Assembly: GCA_030765065.1 (NCBI GenBank) | Contig: CM060990.1 | Coordinates: forward strand, 277,601,341-277,665,340 | DNA: 64,000 nt | From: Deroplatys truncata | Taxonomy: Eukaryota > Arthropoda > Insecta > Mantodea > Mantidae | Direction: 5' to 3' | Part shown: piece by piece, positions 1-64,000 of the stretch | How the letters are laid out: the number at the start of each line of letters is the position of its first letter | How positions within the stretch are numbered: the first letter of the stretch is position 1 | Notes under the pieces: model-generated | What the model was told of the DNA's origin: nothing | Databases searched by the model: none | The model's input: the letters and a program-made list of their open reading frames with translations, nothing else | Position numbers and translations under genes: made by a program

Positions 1-595
1 AACACCTATCTTTCGCAAAAATTAACTCCTTTTCATTTTGTATGGAATTTTAAGTACATAACTGCATAATTCATCCTTCATTTATTGTATTGGTTGACTT
101 TTTCTGTAATTTAATCTACGTTGTTTTGTACAAACATTTTATATTTATTCACAAACTGTTTTATATCATAATTTTTAACACTGGAGATTACTAGAGGTCA
201 GAACTTCATCAATTACATGTTTTTATTGATTTGGTATATTGAAAAAATGCAAATACATCTTTGCCAATCATGCTTTATAAGTTTGAATGAAGCCAAATTT
301 ATTTTGCATAAATGCATCTTTTGAGGGTTTTTCCTTTTAAATGCATATATATTTTTATTTTGCATATTTTAATGTATATATTTGCATTTTTCCCTATTTC
401 TCCCAATTTATTATTTAATTTGAACATTTCTCTGATAAAATAATATAATTTCCATGAAATATAAAAATCCCATGAGAAATATAACGCCAATTATTGTTAA
501 GGACGTTAAAGTTTTGCAACAATGGCTACTTCTGCTATTATGTTCTTCTGATTAAGTATAATCAAAACCTTCAACACCTGCGACAATGAAGCCAC
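1..595. other. AT-rich spacer, nothing recognised
   Basis: This stretch is AT-rich with short open frames only. I see no splice-bounded exon, repeat or RNA gene. It may belong to an intron of the minus-strand plastin gene whose single exon lies at 4,010-4,111, since the last plastin exons would be expected at lower coordinates; I could not find them here. Confidence 0.4.
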
Positions 596-1598
596 ATGGT
601 GTGTAGCGTTTCATTTTCAACAAGAGGTTATTCGTCAACCAGTCTTACATTAAATCCAAGTGAGAACAAGTGCACTATCGATCTGCTTTTAAATATATCC
701 GCTGACATGCTGAAAGAAAAAAGTAGCAAACAAGATTTACTGAAGAAATGGGTTTCTGAAGACAAATGTTTTTCTGCTGATGGGAAAATAGTCTTCTGTG
801 CAGTATGTGACAAACAGGTAAGTGTTTGGTTATCTAATAACTGGACAATAATTTTTATTATCTTTATTTGATTCTTGGTGACTTTTCAGAAATTAGTCTT
901 ACTAATGGGAATATTAGCAAATTATAATTTATTTGTTTTATTTGCTACAGTGTAGAATTAGGGAGGTTCATTTTTATGTTGCAATTGCCGTGTGAAAAGA
1001 AATTTCAACTCTAACAACATAAAGGGACGTCTCAACATCAAACCGAACAATTATCCCAAATATGTTCCGCTCTGGGTCAAAAAAGAGTGAATTTCGTAAA
1101 GACTTATGCAAAGCTATGGTTGCTGCCAACTTGCCTTGGCAGTTTTTGAATAATGCAGTTTTTAGACAATTTCTAGAAAAATACACCAACAGAAATATCT
1201 CTGATGAGTCTACCCTCAGAAAGGGTTACCTTCATGGATTACACGACTCAGTGAGTTTTACTTTTTGGTATTTTATCCTGCTGTTATAAAGAATATGTAA
1301 TGCAATAAAAATGTTTTAAAATAAATCTCAAATAATTAGGTATTTTGAAATTGTTTCACGTTATCAATAACATCAGGGAAGATATATGCAATAATTTTGC
1401 ATGGAATAGGATTGATGAGATGACCACTGCAGAAGGACGCTACATAGTTAATATATTAACTGGCAAACTTTGTCCAGATGGCCCATTGAATCCACATTTG
1501 CTTGCCATCTAAGAGATGGATAAACTTAATTTTCAAACAATAGCAAAGTTTGCAAATGATTCCAATTAGTAGGTAGAATACTTTTTTTGTTTTTTTAA

Positions 1599-2333
1599 CA
1601 GGGGTGGATCTAGGATCTCCTTTGCCCAGAGAAAGAATAGAGTTTTGCACCCCCTTAAGCAGCCATCCTCCTCTATACTAAAACCAGTATGTTTAATTGC
1701 TATTTCACGTTAATGAAAATTACACAAAACCATTTTACAAATAATTTATTTTACAATTCAGTGTTTCATTATTTTATTAATGTACTTAATCATAAATAAA
1801 TAGAGCTGCAGATCTAAACTGAAGTTTGAGGTTTAATAAAAAAAAGTGAGATAATATCAAAATGATTTAATCATAAAGGATGCTAAATTAGATCAAAACT
1901 GAAGTTCGAGATTTAATAAAAAAGTGAGATAATATCAAAATGATTTAATCATAAAGGATGCTAAATTAGAACACTTCAAATTACCTAGGTATTTGAAAAA
2001 ATACAGAATATGAAATTAATTCTATGAACATGTCCATTATCAGAACAGCAATGAAAAGGCAACAACAATGTGTATGGATTCCCTCCAAGGTCATGGTGTG
2101 TCAATATTGACAACATGGTGTATTATGCTCCACACAAAATCATCCATGAAACCAATTACATATTTCTCATTGTGCCAATTAAGTTTAGTGCTTAACATGA
2201 AGTGATTACTTTCAATAAGTTGTCATTTAATACATTGGTACATAATTGAAACTGGTGTAAAAATCTTTTTGGCTATTTGCCACCCCTCTAACCTGGCGCC
2301 TGGGGTAGAGTGCTTTCCACTAGATCTATCCCA
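1599..2333. mobile_element. hAT-like non-autonomous insertion (MITE)
   Basis: The left end reads CAGGGGTGGATCTAG and the right end, reverse complemented, reads TGGGATAGATCTAG, an imperfect terminal inverted repeat with the CAGGGG start usual for hAT elements. Flanks are T-rich (TTTTTTAA on the left, TTTTTTTC on the right), so an 8-bp target duplication is possible but not clear. It has no coding capacity and lies in an intron of the decayed hAT gene. It carries an internal 80-bp tandem duplication. Confidence 0.5.
1811..1969. repeat. 80-bp tandem duplication
   Basis: Two adjacent copies of an ~80-bp unit (1,811-1,890 and 1,891-1,969) start GATCTAAACTGAAG and GATCAAAACTGAAG and both end GGATGCTAAATTAG. 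They differ at only a few positions, including the length of an A run. Confidence 0.85.
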
Positions 2334-4009
2334 TTTTTTTCTATGTTTAAATTTTAATTTTGTTTGAGCAAACATTTATTTGGTGAACTATTACAGGAAT
2401 GTTGACAGGCGAGGATCCCACAGATAGGGTGATTTTGCTGGTGTCAGATGCAGCACCTTACATTATAAAAGCGGGGAAAGTGCTGAAAGCTTTTTTCCCC
2501 GATATGATCCACTAAAATGGTGTTCATTAAGGCACCACTGCAAGTCCAGAAATATAAGGGAACATCTACCTGATTTACCCCTGCCTTCAAATCCAGTAAT
2601 CACAAGATGGGGCACTTGGCAGAGAGCAACTATTTTCTATGACAAGTACTTCATGCAACTGAAAAAGGTAACTATATATTACTTTGTGTTTTATATTTAT
2701 TGTAGACTTACCCCTGCACTATTTTGTCACATTCAACCTACTTCATGAGGGAATTAAAAACAATGTTTATGCGATATTGAGTTGAAATCATTGGGGTGGA
2801 AACTGTATAAATTTGTTGCCTAATTAAAAGAAAGTATATCCACCTTACATTTTTAATGTCAAGTTTAAGTGGACAATTCAGTAAACGTTCATTACCATTA
2901 TTTCTGTGATTTACTCTACGCATGACTTGTGCCTTAGCGGGAATGCACTGATGCAACCCACAATACATTGGAAAAATAAATTAATGTTCAGTGCAATTTT
3001 AGGGATTCTACAAATTCTTTGCTACTTTTTAAAATCTGCAAAAATATATATAAACTTTAGAATAAATTTTCACTTGTTTCAGGTTCTGGCAGGGTTTCAT
3101 GCAAATGAAAGTGTTTCCATTCAGAGAACACATGAGATTGTGAATCAAAGGAACCTCTGAAATGAGCCGTCTTGTGTGACTGCTAATTTCTCCATAATAG
3201 AGAGCAGTGTAACCATGCTAGAAAATGTAGCTAATCCTCTAACAAAATATCTTACAGTTCTGCAAAAGGTGAAAGATGCATTGGAAACAGTTCCTGGATC
3301 CAAGGTACAGCAGTGGCTGCAAAATTTAAGTTTGTGTTAGAGAAAACTCCTGGCTATGATGAAATGCGCCAAATTGCTGACATTCTCAGTGGATAACTTC
3401 AGATAACATAATGACTCCTTAATTTAAACCGCAGTTCAGTACAGTTTAAGTCAAGCCCAGTATAAGCTTGGCTTATTGCTTGAACTACACACTGTAAAAC
3501 TCAACTGTAACTTAAGTTTCCAGTTAAACCCTATTTGAAGCTTAAGCTTAAACTGTGAAACCAGACCTTTGAGACGCAACAACAGCAGGAAATCTTCCAT
3601 AAATATCTCACTTCACTACAATTTGTTTTCACATAGGAATCATACATCAAGGTTGTGTGCACTAAAAGTATAGACTTTTTGGCATTATAACAGCATTAAC
3701 ACTGCAACACATGGTCTCATAACATATCAGTCTCTCTACAGCACATGCTTTGTGCCAACTAGTTAGCTGGCACACAGAGGGAAGGGAAAATGATGGGGGA
3801 ACAGAACCAGTTAGAAACAGTGCAGTGCAGGGCAAGCAATTTCCTGTAATATGGCCATGCGTAAAAATGATGGCTCTGTAGTAAAAGAAGACACTGCATT
3901 CCATGGAGGTGGTGGTGGTGATGGTGCATTTCTGGGTATGCAAGCTTGACACATATGAACAAAATTGAGCATTATATACTGTACACTACAATGTTATGAC
4001 GACACTTAC

Positions 4010-4111
4010 CTCTTCATTGCCTCCTTCTTTAACAAGGTCATAGTTAATTGTTCCTGGCTTGATGACATCAATCAGATCAATCACCACTTTAGCATCTGAG
4101 ATTGAAGAATC
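4010..4111 (-). CDS. Fim: single internal exon of plastin/fimbrin (actin bundler)
   Basis: The minus strand shows an acceptor (TTTTGTAG), 102 bp of open frame and a consensus donor (GTAAGT). The 34 codons begin DSSISDAKVVIDLIDVIKP and continue GTINYDLVKEGGNEE. This matches the segment of plastins near the C terminus, in the last calponin-homology domain, where animal family members read DLIDAI-P-INYDLVK. Plastin/fimbrin cross-links actin filaments through four CH domains and carries N-terminal EF hands; this exon would form part of the second actin-binding domain. Both boundaries are phase 0, so the exon could be skipped in frame. The neighbouring plastin exons were not found, so its introns on both sides must be long and filled with repeats. 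The gene symbol follows the Drosophila name. Confidence 0.8.
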
Positions 4112-4773
4112 CTACAAAACAATCAGCATTACTTAGTGGCTTTAAAATTAACATGGTCACAGAGTTTGTAAAGTTACTACAGTAACTCCTGCAGAAGCCA
4201 AACAATAATAAGAACCTTAGAAAATAATTCAGGAATGTGAATACTTATTGAGCATATACTAGTGCTGTCTTTAAGCTATTTTTTTTGGAAGCCATAATTA
4301 AGTTTAGTTTTTCCTACTTTTATCAATTGATTATTTTACCAATGCCCAGCTGTTATAAATGGTGGATGTGATAGATTTCTATAACTTTAGTGGCGATTTC
4401 ATAAGATATACAGACTTAAATATTATGGTAACACATTTGTTTTTCTTTTCTTTTTCTCTGGGCACTGAATTTACCATAAAAGCAAATTTGTCACCAAATT
4501 TCATTATGGCATTGTGTATTACCTTTAATTATCTAAATGTACTTAAGGTTATAGCAATAGAAAGAAGCTGAACATATTTTTCCTACTATGCTTACTTGTA
4601 AAGCAAACATATTTTGTACAATTTACTAACACACTTACTGTAAAATCAGAAACTAAACAGATTTTTCCTCTGTATCTATCTTATAAAACCAAACATGTTT
4701 TGTACAAGTACTTCTAAACTTTCCACACAATCTTAATTCTCATGGTGTCCAAAAAATTATGACTTACCTTATA
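4112..4773. other. probable plastin intron, nothing recognised
   Basis: AT-rich sequence directly upstream (minus-strand sense) of the plastin exon. No coding signal beyond chance frames, and no clear repeat before the small fold-back element at 4,774. Confidence 0.4.
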
Positions 4774-4892
4774 CAGTGCGGGTGTTTTAAGGTAAGGCCA
4801 TGGTTCATTGTATGCAGAGTACTGAGGTCACTGCAATACAGCATGCTTTGCATATTGCCCGTGTGTGGCCTTACCTTAAAATGCATTCACTG
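4774..4892. mobile_element. 119-bp Tc1/mariner-type MITE
   Basis: The left end CAGTGCGGGTGTTTTAAGG and the right end, read in reverse as CAGTGAATGCATTTTAAGG, form a TIR of about 28 bp with a few mismatches; it continues into TAAGGCCA on both sides. TA dinucleotides flank both ends (4,772-4,773 and 4,893-4,894). A CAGTG start with TA duplication is typical of Tc1/mariner-related miniature elements. It has no coding capacity. Confidence 0.7.
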
Positions 4893-5389
4893 TATTACAC
4901 AAGTCCATCAAAAGTAAGTGTCAAGAGTTGCTAAGAGCAGATTATTTCAAGCAGCTGGGAGATGAAATTTTGCATAAAGAAGTTCAATGTGGAATCTTCC
5001 ACATGTATTGACTACTTATAGGCTAAAAATTAGTGGTATCTGGATGTAACTAAAGTACTCAGTATGCTTAAAAAACTTTCCAGATTGTTGGAACATCACT
5101 GCTGTTATTCAATTGAAACAAAGAAAGTGGGATAACTTGTAACCGAGAAAGTATCCCAAAGTCCCCCAAATCGTATCACAGTAAAAGAAGAAGCTTTGTA
5201 GCCAATGAAACAAACATCTGGAATGGTAGTAAGATGATTAAGGTTTCTAACGGAGTTGCTTTACAAACACTTTCAGGTTATAAATACATTGTGAGTAAAC
5301 ATTCTCATCTTTTATCAAAAAGTTCAATTTCTCAATGATAGGGGTTTTTGAACCTGTATGGGATTCTCTACATGGTGCCATATCACTGT

Positions 5390-8300
5390 GCAGAATTATT
5401 AAGGCACACACTGATGAGAGATGACAGTTAAGGCATGTTTAACTTCAATTTTGACAACCTCCATGAATGAGTATAGCATCAATCCAGAAATCTGATGAGT
5501 AATGAATTGAAACAGACTCTGGACAGTGACAGTTGAAAGCTCCTCCAGTTTTGGAAACTTACTCACAAAAATGAGGGCTCTATGGTGAGCATGTGCTGGG
5601 CACTTGGACAAGAGATGGGCAGTTGTCTCATCTGCCTGTTAACTCTGTCTACAGGCAGGATTCACTTGCTGTCCCATTCCATGCAGGTGCCCTCTAAGCA
5701 GATAACATCCTGTAAAAAGCTCTATTGTCCATGAGGGCTTTTCCTTGCTTAATTTTAGCAGTCCTTATGACCTGCTTCTGTCCAATCCCCATGTGAGATC
5801 TTTGGGTTGTCTGAAACCTACAGACAAGTCACAATACTTCTCATATTCTAAGAGCAACCAGTCCCTGATAGCTAGCCCCAGGACTGGATCAGGTCCAATA
5901 CTGAGTTTCCTTCTTAGTAACTTAATCTTTTCTTTCATAGGCCAGAATCCCTACATACCTTGGCACCCAACTCAACTGAACTGAATTGTGAGTAGCTAGT
6001 GCAGAATTCTAAGATGAACCTTGACTTAAAACCAAGTAGTTATGAGGGGCTTCAGGCCTGCCTGACTTATCTGAGAGCATATAAATCTGTCTATTTCTAT
6101 AGCATCTTCTTTATTCTCTCTCATGTATTAGCTAAAATAGCAAATATCTCTGTCTGAAAGACCATGGCATATTTTGCCCAAGTTAAATTATAGCTTAATG
6201 CTACAGCCATACAGTCTGGCCCCTGTACCAAATGTGGTTTTAGAAGCATCAGTATACCAGATTGGGCCTTCTTTTTCTTCAGGTTTAACCTGTTGTTCCC
6301 ATTCACTGTATTTAGGATAAGAGACAGTAATGAGAGTTTCTTCAGACAAAAACCTCGGTTTTAAAATGTTGGTCCTCATATTAAGCATCCTTAAAAGTTT
6401 TTTGTCCCAGGGTAGTTTGAGGTGGTCTAAGTGCCCATTAAGGGAACTTCAGTTTGATGCTTTAAACTATGGGATACCCCAAATGCCTCTGCATCAATCA
6501 GGATGAGTAAGGGGGCGAGTTCCAATACCATTTCAATGGCTGCAGTGGGGGTAGCTCTCAATGCCCCTGTAATAGCAATGCAAAACACCCTTTGCAACCG
6601 GCTAGATTCAATTCTGCACTGTCTTCATTTAACTCTTGGCCACCAATACAATGCAGTGTAACAGAAAGGGGGTTTAACCATTTAAATATTGTGGTGTATA
6701 TTTAATACATCACTTTGGGTTTTAGTCCCCATGTCTTGACAAATAGGCTTCTACAGTTCAAAAGACCCTGTAAACCTTGGCAATTAAGTGACCTAAATGG
6801 TCTTTCCAAATCAATTTCTTGTCTAAAAGAAACTAAGGTATTTGACTTGTAATGAATATGGTATAGTCTTACCAAATACAGAGGTTTCTTTAAGGTCCTG
6901 GTATTCCTCATTCTGGTTAAGGCCACTGTTTTACTTGGATTGATAAAAAATTTAGTTATATCCCACCATGTCTAAATTTTCCTGAGTGCAAATTGAAGTA
7001 ATTCAGCAACATTAGGAAATTTCCTTTTGATGATAATAGCAGTATCATCCACAAATCCAATGGTATGAAAACTGGCATCTTTGAATTGCCACACTAGTCC
7101 ATCCACTGCCAGGTTCCAAAGCAGGAGAGGACTTCTCCCTGTAGGCAATCCCTGACAGTAGATAGAACAATCATCTCTCCAAAGATGCTCAAGGTCAGCT
7201 CTCTATTGGTTAATGTATAATGTATCCACCTACAAATAATTGGGTACATTATGCTCTTGAAAGCCTTTCACAATTACTTCACAGTAAGTCTTATCAAAGG
7301 CACCTTCTATATTGAGAAATGCACCAATGGCACTCTCTTTGGAAGCCAGCAACTTCTCTATAGCAGCTACTACATGATGAAGTGCTGTTTCTGTCAATTT
7401 CCCAGACTGATAGGCAAATTGTTACCTGTATGGTGGGGCATTTCCCAGTACACTGTCTCTTCTGTGTTTACCAACTAATCTCTCTAATCCTTTATGGAAA
7501 AAGGAAGAGAGGCTTACTGGATGATATGCCTTTGCCTAGGCATAGCTAGGATAGCTGGGCTTGGGAATAAACATTACTCAAGACTTCCTCCATGCCAGTG
7601 GAATGTAGCCAAGGGCTATGCAATTTCCATAAATTCTGCAGAGCAAGGACTGAATGGAACCAACTCCCTGTTGCAGCAATGCAGGAAATAATAAGTCAGG
7701 TCCTGGTGATTTAAATGGTTCAAACGAAATGATAGTCCATCTGACTTTCGTTATACTGGCCATACCTTATTAATTAGGTTCCAGTTCCCTCTGTCACAGC
7801 ATGCGCGATGCAGATTGCTCTGCTCCTGATCATTTGGTTGATCATTAATTACCTTTGAATCTTGAAAATGAATGCTAGGTGAATGCAATAGCATTTCCAG
7901 TCCAGACTGAGTATAAATGCTTGGGCAGTTTAATGGTGCCAATTGCCTTATTAGCATTTTTAGCCATGAATGACTCTTGACTCTCAAGCTAGTGGGAATA
8001 TCTTCTATACCTGGCAGTACAGCCTCCATGAATGTATTTTGGCTTTACGGATGGCTTTATTGTAACTGGTTCATGCTTCCGGGCAAGGGTTTCAAATGCT
8101 AGTTCTTCTGGCAAATTTGAATGTCTCCTTGCTTTCTTCCTAAGCACATTAAGCTCTCTAGACCACCAAGGAGGCAACTTGGCAAGCATATGACCTTAGC
8201 CTAACAATTTTGGTAGTAGAATTGGAAAATGGGCTGCTGCAGCTGGTCAGCAGTCAACTCCACATCCAGTACCAAATTAACATTCTTCAGTGTTCCTGAT

Positions 8301-9020
8301 ACTGATAGGTCCCTTTTATACCCATCCCAACCAGTAATCATTGAGCTCCTATATGTCACAGGGTTAATAACCAAGACCTAATATTAAAGCAAATGTGTCT
8401 ATGATCAGATGCAAAACATATGAAGATTCATGTCCATTAGAAACTAGGTATTCAATAAGTGTAGTCCCTAGGGTAATATCAATGATGTCCCCCCTTTGAG
8501 AAGTAAAAAAGATAAGTTCATTGCCTTTATTCAGAATATTTAGCTTTGTACTTACAAAATATTCCTATCAGTTGCTTTCCTCTCGGATTGATGTCAGTGC
8601 TGCCCCATAAAACATGGTGAGCATTGGCATCAGTCCCTATGATGAGTTCCTTATCCATCTGGTTGCAGTGAGTCACCAAGTTCCTCACTCCCTCCGATGG
8701 CAAATTAGATTTATCATAAGTTAGGCACACTGATGAGAACAGTACTGCTCCCTTCCTGCCTTCTACCATCAACATGTTTTAACAACAGTAGCATCCATAG
8801 AATAGTACTTTACAGCAATGCATTTAACCAATTCCTAGCATAGATGCAAGTTCTTGAGTTATCAGTGTTGGGGATAACGATGCACACCCAGTACAACTTA
8901 CTCCCCTTGCAGCACCCTTGTACAACCAAGGTTCCTGTATGAGGCTATGCCAGCTATTTGCTTAATAGCAGAGTCTGCTTTGCAGTGCTGCTAGTTAATC
9001 TGAACTACTTTCATAGCAAG
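5390..9020 (-). mobile_element. decayed LOA/R1-type LINE with EN, RT and RNase H
   Basis: Read on the minus strand, fragments of one LINE ORF2 appear in the correct order. An N-terminal endonuclease is at about 8,960-8,530 (LIQEPWLYKGAARG, then LIIGTDANAHHVLWGSTD). A linker is at about 8,190-7,990 (PPWWSRELNVLRKKARR). Reverse transcriptase runs about 7,760-6,700 (PFKSPGPD near its start, KTWGLKPKVMY near its end). An RNase H segment with WYTDASKTTFGTGARLYG is at 6,260. A C-terminal cysteine-type tail with TTAHLLSKCPAH is at 5,600. A C-terminal RNase H points to the LOA/I/R1 group rather than Jockey. Many frame changes and stops separate the pieces, so it is an old copy; its ends are approximate. 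Confidence 0.75.
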
Positions 9021-9402
9021 GTTAAACATGGCACTTTCCTTATACCAGTAAAAGGTGCTGGTTGTGTATCTCTTCCAGTTTTCCTTGTTTCCCTGGCCTT
9101 CCTTTTTTCCTTCTTGCTACACCACATGCATTTTTGTCCAGGTGAGTCTATTCACAGATGATGCAGTTTTGTGCATCTTTTTATCTGATGATGGCTCTCC
9201 CTCAACTGTAGGAACCCTAACATTTCACCAACACCACCTAGAGTAACAGGCCTGATTAATGCTTTCACAGAAAACAAAATGGTCATTCCAGTTAGGCTAT
9301 ATATGCTAGGGCTTTTACAGAATTTAGTGGAAACTAAATATGTTTGGATGATTGATTTAAGAAGATTATTGCTTAGTTGGTGTTTATAATGTATTTTCAA
9401 CA

Positions 9403-9555
9403 AACGGCTTTTAAGTGCTGTATCCCTTACTCTACAGGAAATTATAAAAATAGCAGTAAAGTCATTGTGTTCAAATTCCCAAAGGATGAGCATGTGAAGG
9501 AGCTGTGGTTAAAAGCCATTAAAAGAGAGAATTATTCACTGATCAGTAACTTAGA
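9403..9555 (+). CDS. orphan THAP zinc-finger exon
   Basis: After a likely acceptor (CGGCTTTTAAG) the frame reads CCIPYSTGNYKNSSK, then VIVFKFPKDEHVKELWLKAI, the N-terminal half of a THAP DNA-binding domain (usually C-x-V-x-x-C-x-GNY, F-x-FPKD, W-x-x-AI). The second zinc Cys is Ser here. The distal Cys/His pair is not in this block and would need a following exon; the nearest donor would be the rare GC type (GAG/GCAAGT at about 9,555). No partner exon was found, so this is either an exon of a larger host or P/Kolobok-type gene or a relic. Confidence 0.55.
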
Positions 9556-9639
9556 GGCAAGTCTAATATTTGCTTTAATATTACAATCCAGATGTGCATA
9601 CAAATATAATGTAATTACCAGGCTTAAGTGAGGCGGTGC

Positions 9640-10190
9640 ACTGGGGTAATGTTTACCTGTGAGGCCATGTACAATCTGCTTCGTGACTAGAGGTACAATA
9701 CATTTGTCTCTCTCATTCTGATGTATGTGTACTACTTCGTTTTTCACCATCACTAGACTGTACTGTTTACAGTAGCAAATAAAGCAGTGCATTGGCATCT
9801 TTGTTTACATCAACAGTACTGTGTTTACGGAACTCTTTAGTAAGGTTGCATATACAATGGCTACTAACTTGTCCCAGATCCTTAGCCTGCTAATTACTGT
9901 CCAATCACTTGTGTTTGCATGGCACTGCCTATATAGTTTTTTGCGAGTCTCACAATTCATAATGTAATGATATGCATATGTGTAATACATTCACTTTCTG
10001 TGCTTAGGTTTTAATCTTATAATACAGAGATGGGAACTGGGTGGAATAGAAACATCATAACAACTTCACTCCTCTTTCTGTGCATGTGCAAAATACTGGG
10101 TCAATGTATGGCCGCCCCATTTCTACACAGCCATAGTCTGCTTCAGTGGCATAGCAGTTGAATAGTTAATGTATGAATGCATTATTTTAG
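9640..10190. other. spacer, nothing recognised
   Basis: No coding signal, repeat structure or RNA gene was seen between the THAP exon and the tandem duplication that follows. Confidence 0.35.
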
Positions 10191-10422
10191 TAAGTAAAAT
10201 GTAATTGGCAACATTTAGTGAAATCAATGTAACTATCCTCCTCCATATAAGGGTTTATGAATATATTACAAACACACCTTGGAATTTAAAGAAATTTTCA
10301 CTTGTAAATAAAGAAAATGCAATTGGCAACATTTAGTGACATCAAAATAACTATTCTTATCCAAATAAGATCTTATAAATATTCAAAAAACACACAATGG
10401 AATTTAAGGGAATTTTCACTTG
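10191..10422. repeat. tandem duplication, unit about 118 bp
   Basis: Two adjacent diverged copies share AATTGGCAACATTTAGTGA near the start and GGAATTTAA followed by TTTTCACTTG at the end. The first runs about 10,191-10,305 and the second about 10,309-10,422. It is non-coding. Confidence 0.75.
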
Positions 10423-10529
10423 TTTTGGCATGATTATTAGATCTTTCGACACCTATTTTTCATTAGTTTGTGTATATTTGGTTCTGAAGTAGTGTTTGCC
10501 AAATGTAAAGTGAAAGATAAATGGTGATC

Positions 10530-11097
10530 ACTTATGTAGCATCGTAGGTTTGTTTGAATTGATTAATTTTGGAAAATAACTGCTTGCAGCTATACATAGA
10601 ACCAGACATCGAAATCATACGTCCTCCAAGATTTATCAAGTTTGGGTACTTATCCACAGATAATATTAAATACAAATCTATGCCATTTTTACCTGATGCT
10701 TTTAGTGTACTGTTCCATGAGTCAATTAGTTGTAAATGCAAATTAATGGGAGCTTCTATGGCACTGAAAAACCATAAGTTTGAAAACGGTGTATATCTTT
10801 ATCCATTTCTTTTAGGTCTGCAAATCTTGTTTCACATTCCAAGTGGAGGTTCTCCAAAACTGAAATATATGATGGGTATAGGTGCAACTGCTTGTTTTCT
10901 AATGAATTTAAATGGGGCAAATGATTATGTCTCTACATCAGAACTCTTCTGCGATTCTGTCAGCAACTGTGCAGGTGACAGACTGATGCACTTTAATTGT
11001 TTGACAGTATTAGGGCAAGCATCTTCTGCAGCTATAACTAAACAGTCTTTAATATTCTCCCCCACTGTAAATGGTTTCATTTTTTCTGCATATATTT
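10530..11097 (-). pseudogene. internally deleted hAT transposase (GTF2IRD2/ZBED-like)
   Basis: On the minus strand the left part reads MKPFTVGENIKDCLVIAAED, then CISLSPAQLLTESQ, like the start of the catalytic region of GTF2IRD2/FAM200-type hAT proteins. The right part reads NLHLECETRFADLKEMDKDI, then INLHLQLIDSWNSTLK and MYSCKQLFSKIN, which is the C-terminal hAT dimerisation region. The middle of the catalytic domain between them is absent, and there are stops and frame changes. A 176-codon frame on the opposite strand over the same DNA is a shadow. Confidence 0.7.
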
Positions 11098-11199
11098 AGA
11101 AATGTGATAGCTGACACAAACCACTTGTTTGCTGTGATTTGTTGACTATCTTGTGCATTTTTGTCTGAGTTTTGCCTTTTTAGACATTCTACAAACTAC

Positions 11200-11465
11200 T
11201 TCCAGTCGTTCCCTATAATAGATAAGAAATTCTGATGTTGATAAATAATAATTAATAATAATCTGTGGTTATTTGACGAAGGTGGTGTTCTGCATTTAAG
11301 GCCTGTAGCCATCGTCAGTGTGCTGGAATTTTGTCCTGCAGGAGTTCTTATACATGCAGTAAATCTACTGACGTAAGGCTGTGGGATTTTGAGCTCACTT
11401 AAAATGGCAACGACCTTAGCCAGGATCGAACCTGCAACTGAATCACCAAGGTCAACTGATGTTGA
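11200..11465 (-). repeat. possible tRNA-derived SINE
   Basis: On the minus strand the sequence TTGCAGGTTCGATCCTGGC matches a tRNA T-arm and a pol III B box, followed by about 200 bp of body and an A/T-rich tail (ATTATTAATTATT). No good A box was found upstream, so the 5' end is uncertain. It is a different family from the SINE at 17.5, 18.2 and 29.2 kb. Confidence 0.35.
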
Positions 11466-11519
11466 TATAAAGTTGTGTAGAATTATATTATGCTGCTCAT
11501 TACATTTACTAGTCAACAA

Positions 11520-12100
11520 TCATTTGTAACAGCTAAATGTTAATTCTACAATTTATTACAGTTTATAAGTAAACAATACCTGAAATGATACTTTTTCCAT
11601 ACTTCCTGGCATGTTTCATATTAAGTGCCATCTAATGTTAAAATATGTAATAAAACGGATATTACAAGGCATATCAAACAAAAACACTTTTTCATTTTGT
11701 TGAATACGAAATAATCCAATTCCCATTCCTTACGGAACGAATATTATTTCTAGGATGTGCCATACTCCTCCTTAGCTATAAGTAACAAACCACCGATTGC
11801 ATCCATGCTCCTTATGTTATGTAACAGGTGTGCAAATGCTGTTTGAGTAGGCGAAGGTGATAGGAGGGGAAATGCTTTCTGCACTCAATGAGTGCCGCTT
11901 TCCGATCCATGGTCTAATAAGTAACTGGCTATTTAAGTATTAAACAGCTACATAGGTATTTAAATATATAAAAGGTTTTGGCATTTGGTAGCATATTTAT
12001 AACCTAACCTAATCTAACCAAACAAACATAATTTTCCAAAACTGTGTAAATTAGTATTGATGGACCTCCAGTTGATTTTTCAGTATATGTCTGACATTCA
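11520..12100. other. spacer, nothing recognised
   Basis: AT-rich DNA without coding signal. A short AACCTAACCTAATCTAACC run at about 12,001 resembles the insect telomere repeat but is only about three degenerate units. Confidence 0.35.
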
Positions 12101-12106
12101 AAATAT

Positions 12107-12441
12107 TGTGACGCAGTGGCTATGGCCTAAGGTTATTGAGAGGCGGTGCCAAGCGGTCCGAATAAACAATGATAGTGGCTGCTTGCCAGCATAAACACAA
12201 TTTATTGACAGATAAACAGAACCTTCTGGATGCTTTATCTCCCCCCTTCTCCAGAAAGTGTGTCGAAATAGTTCTAGAATGTTCGAGAACCTTCTGTGGA
12301 AGATTCCACTGACTATAAAAGTGAGCATTCTCGCGCAGTTGAGTCAGTGGTGCCCAATGTTTATGCTGGCAAGCTGCATTATCAGTGTTTATTCAGACCG
12401 CTCAGCGCCAATAACCCTGGGCCACAGCCACTGCATTACAA
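12107..12441. mobile_element. fold-back Gypsy LTR fragment with heat-shock element
   Basis: From 12,107 (TGTGACGCAG) to about 12,345 the sequence matches the first part of the LTRs at 19.4-21.3 kb. From about 12,350 to 12,441 the first ~95 bp of the same LTR returns in inverted orientation (TTTATGCTGGCAAGC through CCACAGCCACTGC). It is a fossil LTR rearrangement with no internal region. Family: Gypsy, by match to LTRs flanking a Gypsy integrase remnant. Confidence 0.65.
12271..12321 (+). promoter_or_regulatory. heat-shock element plus TATA box in an LTR
   Basis: Positions 12,271-12,295 are five uninterrupted alternating heat-shock pentamers: GTTCT, AGAAT, GTTCG, AGAAC, CTTCT. Three contiguous units normally suffice for HSF trimer binding. 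A TATA box (CTATAAAAG) follows 17 bp later. Spacing and order resemble a heat-shock gene promoter. Related LTRs at 19.7 kb keep four units (19,721-19,740) upstream of a minus-strand TATA. Confidence 0.6.
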
Positions 12442-12728
12442 TATAAACTCAATGATATTTTTCTAAATTACAGCAAATTCCTTTTTAAAGATGTAGTTAA
12501 ACTTTGAGGTTAGTAGTAACTTTTCAGTAATCATTATCTGCATTTTTTAAATCTAAGCCTATCATCAAATTTGCATGTGCATCATATGTGGAAACAGAAC
12601 AAATAAAGCAAACCTAATAGAATGACTCAATAAAAGGCACAGCCTAACAACTAAAGCTTGAGATTCCATTATCACAAAAAATGTTGTAGGAAAACAACAA
12701 ATACATTTAAGTGAAAAAAGTGGCTACT

Positions 12729-13636
12729 GATGTTTTTTTGGAACTAATTGTTTTTATTATGGAACACTTGTCATCACTTTTATGTTTAATTTTATTGGTT
12801 AAACATTGCTATTTAGTAATCACGAGCATTTTGCTTTTGCATCATGCAGTTTATATGAAATATTAATTGGAATCTTTTCACACTAGAACCCTGTTAAGTA
12901 ATTTTGACCATTCTTGGAATTTAAATAGCTTTAACTGTCAGTTTTTTAAAACAAAACTTGGTTTCTTATGACTTTTCTTAACATTAACTCTACCTTATAT
13001 AGCATAATATTTTTCCAGCATATCATTCATTAGCTTTATAGACATTACAAGTTTTACCATAACATCGGATACAATCATTCTCACTGTTATGCTATTTTGT
13101 TATATTTTTAATGTAGCATTCGCATTTTCATTGCAATTTCTCATTGTCACAAGTTTGAATTTGTCAAACATTGTTGAAGGCCTTCATGCTGGTTTATTTG
13201 GAACTAGTTGTTTTTATTATGGAATATTTATCACTTTTGTTTAATTTTATTGGTTAAACATTGCTTTTTAGTACTTGGGAGTATTTTCCTTTTGCATCAT
13301 GCTGTTTTCATGAAATAATTGAAATCTTTTAACTCTAGAACCCCATTAACGGTCATTTTGACTGTTCTTGGAATTTAAATAGCATTAACTCAGTCACTTT
13401 TTAAAAACGAAGCTTGAGGGTTTATGACTTTTTCTAATACTAACCCCACCTCATATAGCATAATATTTTTCAGCATATCATTAGTTTCACAGACGTTACA
13501 GCAAGTTTTACCATGAACCCTGGATAGTCATTTTGACCGTTACATTATTTTTAATATTTTTAATGCAATGTTCGCATTTTCATTGCAATTTCTCATTGTT
13601 ACAAGTTTGAATTTGTCAAGTATTGTTGAAGGCCTT
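12729..13636. repeat. tandem duplication (~460 bp) over the piggyBac 5' end
   Basis: Copy A (about 12,729-13,191) and copy B (about 13,192-13,636) share a common order of segments, for example GGAACTA-TTGTTTTTATTATGG at the start and TTGTTGAAGGCCTTCATGC at the end. Each unit holds flanking DNA, the piggyBac TIR region and its 5' untranslated region. Copy B is joined to the transposase gene. Copy A has lost the clean TTAA-TIR junction (it reads CACACTAGAACCC). Confidence 0.75.
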
Positions 13637-16111
13637 CATGCCAGCTGTTCATTATAGTAGTGCATGTGAACTTCTACTAGCAAGATCTCGTGGTTTGAAG
13701 TCAGAGGAAAAACTAGCTCTTTTCCATGACATACCAGATGATGTATCATAAGGTGATTTTTTTAAATCAAGTAAAAGTGGCAATGATTATAAACCCCCAA
13801 CAGGGAATTCAGAACCGCTGGAAGGTGCATCATTTAGTGAAGACATATTTCAAATCATAAGTTTGATTTACACTTGCTTCACATATCAGATAAAATGAAA
13901 GTGTACTCTTAAAAGGTATATTTATTTACTTACTTTTGTATTTATATACACCTTTTATTTATTTATTTATTTATATATTTTACTTTTTTATAGGAAACCA
14001 AATTCAGGAGGCAGATGTTATATGCGGTTCTCATCGTACTATGGGGAAGGTAAAGCAAGGACATAGCTCGATTCAATGACCCACTAAACATGACTTGCAG
14101 CACTGTGATACTCTATCCAACTTGGCTGCTTCAGAAGGAGGAAGTAAACATGGAATGCCTGCAAGTACTACTACAGCTTCAGGTAATGCAACTGTTTCAA
14201 CACATCCAGTGATAAGAAGGGGAAGAAAAAGACACCACGAAGAAGATAAACTTCCTGCAGATAAGATGGTTCCTAGTAGGGATAAGAATGCATAGTAGCA
14301 GATTATTGATCTAGGATAACATGCTGGTAGAATGGGGCAACAAAATGTTATGAAAGAAAAGGGAGGCCCTAGTGCTTATGCTAAGACATATGTGAGTGAT
14401 GGTAGCCATGCATCTGCTTTAAAGCTATTTAATGATGAATCAATTCTTCGACATATCAAGAAATGTAGAGAGATTGAAGCATGAGATAAGAAGAATGATA
14501 AATGGACTGTTTGCTTGGAAGAGCACTTTCATAAGTATAATTTATTTCTGGGGTGTGCTGGGCTGCAGGAGCCTTGAGCTAGCTGAACTTTGGTCAAAGA
14601 AGTGGGAGCCACCTGTATTTTCTGATACCTTGACAAGTAATAGATTTGTGGAGCTCATGAGATTTTTACATTTTGATGTGAGATTGTATTGTTATGAAAG
14701 ATTATAGACTGACAGGTTCGCACTAGTTTCAACTATGTAAAACAAATTTACTGAAAACTGTAAGGCTTGCTACACACCATGTGGATTCCTTATAATATAC
14801 GAGCAGCTTCATCCAACCAAATGTTGGTGTCCATTTATTCAATACATGGCCAATAAGTCTGATAAGTTTAGTATAAATATTGGATGCTTGGAGATGTGGA
14901 CACAATCTCTGCAATGCCATCCTGTATCTGGGGAAGGATAATTAGTGACCTCAGAATGAATCTGTACCAGAGCATGTTGTGACGTCTTTACTGGATCATG
15001 TCCTGAAAAAAGGAGGAAACGTTGCCACTTCACTGTCACTAGCTAAAAGACTTAAGGAGACGGGTAGTAGTATCCTAGGAACTGTGAACAAATTGAGACA
15101 AGTTCCTGATCACACACAAAAATTCAGGTGCTCCACTTTGCGATACCATTCTCATGAAAGTGAAGGATAGTATTTGATAACCAGCTACCTAGGAAAGCTA
15201 CAGAAGAATGTAATTATAATAAGCATACCTCACAATTCCTGCACACTATCTGATGATTCCAAGAAAATCCCTGGAACAGTCTACTTCTACAAGATTAAAT
15301 TTGGTGTGGATGTAATTGATCAGATGACGCAACTTTATTTTGTACATGCTGGCACCTGCAGATGGGTGAGGCATATTTTTTACAATGTTTTGTATCTAAA
15401 TGAATGGACAATATTTTGAGAAGTAACTGGCAAGACCATTTCCCACCATAGATTCATTCTTCAACTTGCTGATGAATTAAGAGAAGCCTACTTACAATCT
15501 AGACAGTATATTTGTTAGCGTACAGACTACTCCTAGCAAAGAGCAATCTAGTTTTAATTGATGAAGAAAGTGTTAAGTAAGTTGTAACTGCAGCCAGAAT
15601 AAAACAACCAACGCCTGTCATATCTGCAAGAAACTGGTATGTGGAAAATGTACATCAGAACTGAGAAAGGTTCTTATGTGTGTCAAATGCAAAACATGAG
15701 TGATTGTTACATTACAAAAACAAACTTTTTCTGTGTTTACTTACATTTATGACACACTATTATAGGTTTTATTAGTGTCATAAGAAGGAGTCTTTTGTGT
15801 ATTTAGTTGTTTTATTAGATGCAGGAAAATTTTCATTTTCATAACATACTATGCTTAGTTGTATTATTCTACTGTATCCCACATATCGGAAAATTTGGGT
15901 TAATATTATCAGTGAACAATAATATTGTTAAAATGTTCATAGCAACAAGTGTATATACATAAATAAAAGGCCTAGATACCTAACAACAATGCCCTCAAAC
16001 CTAAACCCATTATCGGTGGTAATATTTAAGCTATAAAAAGGCAAAAAAGAAGTGAGCAGCCAAAAAGACCACTACAGTTAATAGTAGCTAGCAATCACCG
16101 GGGTTATAGAG
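13333..16111 (+). mobile_element. piggyBac element with TTAA target duplication
   Basis: TTAA at 13,329-13,332 is followed by CTCTAGAACCCC. The other end reads GGGGTTATAGAG followed by TTAA at 16,112-16,115. These are matching piggyBac-type TIRs with the TTAA duplication this superfamily always makes. The 2.78-kb length is right for a complete element. The internal gene is broken. Confidence 0.85.
13639..15699 (+). pseudogene. piggyBac transposase (PGBD-like), broken
   Basis: An ATG at 13,639 opens MPAVHYSSACELLLARSRG and an acidic N-terminal region. The DDE domain follows in pieces: LWSKKWEPPVFSDTLTSNRF with LMRFLHFDV (about 14,590-14,680); RFALVSTM-NKFTENCKACY and EQLHPTKC (about 14,715-14,820); LSLAKRLKETGSSILGTVNK (about 15,030-15,095); then VIIISIPHNS, FGVDVIDQMT and HAGTCRWVRHIFYNVL (to about 15,390). 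A C-terminal cysteine-rich finger (CHICKKLVCGKC, VLMCVKCKT) ends at TGA 15,697-15,699. All domains are present in order, but several frame changes and stops disable it. Confidence 0.8.
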
Positions 16112-16448
16112 TTAAATGAGCTTAAACACAATTTAAACTTAACATACCAAAAAAGAGGCAGAATATTATTTTAACATTTCTATTTGCTTGAAAGGAAGTA
16201 TTCTGTAGCTTTTCTGCATTTTATATGCAAGCCATAGTAATAATATGGTTCCTAAGTTCCTTGCTGTATTTACCTGCAATATGCCAAATTATCCTTGCCG
16301 TCTCCACAATTATCTTGGAATTAATATATTATAAAAAATGAGACCACCAGCTACTGCGAAATACACTTTATTTATCACTTAGGCACTCAGTGTAGCACAA
16401 ACATGACACTTGAGTCACTTTTGGTGCACACTTTGAATACATTAACAA

Positions 16449-16449
16449 C

Positions 16450-16484
<35 letters not shown>

Positions 16485-17365
16485 TAATAACTTTATTGCA
16501 GTCAATAGACTCTTACAAGAGCATCTGACACTGTCAATTATAGCTATACAATATAATTTACTTAATAATATTTACATTTGTACATACATCTATTATAATT
16601 CAGTAATAGCATTTCTCTATCAGGAATGATTAATTCAGTTGACTTAATAATATTTACATAAGTACACATATCCATTATAATTCAGTAATATTATACAAGC
16701 ATTTCTCTATCAGGAATGATTTAAGGACAGTTTTAAATTTTGAATCTCTGGTATTCTTAATTGCAGATGGTAATTTATTATATAGTATAGCTCCCATTTT
16801 ATATGGTCCTTATTTGTTTGACTTTTATTCATGCTCACCCTATGGTAATCGTTTGCTCTTCTCGTATCGTATGAATAACAGTCTTTATTGAGAATGTTAA
16901 ATTGCTTTCTATTTTTAACAACTAAACACATACAGTGAAACTACAGTTAGGATGTTTTGTGTTATAAATGTTTCACGGCAGGATTGTCGAAATCGAAGGT
17001 TGAACACAGTTCTTACGCACTTTTTTTGTATTTTTAATAATCTGTCCATATTGGTTTTACTTGTCCCCCCCCAAATTTCAATACCATATGTTAGATGTGG
17101 GTAAATGTTGCCAAAGTATGCTGGTTTAAGAATATTGGTGTCTCCGTATTTTGCTAATTGTCTCAGTAGGTACAGTCCTGTGTTCATTTTTTTACAGACG
17201 ATTTCTACGTGTATGTTGTAAGATAAGTTTCTTCTATGTGTATGCCCAGAAATTTATAGCTTCTTACCTGTTCTAAAGCAGTATTGTTAATGTTTATATT
17301 TATATTATTGTTTTGAAACGTCATGAGTTTTGTTTTTTCTATATTTAACTTTAGTCCATTGTGTA
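16449..17365 (-). mobile_element. 5'-truncated LINE, Jockey/CR1-like, with (TTA)n tail
   Basis: On the minus strand the frame reads YLLRQLAKYGDTNILKPAYF, then YGIEIWGGTSKTNMDRLLK and CVRTVFNLRFRQSCRETF, the C-terminal end of a LINE reverse-transcriptase protein after the YADD motif. It is followed by the basic tail (YDTRRANDYHRVSMNKS). A 3' UTR follows, ending in a TTA-repeat tail (AAT repeats at about 16,449-16,490 on the plus strand). The CRETF motif recurs in the LINE at 55.6-56.9 kb, so both belong to one family. Confidence 0.7.
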
Positions 17366-17530
17366 GGACACTGATTCGTCATATCACAACTGGCAACTGA
17401 ACTGCACTGACTCTGTCCACTTTCACTGTCTACTGTTAACTTCTTAACTTACTTAACTGTCCTGTCTGGGCAAGGGCAGCATTTTATATAGGATCTGTAT
17501 ACAAACTGGAACATTCTAAAGGAATCTTCT

Positions 17531-17708
17531 AAAAATTAAATTTAGTTTTATTTATGGATGCTCCTTAACTGCTATGGTCCTTAGCATCCCATTCTATATT
17601 CAGCATGAAAGACCAGAAATTTTGCTCAGAGGCCGCTTTATCAGGCTTGAGGTTCCTTTACATGCCATAAATCTATGACACAGGACCACTGGCTTTACTT
17701 CCGTTCTG
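17531..17708 (-). repeat. truncated SINE copy 1, 12-bp target duplication
   Basis: This is the body and 3' part of the tRNA-derived SINE also seen at 18.2 and 29.2 kb, lacking the tRNA head. It is flanked by identical 12-bp direct repeats AAGGAATCTTCT (17,519-17,530 and 17,709-17,720), so 5' truncation happened at insertion, as in LINE-mediated retroposition. Confidence 0.85.
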
Positions 17709-18109
17709 AAGGAATCTTCTGGAACAGTAACTACCTAAACTGCAGGGAAGTGGCAGATAATGAGCTCATTATGCAACTATTATTCTAAAGAGATCAGCCA
17801 TTAGCCACACCCAGATGGCCAGGTAGATGAGTCAGATTGCGCTCGCACTGCCAGCCCATAGTAATTCACATGTACAGTCACAATATTTCTTTTGTGATCT
17901 ACATGGGTTTGTTTTTGTCCCATATTTCAAATTTATACTACATTTTATTTTGTTGATTGGGAGGTTTCTTTGGGGCTGTCCCCTTCTAATTCTGAAGTGA
18001 GACAATAAAAGCACTTTCCATTTAAGTAACTTGATAGAAACTAATATCCTTGACAACATGACATGATGGGCATGAGTGGATATAATTTAACACCACCAAT
18101 GATTTAATA

Positions 18110-18170
<61 letters not shown>
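18110..18170. repeat. (TAA)n microsatellite
   Basis: About 60 bp of uninterrupted AAT repeats directly beside SINE copy 2. It may be a pre-existing LINE tail in which the SINE landed, or part of the SINE tail. Confidence 0.9.
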
Positions 18171-18171
<1 letters not shown>

Positions 18172-18184
18172 CACCACCCCTATC

Positions 18185-18488
18185 TAAAATCTAAATTCAG
18201 CTTTATTTATGGATGCTCTTTTAACTGCTGTGGTCCCTAGCATTACATTCTATATTGGGTGTGAAAGGTCGGTAATTTTGCTCAGAGGCCTCTTTATCAG
18301 GCTTGAGGTTCTTTTACGTGCTGTAAATCTATCACACGGGACCACCAGCTTTACCTCCCTTCCGAAGAAAGCCACGCTAAGGATTTTTACACCCAAAAAA
18401 ATTGATCGCCCTCTGCTGGGTTTGAACCCACGACCTTGGGAACTAGAGACTAGCATCTGTAACCACTACATCACTGAGGACGACTAAT
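18185..18488 (-). repeat. full-length tRNA-derived SINE copy 2
   Basis: On the minus strand the 5' head reads GTAGTGGTTACAGATGC (A-box region) and GTGGGTTCAAACCC (B box), a tRNA-like pol III promoter. A ~190-bp body and an A-rich 3' end (AAATAAAGCTGAATTTAG) follow. Flanks ACCCCTATC (18,176-18,184) and ACCCGTATC (18,489-18,497) look like a 9-bp target duplication with one change. Confidence 0.85.
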
Positions 18489-18499
18489 ACCCGTATCAC

Positions 18500-19360
18500 C
18501 CAGAAATTACTTGTTAAGACGTTATTCTTTCGAAGTAAATTTAAATTTATGTGCAGAGAGAGGGAAGTTTAGAATAGTTCTTTTTAGGTATCTCTGGAAC
18601 TTTCACAGATAATTAACAGAGCAAGCCTTAAGAACTAATTTTGCTTTATATCAGCATGAATCTTACAGAAAACACTGGGCATATTGGTTTCAAGTTTCCA
18701 AAAAGTTGAATGTTCTGTTTTTCCATCTTAGTATTTCAAGTGAAATACTGTTAGCAGTAGCCAATTTTATTAATGCATATGCCCCAAGTAGAAACTTTAA
18801 AAGTGAATGCTTGTGATGCATTATTTATAATCCAATCCATAATAATTCTTTAGATTTTCTACATTTATGTTTGTGAACTAGATTTTCCTTTGTGCGAGAA
18901 AAGATTCTAGTTAAATACATCTTAACAACGTTTAATAGGTGATGTTGATTCCACCCCATGTATGGCTAAAGCATTTTCAAGAACAAATTTATTGGAAACT
19001 ATTTTATATCAACTTTTAAGTTTTATTCATTGCAAAGTGTTCCCTAATATCATACCTGCATTTTCATTGTATTACTATATGCATTTTGCCTATAAGTATT
19101 TTAATTTTGTGTGTCATTGTGGGTGTAAAACAAAAACACTTAATAGAAATAAGTCATTCTCCTTCTCAAGAAAGAGATTGAGAGTATACTTCTAGTGTAT
19201 GCTTGAAAATATAGTTTTTTAATTTGTAATTGGAAGGGCTATGCTGTGCGCTTGGCACTTACCTCAGTGCTGCAGCATCGTAAATTATTACAATGAAAAC
19301 CACTTATTACATTGTGAACTTGCCCAGGTTTTCAAATGTCACTTTTCTCAGTTCTCACTG
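18500..19360. other. spacer, nothing recognised
   Basis: AT-rich DNA with short chance frames. No splice-bounded exon, repeat or RNA gene was seen. Confidence 0.35.
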
Positions 19361-19364
19361 CAAC

Positions 19365-21263
19365 TGTTGTGTTCTTATGTTGTTCATCTGCACTGGGAGT
19401 TCACTTCACTAAGGTGAATTAGTTCAATTCTCTATCATTTCACTTCCTTCGTGATGTAGCCTCTTCACGCTGGACAGTTCACTTCACTCGGGAGTCGATC
19501 ACAAAACCTCAACAACTAGTTGCTCTGCAGTATGCACTCACTGCACATTACCACAGTTGTTACCAACTCACTTGGAGAATCACTCTTGATGTTGTACCAG
19601 AAATGCAATCGCTAACTTGCTCGCAAACTGACTCAATAACTCTCTCGCACTAGACTCGCAACTGATTGGACTGTGCAAGAACGCTCGCTTATATAGTTGG
19701 TGAAATCTTTTTTCCACAAGATTCTCGAACGTTCTAGAACTATTTAGACCCGCTTTCTGGATGAGGTGGGAGAAGAAGCTTCCAGAAAGTTCTAGTTATT
19801 CCCGATAGCATGTCTGGTGTTTATGCTGGTGAGCACAGTGTTTGTTATTTACACTGACCGCTTGGCGGCAAACTCCCGATAACCTTGGGCCATAGCCGCT
19901 GATCATACAGCTCCCTCCTCAGAGCTGTTGAATAGCTTCACGATCTGCAGCAGGGTGATCACAAGGAACTACCACCAACCCCGGTACGGGGGGACGACAT
20001 CGGATGCGCAACGGAGGCCCAGGACCTGTAGCAAGGATGTCGCATGGCGGGTACCACCTCTCCACATCGCTTCGAAGATGGAACCAATAATATTGACGAT
20101 GGAGCTTCTTTGGAGTCTTGTTCACATCCAGGTGCCTGCTGGTGATGCTGATATGGGTTTCCTCGAGGACATCCTTCACCGCAGCTGTTTCACCCTAGTC
20201 TTGGCTGTGAAATCCCACTCTCTATTGGATACACCATTCCTGATCACCAGGAAATCCCACAGCATTCAACAGCTCTCATGGCTTGGGCCTCTGGGATAAA
20301 CATTCGCCCACGTGGGTGGTACGCCAGATTCTGTATCCTTCAGGACCGGCCCTATGTCTCGATACTCCAGTTGCTCTCACCTCCGAGTTTCCTCGTTCCA
20401 ACCACCCACAGGCTGCACCGTGACTAACATAGGGCTGATCCATCACCTGCTGATCTAGACGTCCCTTCACCGCATTAAAATCATCTTCAACGTCAGATTT
20501 AGTGTCTTTTAACTTCTTTGCAATGTCGTATTTCAGGGCTTTCACCTTTAGCCTTTATCTGAGATTTGACAGAGGTGTTCTCAGCAACATCGCATTTCAA
20601 TTTCTCCATTGCAGTCTTCGTTTCTGTTTTCACACTCTTCATTTCACTTATCTTCTCCATTCCGGATCTCATTTCGGTTCCCATCTGGTCCATTTTGGCC
20701 AATAATGTTTTAAGCATTTCCTCCATCTTAGCTTTTTTAATCTCACTCCTGACACCAGTATGACCTTGTCCAGTTTTTCAACTGTCACCGTTTTGTTTTT
20801 ATCTGTAGTTCACCTTCACTGGGAGTACAATAAGGTGAACTGGTTCACTTCTCCGTCATTTCACTTCCTTCGTGACGTAGCCTTTTCAGGCCAGACAGTT
20901 TACTTTACTAGGGAGTCGAACGCAAGACCTCCACAATCTGTTGCTCTGCAGTAGCACTTGCTGCACGTCACAAAGTCATCATCTCGCTCGGAGAATTGCT
21001 CTTGATGTTGCACCAGAAACACAGTCGCTAACTCTCACACTCGACTTGCAACTGACTGGACTGCGTGAGAACACTTGCTTACATAGTTGGTGGAATCTTT
21101 CCACAAGGTTCTCAAACTATTTCGACACACTTTTAGAGGTTGGGGTAGAAGCAGCTTCCAGAAAGTAGTTGTTATCTCCCGATAGCGCGCCTGGTGTTTA
21201 CACCGACCGCTTGGCGCCAAATTCTCGATAACCTTCGCCACAGCCGCTGCGTCAGAATATACA
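19365..21263 (-). mobile_element. Gypsy LTR element, broken and internally reduced
   Basis: Two related LTRs lie in the same orientation: about 19,365-19,909 (3' LTR in minus sense) and about 20,783-21,263 (5' LTR). Between them only ~870 bp remain. A coiled-coil gag-like leader is at about 20,499-20,726 and a Gypsy integrase zinc-binding remnant (VLEETHISITSRHLDVNKT) at about 19,920-20,180, next to a purine-rich tract before the 3' LTR. The LTRs differ by many substitutions and indels, so the copy is old. Most of pol is gone and the element is plainly broken. Confidence 0.7.
19688..19740 (-). promoter_or_regulatory. heat-shock element plus TATA in Gypsy LTR
   Basis: Positions 19,721-19,740 hold four contiguous alternating pentamers (ATTCT, CGAAC, GTTCT, AGAAC). 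Downstream in minus sense lies CTATATAAG (19,688-19,696). The matching place in the other LTR (about 21,085-21,125) keeps only weak traces of the pentamers. Confidence 0.55.
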
Positions 21264-21874
21264 TACTTGGAGGCAGATCAAAGTTTGCTATGGCTTTTTT
21301 GCTCATAGTGGGGGTGGTACCTTTATTTCAGCATTATGAAGTGACAACACGGGTTTGAATCTTATAAAGTACATAGTAGTTTTACACGCCCCTCTTCGTT
21401 CTTTTACTACCTTGGACTTGGAATGGATATTTATGCATAAAAGATCATTGTATGATTGTTACGAAATAATACATATGAGTAACGATATTTAAGCATGGTA
21501 AAAAAGAATTAAAACTAAGGTTGATCCACAATAAACCAGGAAAAGGAACTGATAAATGTAAAACCAGTTTTCCACATTGGGATGTCATTTGTTTACAAAT
21601 GACAGGTGGTATTTCTTTACCTGCTTTCGATTCATCCTAAATATTGCAAGGTTAGATAGATACTTTATATACCATTAAGCAATCCAAAGACATGGCTTGT
21701 TAAGTTAACTTAAACCTACGTACAATGATTGAACTTATGACACTTAACAATCTTACTGAACTTAAAGATATTGACATTAATTATATGTACTGCACATAAC
21801 TGATCTACAAATTATTCTAGAATCCTGGGAACAATGATATGAACTGCATCTTTCTGAACTTAAAAAGCATTAAC
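21264..21874. other. spacer between Gypsy LTR and Tc1, nothing recognised
   Basis: AT-rich sequence with no coding signal or repeat that I can support. Confidence 0.35.
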
Positions 21875-21876
21875 TA

Positions 21877-23112
21877 CACTATGTAATCAAAAGTATCCGG
21901 ACACCCCCACAAACATAAGTTTTTCATCTTAGGTGCATTGTGCTGCCACCTACTGCTTGGTACTCATTATCCGCGACCTCAGTAGTCATTAGACATCGTG
22001 AAACAGCAGAATGGGAAGCTCCGTGGAACTCACGGACTTCGACCGTGGTCAGGTGATTGGGTGTCACTTGTGTCAGAAGTCTGTACGCGAGATTTCCACA
22101 CTCCTAAATATCCCTAGGTCCACTGTTTCTGATGTGATAGTGAAGTGGAAACGTGAAGGGACATGTACAGCACAAAAGCGTACAGGCCGACTTCGTCCGT
22201 TGACTGACAGAGACCGCCGACGTTTGAAGAGTGTCGTAAATAGTAATAGGCAGACATCTATCCAGACCATCACACAGGAATTCCAAACTGCATCAGGATC
22301 CACTCCAAGTACTACGACAGTTAGGCGTGAGGTGAGAAACCTTGGATTCCATGGTCGAGCGGCTGCTCATAAGCCACACATCACGCAGGAAAATGCCAAA
22401 CGACGCCTCGCTTGGTGTAAGGAGCGGCAGCATTACACGATTGAACAGTGGCAAAACGTTGTGTGGAGTGACGAATCACGGTACACAATATGGCGATCCG
22501 ATGGCAGGGTGTGGGTATGGTGAATGCCAGGTGAACGTCATCTGCCAGCGTGTGTAGTGCCAACAGTGAAATTCGGAGGTGGTGGTGTTATGGTGTGGTC
22601 GTGTTTTTCCTGGAGGGGGCTTGCACCCCTTGTTGTTTTGCGTGGCACAATCACAGCGCAGACCTACATTGATATTTTAAGCACCTTCTTGCTTCCCACT
22701 GTTGAAGAGCAATTCGGGGATGGCGATTGCATCTTTCAACACGATCGAGCACCTGTTCATACTGCATGGTATGTGGCGGAGTGGTTACACGACAATAACA
22801 TCCCTGTAATAGACTGGCCTGCACAGAGTCCTATAGAACACCTTTGGGATGTTTTGGAACACCGACTTCGTGTCAGGCCTCACCGACCTACATCAATACC
22901 TCTCCTCAGTTCCATACTCTGTGAAGAATGGGCTGCCATTCCCCAAGAAACCTTCCAGCACCTGATTGAAAGCATTCCTGCGAGAGTGAACGCTGTCATC
23001 AAGGCTAAGGGTGGGCCAACACCATATTGACTTCCAGCATTACCGATGGAAGGCACCACGAACTTGTACGTCATTTTCAGCCAGGTGTCCGGATAGTTTT
23101 GATCACATAGTG
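21877..23112 (+). mobile_element. Tc1 transposon with TIRs and TA duplication
   Basis: TA at 21,875-21,876 is followed by CACTATGTAATCAAAAGTAT and then CCGGACACC. The other end is GGTGTCCGG, then ATAGTTTTGATCACATAGTG, then TA at 23,113-23,114. The ~29-bp TIRs differ at only a few positions and the total length of 1,236 bp is typical of a compact Tc1 element. One transposase gene fills the interior. Confidence 0.93.
22011..23030 (+). pseudogene. Tc1 transposase, DD34E type, one stop and a 4-codon gap
   Basis: The ATG at 22,011 opens a paired helix-turn-helix DNA-binding region: DFDRGQVIGCHLCQKSVREI, then STLLNIPRSTVSDVI, and a second HTH about residues 60-110. Catalytic motifs follow: VVWSDESRY (first Asp), [11 protein letters not shown] (second Asp) and [11 protein letters not shown] (Glu). 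The frame is continuous to the TAA after GGPTPY at 23,030, apart from one in-frame TGA at 22,521-22,523 just before [20 protein letters not shown]. Relatives have DLNP between SP and IEHLW; here those four codons are missing, so the second Asp and Glu are 30 instead of 34 residues apart. The copy is therefore young but almost certainly inactive. Confidence 0.92.
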
Positions 23113-23114
23113 TA

Positions 23115-23940
23115 TGTGTGTGTGTGTTTTGCGAGGCCGAGAAATAATGGGTACCATGTGAATCATATTTTATTTATAAATCCAAAGCTCTTTTCTTATG
23201 CACTAGAACCTCCAAAACAAAAAGGGGGATAACTGTAGGTAAACCGTAGACCCATGCAACAAATAGTAGATGTCACAGTCATTAATTAAGAGTTGTTTAC
23301 TAATAGTGCTGCATCAACTGCTATGTGATACACAGTAGTCCTTCACGATTAAAAGTAAGTTAAAATAAAAAGCATAACATTGCACCTTTTTATTTTAACT
23401 TCTTTACGCAATTAAAGCTTATCCACACTAATTTGGAACAAGAAAGTTGTTATTTTGGAGTGTGACCATTCATATTTAACAGCTTACTGGAACATACAAG
23501 TGGAAACAGATGATTTGGTTAAGTTTTAGCTCTTCCATTCTCATTTGTGAGATATTGTGTGTAACTGCCTTCCTGGTAGAAAAGCAAATTCGAATGACGT
23601 TTTTGCTAGAGAAATCAGAACCAGTAATGCTGTTGCTTTTAGAAAATCTCTCTACTGTTATCGAATTTTGAAGCTGGGGAACAAGAAAATTGGGACTTTC
23701 TGTACATGTTAATAAATGTATATTTCTTTATCAGCATTTTGAAATATCACATGGATATAGTTATGCCAGAAAGAAAAAAAACTAATACTTTCCTAAGCTA
23801 AAGAACTACTCCTATATATATATATTATAGGAGAGGCTAAAAAACAAAATCTGTTTCATTCACAAAACAATGTGGATGTTAATAAAAAAATTACTTAAAT
23901 ATCAGTAGCATCAAAATTTATCAATTAGGACATCTCAAAA
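23115..23940. other. spacer, nothing recognised
   Basis: A short TG run follows the Tc1 element (23,114-23,126). The rest is AT-rich without a recognisable gene. It could contain the missing 5' part of the outer Gypsy element, but I see no pol motif here. Confidence 0.3.
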
Positions 23941-24207
23941 TCTAACACTGAATAACGAAGTCCTCGAGGAGACTCATGCTGGTACTATTAGTGGACACCT
24001 GGGTGTAAATAAGGCTCTGGAAAGTTACATTGCCGATGTTATTGGTTGCATCATCTAAGTGACATGGAGAGGTGGTACCAGAAATCACATCTGCACGGCA
24101 AGTCTTGGGCCCCAATCTCACAGTTGCTCCTTCTGGATGCAACAGTACATTGGAGTGCCATTCTAAAGAATGGCCATGATGTGGCAGGCCCTTTCCCAAG
24201 GACAGAC
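23941..24207 (+). mobile_element. outer Gypsy element, left integrase part
   Basis: The plus strand carries the integrase zinc-binding region of a Gypsy element (VLEETHAGTISGHLGVNKAL) and the start of the catalytic core up to the DVAGPFP block. The rest of the integrase of this type appears only after the LTR pair, at 36.6 kb. It is a fossil, broken in several places. Confidence 0.65.
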
Positions 24208-24847
24208 TGAAGCAGAATATAGCGTCCCATTATCAATTAACTTGCTAAGATTAGTAACAAGTAAGAGTAACTGAGGAAATATATGGCTGTAAATGTTGCA
24301 ATGGCTAGTATGCCTTATAACAGGGTACCAAATGTATGTTATTTACTTAAGAGGGGTGCAGAAACACATGATACTAGGGAAAGCAGAGGAGGCGGAGGGA
24401 CGATGCTGGCTTCTTAGCTGCTGACTGCGAAACAGTGCGGACGGAAAGTGTGTTGAGAACAGTGAGGTTCGGGATAGTGCTGGTAATGTGCGGTTAACTC
24501 ATGTTCTGTGAGGGAGGGGGGTAAAATAAAATTACTTTCGCCAAAGCAGTTATTGTTTTAACACTGCATAGTCCACCCTCTGAGTTCTTTTCAGAATCAT
24601 TCATTGCTCTTGCTAGACGGAAATATAAAAAAGGGTAAGTGTGATGGAGACAACGGCGAGATGGCGAAACAGACTGGAGGTTGTTTTGTTTTGTTTAAGG
24701 GCGCTCAACTGCTAGGTCATTCGCGCTCTTAGGCTGGAGGTGCCAAAGTAGGTGGACAGATGCAGCAACCATTACAGTAATACGCCCATGTCCATCCGCC
24801 ATCACTTTCACAAATTCTACCCTCTCCCAACCATGGAGTGTGCTGCA
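24208..24847 (+). mobile_element. Gypsy LTR (LTR 1), with primer-binding site after it
   Basis: This ~640-bp block matches 36,014-36,627 along its length (both start TGAAGCAGAATATAGCG). It is followed by TGGCGCCCAACATGGGGC at 24,851-24,868, a tRNA-Lys-type primer-binding site, so in plus sense it is a 5' LTR. It holds a 49-bp insertion at about 24,678-24,730 that LTR 2 lacks. Confidence 0.75.
24680..24732. repeat. 49-bp palindromic insertion in LTR 1
   Basis: LTR 2 has no counterpart of GTTGTTTTGTTTTGTTTAAG followed by GGCGCTCAACTGCTAGG and TCATTCGCGCTCTTA. The segment has a near-palindromic TAAGGGCGC / GCGCTCTTA pair. Flanks GACTGGAG and GGCTGGAG look like an 8-bp target duplication with one difference. 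It may be the end of a SINE or a tiny MITE. Confidence 0.5.
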
Positions 24848-25109
24848 TAATGGCGCCCAACATGGGGCACGATTCATGCAGGATTCCGGAGTTGAACTCC
24901 ATCAAAATGCAAATCTACTGTGCGGTCCAAATCTCTTGACGTTTCGTGACAACCAATACGGAGCGACCGCGCGGTTGCCAAACTTCACTTCGCTTTGTCA
25001 GAACGTTACGCGTTTGTTATAAAGGTCATCGCAATGTTCACTTAAAAACTACAATAAAACAAGACACACAATAATGGAAATGTAATACATAAATAGATGA
25101 AAACCATAC

Positions 25110-25184
25110 CTTTCTATGCGGCCTTTGTTGCTCAAGTAGCACAGCTAACGCCATATCCTCGTCTTCGATGATAAAGTTTATCAT
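25110..25184 (-). CDS. candidate small exon, unrecognised
   Basis: On the minus strand an ATG at 25,184 opens 25 codons (MINFIIEDEDMALAVLLEQQ then RPHRK) ending exactly at a GTATGG donor. The surrounding 25.0-25.7 kb is richer in CpG than its neighbours, as at some insect gene starts. I did not find a following exon. The acidic then hydrophobic then basic pattern faintly recalls the N termini of HARBI1-like proteins, but this is weak. Confidence 0.25.
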
Positions 25185-25189
25185 AAAAT

Positions 25190-26430
25190 TAAAAAACACT
25201 GCGTCGTACAACATGTTTTTCGAAATCGTCCAGGTTTCTAGATCTCTTAATTAAGCGTATAGGTATGCTTTCTTGGCGATGTAAATAATTTCACGGCTCC
25301 TTCTGCTTGCGCCTTTTTCGCTTCCCTACACACACGTGAAACAGTTACTGTACTGAATCAGCACCCCTCAGTCCTAAGTTCTTGACATTTCGTGAAGTTA
25401 AGATTTTTGCGGTTTTCTTTGTTGGCATACTTTTTAAAAATAGTTATACACAGTGAAGACACCAGCCCTATCCTTACTGCTATCTCCACTGGTACTACTG
25501 GGCTTACTAAGTGACTTTTTCATGAAAGAGTTAACTTCATAAACGCTAGGACAAATCCCATCTGTGTAAGAACTGAGTACACCGCAGTTGAATTCACAAC
25601 TGAGTCGCTTAACCTTCCAGCAAGCGTGCTGTAAAAAGCACACCAGCAGTATTTTTGCTTTGTCAATGTTTTAACCTTAAGCAATTGCGTCAATGGCGCA
25701 ATGAATTTCATTGTTGATGCTTCCTCGAGAATGTAACCAACGTTGCTGATTGTTTGCTTACCTAAAGTTCTGAGTTGGCTTATTCTTCTTCTTCTTCATC
25801 TTTCTTTTTATTTTTTGTAGTGCATTCAAAGTCACGTGGTGGTGAATGTTGTAAAAAGCACAATGCGCTCTTCTCATGTAATGGATACGTGCTTGGTTCT
25901 AAGCCTCGGCATTATGCAGAAGCAAGCATAATGACCATTAAATTGCATTAATCATTGGTTTTCCAAGGTATTTTGTGAAGGAAAACCATGCATAAGGTTG
26001 TTTATTAAAAAAACAAAATCATGTATGGTTTTGTAGAGCTGCATCAAAGAGCTTTGGAAGGATTTACATTACGAGTTTGTAGCTGTATTAGAAAACCTTG
26101 TGGGATATTTGTAAATTTAATTAGGACATGCAGAACTGCATATTATTGAGTGATAATTATGTCTATGACATAATATATAAAATAACTACGACAGCAATGG
26201 ATTTATTACTATTACAGGCATAACTAAAAGTCTCCGTTTAAACATCACGAAAGATGACTTTAAATTAATGCGAACCATTAGGTGTAGAAAATATGATTCT
26301 TTTTTGTACTTGTTCAGGAAAACGTCGCCTTTTATCCTAACTACTTGTTGCTTTTCTTAAATATGCACATGATATTGCAATTAGAGTTTCACCAGCGGCG
26401 AGGTGTACTATCCGTATGAGGCAACGCAGC
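25190..26430. other. moderately CpG-rich unannotated sequence
   Basis: Several minus-strand frames of 60-70 codons overlap at 25,434-25,711 but match nothing I recognise. Nothing else is supported. It may be internal sequence of the element bounded by LTR 1 and LTR 2, or older DNA. Confidence 0.3.
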
Positions 26431-26439
26431 AATGCTGCT

Positions 26440-29400
26440 ATTCGCTAGTGCCGTATTAATGGACACGCCTCAAACGTCAAGAGATTTGGACCGGATAATA
26501 ATGCAGTAACCCAGCGACCAAAAGAAGACGATCTACAAACGACGACAGCATCAGCAGACTCGTAAATAACAGCACCAGAGAAAGTGGCAGAATTCAAGAT
26601 GTACGACCGATTGAAGGGGAAGACGGCATTACTAGAAACGAAGCTACGTGGAGCACACGACAATCGCGAGAGGAGCTCGCCGGACGACGACAGCGATGCA
26701 CCCGGAGGAAGCATAATAAAACTCCGAAGACCACGAACCCTGTAAGTCATGAATATATGAAGAATATAGTTTATAGAATAATATTTTGGAGGACTAAATG
26801 GTATTCTGGAATGTATAAATAATTGATGTAAAAGCAGGATATTGTTATATTGGATAACCAATTGTCAGGTATATATATATATTAAAAAATTGTACGAATA
26901 GCAATGCTGAGAAACTCTTATACATAGTTATAAAAACGTAATCATGGAGTCAAGTAACATTTCAGGGGAACATATACAAATAGAAAATAACGAAGGTCAG
27001 CTTAGCCTGCTAGAAAGGCAAGAGAAAAATCCAGATGACATGGGGGCCAAGAACGTTATAACATATGATATGAGAGAGAAATGTCATTGTTAGCTATACA
27101 ACCAATAATAAAAATTACGAGAAATCCAGCAGCATCTATGTAGGGATGTAACGAACCTTGGATTCATAATTGAGACGATGGAAGTCTGTAAACATATATA
27201 CATGTAAGAAACTTATTCGATAGTAGCAACAATCAGGTACATTGATACATGCCTATAATTCAAATACGTACGTTAAGAAAACGGTTGGAAGAAAACGCTA
27301 ACAGAAGCTTGTCAGTGTTCGAGCAGGAAGGTAGTGTATAAGCTCGTCTCTAAATAGACGCTAAAACTATGTATTTAAAGTTTACCAGTTATACATATGT
27401 TAACATGAGAAAGGTAATAGTGAATTGTGAATATCATATGTGGTATTTCTAAAATAAAAGTGAAATAATTAAACAGAATACCTGTGTGCAAAAATATTTT
27501 TACATTCTCCATATCAAACCCTGACAAGACACAGGTGCTCTCCGACACAAATACAGCAGTTAATTATAAAATAATAATTACAACATACTAACACAATATA
27601 CGATCATCAGATTCCAGTGTACGAGAACGTCGAGATACGTCACGAGAGTACGGGCATCAAGACGACCTACAGGTACATAATACAGCATCCACCATCATCA
27701 ACGTAGTGGGGTCCTACCAAGGAGTTACCTCTACAGCAGAAAGAATCGATAGTCAATCAAAGTAGTAAGTTACAAAAGCAGTTGGAAAATCAGTTTGGGT
27801 GTAATAGGGGAAACTAGGCAGGGACAAACAGTACTGCAGGAAGAGATAACACTGTGCGAAATAATTTACAGAAAACTCGAGGGAAGGCTATGCAACTTAG
27901 GCTTCAGGCAGAGGCCGATAGGGAAAAGATAAGTGGAGTCAGGGAACAGCTAAGTGAGGAGACGAGAGCGACTTGTGCAGTGATAGAAGGCCGTCAGCAG
28001 GCCATCGAGGCAAAATTAACTAACGAAATAGGTACAGTTAGCGATGTGGTAGAGGAACTGCAAAACGCGCAAAGTCGTGAACTTTTGGAACATAGGGAAA
28101 CAGTCACACAAGTCGCTCTCGCTCAACGCGAAGTTAACATGCCTCTGAGAAATAGAAACGCAAGAGTTGGTGGAAATGAAGGAGGCTATGAGTAGATTAG
28201 CTATTAATTCCATTCAGGGTAGCGCTATTCCCGATATGTAATGAAACGTAAACGAAGAAAGGTTGGGCGAACACTCCTTGGCTAGTGTACCATGTACGCA
28301 CCAGAGCATGCAAATACCAGTGCAATTACTGAATGAGATCCCGATTCTGAACTCCGATGCTCGGTATGACAGCGCGAAACAGTATGTCCCCGATTTGGAA
28401 GCTTATTTTGCACTCAAAGGGATACCGGATAGGTGCCGCATGGTAATTGTGCGCAGGGGCTTACTATACCAATCCCTTGTCTGGTTCCATCTCACGGTAG
28501 GTGACCACACCCACTATGACCAATTTCGGCAGGCATGTTTAGCAAAATACTAGAGTGGGGGTATGCAGTATGGGGTCAGGAGCCAGATTAATAATGGAGG
28601 TACTCACCCCAATCACAGGAATCAATGGTAAACTACTACTACTTGCGGCTGGCGCAGTTGAGCCAGTTATTAGGTCCGCCAATTTCGTATATTATCTTGT
28701 TAATGATTCACCATTATCCTGACCAGATAAGGCATCATATGATCGTGGAAAGACCGAGGACGCTAGGGGAAGCGATCGAATTGATAGTGGCATTGCAAGG
28801 ATAGGAAATGCAAAATATGGACCCTCGAAGAGTAGATAGGTTCTATAATCAGCCTATAGATGGGGTGGAGGCACAGAACCGTAGAGAAAGGTTGTAGGGG
28901 AAAACTACAATGCCCGAGAGCGGTATCAGGGTCAAATTCCAAGGAATGACAACTGAAATCAAGCTTCAAGTTATAACCAGTGGCGGGCAAGCCGGCCGCC
29001 GCGCAGCCAGAATAGTTATCCGGTGAATCACGAGAATATTACTCGTAGGCATGGCCGGAATAGATCGCGAAGAAATAGCTATACAAACCGGTAGCAATAT
29101 AATCAGGGCATATTAGCAAATATAAATTCAGGAAGATGTAGGGAGAGACCGAGCGGCAGGCAAAGTCCAGAGCAGAGTACCTGGCTGGTACACAATCACA
29201 ATCACTTACACTGGTCGACAGGGTGAATGACCCTAAATTAAAATTGAGTTTTATTTATGGACGCTCTTTAACTACTATGGTTCTTAGCGTCCCATTCTAT
29301 ATTAGGCGTGAAAGACCGGAAATTTTGCTCAGAGGCCTCTTTAACAGGCTTGAGGTTCTTTTACGTGCCGTAAATGTACGACACGGGACCACCGGCTTTA

Positions 29401-32400
29401 CTTCCCTTCCAAAAGAAGCCATGCTAAGAATTTTTACGCCCGAAAAGATCTATCGCCCTCCGCCGGGTTTGAACACGCGACCTCGGGAACTACAGGCCAG
29501 CATGGTAACCACTACACCACGGAGGACGACATGTGAATGACCCTGCTGCCACAAATGTAAACACCACGCTTAGGCACCAGGAAAACTAAACGTGGGTGAA
29601 ATAGTAATGTTTCCGGACTCTACCCAAAGATATGCGAAAGTAAGTGCACATCCCATAGGAAACAATGTTTTGCAAACGGGTAGACTGACTCTCAAACAGG
29701 ATACGGGTGGAGTAACCAATACACCGACTGACAGAATGAGAAGCGGAAGCATAACATGCGTCCAAGAAATAAGGAAATATGCGCATTCAAGTAATAGTTG
29801 AGGGGGAGATGCATTATGCAATGTGGATACAGGAGCGGTTGTATCAGTTTGTCAGACGTTTTTCGAGCATTTACAATCGAAGAATAACACATTGCAAGTA
29901 CTTCCGGTTCGGAATACCTTCTGCACAACAGCAATAGGACGTGCGAAACAATGCATTAGACAACATGTATTAGTTAGTGCATATGTAAATGGTACACGGG
30001 TTAGGTTTGTATGCTTTATAGTGGCGCGATTAGCAGTGACGCTGATAATCGGCGGGGATCTTTTAAATGCCCTGCATGCAGTGATAGACTACGGTCGGGC
30101 GCAGATGGTGCAGGCGACTAGCAATGGTGCAGTAACAGTCCCTTTTATACAAGAAAGCGTTGTAGAGAAGATAAAATTAACAGAACCAGAGTTGGAAATA
30201 TCCGAAGAACAATTCTTTATTGAATATATTTGCGTGGGAAATGATGTCGAGTTAATTAGTTTTAATGCGGAGCAAGAAGCCTCAAGCAGTCAAGGTTGTG
30301 AACTGCATGACACAATAGAGCAGTTAGACAATGAATGTAAGGACCCACAGGCTCTGTGGTATTATGGGATCGTGGTGGAAGAAGAACGTTCCACGCGGAG
30401 GGGACAGCCCTAACCCATCAGATAGTCGGAAGGGACAGTGAAGCAGTTAGCGCGCGCGTACTTAATGGTAAACAAAATACAGCACTTAAACCACGAACAA
30501 ACAAAATCATTATACCACGTACTTCTGCGGAACAGAGGAGTATTTTCAGGAAGAACTGGTTTATGTATAGTATACAAATACAGTTTTGAGGTTCAGAATT
30601 TACATCAAGTAAATATAAATTTCAAACGATCCCATCAGATTCAAGGAAGGGAGTCAATGAGAAAATACAAGAGGTGTTAAGTGATGGAATCATACAGCTG
30701 TCGGACTCCGCATTTGTAAACCCCTTATGTATAGTGAAGAAAGCTGACGGGAGTGTCAGAATTACCATAGATGCAAGGAATTGAACAAGACCCACATCTT
30801 CGCAAGTACACGGCTTTCTTACATGACGGGTATATCTACGAATTTACCAGGTGCTCATATAGGGTAGTCACTAGCAATAGTGCATTTTTGAGGGCGATGC
30901 ACGCCGTATTCGGAACACATACCAAAGGCTACATGTGACAGTAAGTGGATAACCTGTTGGTGCATGATATGGACATAGACGTACATATCCGACATATTGA
31001 CACGATGCGGTATGACACTAAATCTGGATGTCAGTTCTTTACCACTACTATAAAGTGTTTAGGGTATACAGTTTCCACAGAAACAGTCGCACCCGATCGA
31101 ACGCACTGAGCCTATATTAAAGATATCGAGACAAAAAACGTGAAACATGTAAAAAGTTTATGGGAATAGTCGGATACCAAGCAAGTTCCAAAGAAATTAT
31201 GCGAAGGAGGCCGCGCCATCGCGAGCGTTGTTGGCTAAGGGAAAGCGCGTTCAATAGTATCAAGAATTATTACGGAGGTCAGTGTTATTAAAACGTCCCT
31301 GTATAGATTTACCATTACACACATAGTGATACCTCAGCTAGCGCTTGCGGTATTATCTTCTCGCAATGTGATCAGAGTGGGGAGCTCCACATAATAGAAA
31401 CGGCGTTAAGAGGACTTACAAAGACAGAAAAAGTCGCGTTTATTATACATTTAGAAATTGGTGCCATATTTCACGCTTTGCAGAAGTTCAGATTATATCT
31501 ACAACAGGCCAATAGTGATATTTACCGATCACGCGGGTCTATCATTCATTAGGAATTGAAAAATGACAAGTACGTAGATTTCGCGCAATATCCATTAAAT
31601 AATGCCGTATTATGTCGAGATCAGACACATACTAGGAAACTTAAGCATATTCAGTGGCGTGTTATCCGGGTTAAAATCTAACGGAGAAATGTCCGGAATG
31701 CAGGGTGGAACACAAAGGGAGTTATGCATCCTAAAATTGGATTTGAGCCTAAGTAGGCAACTAATTAAGGACATCAGAGATTTGGGAAAACATTAAGTAG
31801 CGGATGCAAAATTGAAATTAAGGGAAACAGCGCCACGGATAGACGAGAATGTAACCAGGAAATATGGGATAAAGAACGGCGTACTATATAAACTGCAGAG
31901 GAGAGTGAGGCCAGTATGGCGAGCATATATACCAACAGTATTGGAGGAACTTGTCATTGCTGCATATCATTAAAAATTAATACATGCTGGGACTGAGAAG
32001 GCGAGTAGTGTAATAGCAGAACTCTTCTATATGCCTCGGCTCCACTATAAAGTACGAGCACACATATCCGGGTGCGAGATATGCCAGAAGTCCAAGGTCT
32101 TCAACATCAAATTTGACGTACTCCCAAGCTGTACTTAGGGAACGGCCGCTACAGTTGATAGTGGTCGACGGACATGGTTCTGTGCCGGTAGGTAGAGGAG
32201 ACCTGAAGTATATCTTTGTGATGGTGAATGTGAAGACAAAATTTCTTAAAATATACCCAATCAAGAGGCTAACCAGCACCACCTGTGCAAGCAAAATTCT
32301 TAACCACTATATTCCCACATACGGCAAAATGGCAGCGATTTTGACAGACAATGCCACCGTTCATAAACGGAAATTATTCGTAAATAAATTGCACGAGTCC

Positions 32401-33300
32401 AGCGTCAAAGTATATAATACAATTGCCGCCTATAGGGAACCCTTGGGAACGTATCCTACGTAACACTACCCTTTATTTCCGTATACTTTGCGATTTAAAA
32501 CACTCGAGTTGGCCAGATTATTGCAATTATATCAAAACCGTAATGAATAACACGGTGAATACAAATACTGGTTATTCGCAATTACTTCACATGACACCTC
32601 ATCCCAAAAGCAGTAAGAGCAGTAGACGAGACAGATGCAACTCGTATGGAGAATGCGTTCCGATGCCTCAAAACATGGGCGGAAAAAAGGCAGGAGAAAC
32701 AGAAGAGATATTTAAGGACTTGGAATCCACAAGTTGGAGACAAGATATATTAATGAAGCCGTTCAATGAAGCACCCGACAATTCACTTATGGTTTGACAT
32801 ACTGTTTTGGGCTATCGACAGGGTTGCGATTGATCAAGAAGTAAAGTGTAAAGGGTGAGATACAGTTGAGTAAATAATCCCAATAAAGCAAACGTATACT
32901 ATATGGCGTAAGTTGATAATACTCAGAAGTAAGAGCGATTGGTCCGCGCAAAGCAGATGGATGTCGCTAAATAAAAGTTTGAAGTGAAACAAATATACAA
33001 GGTAAACATATTGATAAATACGAGAATATAAAATGTGGAGAACAGCAGTCTTTTTAACCAGACTATCCAGTGTTACATAAAGGCACTTATGCTTACTCAT
33101 TGCTTTATAGGCATACAGATATATGTATTAGGTCGTAGTGTAAGAATGTTCATGGTGTTCCTTCTAATCTGTATTATTAACATGAGTTCATGAAGTGAAG
33201 TATATTAAAAAAGTGGAAAAAAAAAACATGCTTAGTGATCAGTGGTATATAAAAAGAAATTGTGGGAAGTGTGGTATAGCAGCAAACAAACAAACAGAGA
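26440..33300 (+). mobile_element. Gypsy-type LTR element, gag-pol remnant, broken
   Basis: Parts appear in the normal order. A possible leader/LTR is at about 26,440-27,840. A coiled-coil gag segment is at about 27,854-28,195 and a further gag segment at about 28,263-28,550. A protease with DTGA and IIGGDLL motifs is at about 29,823-30,410, RT and RNase H traces at about 30,450-31,800, and an integrase at about 31,890-32,470 (core with KIYPIKRLTSTTCASKI). Its integrase resembles that of the element at 62.6-64 kb. A SINE sits between gag and protease. LTR ends could not be set. Many breaks throughout; an old copy. Confidence 0.7.
29235..29532 (-). repeat. full-length tRNA-derived SINE copy 3, 12-bp TSD
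   Basis: This is the same family as copies 1 and 2. The head reads GGTGTAGTGGTTACCATGC (A box) and CGTGTTCAAACCC (B box) on the minus strand, and the 3' end reads AATAAAACTCAATTTTAATT. It is flanked by identical GTGAATGACCCT (29,223-29,234 and 29,533-29,544). It landed in the Gypsy element between gag and protease, so it is younger than that element. Confidence 0.92.
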
Positions 33301-33391
33301 AAAGTAACAATATTGTAAAGCAAGAAAATAACAGTGCACTATGGAATGTAGAATGTTCTGGCTAATATAGAATGTAGCAAGGTTAAATATT

Positions 33392-35648
33392 TGAGGCCGT
33401 CAAGTGCAAAACTCGTCTTATCCAAAAATTAAAAAAATTGAGTTAGACATGGGATTCAATACTTCTTACAGTTCTCTACGAACTGGTGACTTTGGGTTTG
33501 AACAAAACTCATCTAATACACCTTCAAGAAAGCCCCGAAAACTGCTGTTCAATGCAAAACTCTTCATATCCATGGTGGCGGCTGATGCAGAACTCGTCTA
33601 ATCAATCTTACAGTTCAGAGCAAAACTTGCTTTATCCAATACTTATTCCACTACAATTGTGAGGTGTGAAGAGCAAATTTCGCCTTATCCAACACTAAGA
33701 AATATAGCAGTTTTGCTTCTCTGTTTCCCTACATTGGCAGTCCTGTTTATTCCAACTGCTTTTAGTTTAGTTTTGACTAGTCTAAGGTGCAGACGTGTTA
33801 TTATGGAGTCCTTTGATATCCCGAAGTTGGTAGAAAGGATAGAACTAGGAAACGGGCATCCCGTGAATCGAAACACAAAAGAGAGAAGAGGGAAAGGTAT
33901 GTATGATCTAATTACAATTAAGTAGTATTCTTCTATTGTTGACAAATATGACTCATCTAGGAATAAACAGATGTGTTTACAATACAGTCTCAATTGTTAA
34001 AGGCATTCAGCAAGCCTCGGCCCACGCTTTCCTGCCTGCAATCACAACAGCAAGTCATTCCAATGCAGTAACTTGACACAGAAGGAATAAGGAAATTCCA
34101 CGAAGCCTTCTACAGCTGCAGTTTTCAAATTAAACAAGACTCCGTTATATTGACTTATTGTTCAACTGATATACCTAATCAGCAGCGTGCAGTAAAAGAT
34201 GATTCTAGGAAGGGGTTTACAACAAAGTACCACGTGAAACGTGTACTAGGTTTGCCAGTTCAGGTATGTCGGAAAACTTTTCTGGACATTTTGCAAATAT
34301 CAAAAGACAGAGTACAAAAGACACCTTGAAACTGGAGCGGTGCCAAAGGAATTCCGAGGTGGAGACAGGGTGTCACAAAAAATAGTAATAAGAGAAAATC
34401 TGTGATTAAATTCATACAGAAAGTTAAAATACTTGACGTCCATTATTGTAGGAGCAAAACATCAACACGGCAATACTTACCAAGGGAATTAAGCAGGTGA
34501 TAGGAATGATCTTTCCTATTCCTGGCCATTCATTCACCCCTCCCGATCGTGTTTTTGGGCTAATAGAGAAAGAAATAAGAATGAGAAACACTATCAGTAG
34601 GCCTGAAGAATATTTTGAAATCTACAAAAATCATGAAAAGGTAATCAGGCTGGGGACAGCTGTATCTGTACAAGATTGGAAGTATGCAAAGGAAACATTG
34701 AAGTAGCCAGGATCCTGGCATTTTAAATTAAAGGCATCTAAACATATTATTTTACAATGTTTTACCTCAGGCAAAGTTCTAGTGAGAGGTGAGGCAAATT
34801 ATCGCTCCGATTTGTGTAGGCAAAACCATTCTGAAGCGAGGCAAAACCTTAGAAATGCATATTGCAAGGAATTTAGATGTAGGTGTAAAAGTAAAGGAGG
34901 AAAAAGTTAAAGAGGTCAAAAATTTATTAAAAAAATGTTTAGTGATAACTGGGAGGAAAGTGAAAGCCTGTATTTTACAAGAATTTAATATCTAAAAAAA
35001 ATATTGCCAATGACGATAAAGCAGTAGATGCTGTTTGTGAAAGTTTCTTGGATACTGCGGAAGGACAACTTAGAATTTTATATGTTTGTTTTTGAACATT
35101 AGTTATTAGTATTACATTTTACATATAACACATACATTTTACAAGTCATAAGATGTATGTGATATGTAAACAGGTCAATTTTAATGAGCAAACTGTGAAA
35201 GGAGCGATTCATTGATATTCTTATGCAAAATTGGTGAAAAAATTGTGGAAATTTAGCTTTTTTTTAACTAAAGTGAAATCAGAAATGGTTATACTTATAC
35301 AAATATTGCAAGAAATTATTTATTAACGTTGTCAAACACAAATACTGAGAAGTAAATGTGAAAATGTTTCCACTTAATTGTAATTTAGTATTGTGTTTCC
35401 ACCAAAACTCGTCAAATCCACTACCGTTGTGTGCAAAACTTGCCTTATCCAAAATTAAATTTTGATTTACTGCCATATTATTTGAGACTGATTTTCAAGA
35501 GAATACATACATCTTTAAGGGTCTAGTCCGGACATTATTATATTAAGAGAATTTTTAAATGTTATGCTGTTTGCCTAATTTTAGTTTTTCGCTTTTTCTG
35601 AAAATTTGTTTTACCTGGATAAGGCGAGTTTTGCACTTGACGGCCTCA
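33392..35648 (+). mobile_element. TIR DNA element with subterminal repeats, unplaced superfamily
   Basis: A TIR of about 32 bp with one mismatch bounds 2.26 kb. The left begins TGAGGCCGTCAAGTGCAAAA and continues CTCGTCTTATCC; the right is its inverse with CTCGCCTTATCC. The core GCAAAACTCGTCTTATCCA returns in degenerate form at least five more times inside the left 300 bp (near 33,500, 33,554, 33,585, 33,618 and 33,668) and twice near the right end (about 35,405 and 35,432), in direct orientation. Such arrays are usual for transposase-binding sites. The target duplication is not clear. It carries one deleted transposase-like gene. Confidence 0.8.
33803..35090 (+). pseudogene. transposase-like gene of an unnamed insect family, core deleted
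   Basis: An ATG at 33,803 opens MESFDIPKLVERIELGNGHP and ends at a donor (AAAG/GTATGT, about 33,898). Beyond the intron the frame reads FHEAFYSCSFQIKQDSVILT, then KYHVKRVLGLPVQVCRKTFL and DILQISKDRVQ, then SVIKFIQKVKILDVHYCRSK with TRQYLPRELS (to about 34,490). The next codons already read IFPIPGHSFTPPDRVFGLIE and ISRPEEYFEIYKNHEKVIRL. About 150 residues normally lying between the YLP and GHSF blocks, including catalytic residues, are missing. A C-terminal DNWEESESLYF segment ends near 35,090. I know this arrangement from many unnamed insect proteins but cannot assign a superfamily. Confidence 0.6.
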
Positions 35649-35875
35649 TTTGTTTTACCAATTAGTGTATCTCAGATATATTCATTTCTCTGAAATTCAT
35701 AACGGCCCAATGGAGTCATTCAACATTTACCAGGAGAGAAAGTACTACATAACTATCCCCACTATAATTGTTTAGTGGTAGTAAGTAAACAAGGGCCAGT
35801 ATTACAATGCGTACATCAATAAGTGTAAACTGTTATATATATCATGTAAAGTGTAGTATTATTTAGTTTACATTG

Positions 35876-35917
35876 ATAGTTGTTAATATGTGTATATATA
35901 CACAAATTAACAACTAT
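35876..35917. repeat. 42-bp near-perfect palindrome
   Basis: ATAGTTGTTAATATGTGTAT meets its reverse complement (ATACACAAATTAACAACTAT) with one mismatched pair, giving a hairpin-capable AT-rich palindrome. It lies between the TIR element and LTR 2. No coding link. Confidence 0.7.
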
Positions 35918-35936
35918 ATATTACACATAAAGGTAA

Positions 35937-36627
35937 ATTGCAGGTCATAGATGGGGCACCTGAGAAAATTCCCATTGTGTAGTATATGATGCGGATCCTC
36001 TCAGGAGGGCAGATGAAGCAGAATATAGCGCCCCATTACCAATTAACTTGCTAATATCGGTAACAAGTAAAATAACTGAGGAACAATGTGGCTGTAAATG
36101 TTGCAACTGCTAGCATGCCTTATACCAGGGCACCAGATGCCTGTTGTTTACTTAAGAGGAGTGTAGAAACACATGATACAAGTGAAAGCAGAGGAGGCGG
36201 AGAGATGCTGGCTGGCTTCTTGGCTGCTGACTGCGAAACAGTGCGGACGGAAAGTGTGCTGAGCTCAGCAAGGTTCGGGGTATGAACCACGTGTAGTGCT
36301 GGTAATGTGCGGTTAACTCATGTTCTGTGAGAGGGGGTCGTTACCATTGGATGCCATACAAAGAGTTACTTTCACCGAAACAGTTGTTGTTTTAACACGA
36401 CATAGTCCACCCCTAAGTTTTTTTTTCAAAATCATTTGTTACTCTTGCTAGCCGGAAATATTAAAAAAGGATAAGTGTGATGGAGACAATGGTAAGGTGG
36501 CAAAACAGACTGGAAGCGCCTAAGTAGGCGGACAGATACAGCAATCATTACCGTAATACGCCCATTTCCATTCGGCATAACTTTCATAACTTCCACCCCC
36601 CCTCCCCCCAAACCAAGGAGTCTGCCG
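35937..36627 (+). mobile_element. Gypsy pol end plus LTR 2
   Basis: At about 35,937-36,013 lies the C-terminal end of a Gypsy pol (YDADPLRRADEAEYSA reading into the LTR), directly followed by LTR 2 (36,014 to about 36,627). LTR 2 matches LTR 1 except for scattered changes and the 49-bp insertion. In plus sense LTR 2 is the 3' LTR. LTR 1 and LTR 2 thus frame an element whose own internal region is mostly lost or replaced by later insertions. Broken; moderately old. Confidence 0.65.
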
Positions 36628-36634
36628 TAAAATG

Positions 36635-37846
36635 CAGGAAATCGTTACTTGCTATTGGCTATGTATTATTTCACCAAAAGGCTGGAGGTTTATGCGATTC
36701 CCAATCAGGAGGCTTTGGTTGGGGCTAAATCACTTAACAACTTCTTCTGCCGGTGCAGCATCCCCTGGAAGCTTCACAGTGATTAAGGGATGAACTTTGA
36801 ATCCAACTTTATGCAAGAGATTTCCAACGCCTCGGGACACTCAAGACCCGTACCACCCCCTTCATCCATAGTCAGAAGGAATGGTGGAGCGTTATATCAA
36901 GACAATCGGGAGGACCTTCGGAAATTGGTATCCAACAACCAGCGAGATCGGGGTGTGCACGTGTCATTATTCCTCCTGGCCTACCAGCATGTGTACACGA
37001 ATCCAGTGGAATGACACCGGCCAACATGGTATTCAGATGGGAGCTATGGTTAGCATGTGATCTGTTATTCAGCATGTCTCCTAATGCTGATCAGCTGGCA
37101 GCGGATTATGTTGGGACGCTAACAGACAGGCTAGAACACGTTCACTATCTCGCCAGGGAGCACCTGAAACTGGCAAGTGACCGGATGAAGGCATGCTATG
37201 ACCTTCTGGTGAACAGTGCCGGATTTCAGGAGACTGGCCTCGTGTGGTTCTACTGTCACAAGAGGACTAAAGAGAAATCGCCGAAGCTGCAATGTTCCTT
37301 GGATGGCAAATTATAGGGTAATCACCCATATCAACGATGCGGTATACCGCATTTGGCGTCAACCTCGAGGGAAGCTGATGGTGGTGCATCTTGATCAGTT
37401 TGATCCATATCACGAGACTGCTTGAGACGATCAGCTCTGAGGGAGTATGTGATGCAGCTATAGGCCTCATTTATTGGGTAGAAGGTGCCTGCTGGTTGGA
37501 GCGGTAAAGAGAGATAAATGTGCAGAGTAGTGATATCACCCTACGTAACTTCCAGCAGAAGCACCATCGAGATAGCCAGATTCTACAGGAAGCTTCTTTC
37601 CTCTCTCTTGTGACCATTTCAGAAACTCTTATATATAATAAGCATATAATCGAGCATGCTCATGACTGCTGCTACTGTGAGAGATTACAGAAGTCTTGTG
37701 ATCAACAACTCAGTGAGCGAAACAGAGAGGAAGAGGTGACTTCGCACGGTCACAGAAGTGAACTGACAGTGAAAGTGAACTAAATCACATCAATAAAGTG
37801 GCAGTGAGAACAATATTTAATGCTTAATTATACATGTAACAATATT
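36635..37846 (+). mobile_element. outer Gypsy element, right integrase part and 3' LTR
   Basis: Directly after LTR 2 the plus strand continues with an integrase core (YAIPNQEALVGAKSL, then SEGMVERYIKT) and its C-terminal region (KVVHLD-type block, about 37,375-37,425). A purine-rich GAGGGAGTA precedes TGTGATGCAG at about 37,447, the likely 3' LTR, with TATATATAA near 37,630 and AATAAA near 37,793; it ends near 37,846. Together with 23,941-24,207 it is one Gypsy copy of the type that gave the 19-21 kb element, opened by the LTR 1-LTR 2 insertion. Broken in several places. Confidence 0.65.
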
Positions 37847-37869
37847 GTACTTTCCTTGACATATTCTAT

Positions 37870-37991
37870 GTTCATGGGTCCCTATGGCCACCAGAAAAGT
37901 CACAGAATACAATCAAATCTAAATATCAGTCTGCTAAATCCATAGAAACAGCATTTCGTCGTAGTTTCTACTATTGAGAAGAAGCTGGCAC
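37870..37991 (+). mobile_element. left half of an LOA/R1-type LINE
   Basis: The plus strand reads SAKSIETAFR and then VVSTIEKKLALK, the region just before the first catalytic block of R1/LOA-type reverse transcriptases (normally followed by a GVFLDIEGAFD-like motif). That motif occurs at 50.43 kb, immediately beyond the right end of the Kolobok-like element. The LINE was therefore the insertion target. Confidence 0.6.
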
Positions 37992-38429
37992 TTAAAGGAG
38001 AACGAAACACAAAAATGAATATTTCATTCACCACATTAGTTTATTTGTCATCAGGAATAAATAACAATGCACACAGTTTCACCATCCCAAGGTGAATGGT
38101 TATCAGGTTACGACCTGTTGTGGAGTTGACGCGTGACATCACAAGAGCCACACTACACTCAGACAAGGCATACGCAGCACAAATGTTTTAAATCACTAAC
38201 AAGTTTATGTGTTAATTTCACTAGATGTTCATAACTTCTGTGAATAACAAAGAGTAGAGCTAAAGCTAGCCAATCACTTTTCATAACCCAGTTAATACCT
38301 ACTACGTAATAAACAGTAGAACAACATCTGCTTTGAAAATGAGTGAACGTGGTATCCAATGTTATCAGTTGAACCCCCCCCCCCCCAAAAAAAGAGCAAT
38401 TTTGAAGATTTACACCATTCTGAACCGAT

Positions 38430-38666
38430 TGAGACAGTGTGAACACCGAAAACCATGCTAGTTCCATCCATTTGTGTAAGGGTAAGGAATGTATACCAAT
38501 AGATAATGATGAGGAAAGTGTGTGTTGCTCGGACTATGAAAACACAAAATTGGTGAAGGGTGATTTTCTCTGTATCACAAAGCATTCTAATTTTCACAAA
38601 TTAATTATAGATTCTGACGCTTTGAATATTGCGAGTCATAATTTAGCATTAAAAACAAAAAGATGA
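38430..38666 (+). CDS. P2X7-receptor intracellular (ballast)-like domain, partial
   Basis: The frame holds CKGKECIPIDNDEESVCC, then GDFLCITKHSNFHKLIIDSD with ALNIASHNLAL, and stops at 38,664-38,666. The order C-x4-C-x-P, ESVCC, CIT-H, then a hydrophobic helix matches the zinc-binding cytoplasmic domain at the C terminus of P2X7 receptors, which also occurs as stand-alone or transposon-linked domains in invertebrates. The usual W-C-x-C-G start is only partly conserved. No ATG precedes it in frame; the block probably starts at an acceptor (GAGACAG, about 38,437). It lies tail-to-tail with the transposase, inside the same TIRs. Function unknown; no channel domain is nearby, so it is not a receptor gene. 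Confidence 0.6.
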
Positions 38667-38999
38667 GCTAAAAAGAAATAACTTGCCGCCAACAATCCTG
38701 CTAATACGACTTGGCAGTATTCCTGCTACAAACAGTTTACTGGATTAATTCATAGACTGGACACACAAGAGAGTTGTCATATATCATGTATAGTACTTAG
38801 TATTAGAAATGCTTTTCCAAAACCCAGCGAAATATATGTAGGCTTCACTAATAAACACACAAATTAAAAATAGTAAGTTTTAAATTCAACCATTATTTAT
38901 TATTATTATTTAAAATTTTATAATGTGTCTGTGATGAACCTTCTTATGTTGAATGAAAACGTGAGAAGTGCTTCAATCATAGTAACTCTAATGGAGATC

Positions 39000-40135
39000 G
39001 AAGCATGGGAGCTAAATTCTTCAGTAGTGACGGATCAATTGCCGTGTCTGGTAATGGATCGACACTAAATGCGTGCAGAGATTTTTTTATTTCATGCACT
39101 ACAAGCAGCTTCCATTTTTCGTTAGATCCCTCATATTTATTTTTCATGATCCAAGACTCAGATGCTTTGAAGTACTGGGTTTTGACACCAGTATTTTTGT
39201 TTAATTTTATTTACATTGAAATTGTGATCTAGCACTGCTGTCATGAATCTAAGTTAGAGGCCATTATGTGAAAAATTTATTATTTTCGGAGGATATCTGA
39301 GATGAAGACTGTGGTAACTTTCTAAATTGTCACTATGTATATAATGTCGAATATGAGCCAAATTGTTCAAGAAGATGCTATCCAAAATAATTTTCTTCAG
39401 AGCACGATAGGAGTTTGATTTGTATTTAATTCATAAATTATTTCTTTGATCTTCTTTCAACAATTCATCATGTTCACAGGATTTCCATTCACTGTTTTCA
39501 GGCCATCTATATTAATTTTTTATATTGAAGAATTGATGTGAATTTTTTAATTAATATGGTACCGTTCTCATTACAGTTTTGCGCAGCCCACCATAATAAA
39601 TGGTTATTTATACTGGCTTTCCATTCCATCAGCTCTGGGTATTCTTTTTTTCTATTACTTAAATTTTTTTCATTAAGACTTTTGAACAAATACCATACGT
39701 CAAATTCATGCTCAACTTCCGGATACTGAGTTTTTAACAGGTATCTTACACCTTTATGTCTGTCAGAGAGAAAAACTTCAATTCTACGCATCTCCTGTTT
39801 TGCAAGCAACATCATTACATTGTCACAAGCAGCCTTCTCCACAGCGCCTTTCACCATATCTCTTTGAACAAGTTCAAAATCAATCATTTTGCAGGAATTA
39901 AATCCATGACAGAATAGACCAAATATTTGGACGAAAATCCTGGGGAGTCATACTGCCCATCCCCTGCCAACCACATAGGTATACCACAACCTTTTAATGA
40001 ATTCAAGTTCTTTTTTCTTTCCTGAATCCAAAATGCTTTAACAACTGGTGCTGCCATGTTTCGAATGGTTTTATCGAATGTACGCTTGGAAACTTTGCCA
40101 AACCCAGTGATTTGCAGGGCTTAAATTGCTGGAAC
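39000..40135 (-). pseudogene. Kolobok-type transposase catalytic core, decayed
   Basis: Minus-strand order: FGKVSKRTFDKTIRNMAAPV, then LAGDGQYDSPGFSSKYLVYS (first Asp region, about 39,960); IDFELVQRDMVKGAVEKAAC and IEVFLSDRHKGVRYLLKTQY (second Asp, about 39,770) in an intact 126-codon frame (39,887-39,507); then YRALKKIILDSIFLNNLAHI, HSDNLESYHSLHLRY (Glu, about 39,290) and LDHNFNVNK. Related proteins read GDG-CDSPG-SAKY, ATDRH, HTG-LE-YH and AVLDHN. The third part needs a change of frame and has stops, so it is not functional. A likely acceptor (TTGTTCCAG) precedes the block at about 40,130. Confidence 0.7.
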
Positions 40136-41045
40136 AATAATAATCATATAATAATAAAGAACTTGCTATTAAAGCACTTCCTTCTGGTTTCTTTCCTGAT
40201 AAATTTTGAGAGTTTCAAGTGAATGTATACTACCACAATAACAAATTGTTTTAACACATAGCATTGTCCCTTTAATGTAAAAAGAAATTGTTTTGACTTC
40301 ATTTCTACAAAAAGACATACCTTGAAAAATAAAAGTAGAGATGTCCAAGTAACAATGAAATATTTTGCTGTAGCTTCATTTCCATGTCGTCGTATGAGAG
40401 CCAGAGGAACGTATCTCCAAAAATGGGTTTTTTGGCTTTTTCAATATATGTTATCACAGTAATGAGCTCTATGTTGTGTCAAAACGACGTATCTGCAGCT
40501 CTTCTCATGGCAAAAATAAGATGCTGCGTATGCCCAAGTTATAACTTTATTTAAGAGACAGATAGACGTATTGGCACTTACGTTCTTCTGTCTCGAAGAA
40601 GCGTGTCTCAATTTTAGGAATAGCAAACGTAACAACACTTACGTTCTTCTGACTCCTAACTTCATAACCTAATTTTGGAAATACACTTTCACACACCAGA
40701 GACAACTATCTGCTCATTTTGCATATAATTTTCCTGCACGTGTACGCCATTTTCTGTGTAACTGAAATAGAACTATAGCTTGTCCAGCAGCTAATGACAC
40801 TGGTGTATTAATTGCTGCATTCGTCTAAGCACCAGTTCTTGGAACTGTTTACAAGGTTTCAAGCTATTGCATTTCCCTTGCAAGTATATTAGGTGGTGGA
40901 AAGACAATAGATGTATTACTGTTATATGCATTGTCAGCCTAATAATGTTGCTTTCATTGTCACACTGCATTTTGTTTATTAGTTTATTGGAGGACTCAGT
41001 GTGAAGAGGTTAATGTTAGTGCGCACTGTGTGTTAGCTATAGAAA

Positions 41046-41472
41046 TGACATCAAGAGGAAGGATGATGGTTTATCTAGTGATGAATCAAAATTACCGCAA
41101 CAAAAGGAATTATTCAACACCGGATAAAGGTAGGTCAAGTTGCTATTGTTTTTAACTATGAGGTACTCTTTCATGAGATATAGATCTTTAATTTGATTGC
41201 AATGGTTGAACTTGGTTCCTATTTATTTATTTCACAAGTTAGAGAAGAAAGGAATGGCAAAACCTCATCTGTATTACAAAACAAGTATGATATGGACAGA
41301 CTGCCAGAGTTATGTGAAGAAGAGTGTAGTGAATTCAAAGTGTTTAGCTCGGGTTCATCAGATAATTACATATCCGAAAGTAACACAGATTCTTCATCAC
41401 CATCTCCGAGGCAAAAGAAAAGGAGAGCTGCGATCCAACTGAAAGCGCCGCAAGAAAAACCAGCTAGTAAGT
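41046..41472 (+). CDS. two small spliced exons of an unrecognised acidic protein
   Basis: Exon 1 (41,046-41,127) reads MTSRGRMMVYLVMNQNYRNK then RNYSTPDK and ends at GTAGGT. Exon 2 follows an acceptor (TTTCACAAG, 41,238), reads an acidic stretch (LPELCEEECSEFKVF, SSGSSDNYISESNTDSSSPS) and then a basic one (RQKKRRAAIQLK), and ends at a GTAAGT donor (about 41,472). This is the style of the N terminus of transposon-encoded insect proteins like that at 33.8 kb. No downstream exon was found. It lies within the Kolobok-like element, opposite to the transposase. Confidence 0.4.
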
Positions 41473-41689
41473 AAAAGTTTGATTTTCCATGTACGTCCTG
41501 TTTAACATTTCAAATACTAATTTATCCACCACAAATTATTTGAATGCATAGTTAAAGGAATATAATAACTGCTTTTTATGTGTACTCTAAGTGGAGTAGA
41601 GATTTTTCAATAAAGTTTGTATTACGTTACTGAAACATGAAAATTGCATTTAAAAATACCTTCTTTCAGCTCTCCTGTAAAATCGCTAA

Positions 41690-42004
41690 AATGGAGTTAC
41701 ATTCCTCTGATTCTCACACAGCGATGTATGGTGAAAGCTTTTTCTTCTTCCTTCTTGTTATCACTTGTATCAGAATCTGAAGTATCAGGTTTGTAGAAAC
41801 TTTCATTCAGCTTAGCTTGATCTTCCTTATCATTGTTTTTTAATAGATTTTTCAGGTTCCACCAATATATATTTCAGTACCTAGTTCACATTGTATTTCT
41901 GAATTCTTGGATTTTTCATCACGTTCTATTCTGAATTCTCTTTCAATACTTTTATCAGCATTGCCTTCTTTGTCAGTCTTATTGCAAGTAACACTATTGC
42001 ATAG
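41690..42004 (-). CDS. acidic exon of the Kolobok-like gene, split by the Penelope-like insertion
   Basis: On the minus strand an open frame runs from about 48,620 to 48,536 (LIDPSPFSFKSKQQRTEQYE). It resumes beyond the Penelope-like element from 42,004 (NSVTCNKTDKEGNADKSIER) to about 41,860, with one target-site copy counted. Further acidic codons follow (PDTSDSDTSDNKKEEEKAF, to about 41,700) in another frame. It lies between the THAP finger and the DDE core and probably encodes the linker. No domain recognised. Confidence 0.4.
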
Positions 42005-42060
42005 TTATAACTAATATGATTTTCCGGGTTGTTATGCCGTGGTCTGCTGAAGAAAGATTT

Positions 42061-42103
42061 CCCAGACGTTTCGTCCACAACTGCGGTGGACATCTTCAGT
42101 GGC
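42061..42103 (-). ncRNA. hammerhead ribozyme motif 1 (in inverted end)
   Basis: In minus sense: CTGAAGA core box, stem II GTCCAC/GTGGAC with a CGCAGTT loop, GAAAC box, then the GTC cleavage triplet, with CCA/TGG able to pair as the start of stem I. It is identical in sequence to motifs 2 and 3. Confidence 0.65.
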
Positions 42104-42180
42104 GCGGACGAAGTCTTCTCGGTGAAAGTATCGTAGCGTCTGATGCGTTGGCCGTTAGTGCCGCTCTCTTTATAGTGTGG

Positions 42181-43396
42181 ATTTACTAATTAGTTTTGAC
42201 GTTGTGTCTCTATTCACCATGGTTCCAGTACAAGAAACTCTGAAGTTGTTACATCCCATCTTCTCTGATGATATCACTACACTTTTTCACCATGTCCTGA
42301 CTACCACTTATTTCCAGTGGAACCGGTCATTCTACGAGCAAATAGACGGTGTTGCCATGGGCAGCCCCCTTAGCCCTGTTGTGGCCAATTTCTTCATGGA
42401 GGCATTTGAGTCAAAGGCACTAAACTCAGCTCCACTCAAACCAACAGCCTGGTTCCGCTATGTGGATGACACCTTCGTCATCTGGCCCCATGGTGAACTA
42501 GCTCTTCAATATTTTTTGTTACATCTAAATAGCATCAATCAGCGTATACAGTTCACAATGGAACAAGAAAAGGATGGCCAACTAGCCTTTCTAGATGTAC
42601 TCGTTAGCAGGAAGGCTGACGGCACGCTGGGTCATACTGTCTACCGCAAACCCACACACACACAGACCGTTACCTTAACAAGAACTCCAACCACCATCCT
42701 AGACAAAAACGTGCTATGATTAAGACACTCGCAAACCGTGCTTCCCGTATTTGTGAACCACACTTACTTCCACAAGAAATCCGACACCTGGAAACAGCTC
42801 TACAATCAAATGGTTATTCAGTCCAAGAGGTGAGAAGAGCCTGCCGTCCGGCCAAGCCCCGACCGGTTACTCAGGACCAACCCAAAAGCAAGTCCATTGT
42901 CTTTCTGCCATATTTCAGAAATGTCACTGACCGTATTGAACGTATACTTCAACGTCATAACGTCAAAACAGTATTCAAACCTACAAGACAATTAAACAGC
43001 CTACTGCGCTCTTCCAAAGACCCCCGAGATCCCCTGTCATCGGCCGGTGTTTACCGTATTCCTTGTTCCTGTGGTTCAGTGTACATTGGTACCACACAGC
43101 GGAGCGCTAACACCAGACTTAGCGAACACAAAAGAAACTGCCGCCTGGGCCATACAGAAAAATCGGCAGTCGCCGAACATGCCATTGAAGCCGAGGGCGA
43201 ACACATTATTAGATTTCAGGACACCAACATTCTTTCCTCCATAAAGCATTACCATACCCGGCTACAACGCGAAGCAATAGAGATTTATAAACATCCCAAT
43301 AATTTCAATAGGAAAGAAGAAGCATTGAAACTCAACAGTGCTGTGCTGTGCTGTGCGTCAGATGGCAGGTTGAGGGCAACCCGATGGTGTGCTTAG
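42181..43396 (+). pseudogene. Penelope-like RT and GIY-YIG, 5'-truncated copy
   Basis: Starts inside the reverse transcriptase at LISFDVVSLFTMVPVQETLK and includes GSPLSPVVANFF and the catalytic YVDDTFVIW. It then continues in a second frame from 42,716 with the GIY-YIG endonuclease (GVYRIPCSCGSVYIGTTQRS). A Jockey LINE entered at 43,340, cutting the last codons of the endonuclease frame. Because the 5' half of the RT is absent, this copy cannot act alone. Confidence 0.9.
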
Positions 43397-45100
43397 GCGT
43401 GTACCTTCCCTAATTAGGGCTTTACCACGTAGTGACGGGATATGGGGGTTACAGGATGGCGGTTGTTCTTTAGGTAGGGGGAGAGAAAGGAGGTAACAAA
43501 GTTTGTTCCTCAACGGTAGCCGGTCATGGTGCAACTACCCTTGTGCACCGCTGGTGGTATGAATTTTGTAGTTATAAACATGTTGGGATTTTAATTTTGA
43601 AGTCCAAGCTACTCTTGAATGGATTGTATTGGAGTTCAGCTTTAGCTGCTGTTGGAATTACTCCGCTGTTACCGGATATGCCCGCAAGCCATGCGGGGAA
43701 GCCGGTGATGCCTCAAGCGGCGTATTCTGGGGTCATAATCCCCAAGAGACCTAACTAGGGCGCTCTGATGGTATGGCAACTGGTCGTAAAATTTTGCGGC
43801 CCGGCGCCTAATTTCATCCTCCACGTAAGGAAGAGATGAGGCTTCGTGAAGCAGTCTCACGGGAAAGGAGCGGTTTACACAATAGATGGCCCGAAGGCAC
43901 CTATTCTGTACCCGTTGCAGGAGCAGCAGGTTGGAATCTGCGGCCATGCCCCAGATCTCGCAGGCATAAAGCAGGAAGGGGATTATCAGCGCCCGAAAAA
44001 GGTGTAACTTTAAAGGGACAGGCATCTCAGACCCCAGCATCGGGTACAATGAAGCCGCAGCCCCATGTCCCCGACGCGCGACGTCCCCGACGTGTCCCCG
44101 AAAAGCTAGACCCTTATCTAACTTAACCCCCAGGTAGGAGATGGCATTTGTCCATTCTATCCTTCTTCCGAGATAGCTGAATGTGGGGAAGATTGCGGGA
44201 AAGCGGCGCTTGGTGAAGAGAATGGCGTGGCTTTTTGCCGGATTGATGGATAATCGCCAACGCCTGCACCACTCTTGGAGGAGGCGGAGGTGTCTCTGAA
44301 TGGGGTTGAAGGCTCTGTTTGGGTGTTTACTTGTACAATACAGGAGCACGTCATCAGCGTACTGTGCCATGTTGACGTGCTGCTCTGTGGGTAGATCGGC
44401 CACATATACACTAAAAAGTGTGGGGGATAGAACAGAACCTTCGGGGACTCCGCCTCGTATTGGCCTTAGTGTAGATTTGTGTCCCGCTACCGAAACAACA
44501 AAAGTGCGGTGTTTTAAATATGTGTGTAGCAGGTGTATTAAGTGTGTAGGGAGCTCCAGTTGGATGAGCTTTTTGAGGAGCCCCGCATGCCAGGTCGTCG
44601 AGAAGGCGTTCTCGACATCCAGTGAAACTGCGGCGGTGTAAGCCCTGTCCTGGAAACCCAGGGCAGCCGCTTCCACCACGCGCAGCAATTGCTGGGAGGT
44701 CGAGTGCCCAGGACGGAAGCCGAACTGATGTGGTGGGATGGCTCGAATGTCCCCTAAGGTGGGAGACAAGCGGTTAAGAATGGTCCTTTCAAACACTTTT
44801 GAAAGGACAGAGAGGAGGCTAATGGATCTGTAATTGGCAGGATGTACCGGATCTTTCCCCGGCTTCAATATGCAGATAACCCGAGCCTCTCTCCACTCGC
44901 GTGGAAAGTGACTTAGGGCGAAGCACATATTGAAGACCCTGGTGAGAAAGAGCACGGCCCGGAAGGGAAGGCGTCGTAGCATGGCGGGTGTAAGCCCGTC
45001 AGGCCCCGGTGCCCTTTTGGGGTTGAGACGCCGGAGTGCGCCTTGGATTTCTGAAGGTCTTATGACGGGATATCGATCCGCATCGTCGGGGGGACGTCGA
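43340..45100 (-). mobile_element. Jockey-clade LINE, 5'-truncated, 12-bp TSD
   Basis: Inserted in minus orientation between AAACTCAACAGT copies (43,328-43,339 and 45,101-45,112). One long frame covers RT: LNPKRAPGPDGLTPAMLRRL, PANYRSISLLSVLSKVFERT, FGFRPGHSTSQQLL, VPEGSVLSPTLFSVYVADLP, AQYADDVLLY. It ends in a typical Jockey C-terminal tail (KFYDQLPYHQSALVRSLGDY), stopping at 43,669. The endonuclease half is missing by 5' truncation. About 330 bp of 3' UTR end in GCACAGCACAGCACAGC instead of poly-A. No stops within ~475 codons, so insertion is recent. The first codons of the open frame (upstream of 45,100) are Penelope sequence. Confidence 0.9.
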
Positions 45101-45272
45101 AAACTCAACAGTAACTGGCATCTAGTCATAAAAAACAAGAAAGGTCATACAAAACCGAAAAACACTGCGAGCCAATCAGAAGAGAGCAACAACACAGCCG
45201 GCGCCAGCCCCCTCATACCAGCGGGCCAATCAGCAGAGAGCGCCCACACTATAAAGAGAGCGGCAACTGAAA

Positions 45273-45716
45273 CTCACATTCTATGTTTCCTTTCAGGACG
45301 AACCCACACCAACAGAGACGACGGCACCGACCCGACACGTTAGTAAGCATGGTCACTTCTACTCTATCACTAAGCACGACACCTAACACAAAATTCCACC
45401 TGCATGAGCATGAATACCTCACTAACATACACCAGGCACCAGCACTGGGCCACGAGCCAAGTGATGGCCCTGGATCCACCTCTGCCTGTCTACCCCCTGG
45501 TAGGCCGGCGTCTTTCGTAGAGTTACCCACTAACCCCAGGTTGCGCAAGCGGTACCTGGCACCACTAGCACCACTCCCTCTCCCATCCATTAGCTGTAGT
45601 TAGTGCATGGTAGGGGAGGCGATGTAGATCCCTTTCGGATGATCGTCACCTGGTGTGGCGGAGGAGGGGCCACACCATAAAAAAAAAAAAAATAAAAAAA
45701 AAAAAAAAAAAAAGAG
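45273..45716 (+). repeat. 446-bp retroposed insertion with A-rich tail
   Basis: Compared with the second Penelope copy (48,330-48,350), about 446 bp are extra here, ending in AAAAAAAAAAAAAATAAAAA and more A. The insert starts ACTGAAACTCACATTCTATG, is GC-rich, and has a ~107-codon plus-strand frame rich in Pro and Thr without a recognised domain. It could be a LINE 5'+3' fusion, a SINE or a processed transcript. No clear target duplication. Confidence 0.55.
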
Positions 45717-45768
45717 CCAACGCATCTGCCAACGCTGCGATACTTTCACCGAGAAGACTTCGTCCGCG

Positions 45769-45811
45769 CCACTGAAGATGTCCACCGCAGTTGTGGACGA
45801 AACGTCTGGGA
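45769..45811 (+). ncRNA. hammerhead ribozyme motif 2 (overlaps an ORF start)
   Basis: CTGAAGA (45,772-45,778), stem II GTCCAC/GTGGAC, GAAAC, GTC (45,804-45,806), with the A and T flanking the core positioned to pair as the first base pair of stem I. The short ACGT in GAAACGTC is self-complementary, so stem III could form between two monomers, as in dimeric hammerheads. Hammerheads in Penelope terminal repeats are established knowledge; this assignment is by motif. Confidence 0.7.
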
Positions 45812-45900
45812 AATCTTTCTTCAGCAGACCACGGCATAACAGCCCGGAAAATCATATTAGTTATAATTGTGACTCCGGCCGTGAAAACCTACGTTCTTAC

Positions 45901-47562
45901 ATGACTCGCCTCTACGGGGAGGAGGCATACCGTCTGATCCGTCGACTAGAAGTGCTACGCAAACAAAAATCTTCTTTGCTGTGTTCACTTGCCTTTCTTC
46001 TACGCTGCCGAGACTCGGGAATTATTCCTAAATTCCTACGACAGAAACGACATTTCACCACCGCTGCCGCCAACCGCATTTACAATCGCTCTGAACGGGC
46101 CTTGCTCCGAGAACGCATCCATCAGACCAGACGACAACTCTCTGCCAACAATAGTCAACTACTCATCTTACATCTTCAAGTAAGTAACTCACTACACAGT
46201 TTTGATTGGGACAACACTGACAGAATCACCTACGGCTCTATGACATACAATCACAACAGCATGACCACTCGTCACAAGAAGAAGTTTGATGGCCTTACTG
46301 CCTCCATCAAACCGCCGACTACTCTCAACCACTGCCGCACGGTAGTGAACTTATCTGATCACCAGCTGTCACCTGCTGAAACGTCACTCCTTGCTAAAGG
46401 AGGTAACTACGCTGTTGTCACTCCAACGTTGCCAGTTGAAGACATCATTTCTCACATTGAAGCAGGAATACGAGTTCTGCCAAGGCTTGCAGCTGATGAA
46501 ATTCGCCGGGAATCTGCCAGGGTTCTCGAGAAGGCCAAACCTCCTACCAGTAATTTAACCAATCAAGAGAGAACTGCATTAAATAAGCTGAACTCCAACC
46601 GAGACATTATTGTTTGCTCAGCGGACAAGGGTAATGCCACAGTTATTCTTAACCAGCAAGACTATCAACAGAAAATCTCTGAACTCCTGCAACCAGCGAC
46701 CTACCATAAGATTAAACGTGATCCGACAGCCCGTATTCTACGGAAAACTAATCTTTTGATCAAGAACTCATCGCTTTCGAAGGAAGACAAACGCCGCCTT
46801 ACCAAGTCCGAAGCTCAGCCGCCTAGACTTTACGGGCTACCCAAGATCCATAAACCAGATGTTCCGCTCAGGCCCATTGTTAGTGGTATTGGTTCTCCCA
46901 CATACGACATAGCTAAATACCTAACCGGTCTTCTACAACCCCATGTCGGCTTGTCCGACTCTTTCATCAAAGACTCTACTCATTTCATTCAAATTCTCCG
47001 CAACCTCAAATTGCTACCTAAGGATTTACTAATTAGTTTTGACGTTGTGTCTCTATTCACCATGGTTCCAGTACAAGAAACTCTGAAGTTGTTACATCCC
47101 ATCTTCTCTGATGATATCATTACACTTTTTCACCATGTCCTGACTACCACTTATTTCCAGTGGAACCGGTCATTCTACGAGCAAATAGACGGTGTTGCCA
47201 TGGGCAGCCCCCTTAGCCCTGTTGTGGCCAATTTCTTCATGGAGGCATTTGAGTCAAAGGCACTAAACTCAGCTCCACTCAAACCAACAGCCTGGTTCCG
47301 CTATGTGGATGACACCTTCGTCATCTGGCCCCATGGTGAACTAGCTCTTCAATATTTTTTGTTACATCTAAATAGCATCAATCAGCGTATACAGTTCACA
47401 ATGGAACAAGAAAAGGATGGCCAACTAGCCTTTCTAGATGTACTCGTTAGCAGGAAGGCTGACGGCACGCTGGGTCATACTGTCTACCGCAAACCCACAC
47501 ACACACAGACCGTTACCTTAACAAGAACTCCAACCACCATCCTAGACAAAAACGTGCTATGA
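45901..47562 (+). CDS. Penelope-like reverse transcriptase
   Basis: The frame is open from 45,655, but the first part is A-tail and ribozyme sequence. An ATG at 45,778 lies inside the hammerhead; the ATG at 45,901 (MTRLYGEEAYRLIRRLEVLR) is the more likely start, giving 553 codons. A basic N-terminal region (about residues 1-180) is followed by Penelope RT motifs: IIVCSADKGNATVILNQQDY, PPRLYGLPKIHKPDVPLRPI, LLISFDVVSLFTMVP, GVAMGSPLSPVVANFFMEAF, YVDDTFVIW and DGQLAFLDVLV. Penelope RTs are related to telomerase RT and copy the element at a nicked target. The stop overlaps the next start (ATGA at 47,559-47,562). Intact and >99% like the partial copy upstream. Confidence 0.9.
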   Translation: MTRLYGEEAYRLIRRLEVLRKQKSSLLCSLAFLLRCRDSGIIPKFLRQKRHFTTAAANRIYNRSERALLRERIHQTRRQLSANNSQLLILHLQVSNSLHSFDWDNTDRITYGSMTYNHNSMTTRHKKKFDGLTASIKPPTTLNHCRTVVNLSDHQLSPAETSLLAKGGNYAVVTPTLPVEDIISHIEAGIRVLPRLAADEIRRESARVLEKAKPPTSNLTNQERTALNKLNSNRDIIVCSADKGNATVILNQQDYQQKISELLQPATYHKIKRDPTARILRKTNLLIKNSSLSKEDKRRLTKSEAQPPRLYGLPKIHKPDVPLRPIVSGIGSPTYDIAKYLTGLLQPHVGLSDSFIKDSTHFIQILRNLKLLPKDLLISFDVVSLFTMVPVQETLKLLHPIFSDDIITLFHHVLTTTYFQWNRSFYEQIDGVAMGSPLSPVVANFFMEAFESKALNSAPLKPTAWFRYVDDTFVIWPHGELALQYFLLHLNSINQRIQFTMEQEKDGQLAFLDVLVSRKADGTLGHTVYRKPTHTQTVTLTRTPTTILDKNVL

Positions 47563-48398
47563 TTAAGACACTCGCAAACCGTGCTTCCCGTATTTGTGAA
47601 CCACACTTACTTCCACAAGAAATCCGACACCTGGAAACAGCTCTACAATCAAATGGTTATTCAGTCCAAGAGGTGAGAAGAGCCTGCCGTCCGGCCAAGC
47701 CCCGACCGGTTACTCAGGACCAACCCAAAAGCAAGTCCATTGTCTTTCTGCCATATTTCAGAAATGTCACTGACCGTATTGAACGTATACTTCAACGTCA
47801 TAACGTCAAAACAGTATTCAAACCTACAAGACAATTAAACAGCCTACTGCGCTCTTCCAAAGACCCCCGAGATCCCCTGTCATCGGCCGGTGTTTACTGT
47901 ATTCCTTGTTCCTGTGGTTCAGTGTACATTGGTACCACACAGCGGAGCGCTAACACCAGACTTAGCGAACACAAAAGAAACTGCCGCCTGGGCCATACAG
48001 AAAAATCGGCAGTCGCCGAACATGCCATTGAAGCCGAGGGCGAACACATTATTAGATTTCAGGACACCAACATTCTTTCCTCCATAAAGCATTACCATAC
48101 CCGGCTACAACGCGAAGCAATAGAGATTTATAAACATCCCAATAATTTCAATAGGAAAGAAGAAGCATTGAAACTCAACAGTAACTGGCATCTAGTCATA
48201 AAAAACAAGAAAGGTCATACAAAACCGAAAAACACTGCGAGCCAATCAGAAGAGAGCAACAACACAGCCGGCGCCAGCCCCCTCATACCAGCGGGCCAAT
48301 CAGCAGAGAGCGCCCACACTATAAAGAGAGCGGCACTAACGGCCAACGCATCAGACGCTGCGATACTTTCACCGAGAAGACTTCGTCCGCGCCACTGA
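47559..48398 (+). CDS. Penelope-like GIY-YIG endonuclease
   Basis: Starts in an ATGA overlap with the RT frame. After a basic linker (MIKTLANRASRICEPHLLPQ) the GIY-YIG nuclease reads GVYCIPCSCGSVYIGTTQRS with a CPC-x-CG-like cysteine cluster, then RLSEHKRNCR and LQREAIEIYKHPNNFNRKEE (catalytic Glu region). In the family the nuclease nicks target DNA and is fused to the RT in one protein; here it lies in a separate, overlapping frame in both copies. The last ~60 codons run into the terminal repeat (VIKNKKGHTKPK onward). 279 codons. Confidence 0.88.
   Translation: MIKTLANRASRICEPHLLPQEIRHLETALQSNGYSVQEVRRACRPAKPRPVTQDQPKSKSIVFLPYFRNVTDRIERILQRHNVKTVFKPTRQLNSLLRSSKDPRDPLSSAGVYCIPCSCGSVYIGTTQRSANTRLSEHKRNCRLGHTEKSAVAEHAIEAEGEHIIRFQDTNILSSIKHYHTRLQREAIEIYKHPNNFNRKEEALKLNSNWHLVIKNKKGHTKPKNTASQSEESNNTAGASPLIPAGQSAESAHTIKRAALTANASDAAILSPRRLRPRH
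48314..48330 (+). promoter_or_regulatory. TATA-like box in Penelope terminal repeat
   Basis: CCACACTATAAAGAGAG occurs at the same place upstream of the ribozyme in each terminal repeat (about 45,249, 48,314, and inverted near 42,175). Its constant spacing before the hammerhead suggests a core promoter. No other evidence. Confidence 0.35.
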
Positions 48399-48434
48399 AG
48401 ATGTCCACCGCAGTTGTGGACGAAACGTCTGGGA
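48392..48434 (+). ncRNA. hammerhead ribozyme motif 3
   Basis: Same motif as at 45.77 kb: CTGAAGA at 48,395-48,401, stem II, GAAAC, GTC at 48,427-48,429. It lies in the 3' terminal repeat of the complete copy, after the endonuclease frame. Confidence 0.7.
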
Positions 48435-48639
48435 AATCTTTCTTCAGCAGACCACGGCATAACAGCCCGGAAAATCATATTAGTTATAATTGTGACTCCG
48501 GCCGTGAAAACCTACGTTCTTACACTATTGCATAGCTCAGAAACTATGGTTTCATGATTTCTAGCCTCATATTGTTCTGTTCTTTGTTGTTTGCTCTTGA
48601 ATGAAAATGGTGAAGGATCAATTAGAAGCTGCAAATATT

Positions 48640-49726
48640 AACTACCTAATATAAATGTTAAATGGCTGGAAAAAGTTTATGAGATGATTGTGGAGGAAAA
48701 TATGATGTATGGTATAGAAATATGGGGATTAGATAGAGGATGGGAAAGTATAGATGTGGTGCACAGGATGTTTTGTAGAGAAATACAAGGGCTATCGAAG
48801 TCAATTGTAAGACAGGTAGCATAATTAGAGATGCACAGGGTGGCAACTAAGGGGAAGATAATGGAAAGAGCTTTGAAATTTTGGTTCAGAACTTTAAATC
48901 TAGGAAAAAGTAATGTGTTAAGACAATGTATTGAATATCAAGAGAATAGCTTAATGAATGATGGATGCGTAAGTAAATTACGGAACATTTTGGAGAAAAA
49001 TGGGTTAGGAGATATGTGGAGAAGGAGAGAAAAATTTTTTTGGAAAAAGGCGAGGAAAAGACTGGAAGATATAGAAATACAAATCATGTTCAGTGAGATT
49101 GCCGAAAAGAGCTCATTAGTTTGTTATAGGCCAATGAAAAATACATGGGGTAGGGAAAAATATATAGACATCGTAAATAAAGAAAAGAGAGAATCTATTG
49201 CATGGGTAAGAACCGGAACATGGAGGCTAAAAGGGCTAAGACAGGGTATTCCTCAGAACCAATGTCCGATATGTGGTGGTAATGAAGACATTGAACACAT
49301 AGTATTTAAGTGCCAAGGAACAGAAAACTGGAGAAAAGAATTTTTTAATAAGCAGTGGTTGAAGGGGGATAGAAATACACTTATGATTGAAATGATATGC
49401 AAGGACGCTAGAAGCATTGGACAGTTTTTGTGTAAAGTAAAAAATAAATGGCTTTGGACAGTGGAAAGAGAAAAGTAAGAGGTAGCGCATCTTACTTTGA
49501 ATGGAAAACTATACTGAATATGTGATGGTTAAGTAACCAATAAGTGAAAAGTGAAAAATGAGTGGAAATGGCACATGAAAAAAACTGAAAAAAAAAACCA
49601 AGATAATTTATTGACAAGAAATTGTAAAATGTAAATAAACTGTAGTGATTGTCTACTGAATGAGTGACCAGGGTCAAAGTGCAGTAGACAATCAAATTTG
49701 TAAAACTCTTAGCACAATAAAGCATG

Positions 49727-49787
<61 letters not shown>
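48640..49787 (+). mobile_element. 5'-truncated LINE with (ACT)n tail
   Basis: The plus strand carries the C-terminal part of a LINE protein: MMYGIEIWGLDRGWESIDVV, then from 48,831 a 215-codon open frame (LKFWFRTLNLGKSNVLRQC, IAWVRTGTWRLKGLRQGIPQ) with a C-terminal zinc knuckle, CPICGGNEDIEHIVFKC, near 49,270-49,320. The 3' UTR ends AATAAAGCATG followed by ACT repeats (49,729-49,787), a microsatellite tail typical of some LINE clades. It sits in the Kolobok-like element between the THAP and acidic exons. The clade is not certain. Confidence 0.75.
49729..49787. repeat. (ACT)n microsatellite, LINE tail
   Basis: About 19 uninterrupted ACT units directly after an AATAAA-containing 3' UTR. Confidence 0.95.
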
Positions 49788-49837
49788 ATTGTCTTGCTAG
49801 AACTTGATATCTGGAAATTATCTTCATTTTTCCTTAT

Positions 49838-50127
49838 AGTAGGAAGAGTTCCAGGTTTTCATAAAGGCCCTCTGAAATTTTCATCCGGCATAAGCTGCTT
49901 TTTTTAATAACGGTGTCTGTTCACAATCTGTGACCTTAAAATGGAAGGAACATAAACGTGAACCAGGACCAGGCAAAAATTCTTTTCCTTTTGCAAAATT
50001 CTACCCATATCCTACATCTTTTGGGAGATTTGTCTCTATTTGGAAATGCATGAAAATGAGTTCCCTTATCTATTCCCTTCTCACATTATAGCCATATTGC
50101 ACAACGTTGAGACATTTTATTTTCCAT
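49838..50127 (-). pseudogene. THAP zinc finger, N terminus of the Kolobok-like transposase
   Basis: On the minus strand MSQRC starts near 50,114 and continues CEKGIDKGTHFHAFPNRDKS, then RCRIWVEFCKRK. In the next frame follow SRLCSFHFKVTDCEQTPLLK and KAAYAG. This is the THAP pattern: Cys pair, HAFP, W-x-x-x-C-x-R, C-S-x-HF. There is one stop inside the first Cys spacing and one frame change. It lies just inside the right TIR, the expected place for the start of a minus-strand transposase gene. Confidence 0.65.
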
Positions 50128-50433
50128 AATATTACATTGTTTGTATAATACTAAACTGACTCATTAACACCATCACCAAAACACCACCACAAAGTAAACT
50201 ACCAACAAGAACAATTTTTGAAAACAATTACTGCACGTGCAGCAATGACTGACTTGTGATCTCCCAACTGCTTCCAGTGCACGGCTGGCTCTGATGATGT
50301 ATAAGGTGGTTATTATTTCGCTTGTTAGTAATAACGGTGTGGCGGAGTAAAAAAACAATGTTACCACTGCATTTTACAGGCCATATCCTTCATTCAGGAA
50401 GAAACACGATGTTTGTGTTTTGTTCCCCTTTAA

Positions 50434-51175
50434 GAGATTGCCATTGGGGATTTCTCAATATGGAAGGTGCTTTTGACAAATCTCCTGTACGATGGTCCAG
50501 AAAGGTTTTCAAGATTATGATGTATTGCCAATTATTTGTAGGCAGATACATTTATGAGCCTTATGAGTCTCTTTGAGGAGGTGCTAGGTTGTCTTCCCCT
50601 AGGGCTATTCACAGAGGTGGGGATTCTCTCACTCTTTCGAAACCTGGTGGTAGATAGTGCATTGCAGTGACTAAATGAAGTTGGTTATTAACTACTAGCT
50701 TCTGGGATGAAATGTTTTGTCAGGGTAAAATGTTTTTGTATAATTTCTGAGATGTTTCAATCCCCACTCCAGAAAATATAGCATTGGTGTGATGAGAATT
50801 AACTACATCTATCAAAAAAAAACTATGGTGATATGCTTCAACAGAATGAGGGATATTAGGACCCTAATGGAAACAACTGGTGAGACACTAACCTATTCAT
50901 CACAAGGCAGATGTCTTGGCCTCCTTTTACACATGAGACATATCTGGAAGAACTATTTAGATCACATAACTACCATGGCTTGCAAGGTGTTTTAGGATCT
51001 GCAGAAGCACTTTTGATAGGACATGGTGGCTAAATACTGCTGTTGTACACTGGATATATAAGATTCTACTCTCATTTGCTGTACATATGCAGTTAGTGGC
51101 CAAGAGATACAGTTAAGAAATGCAAAGCTGAAATTAGGAAAGTTGTATAGGGTGTTTTGCATTGGGGATCATTCC
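50434..51175 (+). mobile_element. right half of the LOA/R1-type LINE
   Basis: Directly beyond the TTAA the plus strand reads FLNMEGAFDKSPVRWSRKVF (RT block A), then after decayed sequence WCDEN, KKTMVICFNRMRDIRTLMET and RCLGLLLHMRHIWKNYLDHI, and near 51,040 VVHWIYK and KKCKAEIRKV. Its missing upstream codons are at 37,870-37,991. Multiple frame changes; an old copy. Confidence 0.65.
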
Positions 51176-51179
51176 ATGG

Positions 51180-52020
51180 CATATCATCCAACAAAAGAGC
51201 ATTTTTGAACCTCACCATCTCCAAATTTTATGAAATTTTAAACATGTGTTCATACCAGGAAAGGAATTATGTTCATTATTTTTTTATATGTTTTAAACAT
51301 GCCGTTTAAGAGTTATAGCTGTCACAAAATGTCACAATTTGTCAAAACTTGCATCTGAATCAGTCTTAACATCCATACAGCTCAGGCTGTAATTATACTA
51401 GAGCTGTGGTTGAGTTCTCATTTTAAAGCTTATAAAGTAAGCGTTAGTTTGAAATGCAACACATGTTTTGGCAAAGAGAACAATTTTACATTTTGAAAAA
51501 GTATATATTTTGAGTTTATCAAAAGCCAGCAAGGTCTATGCTTTTGAAAAAAATATGGAATATTTATTCATATCTTTAAAGTATACAATGGAAATTTCAA
51601 AGTAGTATTTAAACGGGATCATACTGGAGTGAAATTCTTAAGATAAAAGAAACATAAAATGTGGAATACTTCTGCGTAAATACGTTGAATATGTTATGGC
51701 TAATAATGAATGTGTGATGAAGAATTAGCCTGTTCTGTATCTTTAATCACACACATTAGCTCATACTGAGATTACAGAACATGTTGCAACAAGCATTTGC
51801 TGGGGCAAATAACAATGATGTCAGCATGTCTCATGTTCCTGCTTGTCTAGCTTGCGTAACTCAGGCCTTATTTCTCTGTCCCAGTGACTCATTTATAACT
51901 GAGCTTTCATAGTGAATGGTTCAGTACACGTTTTACTGTGTTGTATTGTTATGTGAACAGTTACACAATTCCTTTCTTTTCTACAAAGTAAACATTGTGT
52001 ATCATAAAAACAAGACAATA
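51180..52020. other. AT-rich spacer, nothing recognised
   Basis: No coding signal or repeat supported. Confidence 0.35.
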
Positions 52021-52024
52021 TTTA

Positions 52025-53540
52025 CAAATTAGCCTATAGACAATGGAGCAAAGTCATTGGCCAAAGTTTTGTTGCAATTCATTCAAAAGCAGAATCACTG
52101 CTGTGTTGCAAAAGACTTAAGAAATGTAACTGATTGGATGAGTGCTTTAAATTATGACATTCAAATGCGGATAAAAGTGTGTACATCTTGCAGAAAACAA
52201 TTAGGAAAGGAGAAGACTATTTCTCAGTATGTTCTTGCAATTGATCAGGTGCTGCTCAAGATGACGATTATGTTAATATGGGTGAGACAATCAGTCACCT
52301 TTAAGTGTCATTGCCATTTCTGGGAGTGTTGCCTGTAGATAAAAAGAAAGTGAAGAAATCACCAAAGTGCAACAATGAAAAACTGGAAAAAATTAAGCGT
52401 ACTTACAAACATTCTTTTTTCAGTGATGGCAGTGCAGATAACTAGATAGAATACCAGTGTAGTAAGACAGAATAAGAGATAATTAACCAGTTAAAAGACA
52501 AGTTTATAAATGCTACTCATGTTGAAAAGATTCAAATTCTTACTGTTTTACCACAAAGTTGATCAACCAAAAGGATTGAGAATAAATTTGGTGTTACTAA
52601 TTATTTGGCAAGAAAAGCAAAGGCTCTAGTTAAAGATAAAAGTATTTTATCCTCTCCCAATCCAAAGCCAGGTAAAAGCCTGTCAGAAGACACAGTTAAT
52701 AATGTCAAAGTTCTATTTCAGTGATAAGGTCAGTAGACAAATGCCAGAGAAGACACTGTGTCAGTCAAAAGAAAAGATGAAACTAAAGCTCTAGAGCAAA
52801 AATGATTGGTTTTGCATATTTTAAAGAAATTTATGAACTCAAGACAAAATTTCCCAATCAAAAGATAGGTTTCTCCAAATCTACTGAGTTGCACTCTAAG
52901 AACTGTGTAATTGCAGGGGGAAGTGGAACACGTTGAGTTTGTGTATGTTTCTACACACCAAAATGTGAAGCTTATGATGGCAGGAGCAAATCTCAAGCAA
53001 CTTTCTTTAGGTGGTGATAATGTGCGACGAAAAATTATCAGCATTGCCTTTCCAAGATTATGTGCAGCCCTCCTGAAATAAAATGTTGGCTAGATGAATG
53101 TGATTTATGTCCTAGTGTAAATGATTCTGCAGCTAACTTGCCTGAGTGTTTATAATAAGAAATGATTGAAGACATCACTTCCAAGCAGTGGCTATCTGTG
53201 GATCATTGCACTTTTGAAACCATCATCAAATGTACAGGAGAATTCATTGAGGATTTTTCAAACAAGTTGAAAGTTTTGAAGTGACATGACTTTGTTGCAA
53301 AACAGCAATCAGCATTTACTTCTACGAAAAAGGAAATGATTGGCTGCAATGAGGCTGTAATAATATGCAATTTTTTCAGAAAATCATTCCCTTGTGCAGG
53401 ATGAAGCCCAATCTTTTCACACAAACAAATTGATGGCAACAGTAGATCAATCTGTTGTTCATTATAAGCAAAATGATGTACTCAACTACAAGAGTTTTGT
53501 TTTCATTTCTGAGTGCCTGAAACATGATACAGTATTGGTA
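52025..53540 (+). pseudogene. unclassified transposase-like gene, 5' part
   Basis: A cysteine-rich N terminus reads NHCCVAKDLRNVTDWMSALN then IKVCTSCRKQLGKEK. A DNA-binding-like region follows near 52,500 (HVEKIQILTVLPQSW, NKFGVTNYLARKAKALVKDK). Then come KLMMAGANLKQLSLGGDN (about 52,965) and MIEDITSKQWLSVDHCTFET (about 53,160). Finally HDFVAKQQSAF and, from about 53,400, SFHTNKLMATVDQSVVHYKQ, ENHSLVQDEAQ and FVFISECLKHDTVLV. This matches a widespread unnamed insect protein family with an RNase H-like core. Several stops and frame changes. The gene resumes at 55,108 after a TA-flanked insertion. Confidence 0.6.
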
Positions 53541-55105
53541 CTGTCTGTGACTCAGGAGTTTAGCTTTGTCCTTGAGGTTGACGTAAGCGAACCTGAGAGA
53601 GGGTTGTGTTATTCTTTCCTATCGCTTTATTGCTTACACCCTGTTCCAAAGGTACTTATCCTTTCTTTCCGGGACAACAAATATTAGGCGAAGTAACATC
53701 AATATTACATTATTACCGCATCAAACAAAACAATTATGATCATAATTTCACTAAGTGAACTTGTAAAGCGTGTATACATGTAAAACAGTATATTTACGAC
53801 ACTATATATGTGGAATATTATTTTACTAACCTCATTAATCCAAAGGGTATGCAAGATCGATGCAGATGATTCGGAGTCCGAGTCATCGGATGATATCCCT
53901 TCTTGCTCATCAGAAGAACTGTCGTTTGCATTTGAAATAATAATCTGATCGATCACATCAGAAACCACACGATCCATGGACAGTAACCATCTTCTAATTT
54001 TCTAACATGCCGGTGATATCCTACCCAGTGTTCTGCAGGTACCGCAGAGATTCCTTCGTTGGTTAAACTCAATAAACGAAATAACGAAAATTTCCCAGTA
54101 ACGTTGCGCTCCCTTATGAAGTGCTTTACTGTCGCCCATGCAACCTCAATGGGATTAAGATCGCAATTGTAAGGCGGCAGATACAGAGTGGAGTGTCCAT
54201 GTGCATTAAGGATGCGGTCAATCGTAAATAACTTTTCTCTTGGTCAATGAGTGTTTCCTACACTACCATCAGTAAGCACCCCTGTGATCCCATCAGCTTG
54301 CCAACATTTCTTGAATGTTAAATTATTGTCCATCCACATTTCATCCAAATAAACGATATCCCTGCCTTAACTTCGGTATTCCCCTAGCTCAGCCAAGTAT
54401 TTGCATCTCCATTCAACAATTCTTGGCTTTTCGATTAAGATTGTTTGCTTTCCTCGGCACTTGCGCCATATAAATCCCAATTTCCGAATAACTCTCCTTC
54501 ACTCTCCCCCCAAGGAAATTGTATCTTACTTCTAACTACAGGAGTAACTTTCTGCATGTCGGAACTATCTTTTTATTGACGTAGAAGTCCATTATTGTCC
54601 GCTTAATGAGCACATGTCGAAATCGCCTATATTTATATTTCGTTCTGGATTTGGAGGTCTTATCTTGCCTGCAGTGCGTAAAGGGCTTCCTTCTGTTCTC
54701 TTCACAATTTCTTGTCTTATATTCTTAATTGTTCCCACAGACACACCGCACTAATTGCCTGTTCTCTCATCCCTCGCGAAATCGGTAGAATTAGTTGTTT
54801 CTGCTCTGCTTCCTTTTTGCATTGCTCGTTTACATGGTTTATTATTTCGCAAGCCTCGCTATGAATGGTTTTTCCCTTTTTCCGAAAGGTAGCCATTTCA
54901 CTAATGGATTATATTAATTTGACACTCGCAATACAACGCGTTTTAACACTGTAGCATCCTCTGACACTGCCTGCAGTAAGACTGCACTTGTTGAGAATAT
55001 TTTTGAACTGTTGGTGTTGCACTATCTACACCTTACGCAAGAAGCTCCCAGTCCACTGCACGCTTGCAGTTCAAGGACAAAGTCAATCTCCTGAGTCACT
55101 GACAG
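53541..55105 (-). mobile_element. TA-flanked IS630/mariner-like element with ~45-bp TIRs
   Basis: TA at 53,539-53,540 and 55,106-55,107. TIRs begin CTGTCTGTGACTCAGGAG on the left and CTGTCAGTGACTCAGGAG read inversely on the right, and both continue with CTTTGTCCTTGA. Length is 1,565 bp. The insertion separates two parts of a transposase-like gene whose reading resumes directly after the right TA. It encodes one minus-strand gene. Confidence 0.9.
53705..54896 (-). pseudogene. DDE_3-type transposase, middle deleted
   Basis: The ATG at 54,896 opens MATFRKKGKTIHSEACEIIN and a helix-turn-helix region. Later blocks are RRVIRKLGFIWRKCRGKQTI, IVYLDEMWMDNNLTFKKCWQ (first Asp) and, after a jump, GHSTLYLPPYNCDLNPIEVA with WATVKHFIRERNV (last acidic residue). 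The C terminus reads WVGYHRHVRKLEDGY, then an acidic Ser/Asp tail (53,977-53,840). The stretch normally between, with the second Asp (DNA-x-YH), is absent. Some stops and frame changes. Confidence 0.7.
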
Positions 55106-55107
55106 TA

Positions 55108-55554
55108 CATACTTTTCAGAGAGTACTTCTTTGTTTCCTCAAAGTAATGATGCCTCATTAAGTTAAGATTTATTATTTCTCGGATGGAAGTGCAGCTCAA
55201 TATAAAAAGCAGAAGAATTTCACAAACCTGTGTAAACACACCACAGATTTTTATGGAGTGGAAGCAGAGTAGCATTTTTATGCCATTGCCCATGGCAAAG
55301 AAGTATATGATGGAGCTAGTGGCACAGCGAAAAGACTGGCAACCAAAGCTAGTCTCCAGGATCCAGTCAGAATAACATAATGACACCCAAGCACTGTTTG
55401 AATGGAGTGTAAAGAATATACCAGAAATTCAAGTTCTTTTATGCAGAGAAACAAGACTATCATGAAAAGAAAGGTTGCTAAAGGAAAGATTTAGCGAGAC
55501 TGTTGCCATTTTTGCCTAAAAGCACACAGTGCCTGCAGATATCTCCCCGTACTT

Positions 55555-55556
<2 letters not shown>
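55108..55556 (+). pseudogene. unclassified transposase-like gene, 3' part
   Basis: Reading resumes after the TA with TFQRVLLCFLKVMMPH, then VKIYYFSDGSAAQYKKQKNF, TNLCKHTTDFYGVEAE, HFYAIAHGKEVYDGASGTAK and RLATKASLQDPV. Relatives read SDG-A-QYKN, AEWHFFA-SHGK and DG-GGT-KR; the Trp codon of AEWHF is a stop here. The end of the gene is cut near 55,556 by the LINE that follows. Confidence 0.65.
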
Positions 55557-55612
<56 letters not shown>

Positions 55613-56880
55613 ATCCAGTTTATCATACATCTGATTTTGGACATGTCAAAACAATTACATCTTTAGAAATCCTTTAAATCATACAGACATTTGTTTATTA
55701 GATACACCCTCAATTTCCTTTTGAATTGCTGTTTAGAAACATCAACTACAGATTTGATTTCCAGTGGTAATTTATTAAATAGTGTGATTCCAGAAATATA
55801 TAAATCCTTTAAAGATACACTTTTTTTTTTACACTATGCCTAAAGTAGTCCAAATTTCCTCTTGTATTATGTTCATGGATTTGGTTGTTTTTAATTGGTT
55901 TGTACTTATCTATTACATACATTATTGTTCTATATGCATAGAGAGAGTAAATAGTAAGCAATTTATTGTTAACAAAGGTTTCCCTACACGATTCCCTTGG
56001 TTTTAGGTTAAACATGATTCTGATGCATTTCTTTTGGTATATAAGTAATTTATCCATATGCATTTTTGCAGCAGCACCCCAGATTTCAATTCCATAGAGT
56101 ATGTGAGGATAAAAACATCCACATTATATTAGTTTCAATATGTTACCATCACTATGGTTGTTGAAATATCTGAGTAGATACACTGTTTTACTAATTTTAG
56201 CACATATATGTTCAATATGCTCAGCCCATGTTAGCTTGTTATCAACAATAAGACCTAAAAGTTCATGCGATTTTACATCCAGAATATTATTATTATCGAC
56301 TTTTAGTGATATTTTACCATCATTTTTATTGAATTGCATAACTTTAGTTTTTTGTATGTTGCAGTATAGATTTATCGATTTGAAGTAATTCAGCATAGAG
56401 AAGGTGGTATTGTTTATGGTAGTATTTAATCCTTCTACTGTTTTATTCCAGCATACAGCCGTGGTGTCATCTGCATAAGTTATCACTGAAGTATTTGGTG
56501 GATTTTTAATGTCATTAATGTAAATAATAAATAATAATGGTCCCAACACAGTGCCTTGTGGTACGCCATATTTCACAGATCTCAAATGTGATTTGATTTG
56601 TTGTATACATCGCCCTTTTTTGTACATTATTTCCGTAATTTGTTTTCTTCCAACCAGATAACTACGGATTAGGTCCAGGGGTAATCCTCTTATGCCATAG
56701 TTTTCCAATTTACTAATTAATATATTATGGTTGACACAGTCAAAAGCCTTAGATAAATAAAAAAATAATGTACTGACCTTCTCATTGTTTTCTAAATTCC
56801 CAATTATTTCATGTATAGACTGGTTAATGGCAGAAATGGTGGATTTCCCTTTTTCTAAACTGAGCATACTAGCCAAGATT
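55557..56880 (-). mobile_element. 5'-truncated LINE, Jockey/CR1-like, (TTA)n tail
   Basis: A 250-codon minus-strand frame (56,876-56,124) carries RT: EKVSTLFFYLSKAFDCVNHN, YGVPQGTVLGPLLFIIYIND, ITYADDTTAV and HELLGLIVDNKLTWAEHIEH. It continues in other frames to RESCRETFVNNKLLTIYSLY and NTRGNLDYFRHS (to 55,809). The usual SKAFD position follows FFYL rather than FLDL. The 3' UTR ends in a TTA-repeat tail (AAT repeats 55,557-55,611 on the plus strand). Same family as the LINE at 16.4-17.4 kb, by the CRETF and YGIEIWG-type motifs. Confidence 0.8.
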
Positions 56881-56899
56881 TATATTTTTCTAGTCCTAA

Positions 56900-58360
56900 G
56901 CAATTATAAATAAATGGTCGTTTATTCCTTTTTGTAAGTCATTGTGAAAATCATAAAACTTGCCTAGTGTCCCAGATGTTATTAACTTTACCCTATCATC
57001 GTCAGTTAGAGATGCATGAGAAGCCAGGTCCATGTATTATCTCACATCTCAATCTAAACTGCAACTATAGTGTATCTCATGCTTAAAAGACAATACAGGT
57101 AAACGGGATGCACTGTTGCCATATGTACTATATGTAAACTCACAACTTTGGTGCCCAGCTGAGATTGATCTAACAATTTAATGTTATCTTGTTAATGATA
57201 CATCACCAAATAGTGAAATATCTGCACTGCTATTTACAGCTATATAAGACATTTAATTTTCACCTGTACTTTATTATCTCTCCTCGTATTTTTAGTACTT
57301 TAAAGTATGACTTTACAGGCATAAAACTATATATTATCAAACAAATATGGAGATATAAAATGATAAAAGCTTTAAGTTGGTACATTCAATATGGGTGGAA
57401 TGTTTTCAAACAGCAAAGAATGAACAATGTGCCGCACTGTGCTTTGCGTTATTCCATCATACTGTGTTAACACAGTGTGTATTTGTTTCACTCACCCTTT
57501 TTGCTGATGATTTTTTTTTTTAGAGGTCCTTTCATTCGTTCCTTTTTTATGCTATATACTAACGTTTCTGAAAACCCAGTAGCTATAGCTATTTATTTTA
57601 CTGGCTTACTAACATTCATTTTACTTTAATAATCTAACATCTTCATTATTATTTTGCATGTCTTCTTAGTTTACCAACATTTTCTCTCTTCCTAGCTTCT
57701 CCCTTCATAGCTATAAATATTTACTTAAAGCGTTAAATAAATAATCTACATAACTCTGCACAGTGTCCCACATACTGTAAACATACACACTTACTTACAA
57801 CTGATGTTAACTTTTACTGCCTTTTGCCTTGCATCCATTAGCTGAATGGATGGATGACTAATTTGTGATATACAATGAATGCAAGAAGTTACAGGATTCT
57901 GGCTTCTTTTAAAGAGTGTCTCCATCCCTCTTCAAGATTTTCTCTTGCTTGGTCCCACTGTAAACCCATTAATAAAAAGTTTCTCGCTGGTTGACATTTC
58001 TTTTGCACGGGTATAAAATTTTCCGAAAATATTTAATTTAAAGAAATTATAACACTCATCTTATTAAAGATAGAAAATTCAAACTAGGCAGGTATCAGTA
58101 CTCTAATTTACTCTAGCTAAGAAAAAAATATTGTTGTATTCTACCCTTTAGTTTATAGTTATTGCATAAGCATAGAAACAGCAAATATTGGACTTTCACT
58201 GAAAAGCACATATTCTTTAGAAATTTGGGCCAACAGAAATCTATAACAGCTCTAAAAAATGATATATCCTGGCAGAGAAACATATTCTGCATAGAATAAT
58301 GTGTTAAAAGTCGAAAATTATAACTGAATATTTACACCATGTTATTAACAACTTGGCGAC
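56900..58360. other. AT-rich spacer, nothing recognised
   Basis: Chance frames only. The expected last part of the 52-55.6 kb gene was not found here. Confidence 0.35.
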
Positions 58361-58362
58361 AG

Positions 58363-58375
58363 AGAGAGAGAGAGA

Positions 58376-58430
<55 letters not shown>

Positions 58431-58439
58431 CGCGTGCGC
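58363..58439. repeat. (AG)n(TG)n microsatellite
   Basis: AG repeats followed by about 20 TG units and a CG-alternating end, a compound dinucleotide repeat able to adopt Z-DNA. Frames of His-Thr or Val-Cys over it are artefacts. Confidence 0.95.
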
Positions 58440-59695
58440 CAGAGATATCCCATTTGTCTCCATACTGTCTTTGAAGGTAGAGACAATAGTACATGCAGAG
58501 GGTTCTGTAGAATTTTCATATGTTGATCCATACTGATTTCCTGTTTGTGATGAATTAGCACTATGTTCATTTTCAGATTATCACTACAATCCACATCTTG
58601 ATGTATCCGTAAATTACTGCTTTCTGCATTATCTCTTTTTTTCTGGCATTTAAAGTAAAGTATTATATCCACCTTATTAATTTTAACTTAAGTGCATTCA
58701 CTGACCACAAGAATGTTACATGACCATGACACATTACTATTGAATTCTGTATTTTTGATAGGCTATAAACTGACTGAGCTGTGCAAGGGGAAAGTTACAA
58801 TAATCTATTGTCAGTCAGAATATAACACTACCACAGATTTCTTTATATACAAGGAAGGCTATGACACTATTCATATTTCTAATCTGCATGTGCACAGTTA
58901 AAGGCTCAGACTACCCTTAAATAACACATCATGCTGGCAGCCACATATCTTAACTCGACTGTACACAGCAAGCATCATGTTCCTTGTTATTATATCACAG
59001 GTTTCATACACCACCTACCTGTCTTTCAAACTTGTCGGTACGAATTCACATGGACTTAAAATAATTATAAAGTGTAAAAATATTATAACTGTCGATGTGG
59101 AACCATTGTTGACAAGAATAATTAGTAGAGGTATGTAGTTGGTAAGTGAAAAGAATGTATTCCTTATTTACATTATTAATTTCCAAGGGGAATGCCACGG
59201 GCTCCCTTGCCCTCCCTTTCTGATATCCATGGCACTAAGACCGTTTGGGATGATGAATTGAATTGAATACTCATTATAAGGACATTCTGAAGCCAAGGAT
59301 TTTGCTTGAAAAAGCATACACTGTTACTCACTAAATGATACTTAGACTTAACATTTAACTATGTAAATCATACTGTAAATATGAATAACTCTGTAAACAT
59401 ATTGACATATTCCACTTCCTGTTGTTAAAATGAAGCATAGGATCTATGGAATGCAAATAAGTGTATGTGTATGTATGTTACCACTTTGTAGTCAGTGGCA
59501 AACGAGGTAAAATCTGAGAAACAAAGTCCAATATGGTGCACTGATTGTTCTGAATCCAAATCAGGAATAGTGCTACACTCTATGGGAATGACATTAAGCA
59601 CTCATTTAGCTTGACTCAATATGCCAAACTCTAATTTTTGAGGTTGAGATATTTGCTATCTTCACTAGCATTTGGGGGAGCAGGAAAGGATACAA
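58440..59695. other. spacer, possible unrecognised LINE 3' UTR
   Basis: No coding signal. The stretch at about 59,390-59,490 (CCACTTCCTGTTGTTAAAAT and a TATG-rich end) looks like a LINE 3' UTR, but nothing confirms it. Confidence 0.2.
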
Positions 59696-59699
59696 AGAT

Positions 59700-59975
59700 A
59701 CACATGTTCTTATATTTCCTAGTAGTTAGCTTCGCCTGAAAGCCCTTGACAGTCCCTTTGTTAACCAGTTTTGAAGTGCTGAGCAACCCTTATGACACTG
59801 GTTGAACATGATTCATTTGAAATGAAATGGGTACCAGGACATATAGGGTTTCTGTGCAGTGAAAAAGCAGATGAGGTTGCAAGACAAAAGCTGTCTTTAT
59901 CATTTATTGCACCTGAATCTGCTGGAGGCATAAACAGAATTAAGGCCAAAGTACTGAAAAAGGCTGAATAAAGTT
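59700..59975 (+). mobile_element. LINE RNase H fragment
   Basis: The plus strand reads FEMKWVPGHIGFLCSEKADE and continues VARQKLSLSFIAPES. This is the C-terminal part of an RNase H domain (W-V-PGH-G, N/S-EKADE-AR) as in LOA/I/R1-type LINEs. About 40 upstream codons are frame-shifted. It may belong to the same kind of LINE as at 5.4-9.0 kb. Isolated relic. Confidence 0.65.
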
Positions 59976-59999
59976 TCTATGCTTACAATACCCTTAAAA

Positions 60000-62600
60000 C
60001 CTTATAGTTTCATAACCTGGTTTTCACTTTTCTCTCTGGACTTTTATTGGCACATCATTTGACAATTTAAGTGATCATGCACAGGGCTTCATGAACACAT
60101 TTGAAACCATTAGCTTTGATTTTCTTACATTTAAAAATGTCCCCACTTTCAGTATGCAAAACATTATGCACACTGCGGTTTGCAACCAATCAACCTGAAA
60201 ATTTTACTGGAACTAAGAAGTATAATAGGGATATTAATGTGGATTTCACGTTCAATGGTTACAAGAATTTAAGCTTGAAATTTATGAAAAAGAATGAAAA
60301 AATAAAGTACAATTAAAGAAACACTTAAATAAGAGAAAAATATTTGTCCAAGAAAAAAATTTATACTACTCCTTTTGGAATAAAGTATTTCAACTTCAAT
60401 GCTACCACTTCAGCCTTATATATAAATGTGTTTAGCATGGTTTCCAGTTTGAATGTAATAGAAAACCCAAATCTAAAATGTACACTCTGCTTTTCTTTAT
60501 ATATGCGTGCAAATCTCATGTTATTTCCACAAAATTTCAGAGCAGTAAGTAGTTTGAAAATTGAAGGATGCCTCCCCTTAATATTAGTTAAGCTGGCTGT
60601 CAGGGACTAGATACATGGAGAACAGAAAACAGGAGATCAAAACAGGGTTTCAGACATTCCAAAGCTCTTGATTAATGAAGGTTACATCAATTACTAAAAT
60701 TAGGCAGGAAAGATTGGAACAGTTACCATTTTATAGGCCCAAGAATATTTAGGATAAAAATTGTTTAAGAGTACCATAAAACTGGCTTTAGAAATCCTGG
60801 CAAGTTATTTCCTGGATGCTTATGTCAGCAGCGGAGTATCACATAATTTAAAGGGAAACAATTAACGAATATTCATGAGGTACTGACATATATTTGAAAT
60901 GTGTAAATCATGCTTATACAGCATACTCCAACAGTATTTAAAGTGCATTTTTTTTGACATTGCTCTCTCTGCCAGACACATGCTAACAGGAATCTGTGAC
61001 ACTCAATCCTTTGTGACATCGTCTTCCTTCCTTCCTTCTGTGATGGAGTTGTGTGTGGTTGGTCTAAGCTGAAATTGCAAGCCTAGCACACTTGTGTGTT
61101 GCCCTATTGCTAAACTCTTCCCCAGGGTGTGGTAACAGTAGATGAAATGAAACTCCTTGATGGTTTAATTTTATTAGTAGTAATAATAATAGTACTTTAC
61201 AACGCCGCTAGCCGTGTGCTTTGTTTAATACACAATTCTATGGGGACTATCTGCAGAGATTTACCTCCCCAAGCTAAATCTGTTTCCTATTGCTGGTTTC
61301 ACACGCATCACCATAAACATGGCGTGAATTTTACCTTCTCTCCAAAATCAGCACAGCAATAAGATGCCAGAGCTTTACACATGCTCCCTTTTGTACCATC
61401 ACAGGGGCATGCTACATTTGCCTAGCTATTTTAAAAGCTTTACTCTTATTGGATCTCCTCTGCGTGTGGTATGAAAATGTTTGCCCTCATATTTGAAGTC
61501 CTGACAAGTTCAAAATTTCCCAAAGTGTCAAGAACTCTCTCCCTCTCTTTCTATCCTATCACTATCTCCCTCACTCATCTCTTTCAAGTGCCTGTGACCG
61601 CTGCAGCAGGGTTGCCTGTTCTGTCACCTTCTCTGTCTTCTTTTTACCTGCACTCCTTCCCTTCTCACGGCTAGCTAGCCTTCCTTCACATTTTACATAT
61701 GTGTTACAATATTAAGTTACCTTATTTCATATCATATTGACATTTACAATGGTATCATAGTTCCCACTACAAATGCACCTCATTGTCATTCTAAAAACTT
61801 TTGATTTTGCTGGTGCAGAAAGTTTTTTGAATGGCAATGACATGACCCAAAGAAACATATCAAAGCAAATCAAAGAAACCCCAAAATACACACAATGCAA
61901 TGCATAACACAATAATCATCCCGAAAATGAACACTATAGCACTCTACAATACAAGTATGTACATAGCTTCTATCCCACACAACAATGTAACCCTCAAATA
62001 ATCTGTATACAGAATGATATTGACAAATATTTACATAACATTGCATTTACCTAACATTGACATCGACTGCCATTAATGAATAATTTATTGTGAACAATGC
62101 TTAGCCATTTTGGTGATAGGTTTTTTGTTTTTTTATTTAACTTTAATTTTGCACACGAATATTTTGTTGGTTTTAACACTGAGTAAGCACACGCTTGTGG
62201 GCTAGGCAACATTTATTTAACACAATGACTTTCACTTGTTTTTCCTTAACACTTCACTGTAGTTTGTTTATACACACTTCTGGGAACCTTTTCACTGCCA
62301 TTTCCAAGAACACCTAAGTTGCCGTATTTCCGCCCATTTTCCCTTTGCACTGCTTAAAACTAGTTTCTTTTCTTTTTTTTCTTTTTACAACAGCCTAGTG
62401 TTGTGTGTAATTAAGGCATGCTGGATGCCCGCTCTGAGTGTTAATTAGCTGTCTGACCAGAAGGCCTTAACTGCAGTAATTTTAATGCTGTTTTTATATA
62501 CATTACATTATTAAAGATAAAACACTTTCATAACACAATTACATGAATCATCAACCCTGTGTAACAAGCAATCACAAAATCATGCAAAGTGCAAATGTTA
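60000..62600. other. long spacer, nothing recognised
   Basis: AT-rich with short chance frames; short pyrimidine-rich runs occur at 61,530-61,670. The last few hundred bases (62,100-62,600) probably include the 3' LTR of the Gypsy element that follows on the minus strand, but I could not set its ends. Confidence 0.3.
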
Positions 62601-62611
62601 GCCTATGTCTT

Positions 62612-64000
62612 GAAAGGTTTCAGCTTATGATATCTGCCCCAATTTTGTTTGGTGGTTACCTCCCTAATCTCAAAAGTGTGTGCCCCAAATTGAGCTACAA
62701 TTACCGCCGAGCCTTTGTATAATTAGCACATTCTGTGATAGGTGTTGCTCCACCTGTCTGATTTCTTCTTGTTATTCACGAGAACCAAGTCACCGATTTT
62801 CGGCGTCCATTTTGCCTTGTGTCTTTTTGCCTTCTTTTTCCTTGCTTCCGCTTTCTGTCTTATACGCAGTAGCGCTTTCTTGCATTTTACCGCCATAGTG
62901 TCTTGAGTGCATTGGTCTATCGTGGTGGGTATGTTTGGCAATATCACTTCCAGCTGCTTACCCAAGTGCATTGATATCAGCGCATAACCCGTGGATGTAT
63001 TTACCAAATTGTTTATTATAAACTCAATCTTGGCACAATGTCGGCACTACCCATATGGTTTTTGTGGGCTAAAATTTGAAAATAGCCCGAAATATCTCGG
63101 AGCACTCTCTCGGTCATATTTCCCTACGGGTAGTAATTAGAGCTGTGGTATAATTTTAGTCCATTGTTTGCGAGTGTCTTTTGAAAAATTCCGCTCCGGT
63201 GCATAGAGGCATTATCACACAGCAAGGATAATATCTCGCCATATTTAGGCACATAATCTTTGAATATTTTCCTCAGGCATGTTCTAGCTGTTATGTCCTT
63301 CACTGGGTAGATCTTTGTGAATTTTGTGAAGACATCGAGTAACACAATTACAAACTTATTCCCAAAAGTGCTCTGGGGCAATTGGGCCATGCATGTCCAT
63401 GCATGTCAATATCATATGCTACATTTAGCGGTTTGGCTAATTGGCACAACTTACATTTTGCTATAAGTTTTCTTACCTTTTGATGGAGCTTCTTAACATA
63501 AAAGTGTTAAGTGTTCTGTAATGTTGATGGCCGTTCTTTCTGATCTAGAGTGTACCAATGAGTTGTGGAAGGCTGCAATTAATGTATTCTCCAACACTTT
63601 GGGCACATATGTTTTCCATCTCTTTCCTTTAACATTGAGTTTGTAAAGAATGCCATTCCTTTTGCCTATTGAACCTGAGATGTTGTCATCTATCTCAGAT
63701 GCTTTGCTTAACATTGTAATTTTGCCAAGTTTCTTAAAGCTTTAACCAGCTGTGTCTGGCCTGCAGCCTCAATGTGATTACTGTCACTTGATGAAAAGGC
63801 TTGTCTTTGTTTTCTGGCATTGACTTTGCCCTCGGTAATCTCAATAAAACATCACTGAACGTGTTTGCAGCTCCTGGAATGTGATTTCAACATCAAGATT
63901 CAACATTTCGTAAATATAGTGGGAGATTTTACTGCTGGCCAGTTTGCATTGTTTTATGAATTCCAGGCTCACGTGGTCAGTGTGAATGATTATTTTCCTA
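62612..64000 (-). mobile_element. Gypsy LTR element, 3' half of pol, runs off the window
   Basis: In minus sense from the window edge: RNase H (IHTDHVSLEF, about 63,950), integrase zinc-binding region (about 63,714-63,400), integrase core (FTKIYPVKDITARTCLRKI, about 63,340), and an integrase C-terminal region ending near 62,612 (WGRYHKLKPFKT). The integrase core resembles that of the element at 31.9-32.5 kb, so both belong to one Gypsy lineage. Broken in several places. gag, protease, RT and the 5' LTR would lie beyond 64,000. Confidence 0.75.

What the first reader, a model, noticed from the sequence alone, without database searches (positions are those of the whole stretch)
37992..50433. 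Kolobok-like transposon carrying a P2X7-ballast-like domain
Matching TIRs (AGGAGAACGAAACACAAA and AGGGGAACAAAACACAAA) each abut TTAA, 12.4 kb apart. Between them on the minus strand are a THAP finger and a DDE core with GDG-YDSPG, SDRH and LESYH motifs; on the plus strand is a block with the cysteine layout of the P2X7 intracellular domain. The P2X7 ballast domain has an unclear origin, so finding it physically inside the ends of a cut-and-paste element suggests how it could spread. The superfamily call and domain homology are by motif reading.
Basis: partly seen in the sequence, partly recalled or inferred. Interest (0 to 1): 0.82.

Follow-up and report, generated by a model that had tools for sequence, protein, structure and literature searches.

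The report
Degraded Kolobok transposon encoding P2X7-like protein
This is a dead, insertion-riddled copy of a repeated jumping gene, probably from an arthropod, that carried both its transposase and a protein related to the tail of the P2X7 receptor, a pairing already reported from other animals in 2022.

Summary
The 12.4-kb segment is one dead copy of a repeated Kolobok DNA transposon. Uninterrupted copies in the same 4.29-Gb genome are about 3.0-3.3 kb; this one grew by three later insertions. Its 18-bp inverted repeats abut TTAA. Relatives of copy L018's insertion site that lack the element have a single TTAA in 4 of 6 rows. Of 19 copies with both ends, 17 carry the P2X7-like block, 17 transposase pieces and 16 both. 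The block is a true homologue of the P2X7 ballast: Pfam P2RX7_C E = 8.4e-4 in the window (below cut-off) and 3e-12 in sister copy L033. A profile of family frames finds four P2X7 sequences as its best PDB matches. Kojima and Bao (2022, PMC9587614, passages read) already reported this protein, KolX, in Kol0-lineage Kolobok elements and proposed it as the source of the P2X7 tail. Added here: a multi-copy family in a probable arthropod (TTAGG repeats).

The parts
37992..50433 (.). whole element with both TTAA target-site copies; a ~3.4-kb Kolobok copy enlarged by three insertions
37996..38013 (+). left terminal inverted repeat, AGGAGAACGAAACACAAA
   Evidence: shared by sister copies
50412..50429 (-). 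right terminal inverted repeat, AGGGGAACAAAACACAAA
38433..38666 (+). KolX, first part: P2X7-ballast-like block with CxxxxC, VCC and LCIT; ends in an in-frame TGA
   Evidence: Pfam P2RX7_C E 8.4e-4, 19.7 bits, below the curated cut-off of 23.5
38682..38867 (+). KolX, second part, same frame after a TAA stop: YKQF...ISCIVLSIRNAFPKPSEIYVGF
   Evidence: Pfam P2RX7_C positions 145-192, E 0.032 alone, below cut-off; the equivalent part of L036 gives E 5.4e-5
38977..39335 (-). transposase C-terminal part, with LESYHS (putative last catalytic E) near 39,311-39,325
   Evidence: translations and tblastn to sister copies
39507..39947 (-). transposase core with SDRH and FDVWY (DxxH in sister copies)
   Evidence: Pfam MULE E 0.0052, below cut-off; sister copies
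39884..40120 (-). transposase core with GDGQYDSPG (first catalytic D)
   Evidence: 150 of 150 scored genome candidates (of 2,323, the window included) match at E <= 1.1e-24
49840..50115 (-). degraded THAP finger of the transposase N-terminus (approximate limits)
   Evidence: frames; equivalent ORF in L018, Pfam THAP E 4.7e-10
40388..41723 (.). later insertion, type not identified, limits approximate; not aligned in any of the fetched copies
42005..48521 (.). later insertion: two Penelope-like pieces (by my reading) with a minus-strand non-LTR-type reverse transcriptase between them; flanked by the 14-bp duplication ACACTATTGCATAG
48624..49786 (+). later insertion: non-LTR-type 3' end with a weak zf-RVT match and (ACT)n tail; AATT on both sides
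   Evidence: (zf-RVT E 0.0036, below cut-off); 91% match in L016

Best explanation
A dead copy of a repeated Kolobok DNA transposon of the Kol0 type. Intact ancestors encoded two convergent genes: a THAP-DDE transposase read leftward from the right end, and KolX, a small zinc-cysteine protein homologous to the P2X7 cytoplasmic ballast, read rightward from the left end. The transposase moved the element by cut-and-paste into TTAA, which was duplicated (duplication shown; mechanism inferred from the superfamily). KolX most likely acted as an accessory protein of transposition (inferred). After insertion the copy decayed by point mutation and received three further insertions. Because the ballast block is the element's own gene, it spread wherever the element inserted; it is not host cargo picked up by one copy.
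For: Of 19 copies with both ends (18 by TIR pattern, L021 by alignment), 16 hold both genes. Empty relatives of the L018 site have a single TTAA in 4 of 6 rows, where the copy has TTAA on both sides. THAP E 4.7e-10 in L018. KolX: P2RX7_C E 3e-12 in L033; 70 genome matches at E <= 1e-3, 0 of 14 control genomes; PDB profile search with P2X7 as the best four matches. Of the 30 best KolX loci, 27 are this family and 26 have transposase pieces within their 1.5-kb flanks. The published Kol0 group has the same two proteins.
Against: No intact copy was seen among the loci read (I did not search for one). The longest open KolX frame (L033) has lost its CC pair, and THAP was scored in one copy only. No Kolobok transposase family matched in Pfam; the core rests on motifs and the published signature. 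No transposase tree was built, so the Kol0 lineage rests on KolX alone. The empty relatives of the L014 site do not read TTAA at the joint (CTAA in 4 rows, CAAA in 1, ATAA in 6 overlapping rows of one place). The role of KolX in transposition is untested. The 3-mismatch genome count of the TIR pattern (1579/1598) is below its reversed-pattern control (8951/9036), so it says nothing about copy number.
Confidence: 0.93

Rival explanations
1. A Kolobok element captured a host ballast-domain gene once in this lineage, as passenger cargo.
For: Ballast-like proteins are reported as genes in diverse animals, with some conserved gene neighbours (PMC7016195, passages).
Against: The block is in 17 of 19 copies with both ends and also beside Kolobok-like transposase sequence in divergent loci of this genome (L032 by tblastn, L030 by eye). 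The same pairing is published for Kol0 in other phyla.
Confidence: 0.04
2. A piggyBac-type element, which also uses TTAA and in a few families carries a KolX-like protein.
For: TTAA target; [quoted passage not shown]
Against: The termini are 5'-AG...CT-3' (RR/YY), the stated Kolobok feature; a THAP finger is present; the transposase fragments scanned gave no piggyBac match in Pfam; and the cysteines that the piggyBac versions are said mostly to lack are present.
Confidence: 0.02
3. A domesticated host gene: KolX kept for a cellular function, with transposon remains around it.
For: Domesticated relatives are proposed (P2X7 tail, Nanor; PMC9587614, passages). 14 of the 70 genome matches to the profile have no stop inside (hand count), though most of these cover only part of the domain.
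Against: The window frame has two internal stops; 56 of the 70 genome matches contain at least one stop (hand count); nine sister copies are only 76-83% identical to each other in aligned parts, as expected of decaying transposons.
Confidence: 0.02

Closest known systems
Kolobok superfamily, Kol0 group with KolX (Kojima and Bao 2022, PMC9587614)
   Same: DDE transposase, TTAA target duplication, RR/YY termini, second protein homologous to P2X7 residues 476-595
   Different: Here in a probable arthropod; the Kol0 list in the passage read names vertebrates, annelids, cnidarians and sponges (its figures and supplement were not seen). Copies read here are degraded.
P2X7 receptor cytoplasmic ballast (Pfam PF20478; PDB 6u9v, 9e3q and others)
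   Same: About 120-residue block with the cysteine layout CxCxxC...CC...C...SC and the (P)SC...IR..FP ending
   Different: No P2X channel part seen in the fragments scanned; a stand-alone gene inside a transposon
Ballast/ZCD proteins of invertebrates and Nanor (Rump et al. 2020, PMC7016195)
   Same: Same domain, C-terminal in the protein; reported in Ixodes and in the bug Myzus persicae
   Different: Described there without mention of transposons (0 occurrences of 'transposon' or 'transposable' in the main text)

Membership tests
Kolobok superfamily | TTAA target-site duplication | tested here: met
   L018 has TTAA on both sides; relatives of its site without the element show one TTAA in 4 of 6 rows (L001 at 89% over 207 bp, L016, L014, L052; not L030, L028). 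For the L014 site 0 of 11 rows read TTAA at the joint
Kolobok superfamily | Termini 5'-RR ... YY-3' | tested here: met
   AG...CT in the window. Of 19 copies, 18 have RR/YY at both ends (16 AG/CT; L022 and L027 have GG at one end); L028 has CG at its right end. The copies were found by a pattern that holds these bases
Kolobok superfamily | DDE core with DxxH between second D and E | tested here: inconclusive
   By motif, GDG..DSP-like in 9 of 19, FDVWH-like in 9 of 19, LESYHS-like in 4 of 19, wrong strand 0 of 19 each; the SDRH pattern is uninformative (10 of 19 on either strand). No profile or tree for Kolobok was available
Kolobok superfamily | THAP DNA-binding domain in the transposase | tested here: met
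   PF05485 E 4.7e-10 in L018:557-1072+, the one copy scored; usual Kolobok motif per PMC6004289 passages
Kol0 lineage | Second protein KolX with P2X7 ballast similarity | tested here: met
Kol0 lineage | Transposase groups with Kol0 families in a tree | not tested
   No Kol0 reference sequences were held
KolobokP | Long terminal direct repeats | tested here: not met
   The repeat search of window 37000-51500 shows no long direct repeat joining the two ends
KolobokP | His-Me finger nuclease | tested here: inconclusive
   None among the Pfam matches of the fragments scanned; not every frame was scanned
P2X7 receptor | Channel (P2X) part joined to the ballast | tested here: inconclusive
   None among the Pfam matches of the fragments scanned; not every frame was scanned

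The most novel reading that the evidence does not exclude
KolX is not optional cargo but a required part of the Kolobok transposition cycle, kept in the same convergent layout in divergent families even within one arthropod genome. The P2X7 tail of vertebrates would then have inherited a zinc- and nucleotide-binding module that evolved as a transposition cofactor.
Probability: 0.3. Interest if true: 0.5.

Novelty: new member of a known kind. Interest (0 to 1): 0.22.

Why it matters
It independently supports, with many copies from one genome and an empty-site test, the published idea that the P2X7 ballast comes from a transposon gene, and places KolX-bearing Kolobok copies in a probable arthropod. 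Annotators should consider that P2RX7_C genes in such genomes may be transposon proteins, not receptor genes. It does not open a new question.

Tried and rejected
Copy counting by the 22-base TIR pattern with 3 mismatches was dropped: the reversed-pattern control is higher than the real count. Pfam scans of transposase core pieces gave nothing above cut-off. The motif census showed that the SDRH and CIT patterns are too loose (wrong-strand 10 and 9 of 19; C.C..C 3 of 19). The plus-strand ORF at 41184-41474 and the minus-strand ORF at 40441-40638, once suspected as transposon exons, lie in a stretch not aligned in the fetched copies and match no Pfam family. Rfam found nothing in the window at gathering thresholds. 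Species naming by COX1, a longer TIR-end pattern and a control for the C16 skew were asked for and not answered (server busy).
Full report
OBSERVATION. The left TIR (37996-38013) and right TIR (50412-50429, minus) are exact and each abuts TTAA. In the window alone two such matches, at up to 3 mismatches, occur in 6 of 100 shuffles, so the genome had to decide. The window lies in a 4.29-Gb assembly (G000:C16:277601341-277665340). From the places listed I fetched 20 regions: 11 where two listed TIRs faced each other (L009-L019) and 9 around single listed TIRs. Two facing TIRs at up to 2 mismatches are present in 18 of 20; L021 has a degenerate second end placed by alignment, and L025 has one end and the KolX side only. 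All 20 align to the window element.

ANATOMY. Uninterrupted sister copies are 3,049-3,294 bp (L010, L011, L012, L018). The window copy is 12.4 kb because of three stretches that sister copies lack: 40388 to about 41723 (unidentified); 42005-48521, two Penelope-like pieces with a minus-strand non-LTR-type reverse transcriptase between them, flanked by the 14-bp duplication ACACTATTGCATAG; and 48624-49786, a non-LTR-type 3' end with an (ACT)n tail and AATT on both sides. Penelope-like is my reading; Pfam shows only RVT_1 above its cut-off.

TARGET DUPLICATION. Copies L018 and L014 sit inside repeats. With their flanks joined around one TTAA, relatives of those repeats without the element align across the joint. 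For L018, 4 of 6 rows have a single TTAA there (L001 at 89% over 207 bp, L016, L014, L052); L030 and L028 differ at that point. For L014, 0 of 11 rows read TTAA: four read CTAA, one CAAA, and six overlapping rows of one place ATAA. They show the four bases only once, so they fit a 4-base duplication, but its TTAA sequence is shown by L018 alone. In the KolX-derived loci, which were not found by TIR, a TIR was recognised at up to 4 mismatches in 24 of 30, and TTAA stands next to it in 19 of those 24 (the pattern includes TTAA, which favours it somewhat).

TRANSPOSASE. Minus strand. THAP: Pfam PF05485 E = 4.7e-10 in L018:557-1072, corresponding to window about 49,840-50,115, where the frame is broken. 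Core: GDGQYDSPG, SDRH, FDVWY (DxxH in sister copies), LESYHS. By tblastn 17 of 19 copies hold transposase pieces (not L013, L021; in L022 and L027 only a 23-residue piece). A genome search with the 78-residue piece 39884-40120 scored 150 of 2,323 candidates, the window included; all 150 match at E <= 1.1e-24. Pfam gave only a sub-threshold MULE match for the core.

P2X7-LIKE BLOCK. Plus strand, 38433-38666 and 38682-38867, one frame with two stops between. Window scores are weak and below the curated cut-off (E 8.4e-4 and 0.032). Sister copies are clear: L033 3e-12, L029 4.1e-7, L031 3e-5, L036 second half 5.4e-5. The divergent loci give 2.5e-10 (L030) and 0.02 (L032). Genome search with PF20478: 70 matches at E <= 1e-3 from 150 scored of 555 candidates, best 1.2e-11; 0 of 14 control genomes match (which genomes these are was not shown). 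A profile from 16 KolX frames searched against 177,635 distinct PDB sequences gave four P2X7 sequences first (E 3.1e-4 to 5.4e-3, residues 475-593) and one unrelated match at E 1.3. The seven cysteines reported for the fold appear in sister copies; the window copy keeps six by my reading.

ASSOCIATION. Of 19 copies with both ends, 17 hold KolX (not L013, L019), 17 transposase (not L013, L021), 16 both. Of the 30 best KolX loci, 27 align to this family and 26 have transposase pieces within their 1.5-kb flanks; L030, L043, L045 and L057 have none by tblastn. L032 and, by eye, L030 carry a different Kolobok-like transposase next to KolX; L045 has a finger like that of a non-LTR element next door, by eye. 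So the block belongs to the element.

AGE AND STATE. Pairwise identity of nine copies is 76-83% in aligned parts: an old, decayed family. No intact copy was seen among the loci read; I did not search for one.

HOST. (TTAGG)n, six units, occurs 14,694 + 13,913 times against 11 + 2 for the reversed control, including an array within 15 kb of the end of C1. This points to an arthropod (general knowledge; no other telomere repeat was tested). The species was not determined.

LITERATURE. Kojima and Bao 2022 (PMC9587614: abstract and outline, first part of the text, section 10, and passages) state that KolX of the Kol0 group resembles P2X7 476-595, that the fold holds two zinc ions with seven cysteines, and that P2X7 arose by fusion with KolX. 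They also say that the ballast-like proteins reported from diverse animals had not been recognised as parts of Kolobok, so arthropod cases may already be covered; figures and supplements were not seen. Rump et al. 2020 (PMC7016195: passages) had found the domain in animals including Ixodes and Myzus persicae, without noting transposons. PMC6004289 (passages) gives THAP as a usual Kolobok domain. Searches: P2X7 + ballast + transposon 1 paper; Kolobok + P2X7 2 papers (the second, PMC9319628, seen in the listing only); Kolobok + transposase + THAP + TTAA 1 paper; KolX 1 paper; P2X purinoceptor 7 + transposable element + insect 0; at least two of Kolobok, KolX, arthropods, ballast 175 papers, 20 listed. 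I saw no report of an arthropod KolX element in these listings and passages.

MECHANISM. Shown: TIRs, TTAA duplication at one site, two genes, multi-copy dispersal. Inferred from the superfamily: cut-and-paste by the THAP-DDE protein. Inferred and unproven: KolX as an accessory factor.

VERDICT. Correct finding, already explained in print; a new member, probably from an arthropod, of a known kind.

Noticed in passing
G000 contig C16 (window's own contig): KolX matches (37 of 70, hand count) and transposase matches (76 of 150, hand count) pile up on C16, which is known only to be longer than 0.68 of 4.29 Gb; possible enrichment on one chromosome. Only the best candidates were scored, and the control search with another transposon did not complete.
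   Followed up: partly
G000:C7:303.30-304.39 Mb and contigs C114, C214, C352, C764, C78, C94, C770: Seven transposase matches within 1.1 Mb of C7, several of them 150-190 kb apart, and matches on unplaced contigs with like scores and frame lengths, suggesting a repeated array that carries a Kolobok copy.
   Followed up: no
window 42005-48521: Two Penelope-like pieces sharing exact stretches (300 nt at 100%), with a non-LTR-type reverse transcriptase on the minus strand (43669-45144) between them and inverted copies of a 181-nt piece near both outer ends: a nested or rearranged young insertion.
   Followed up: partly
window 22002-23030: Two adjacent plus-strand open stretches in one frame, parted by a stop, that read like a mariner/Tc1-type transposase (by eye; not scanned).
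   Followed up: no
window 40388-41723: Insertion of unknown type with a plus-strand serine-rich ORF (41184-41474); no significant Pfam match.
   Followed up: partly
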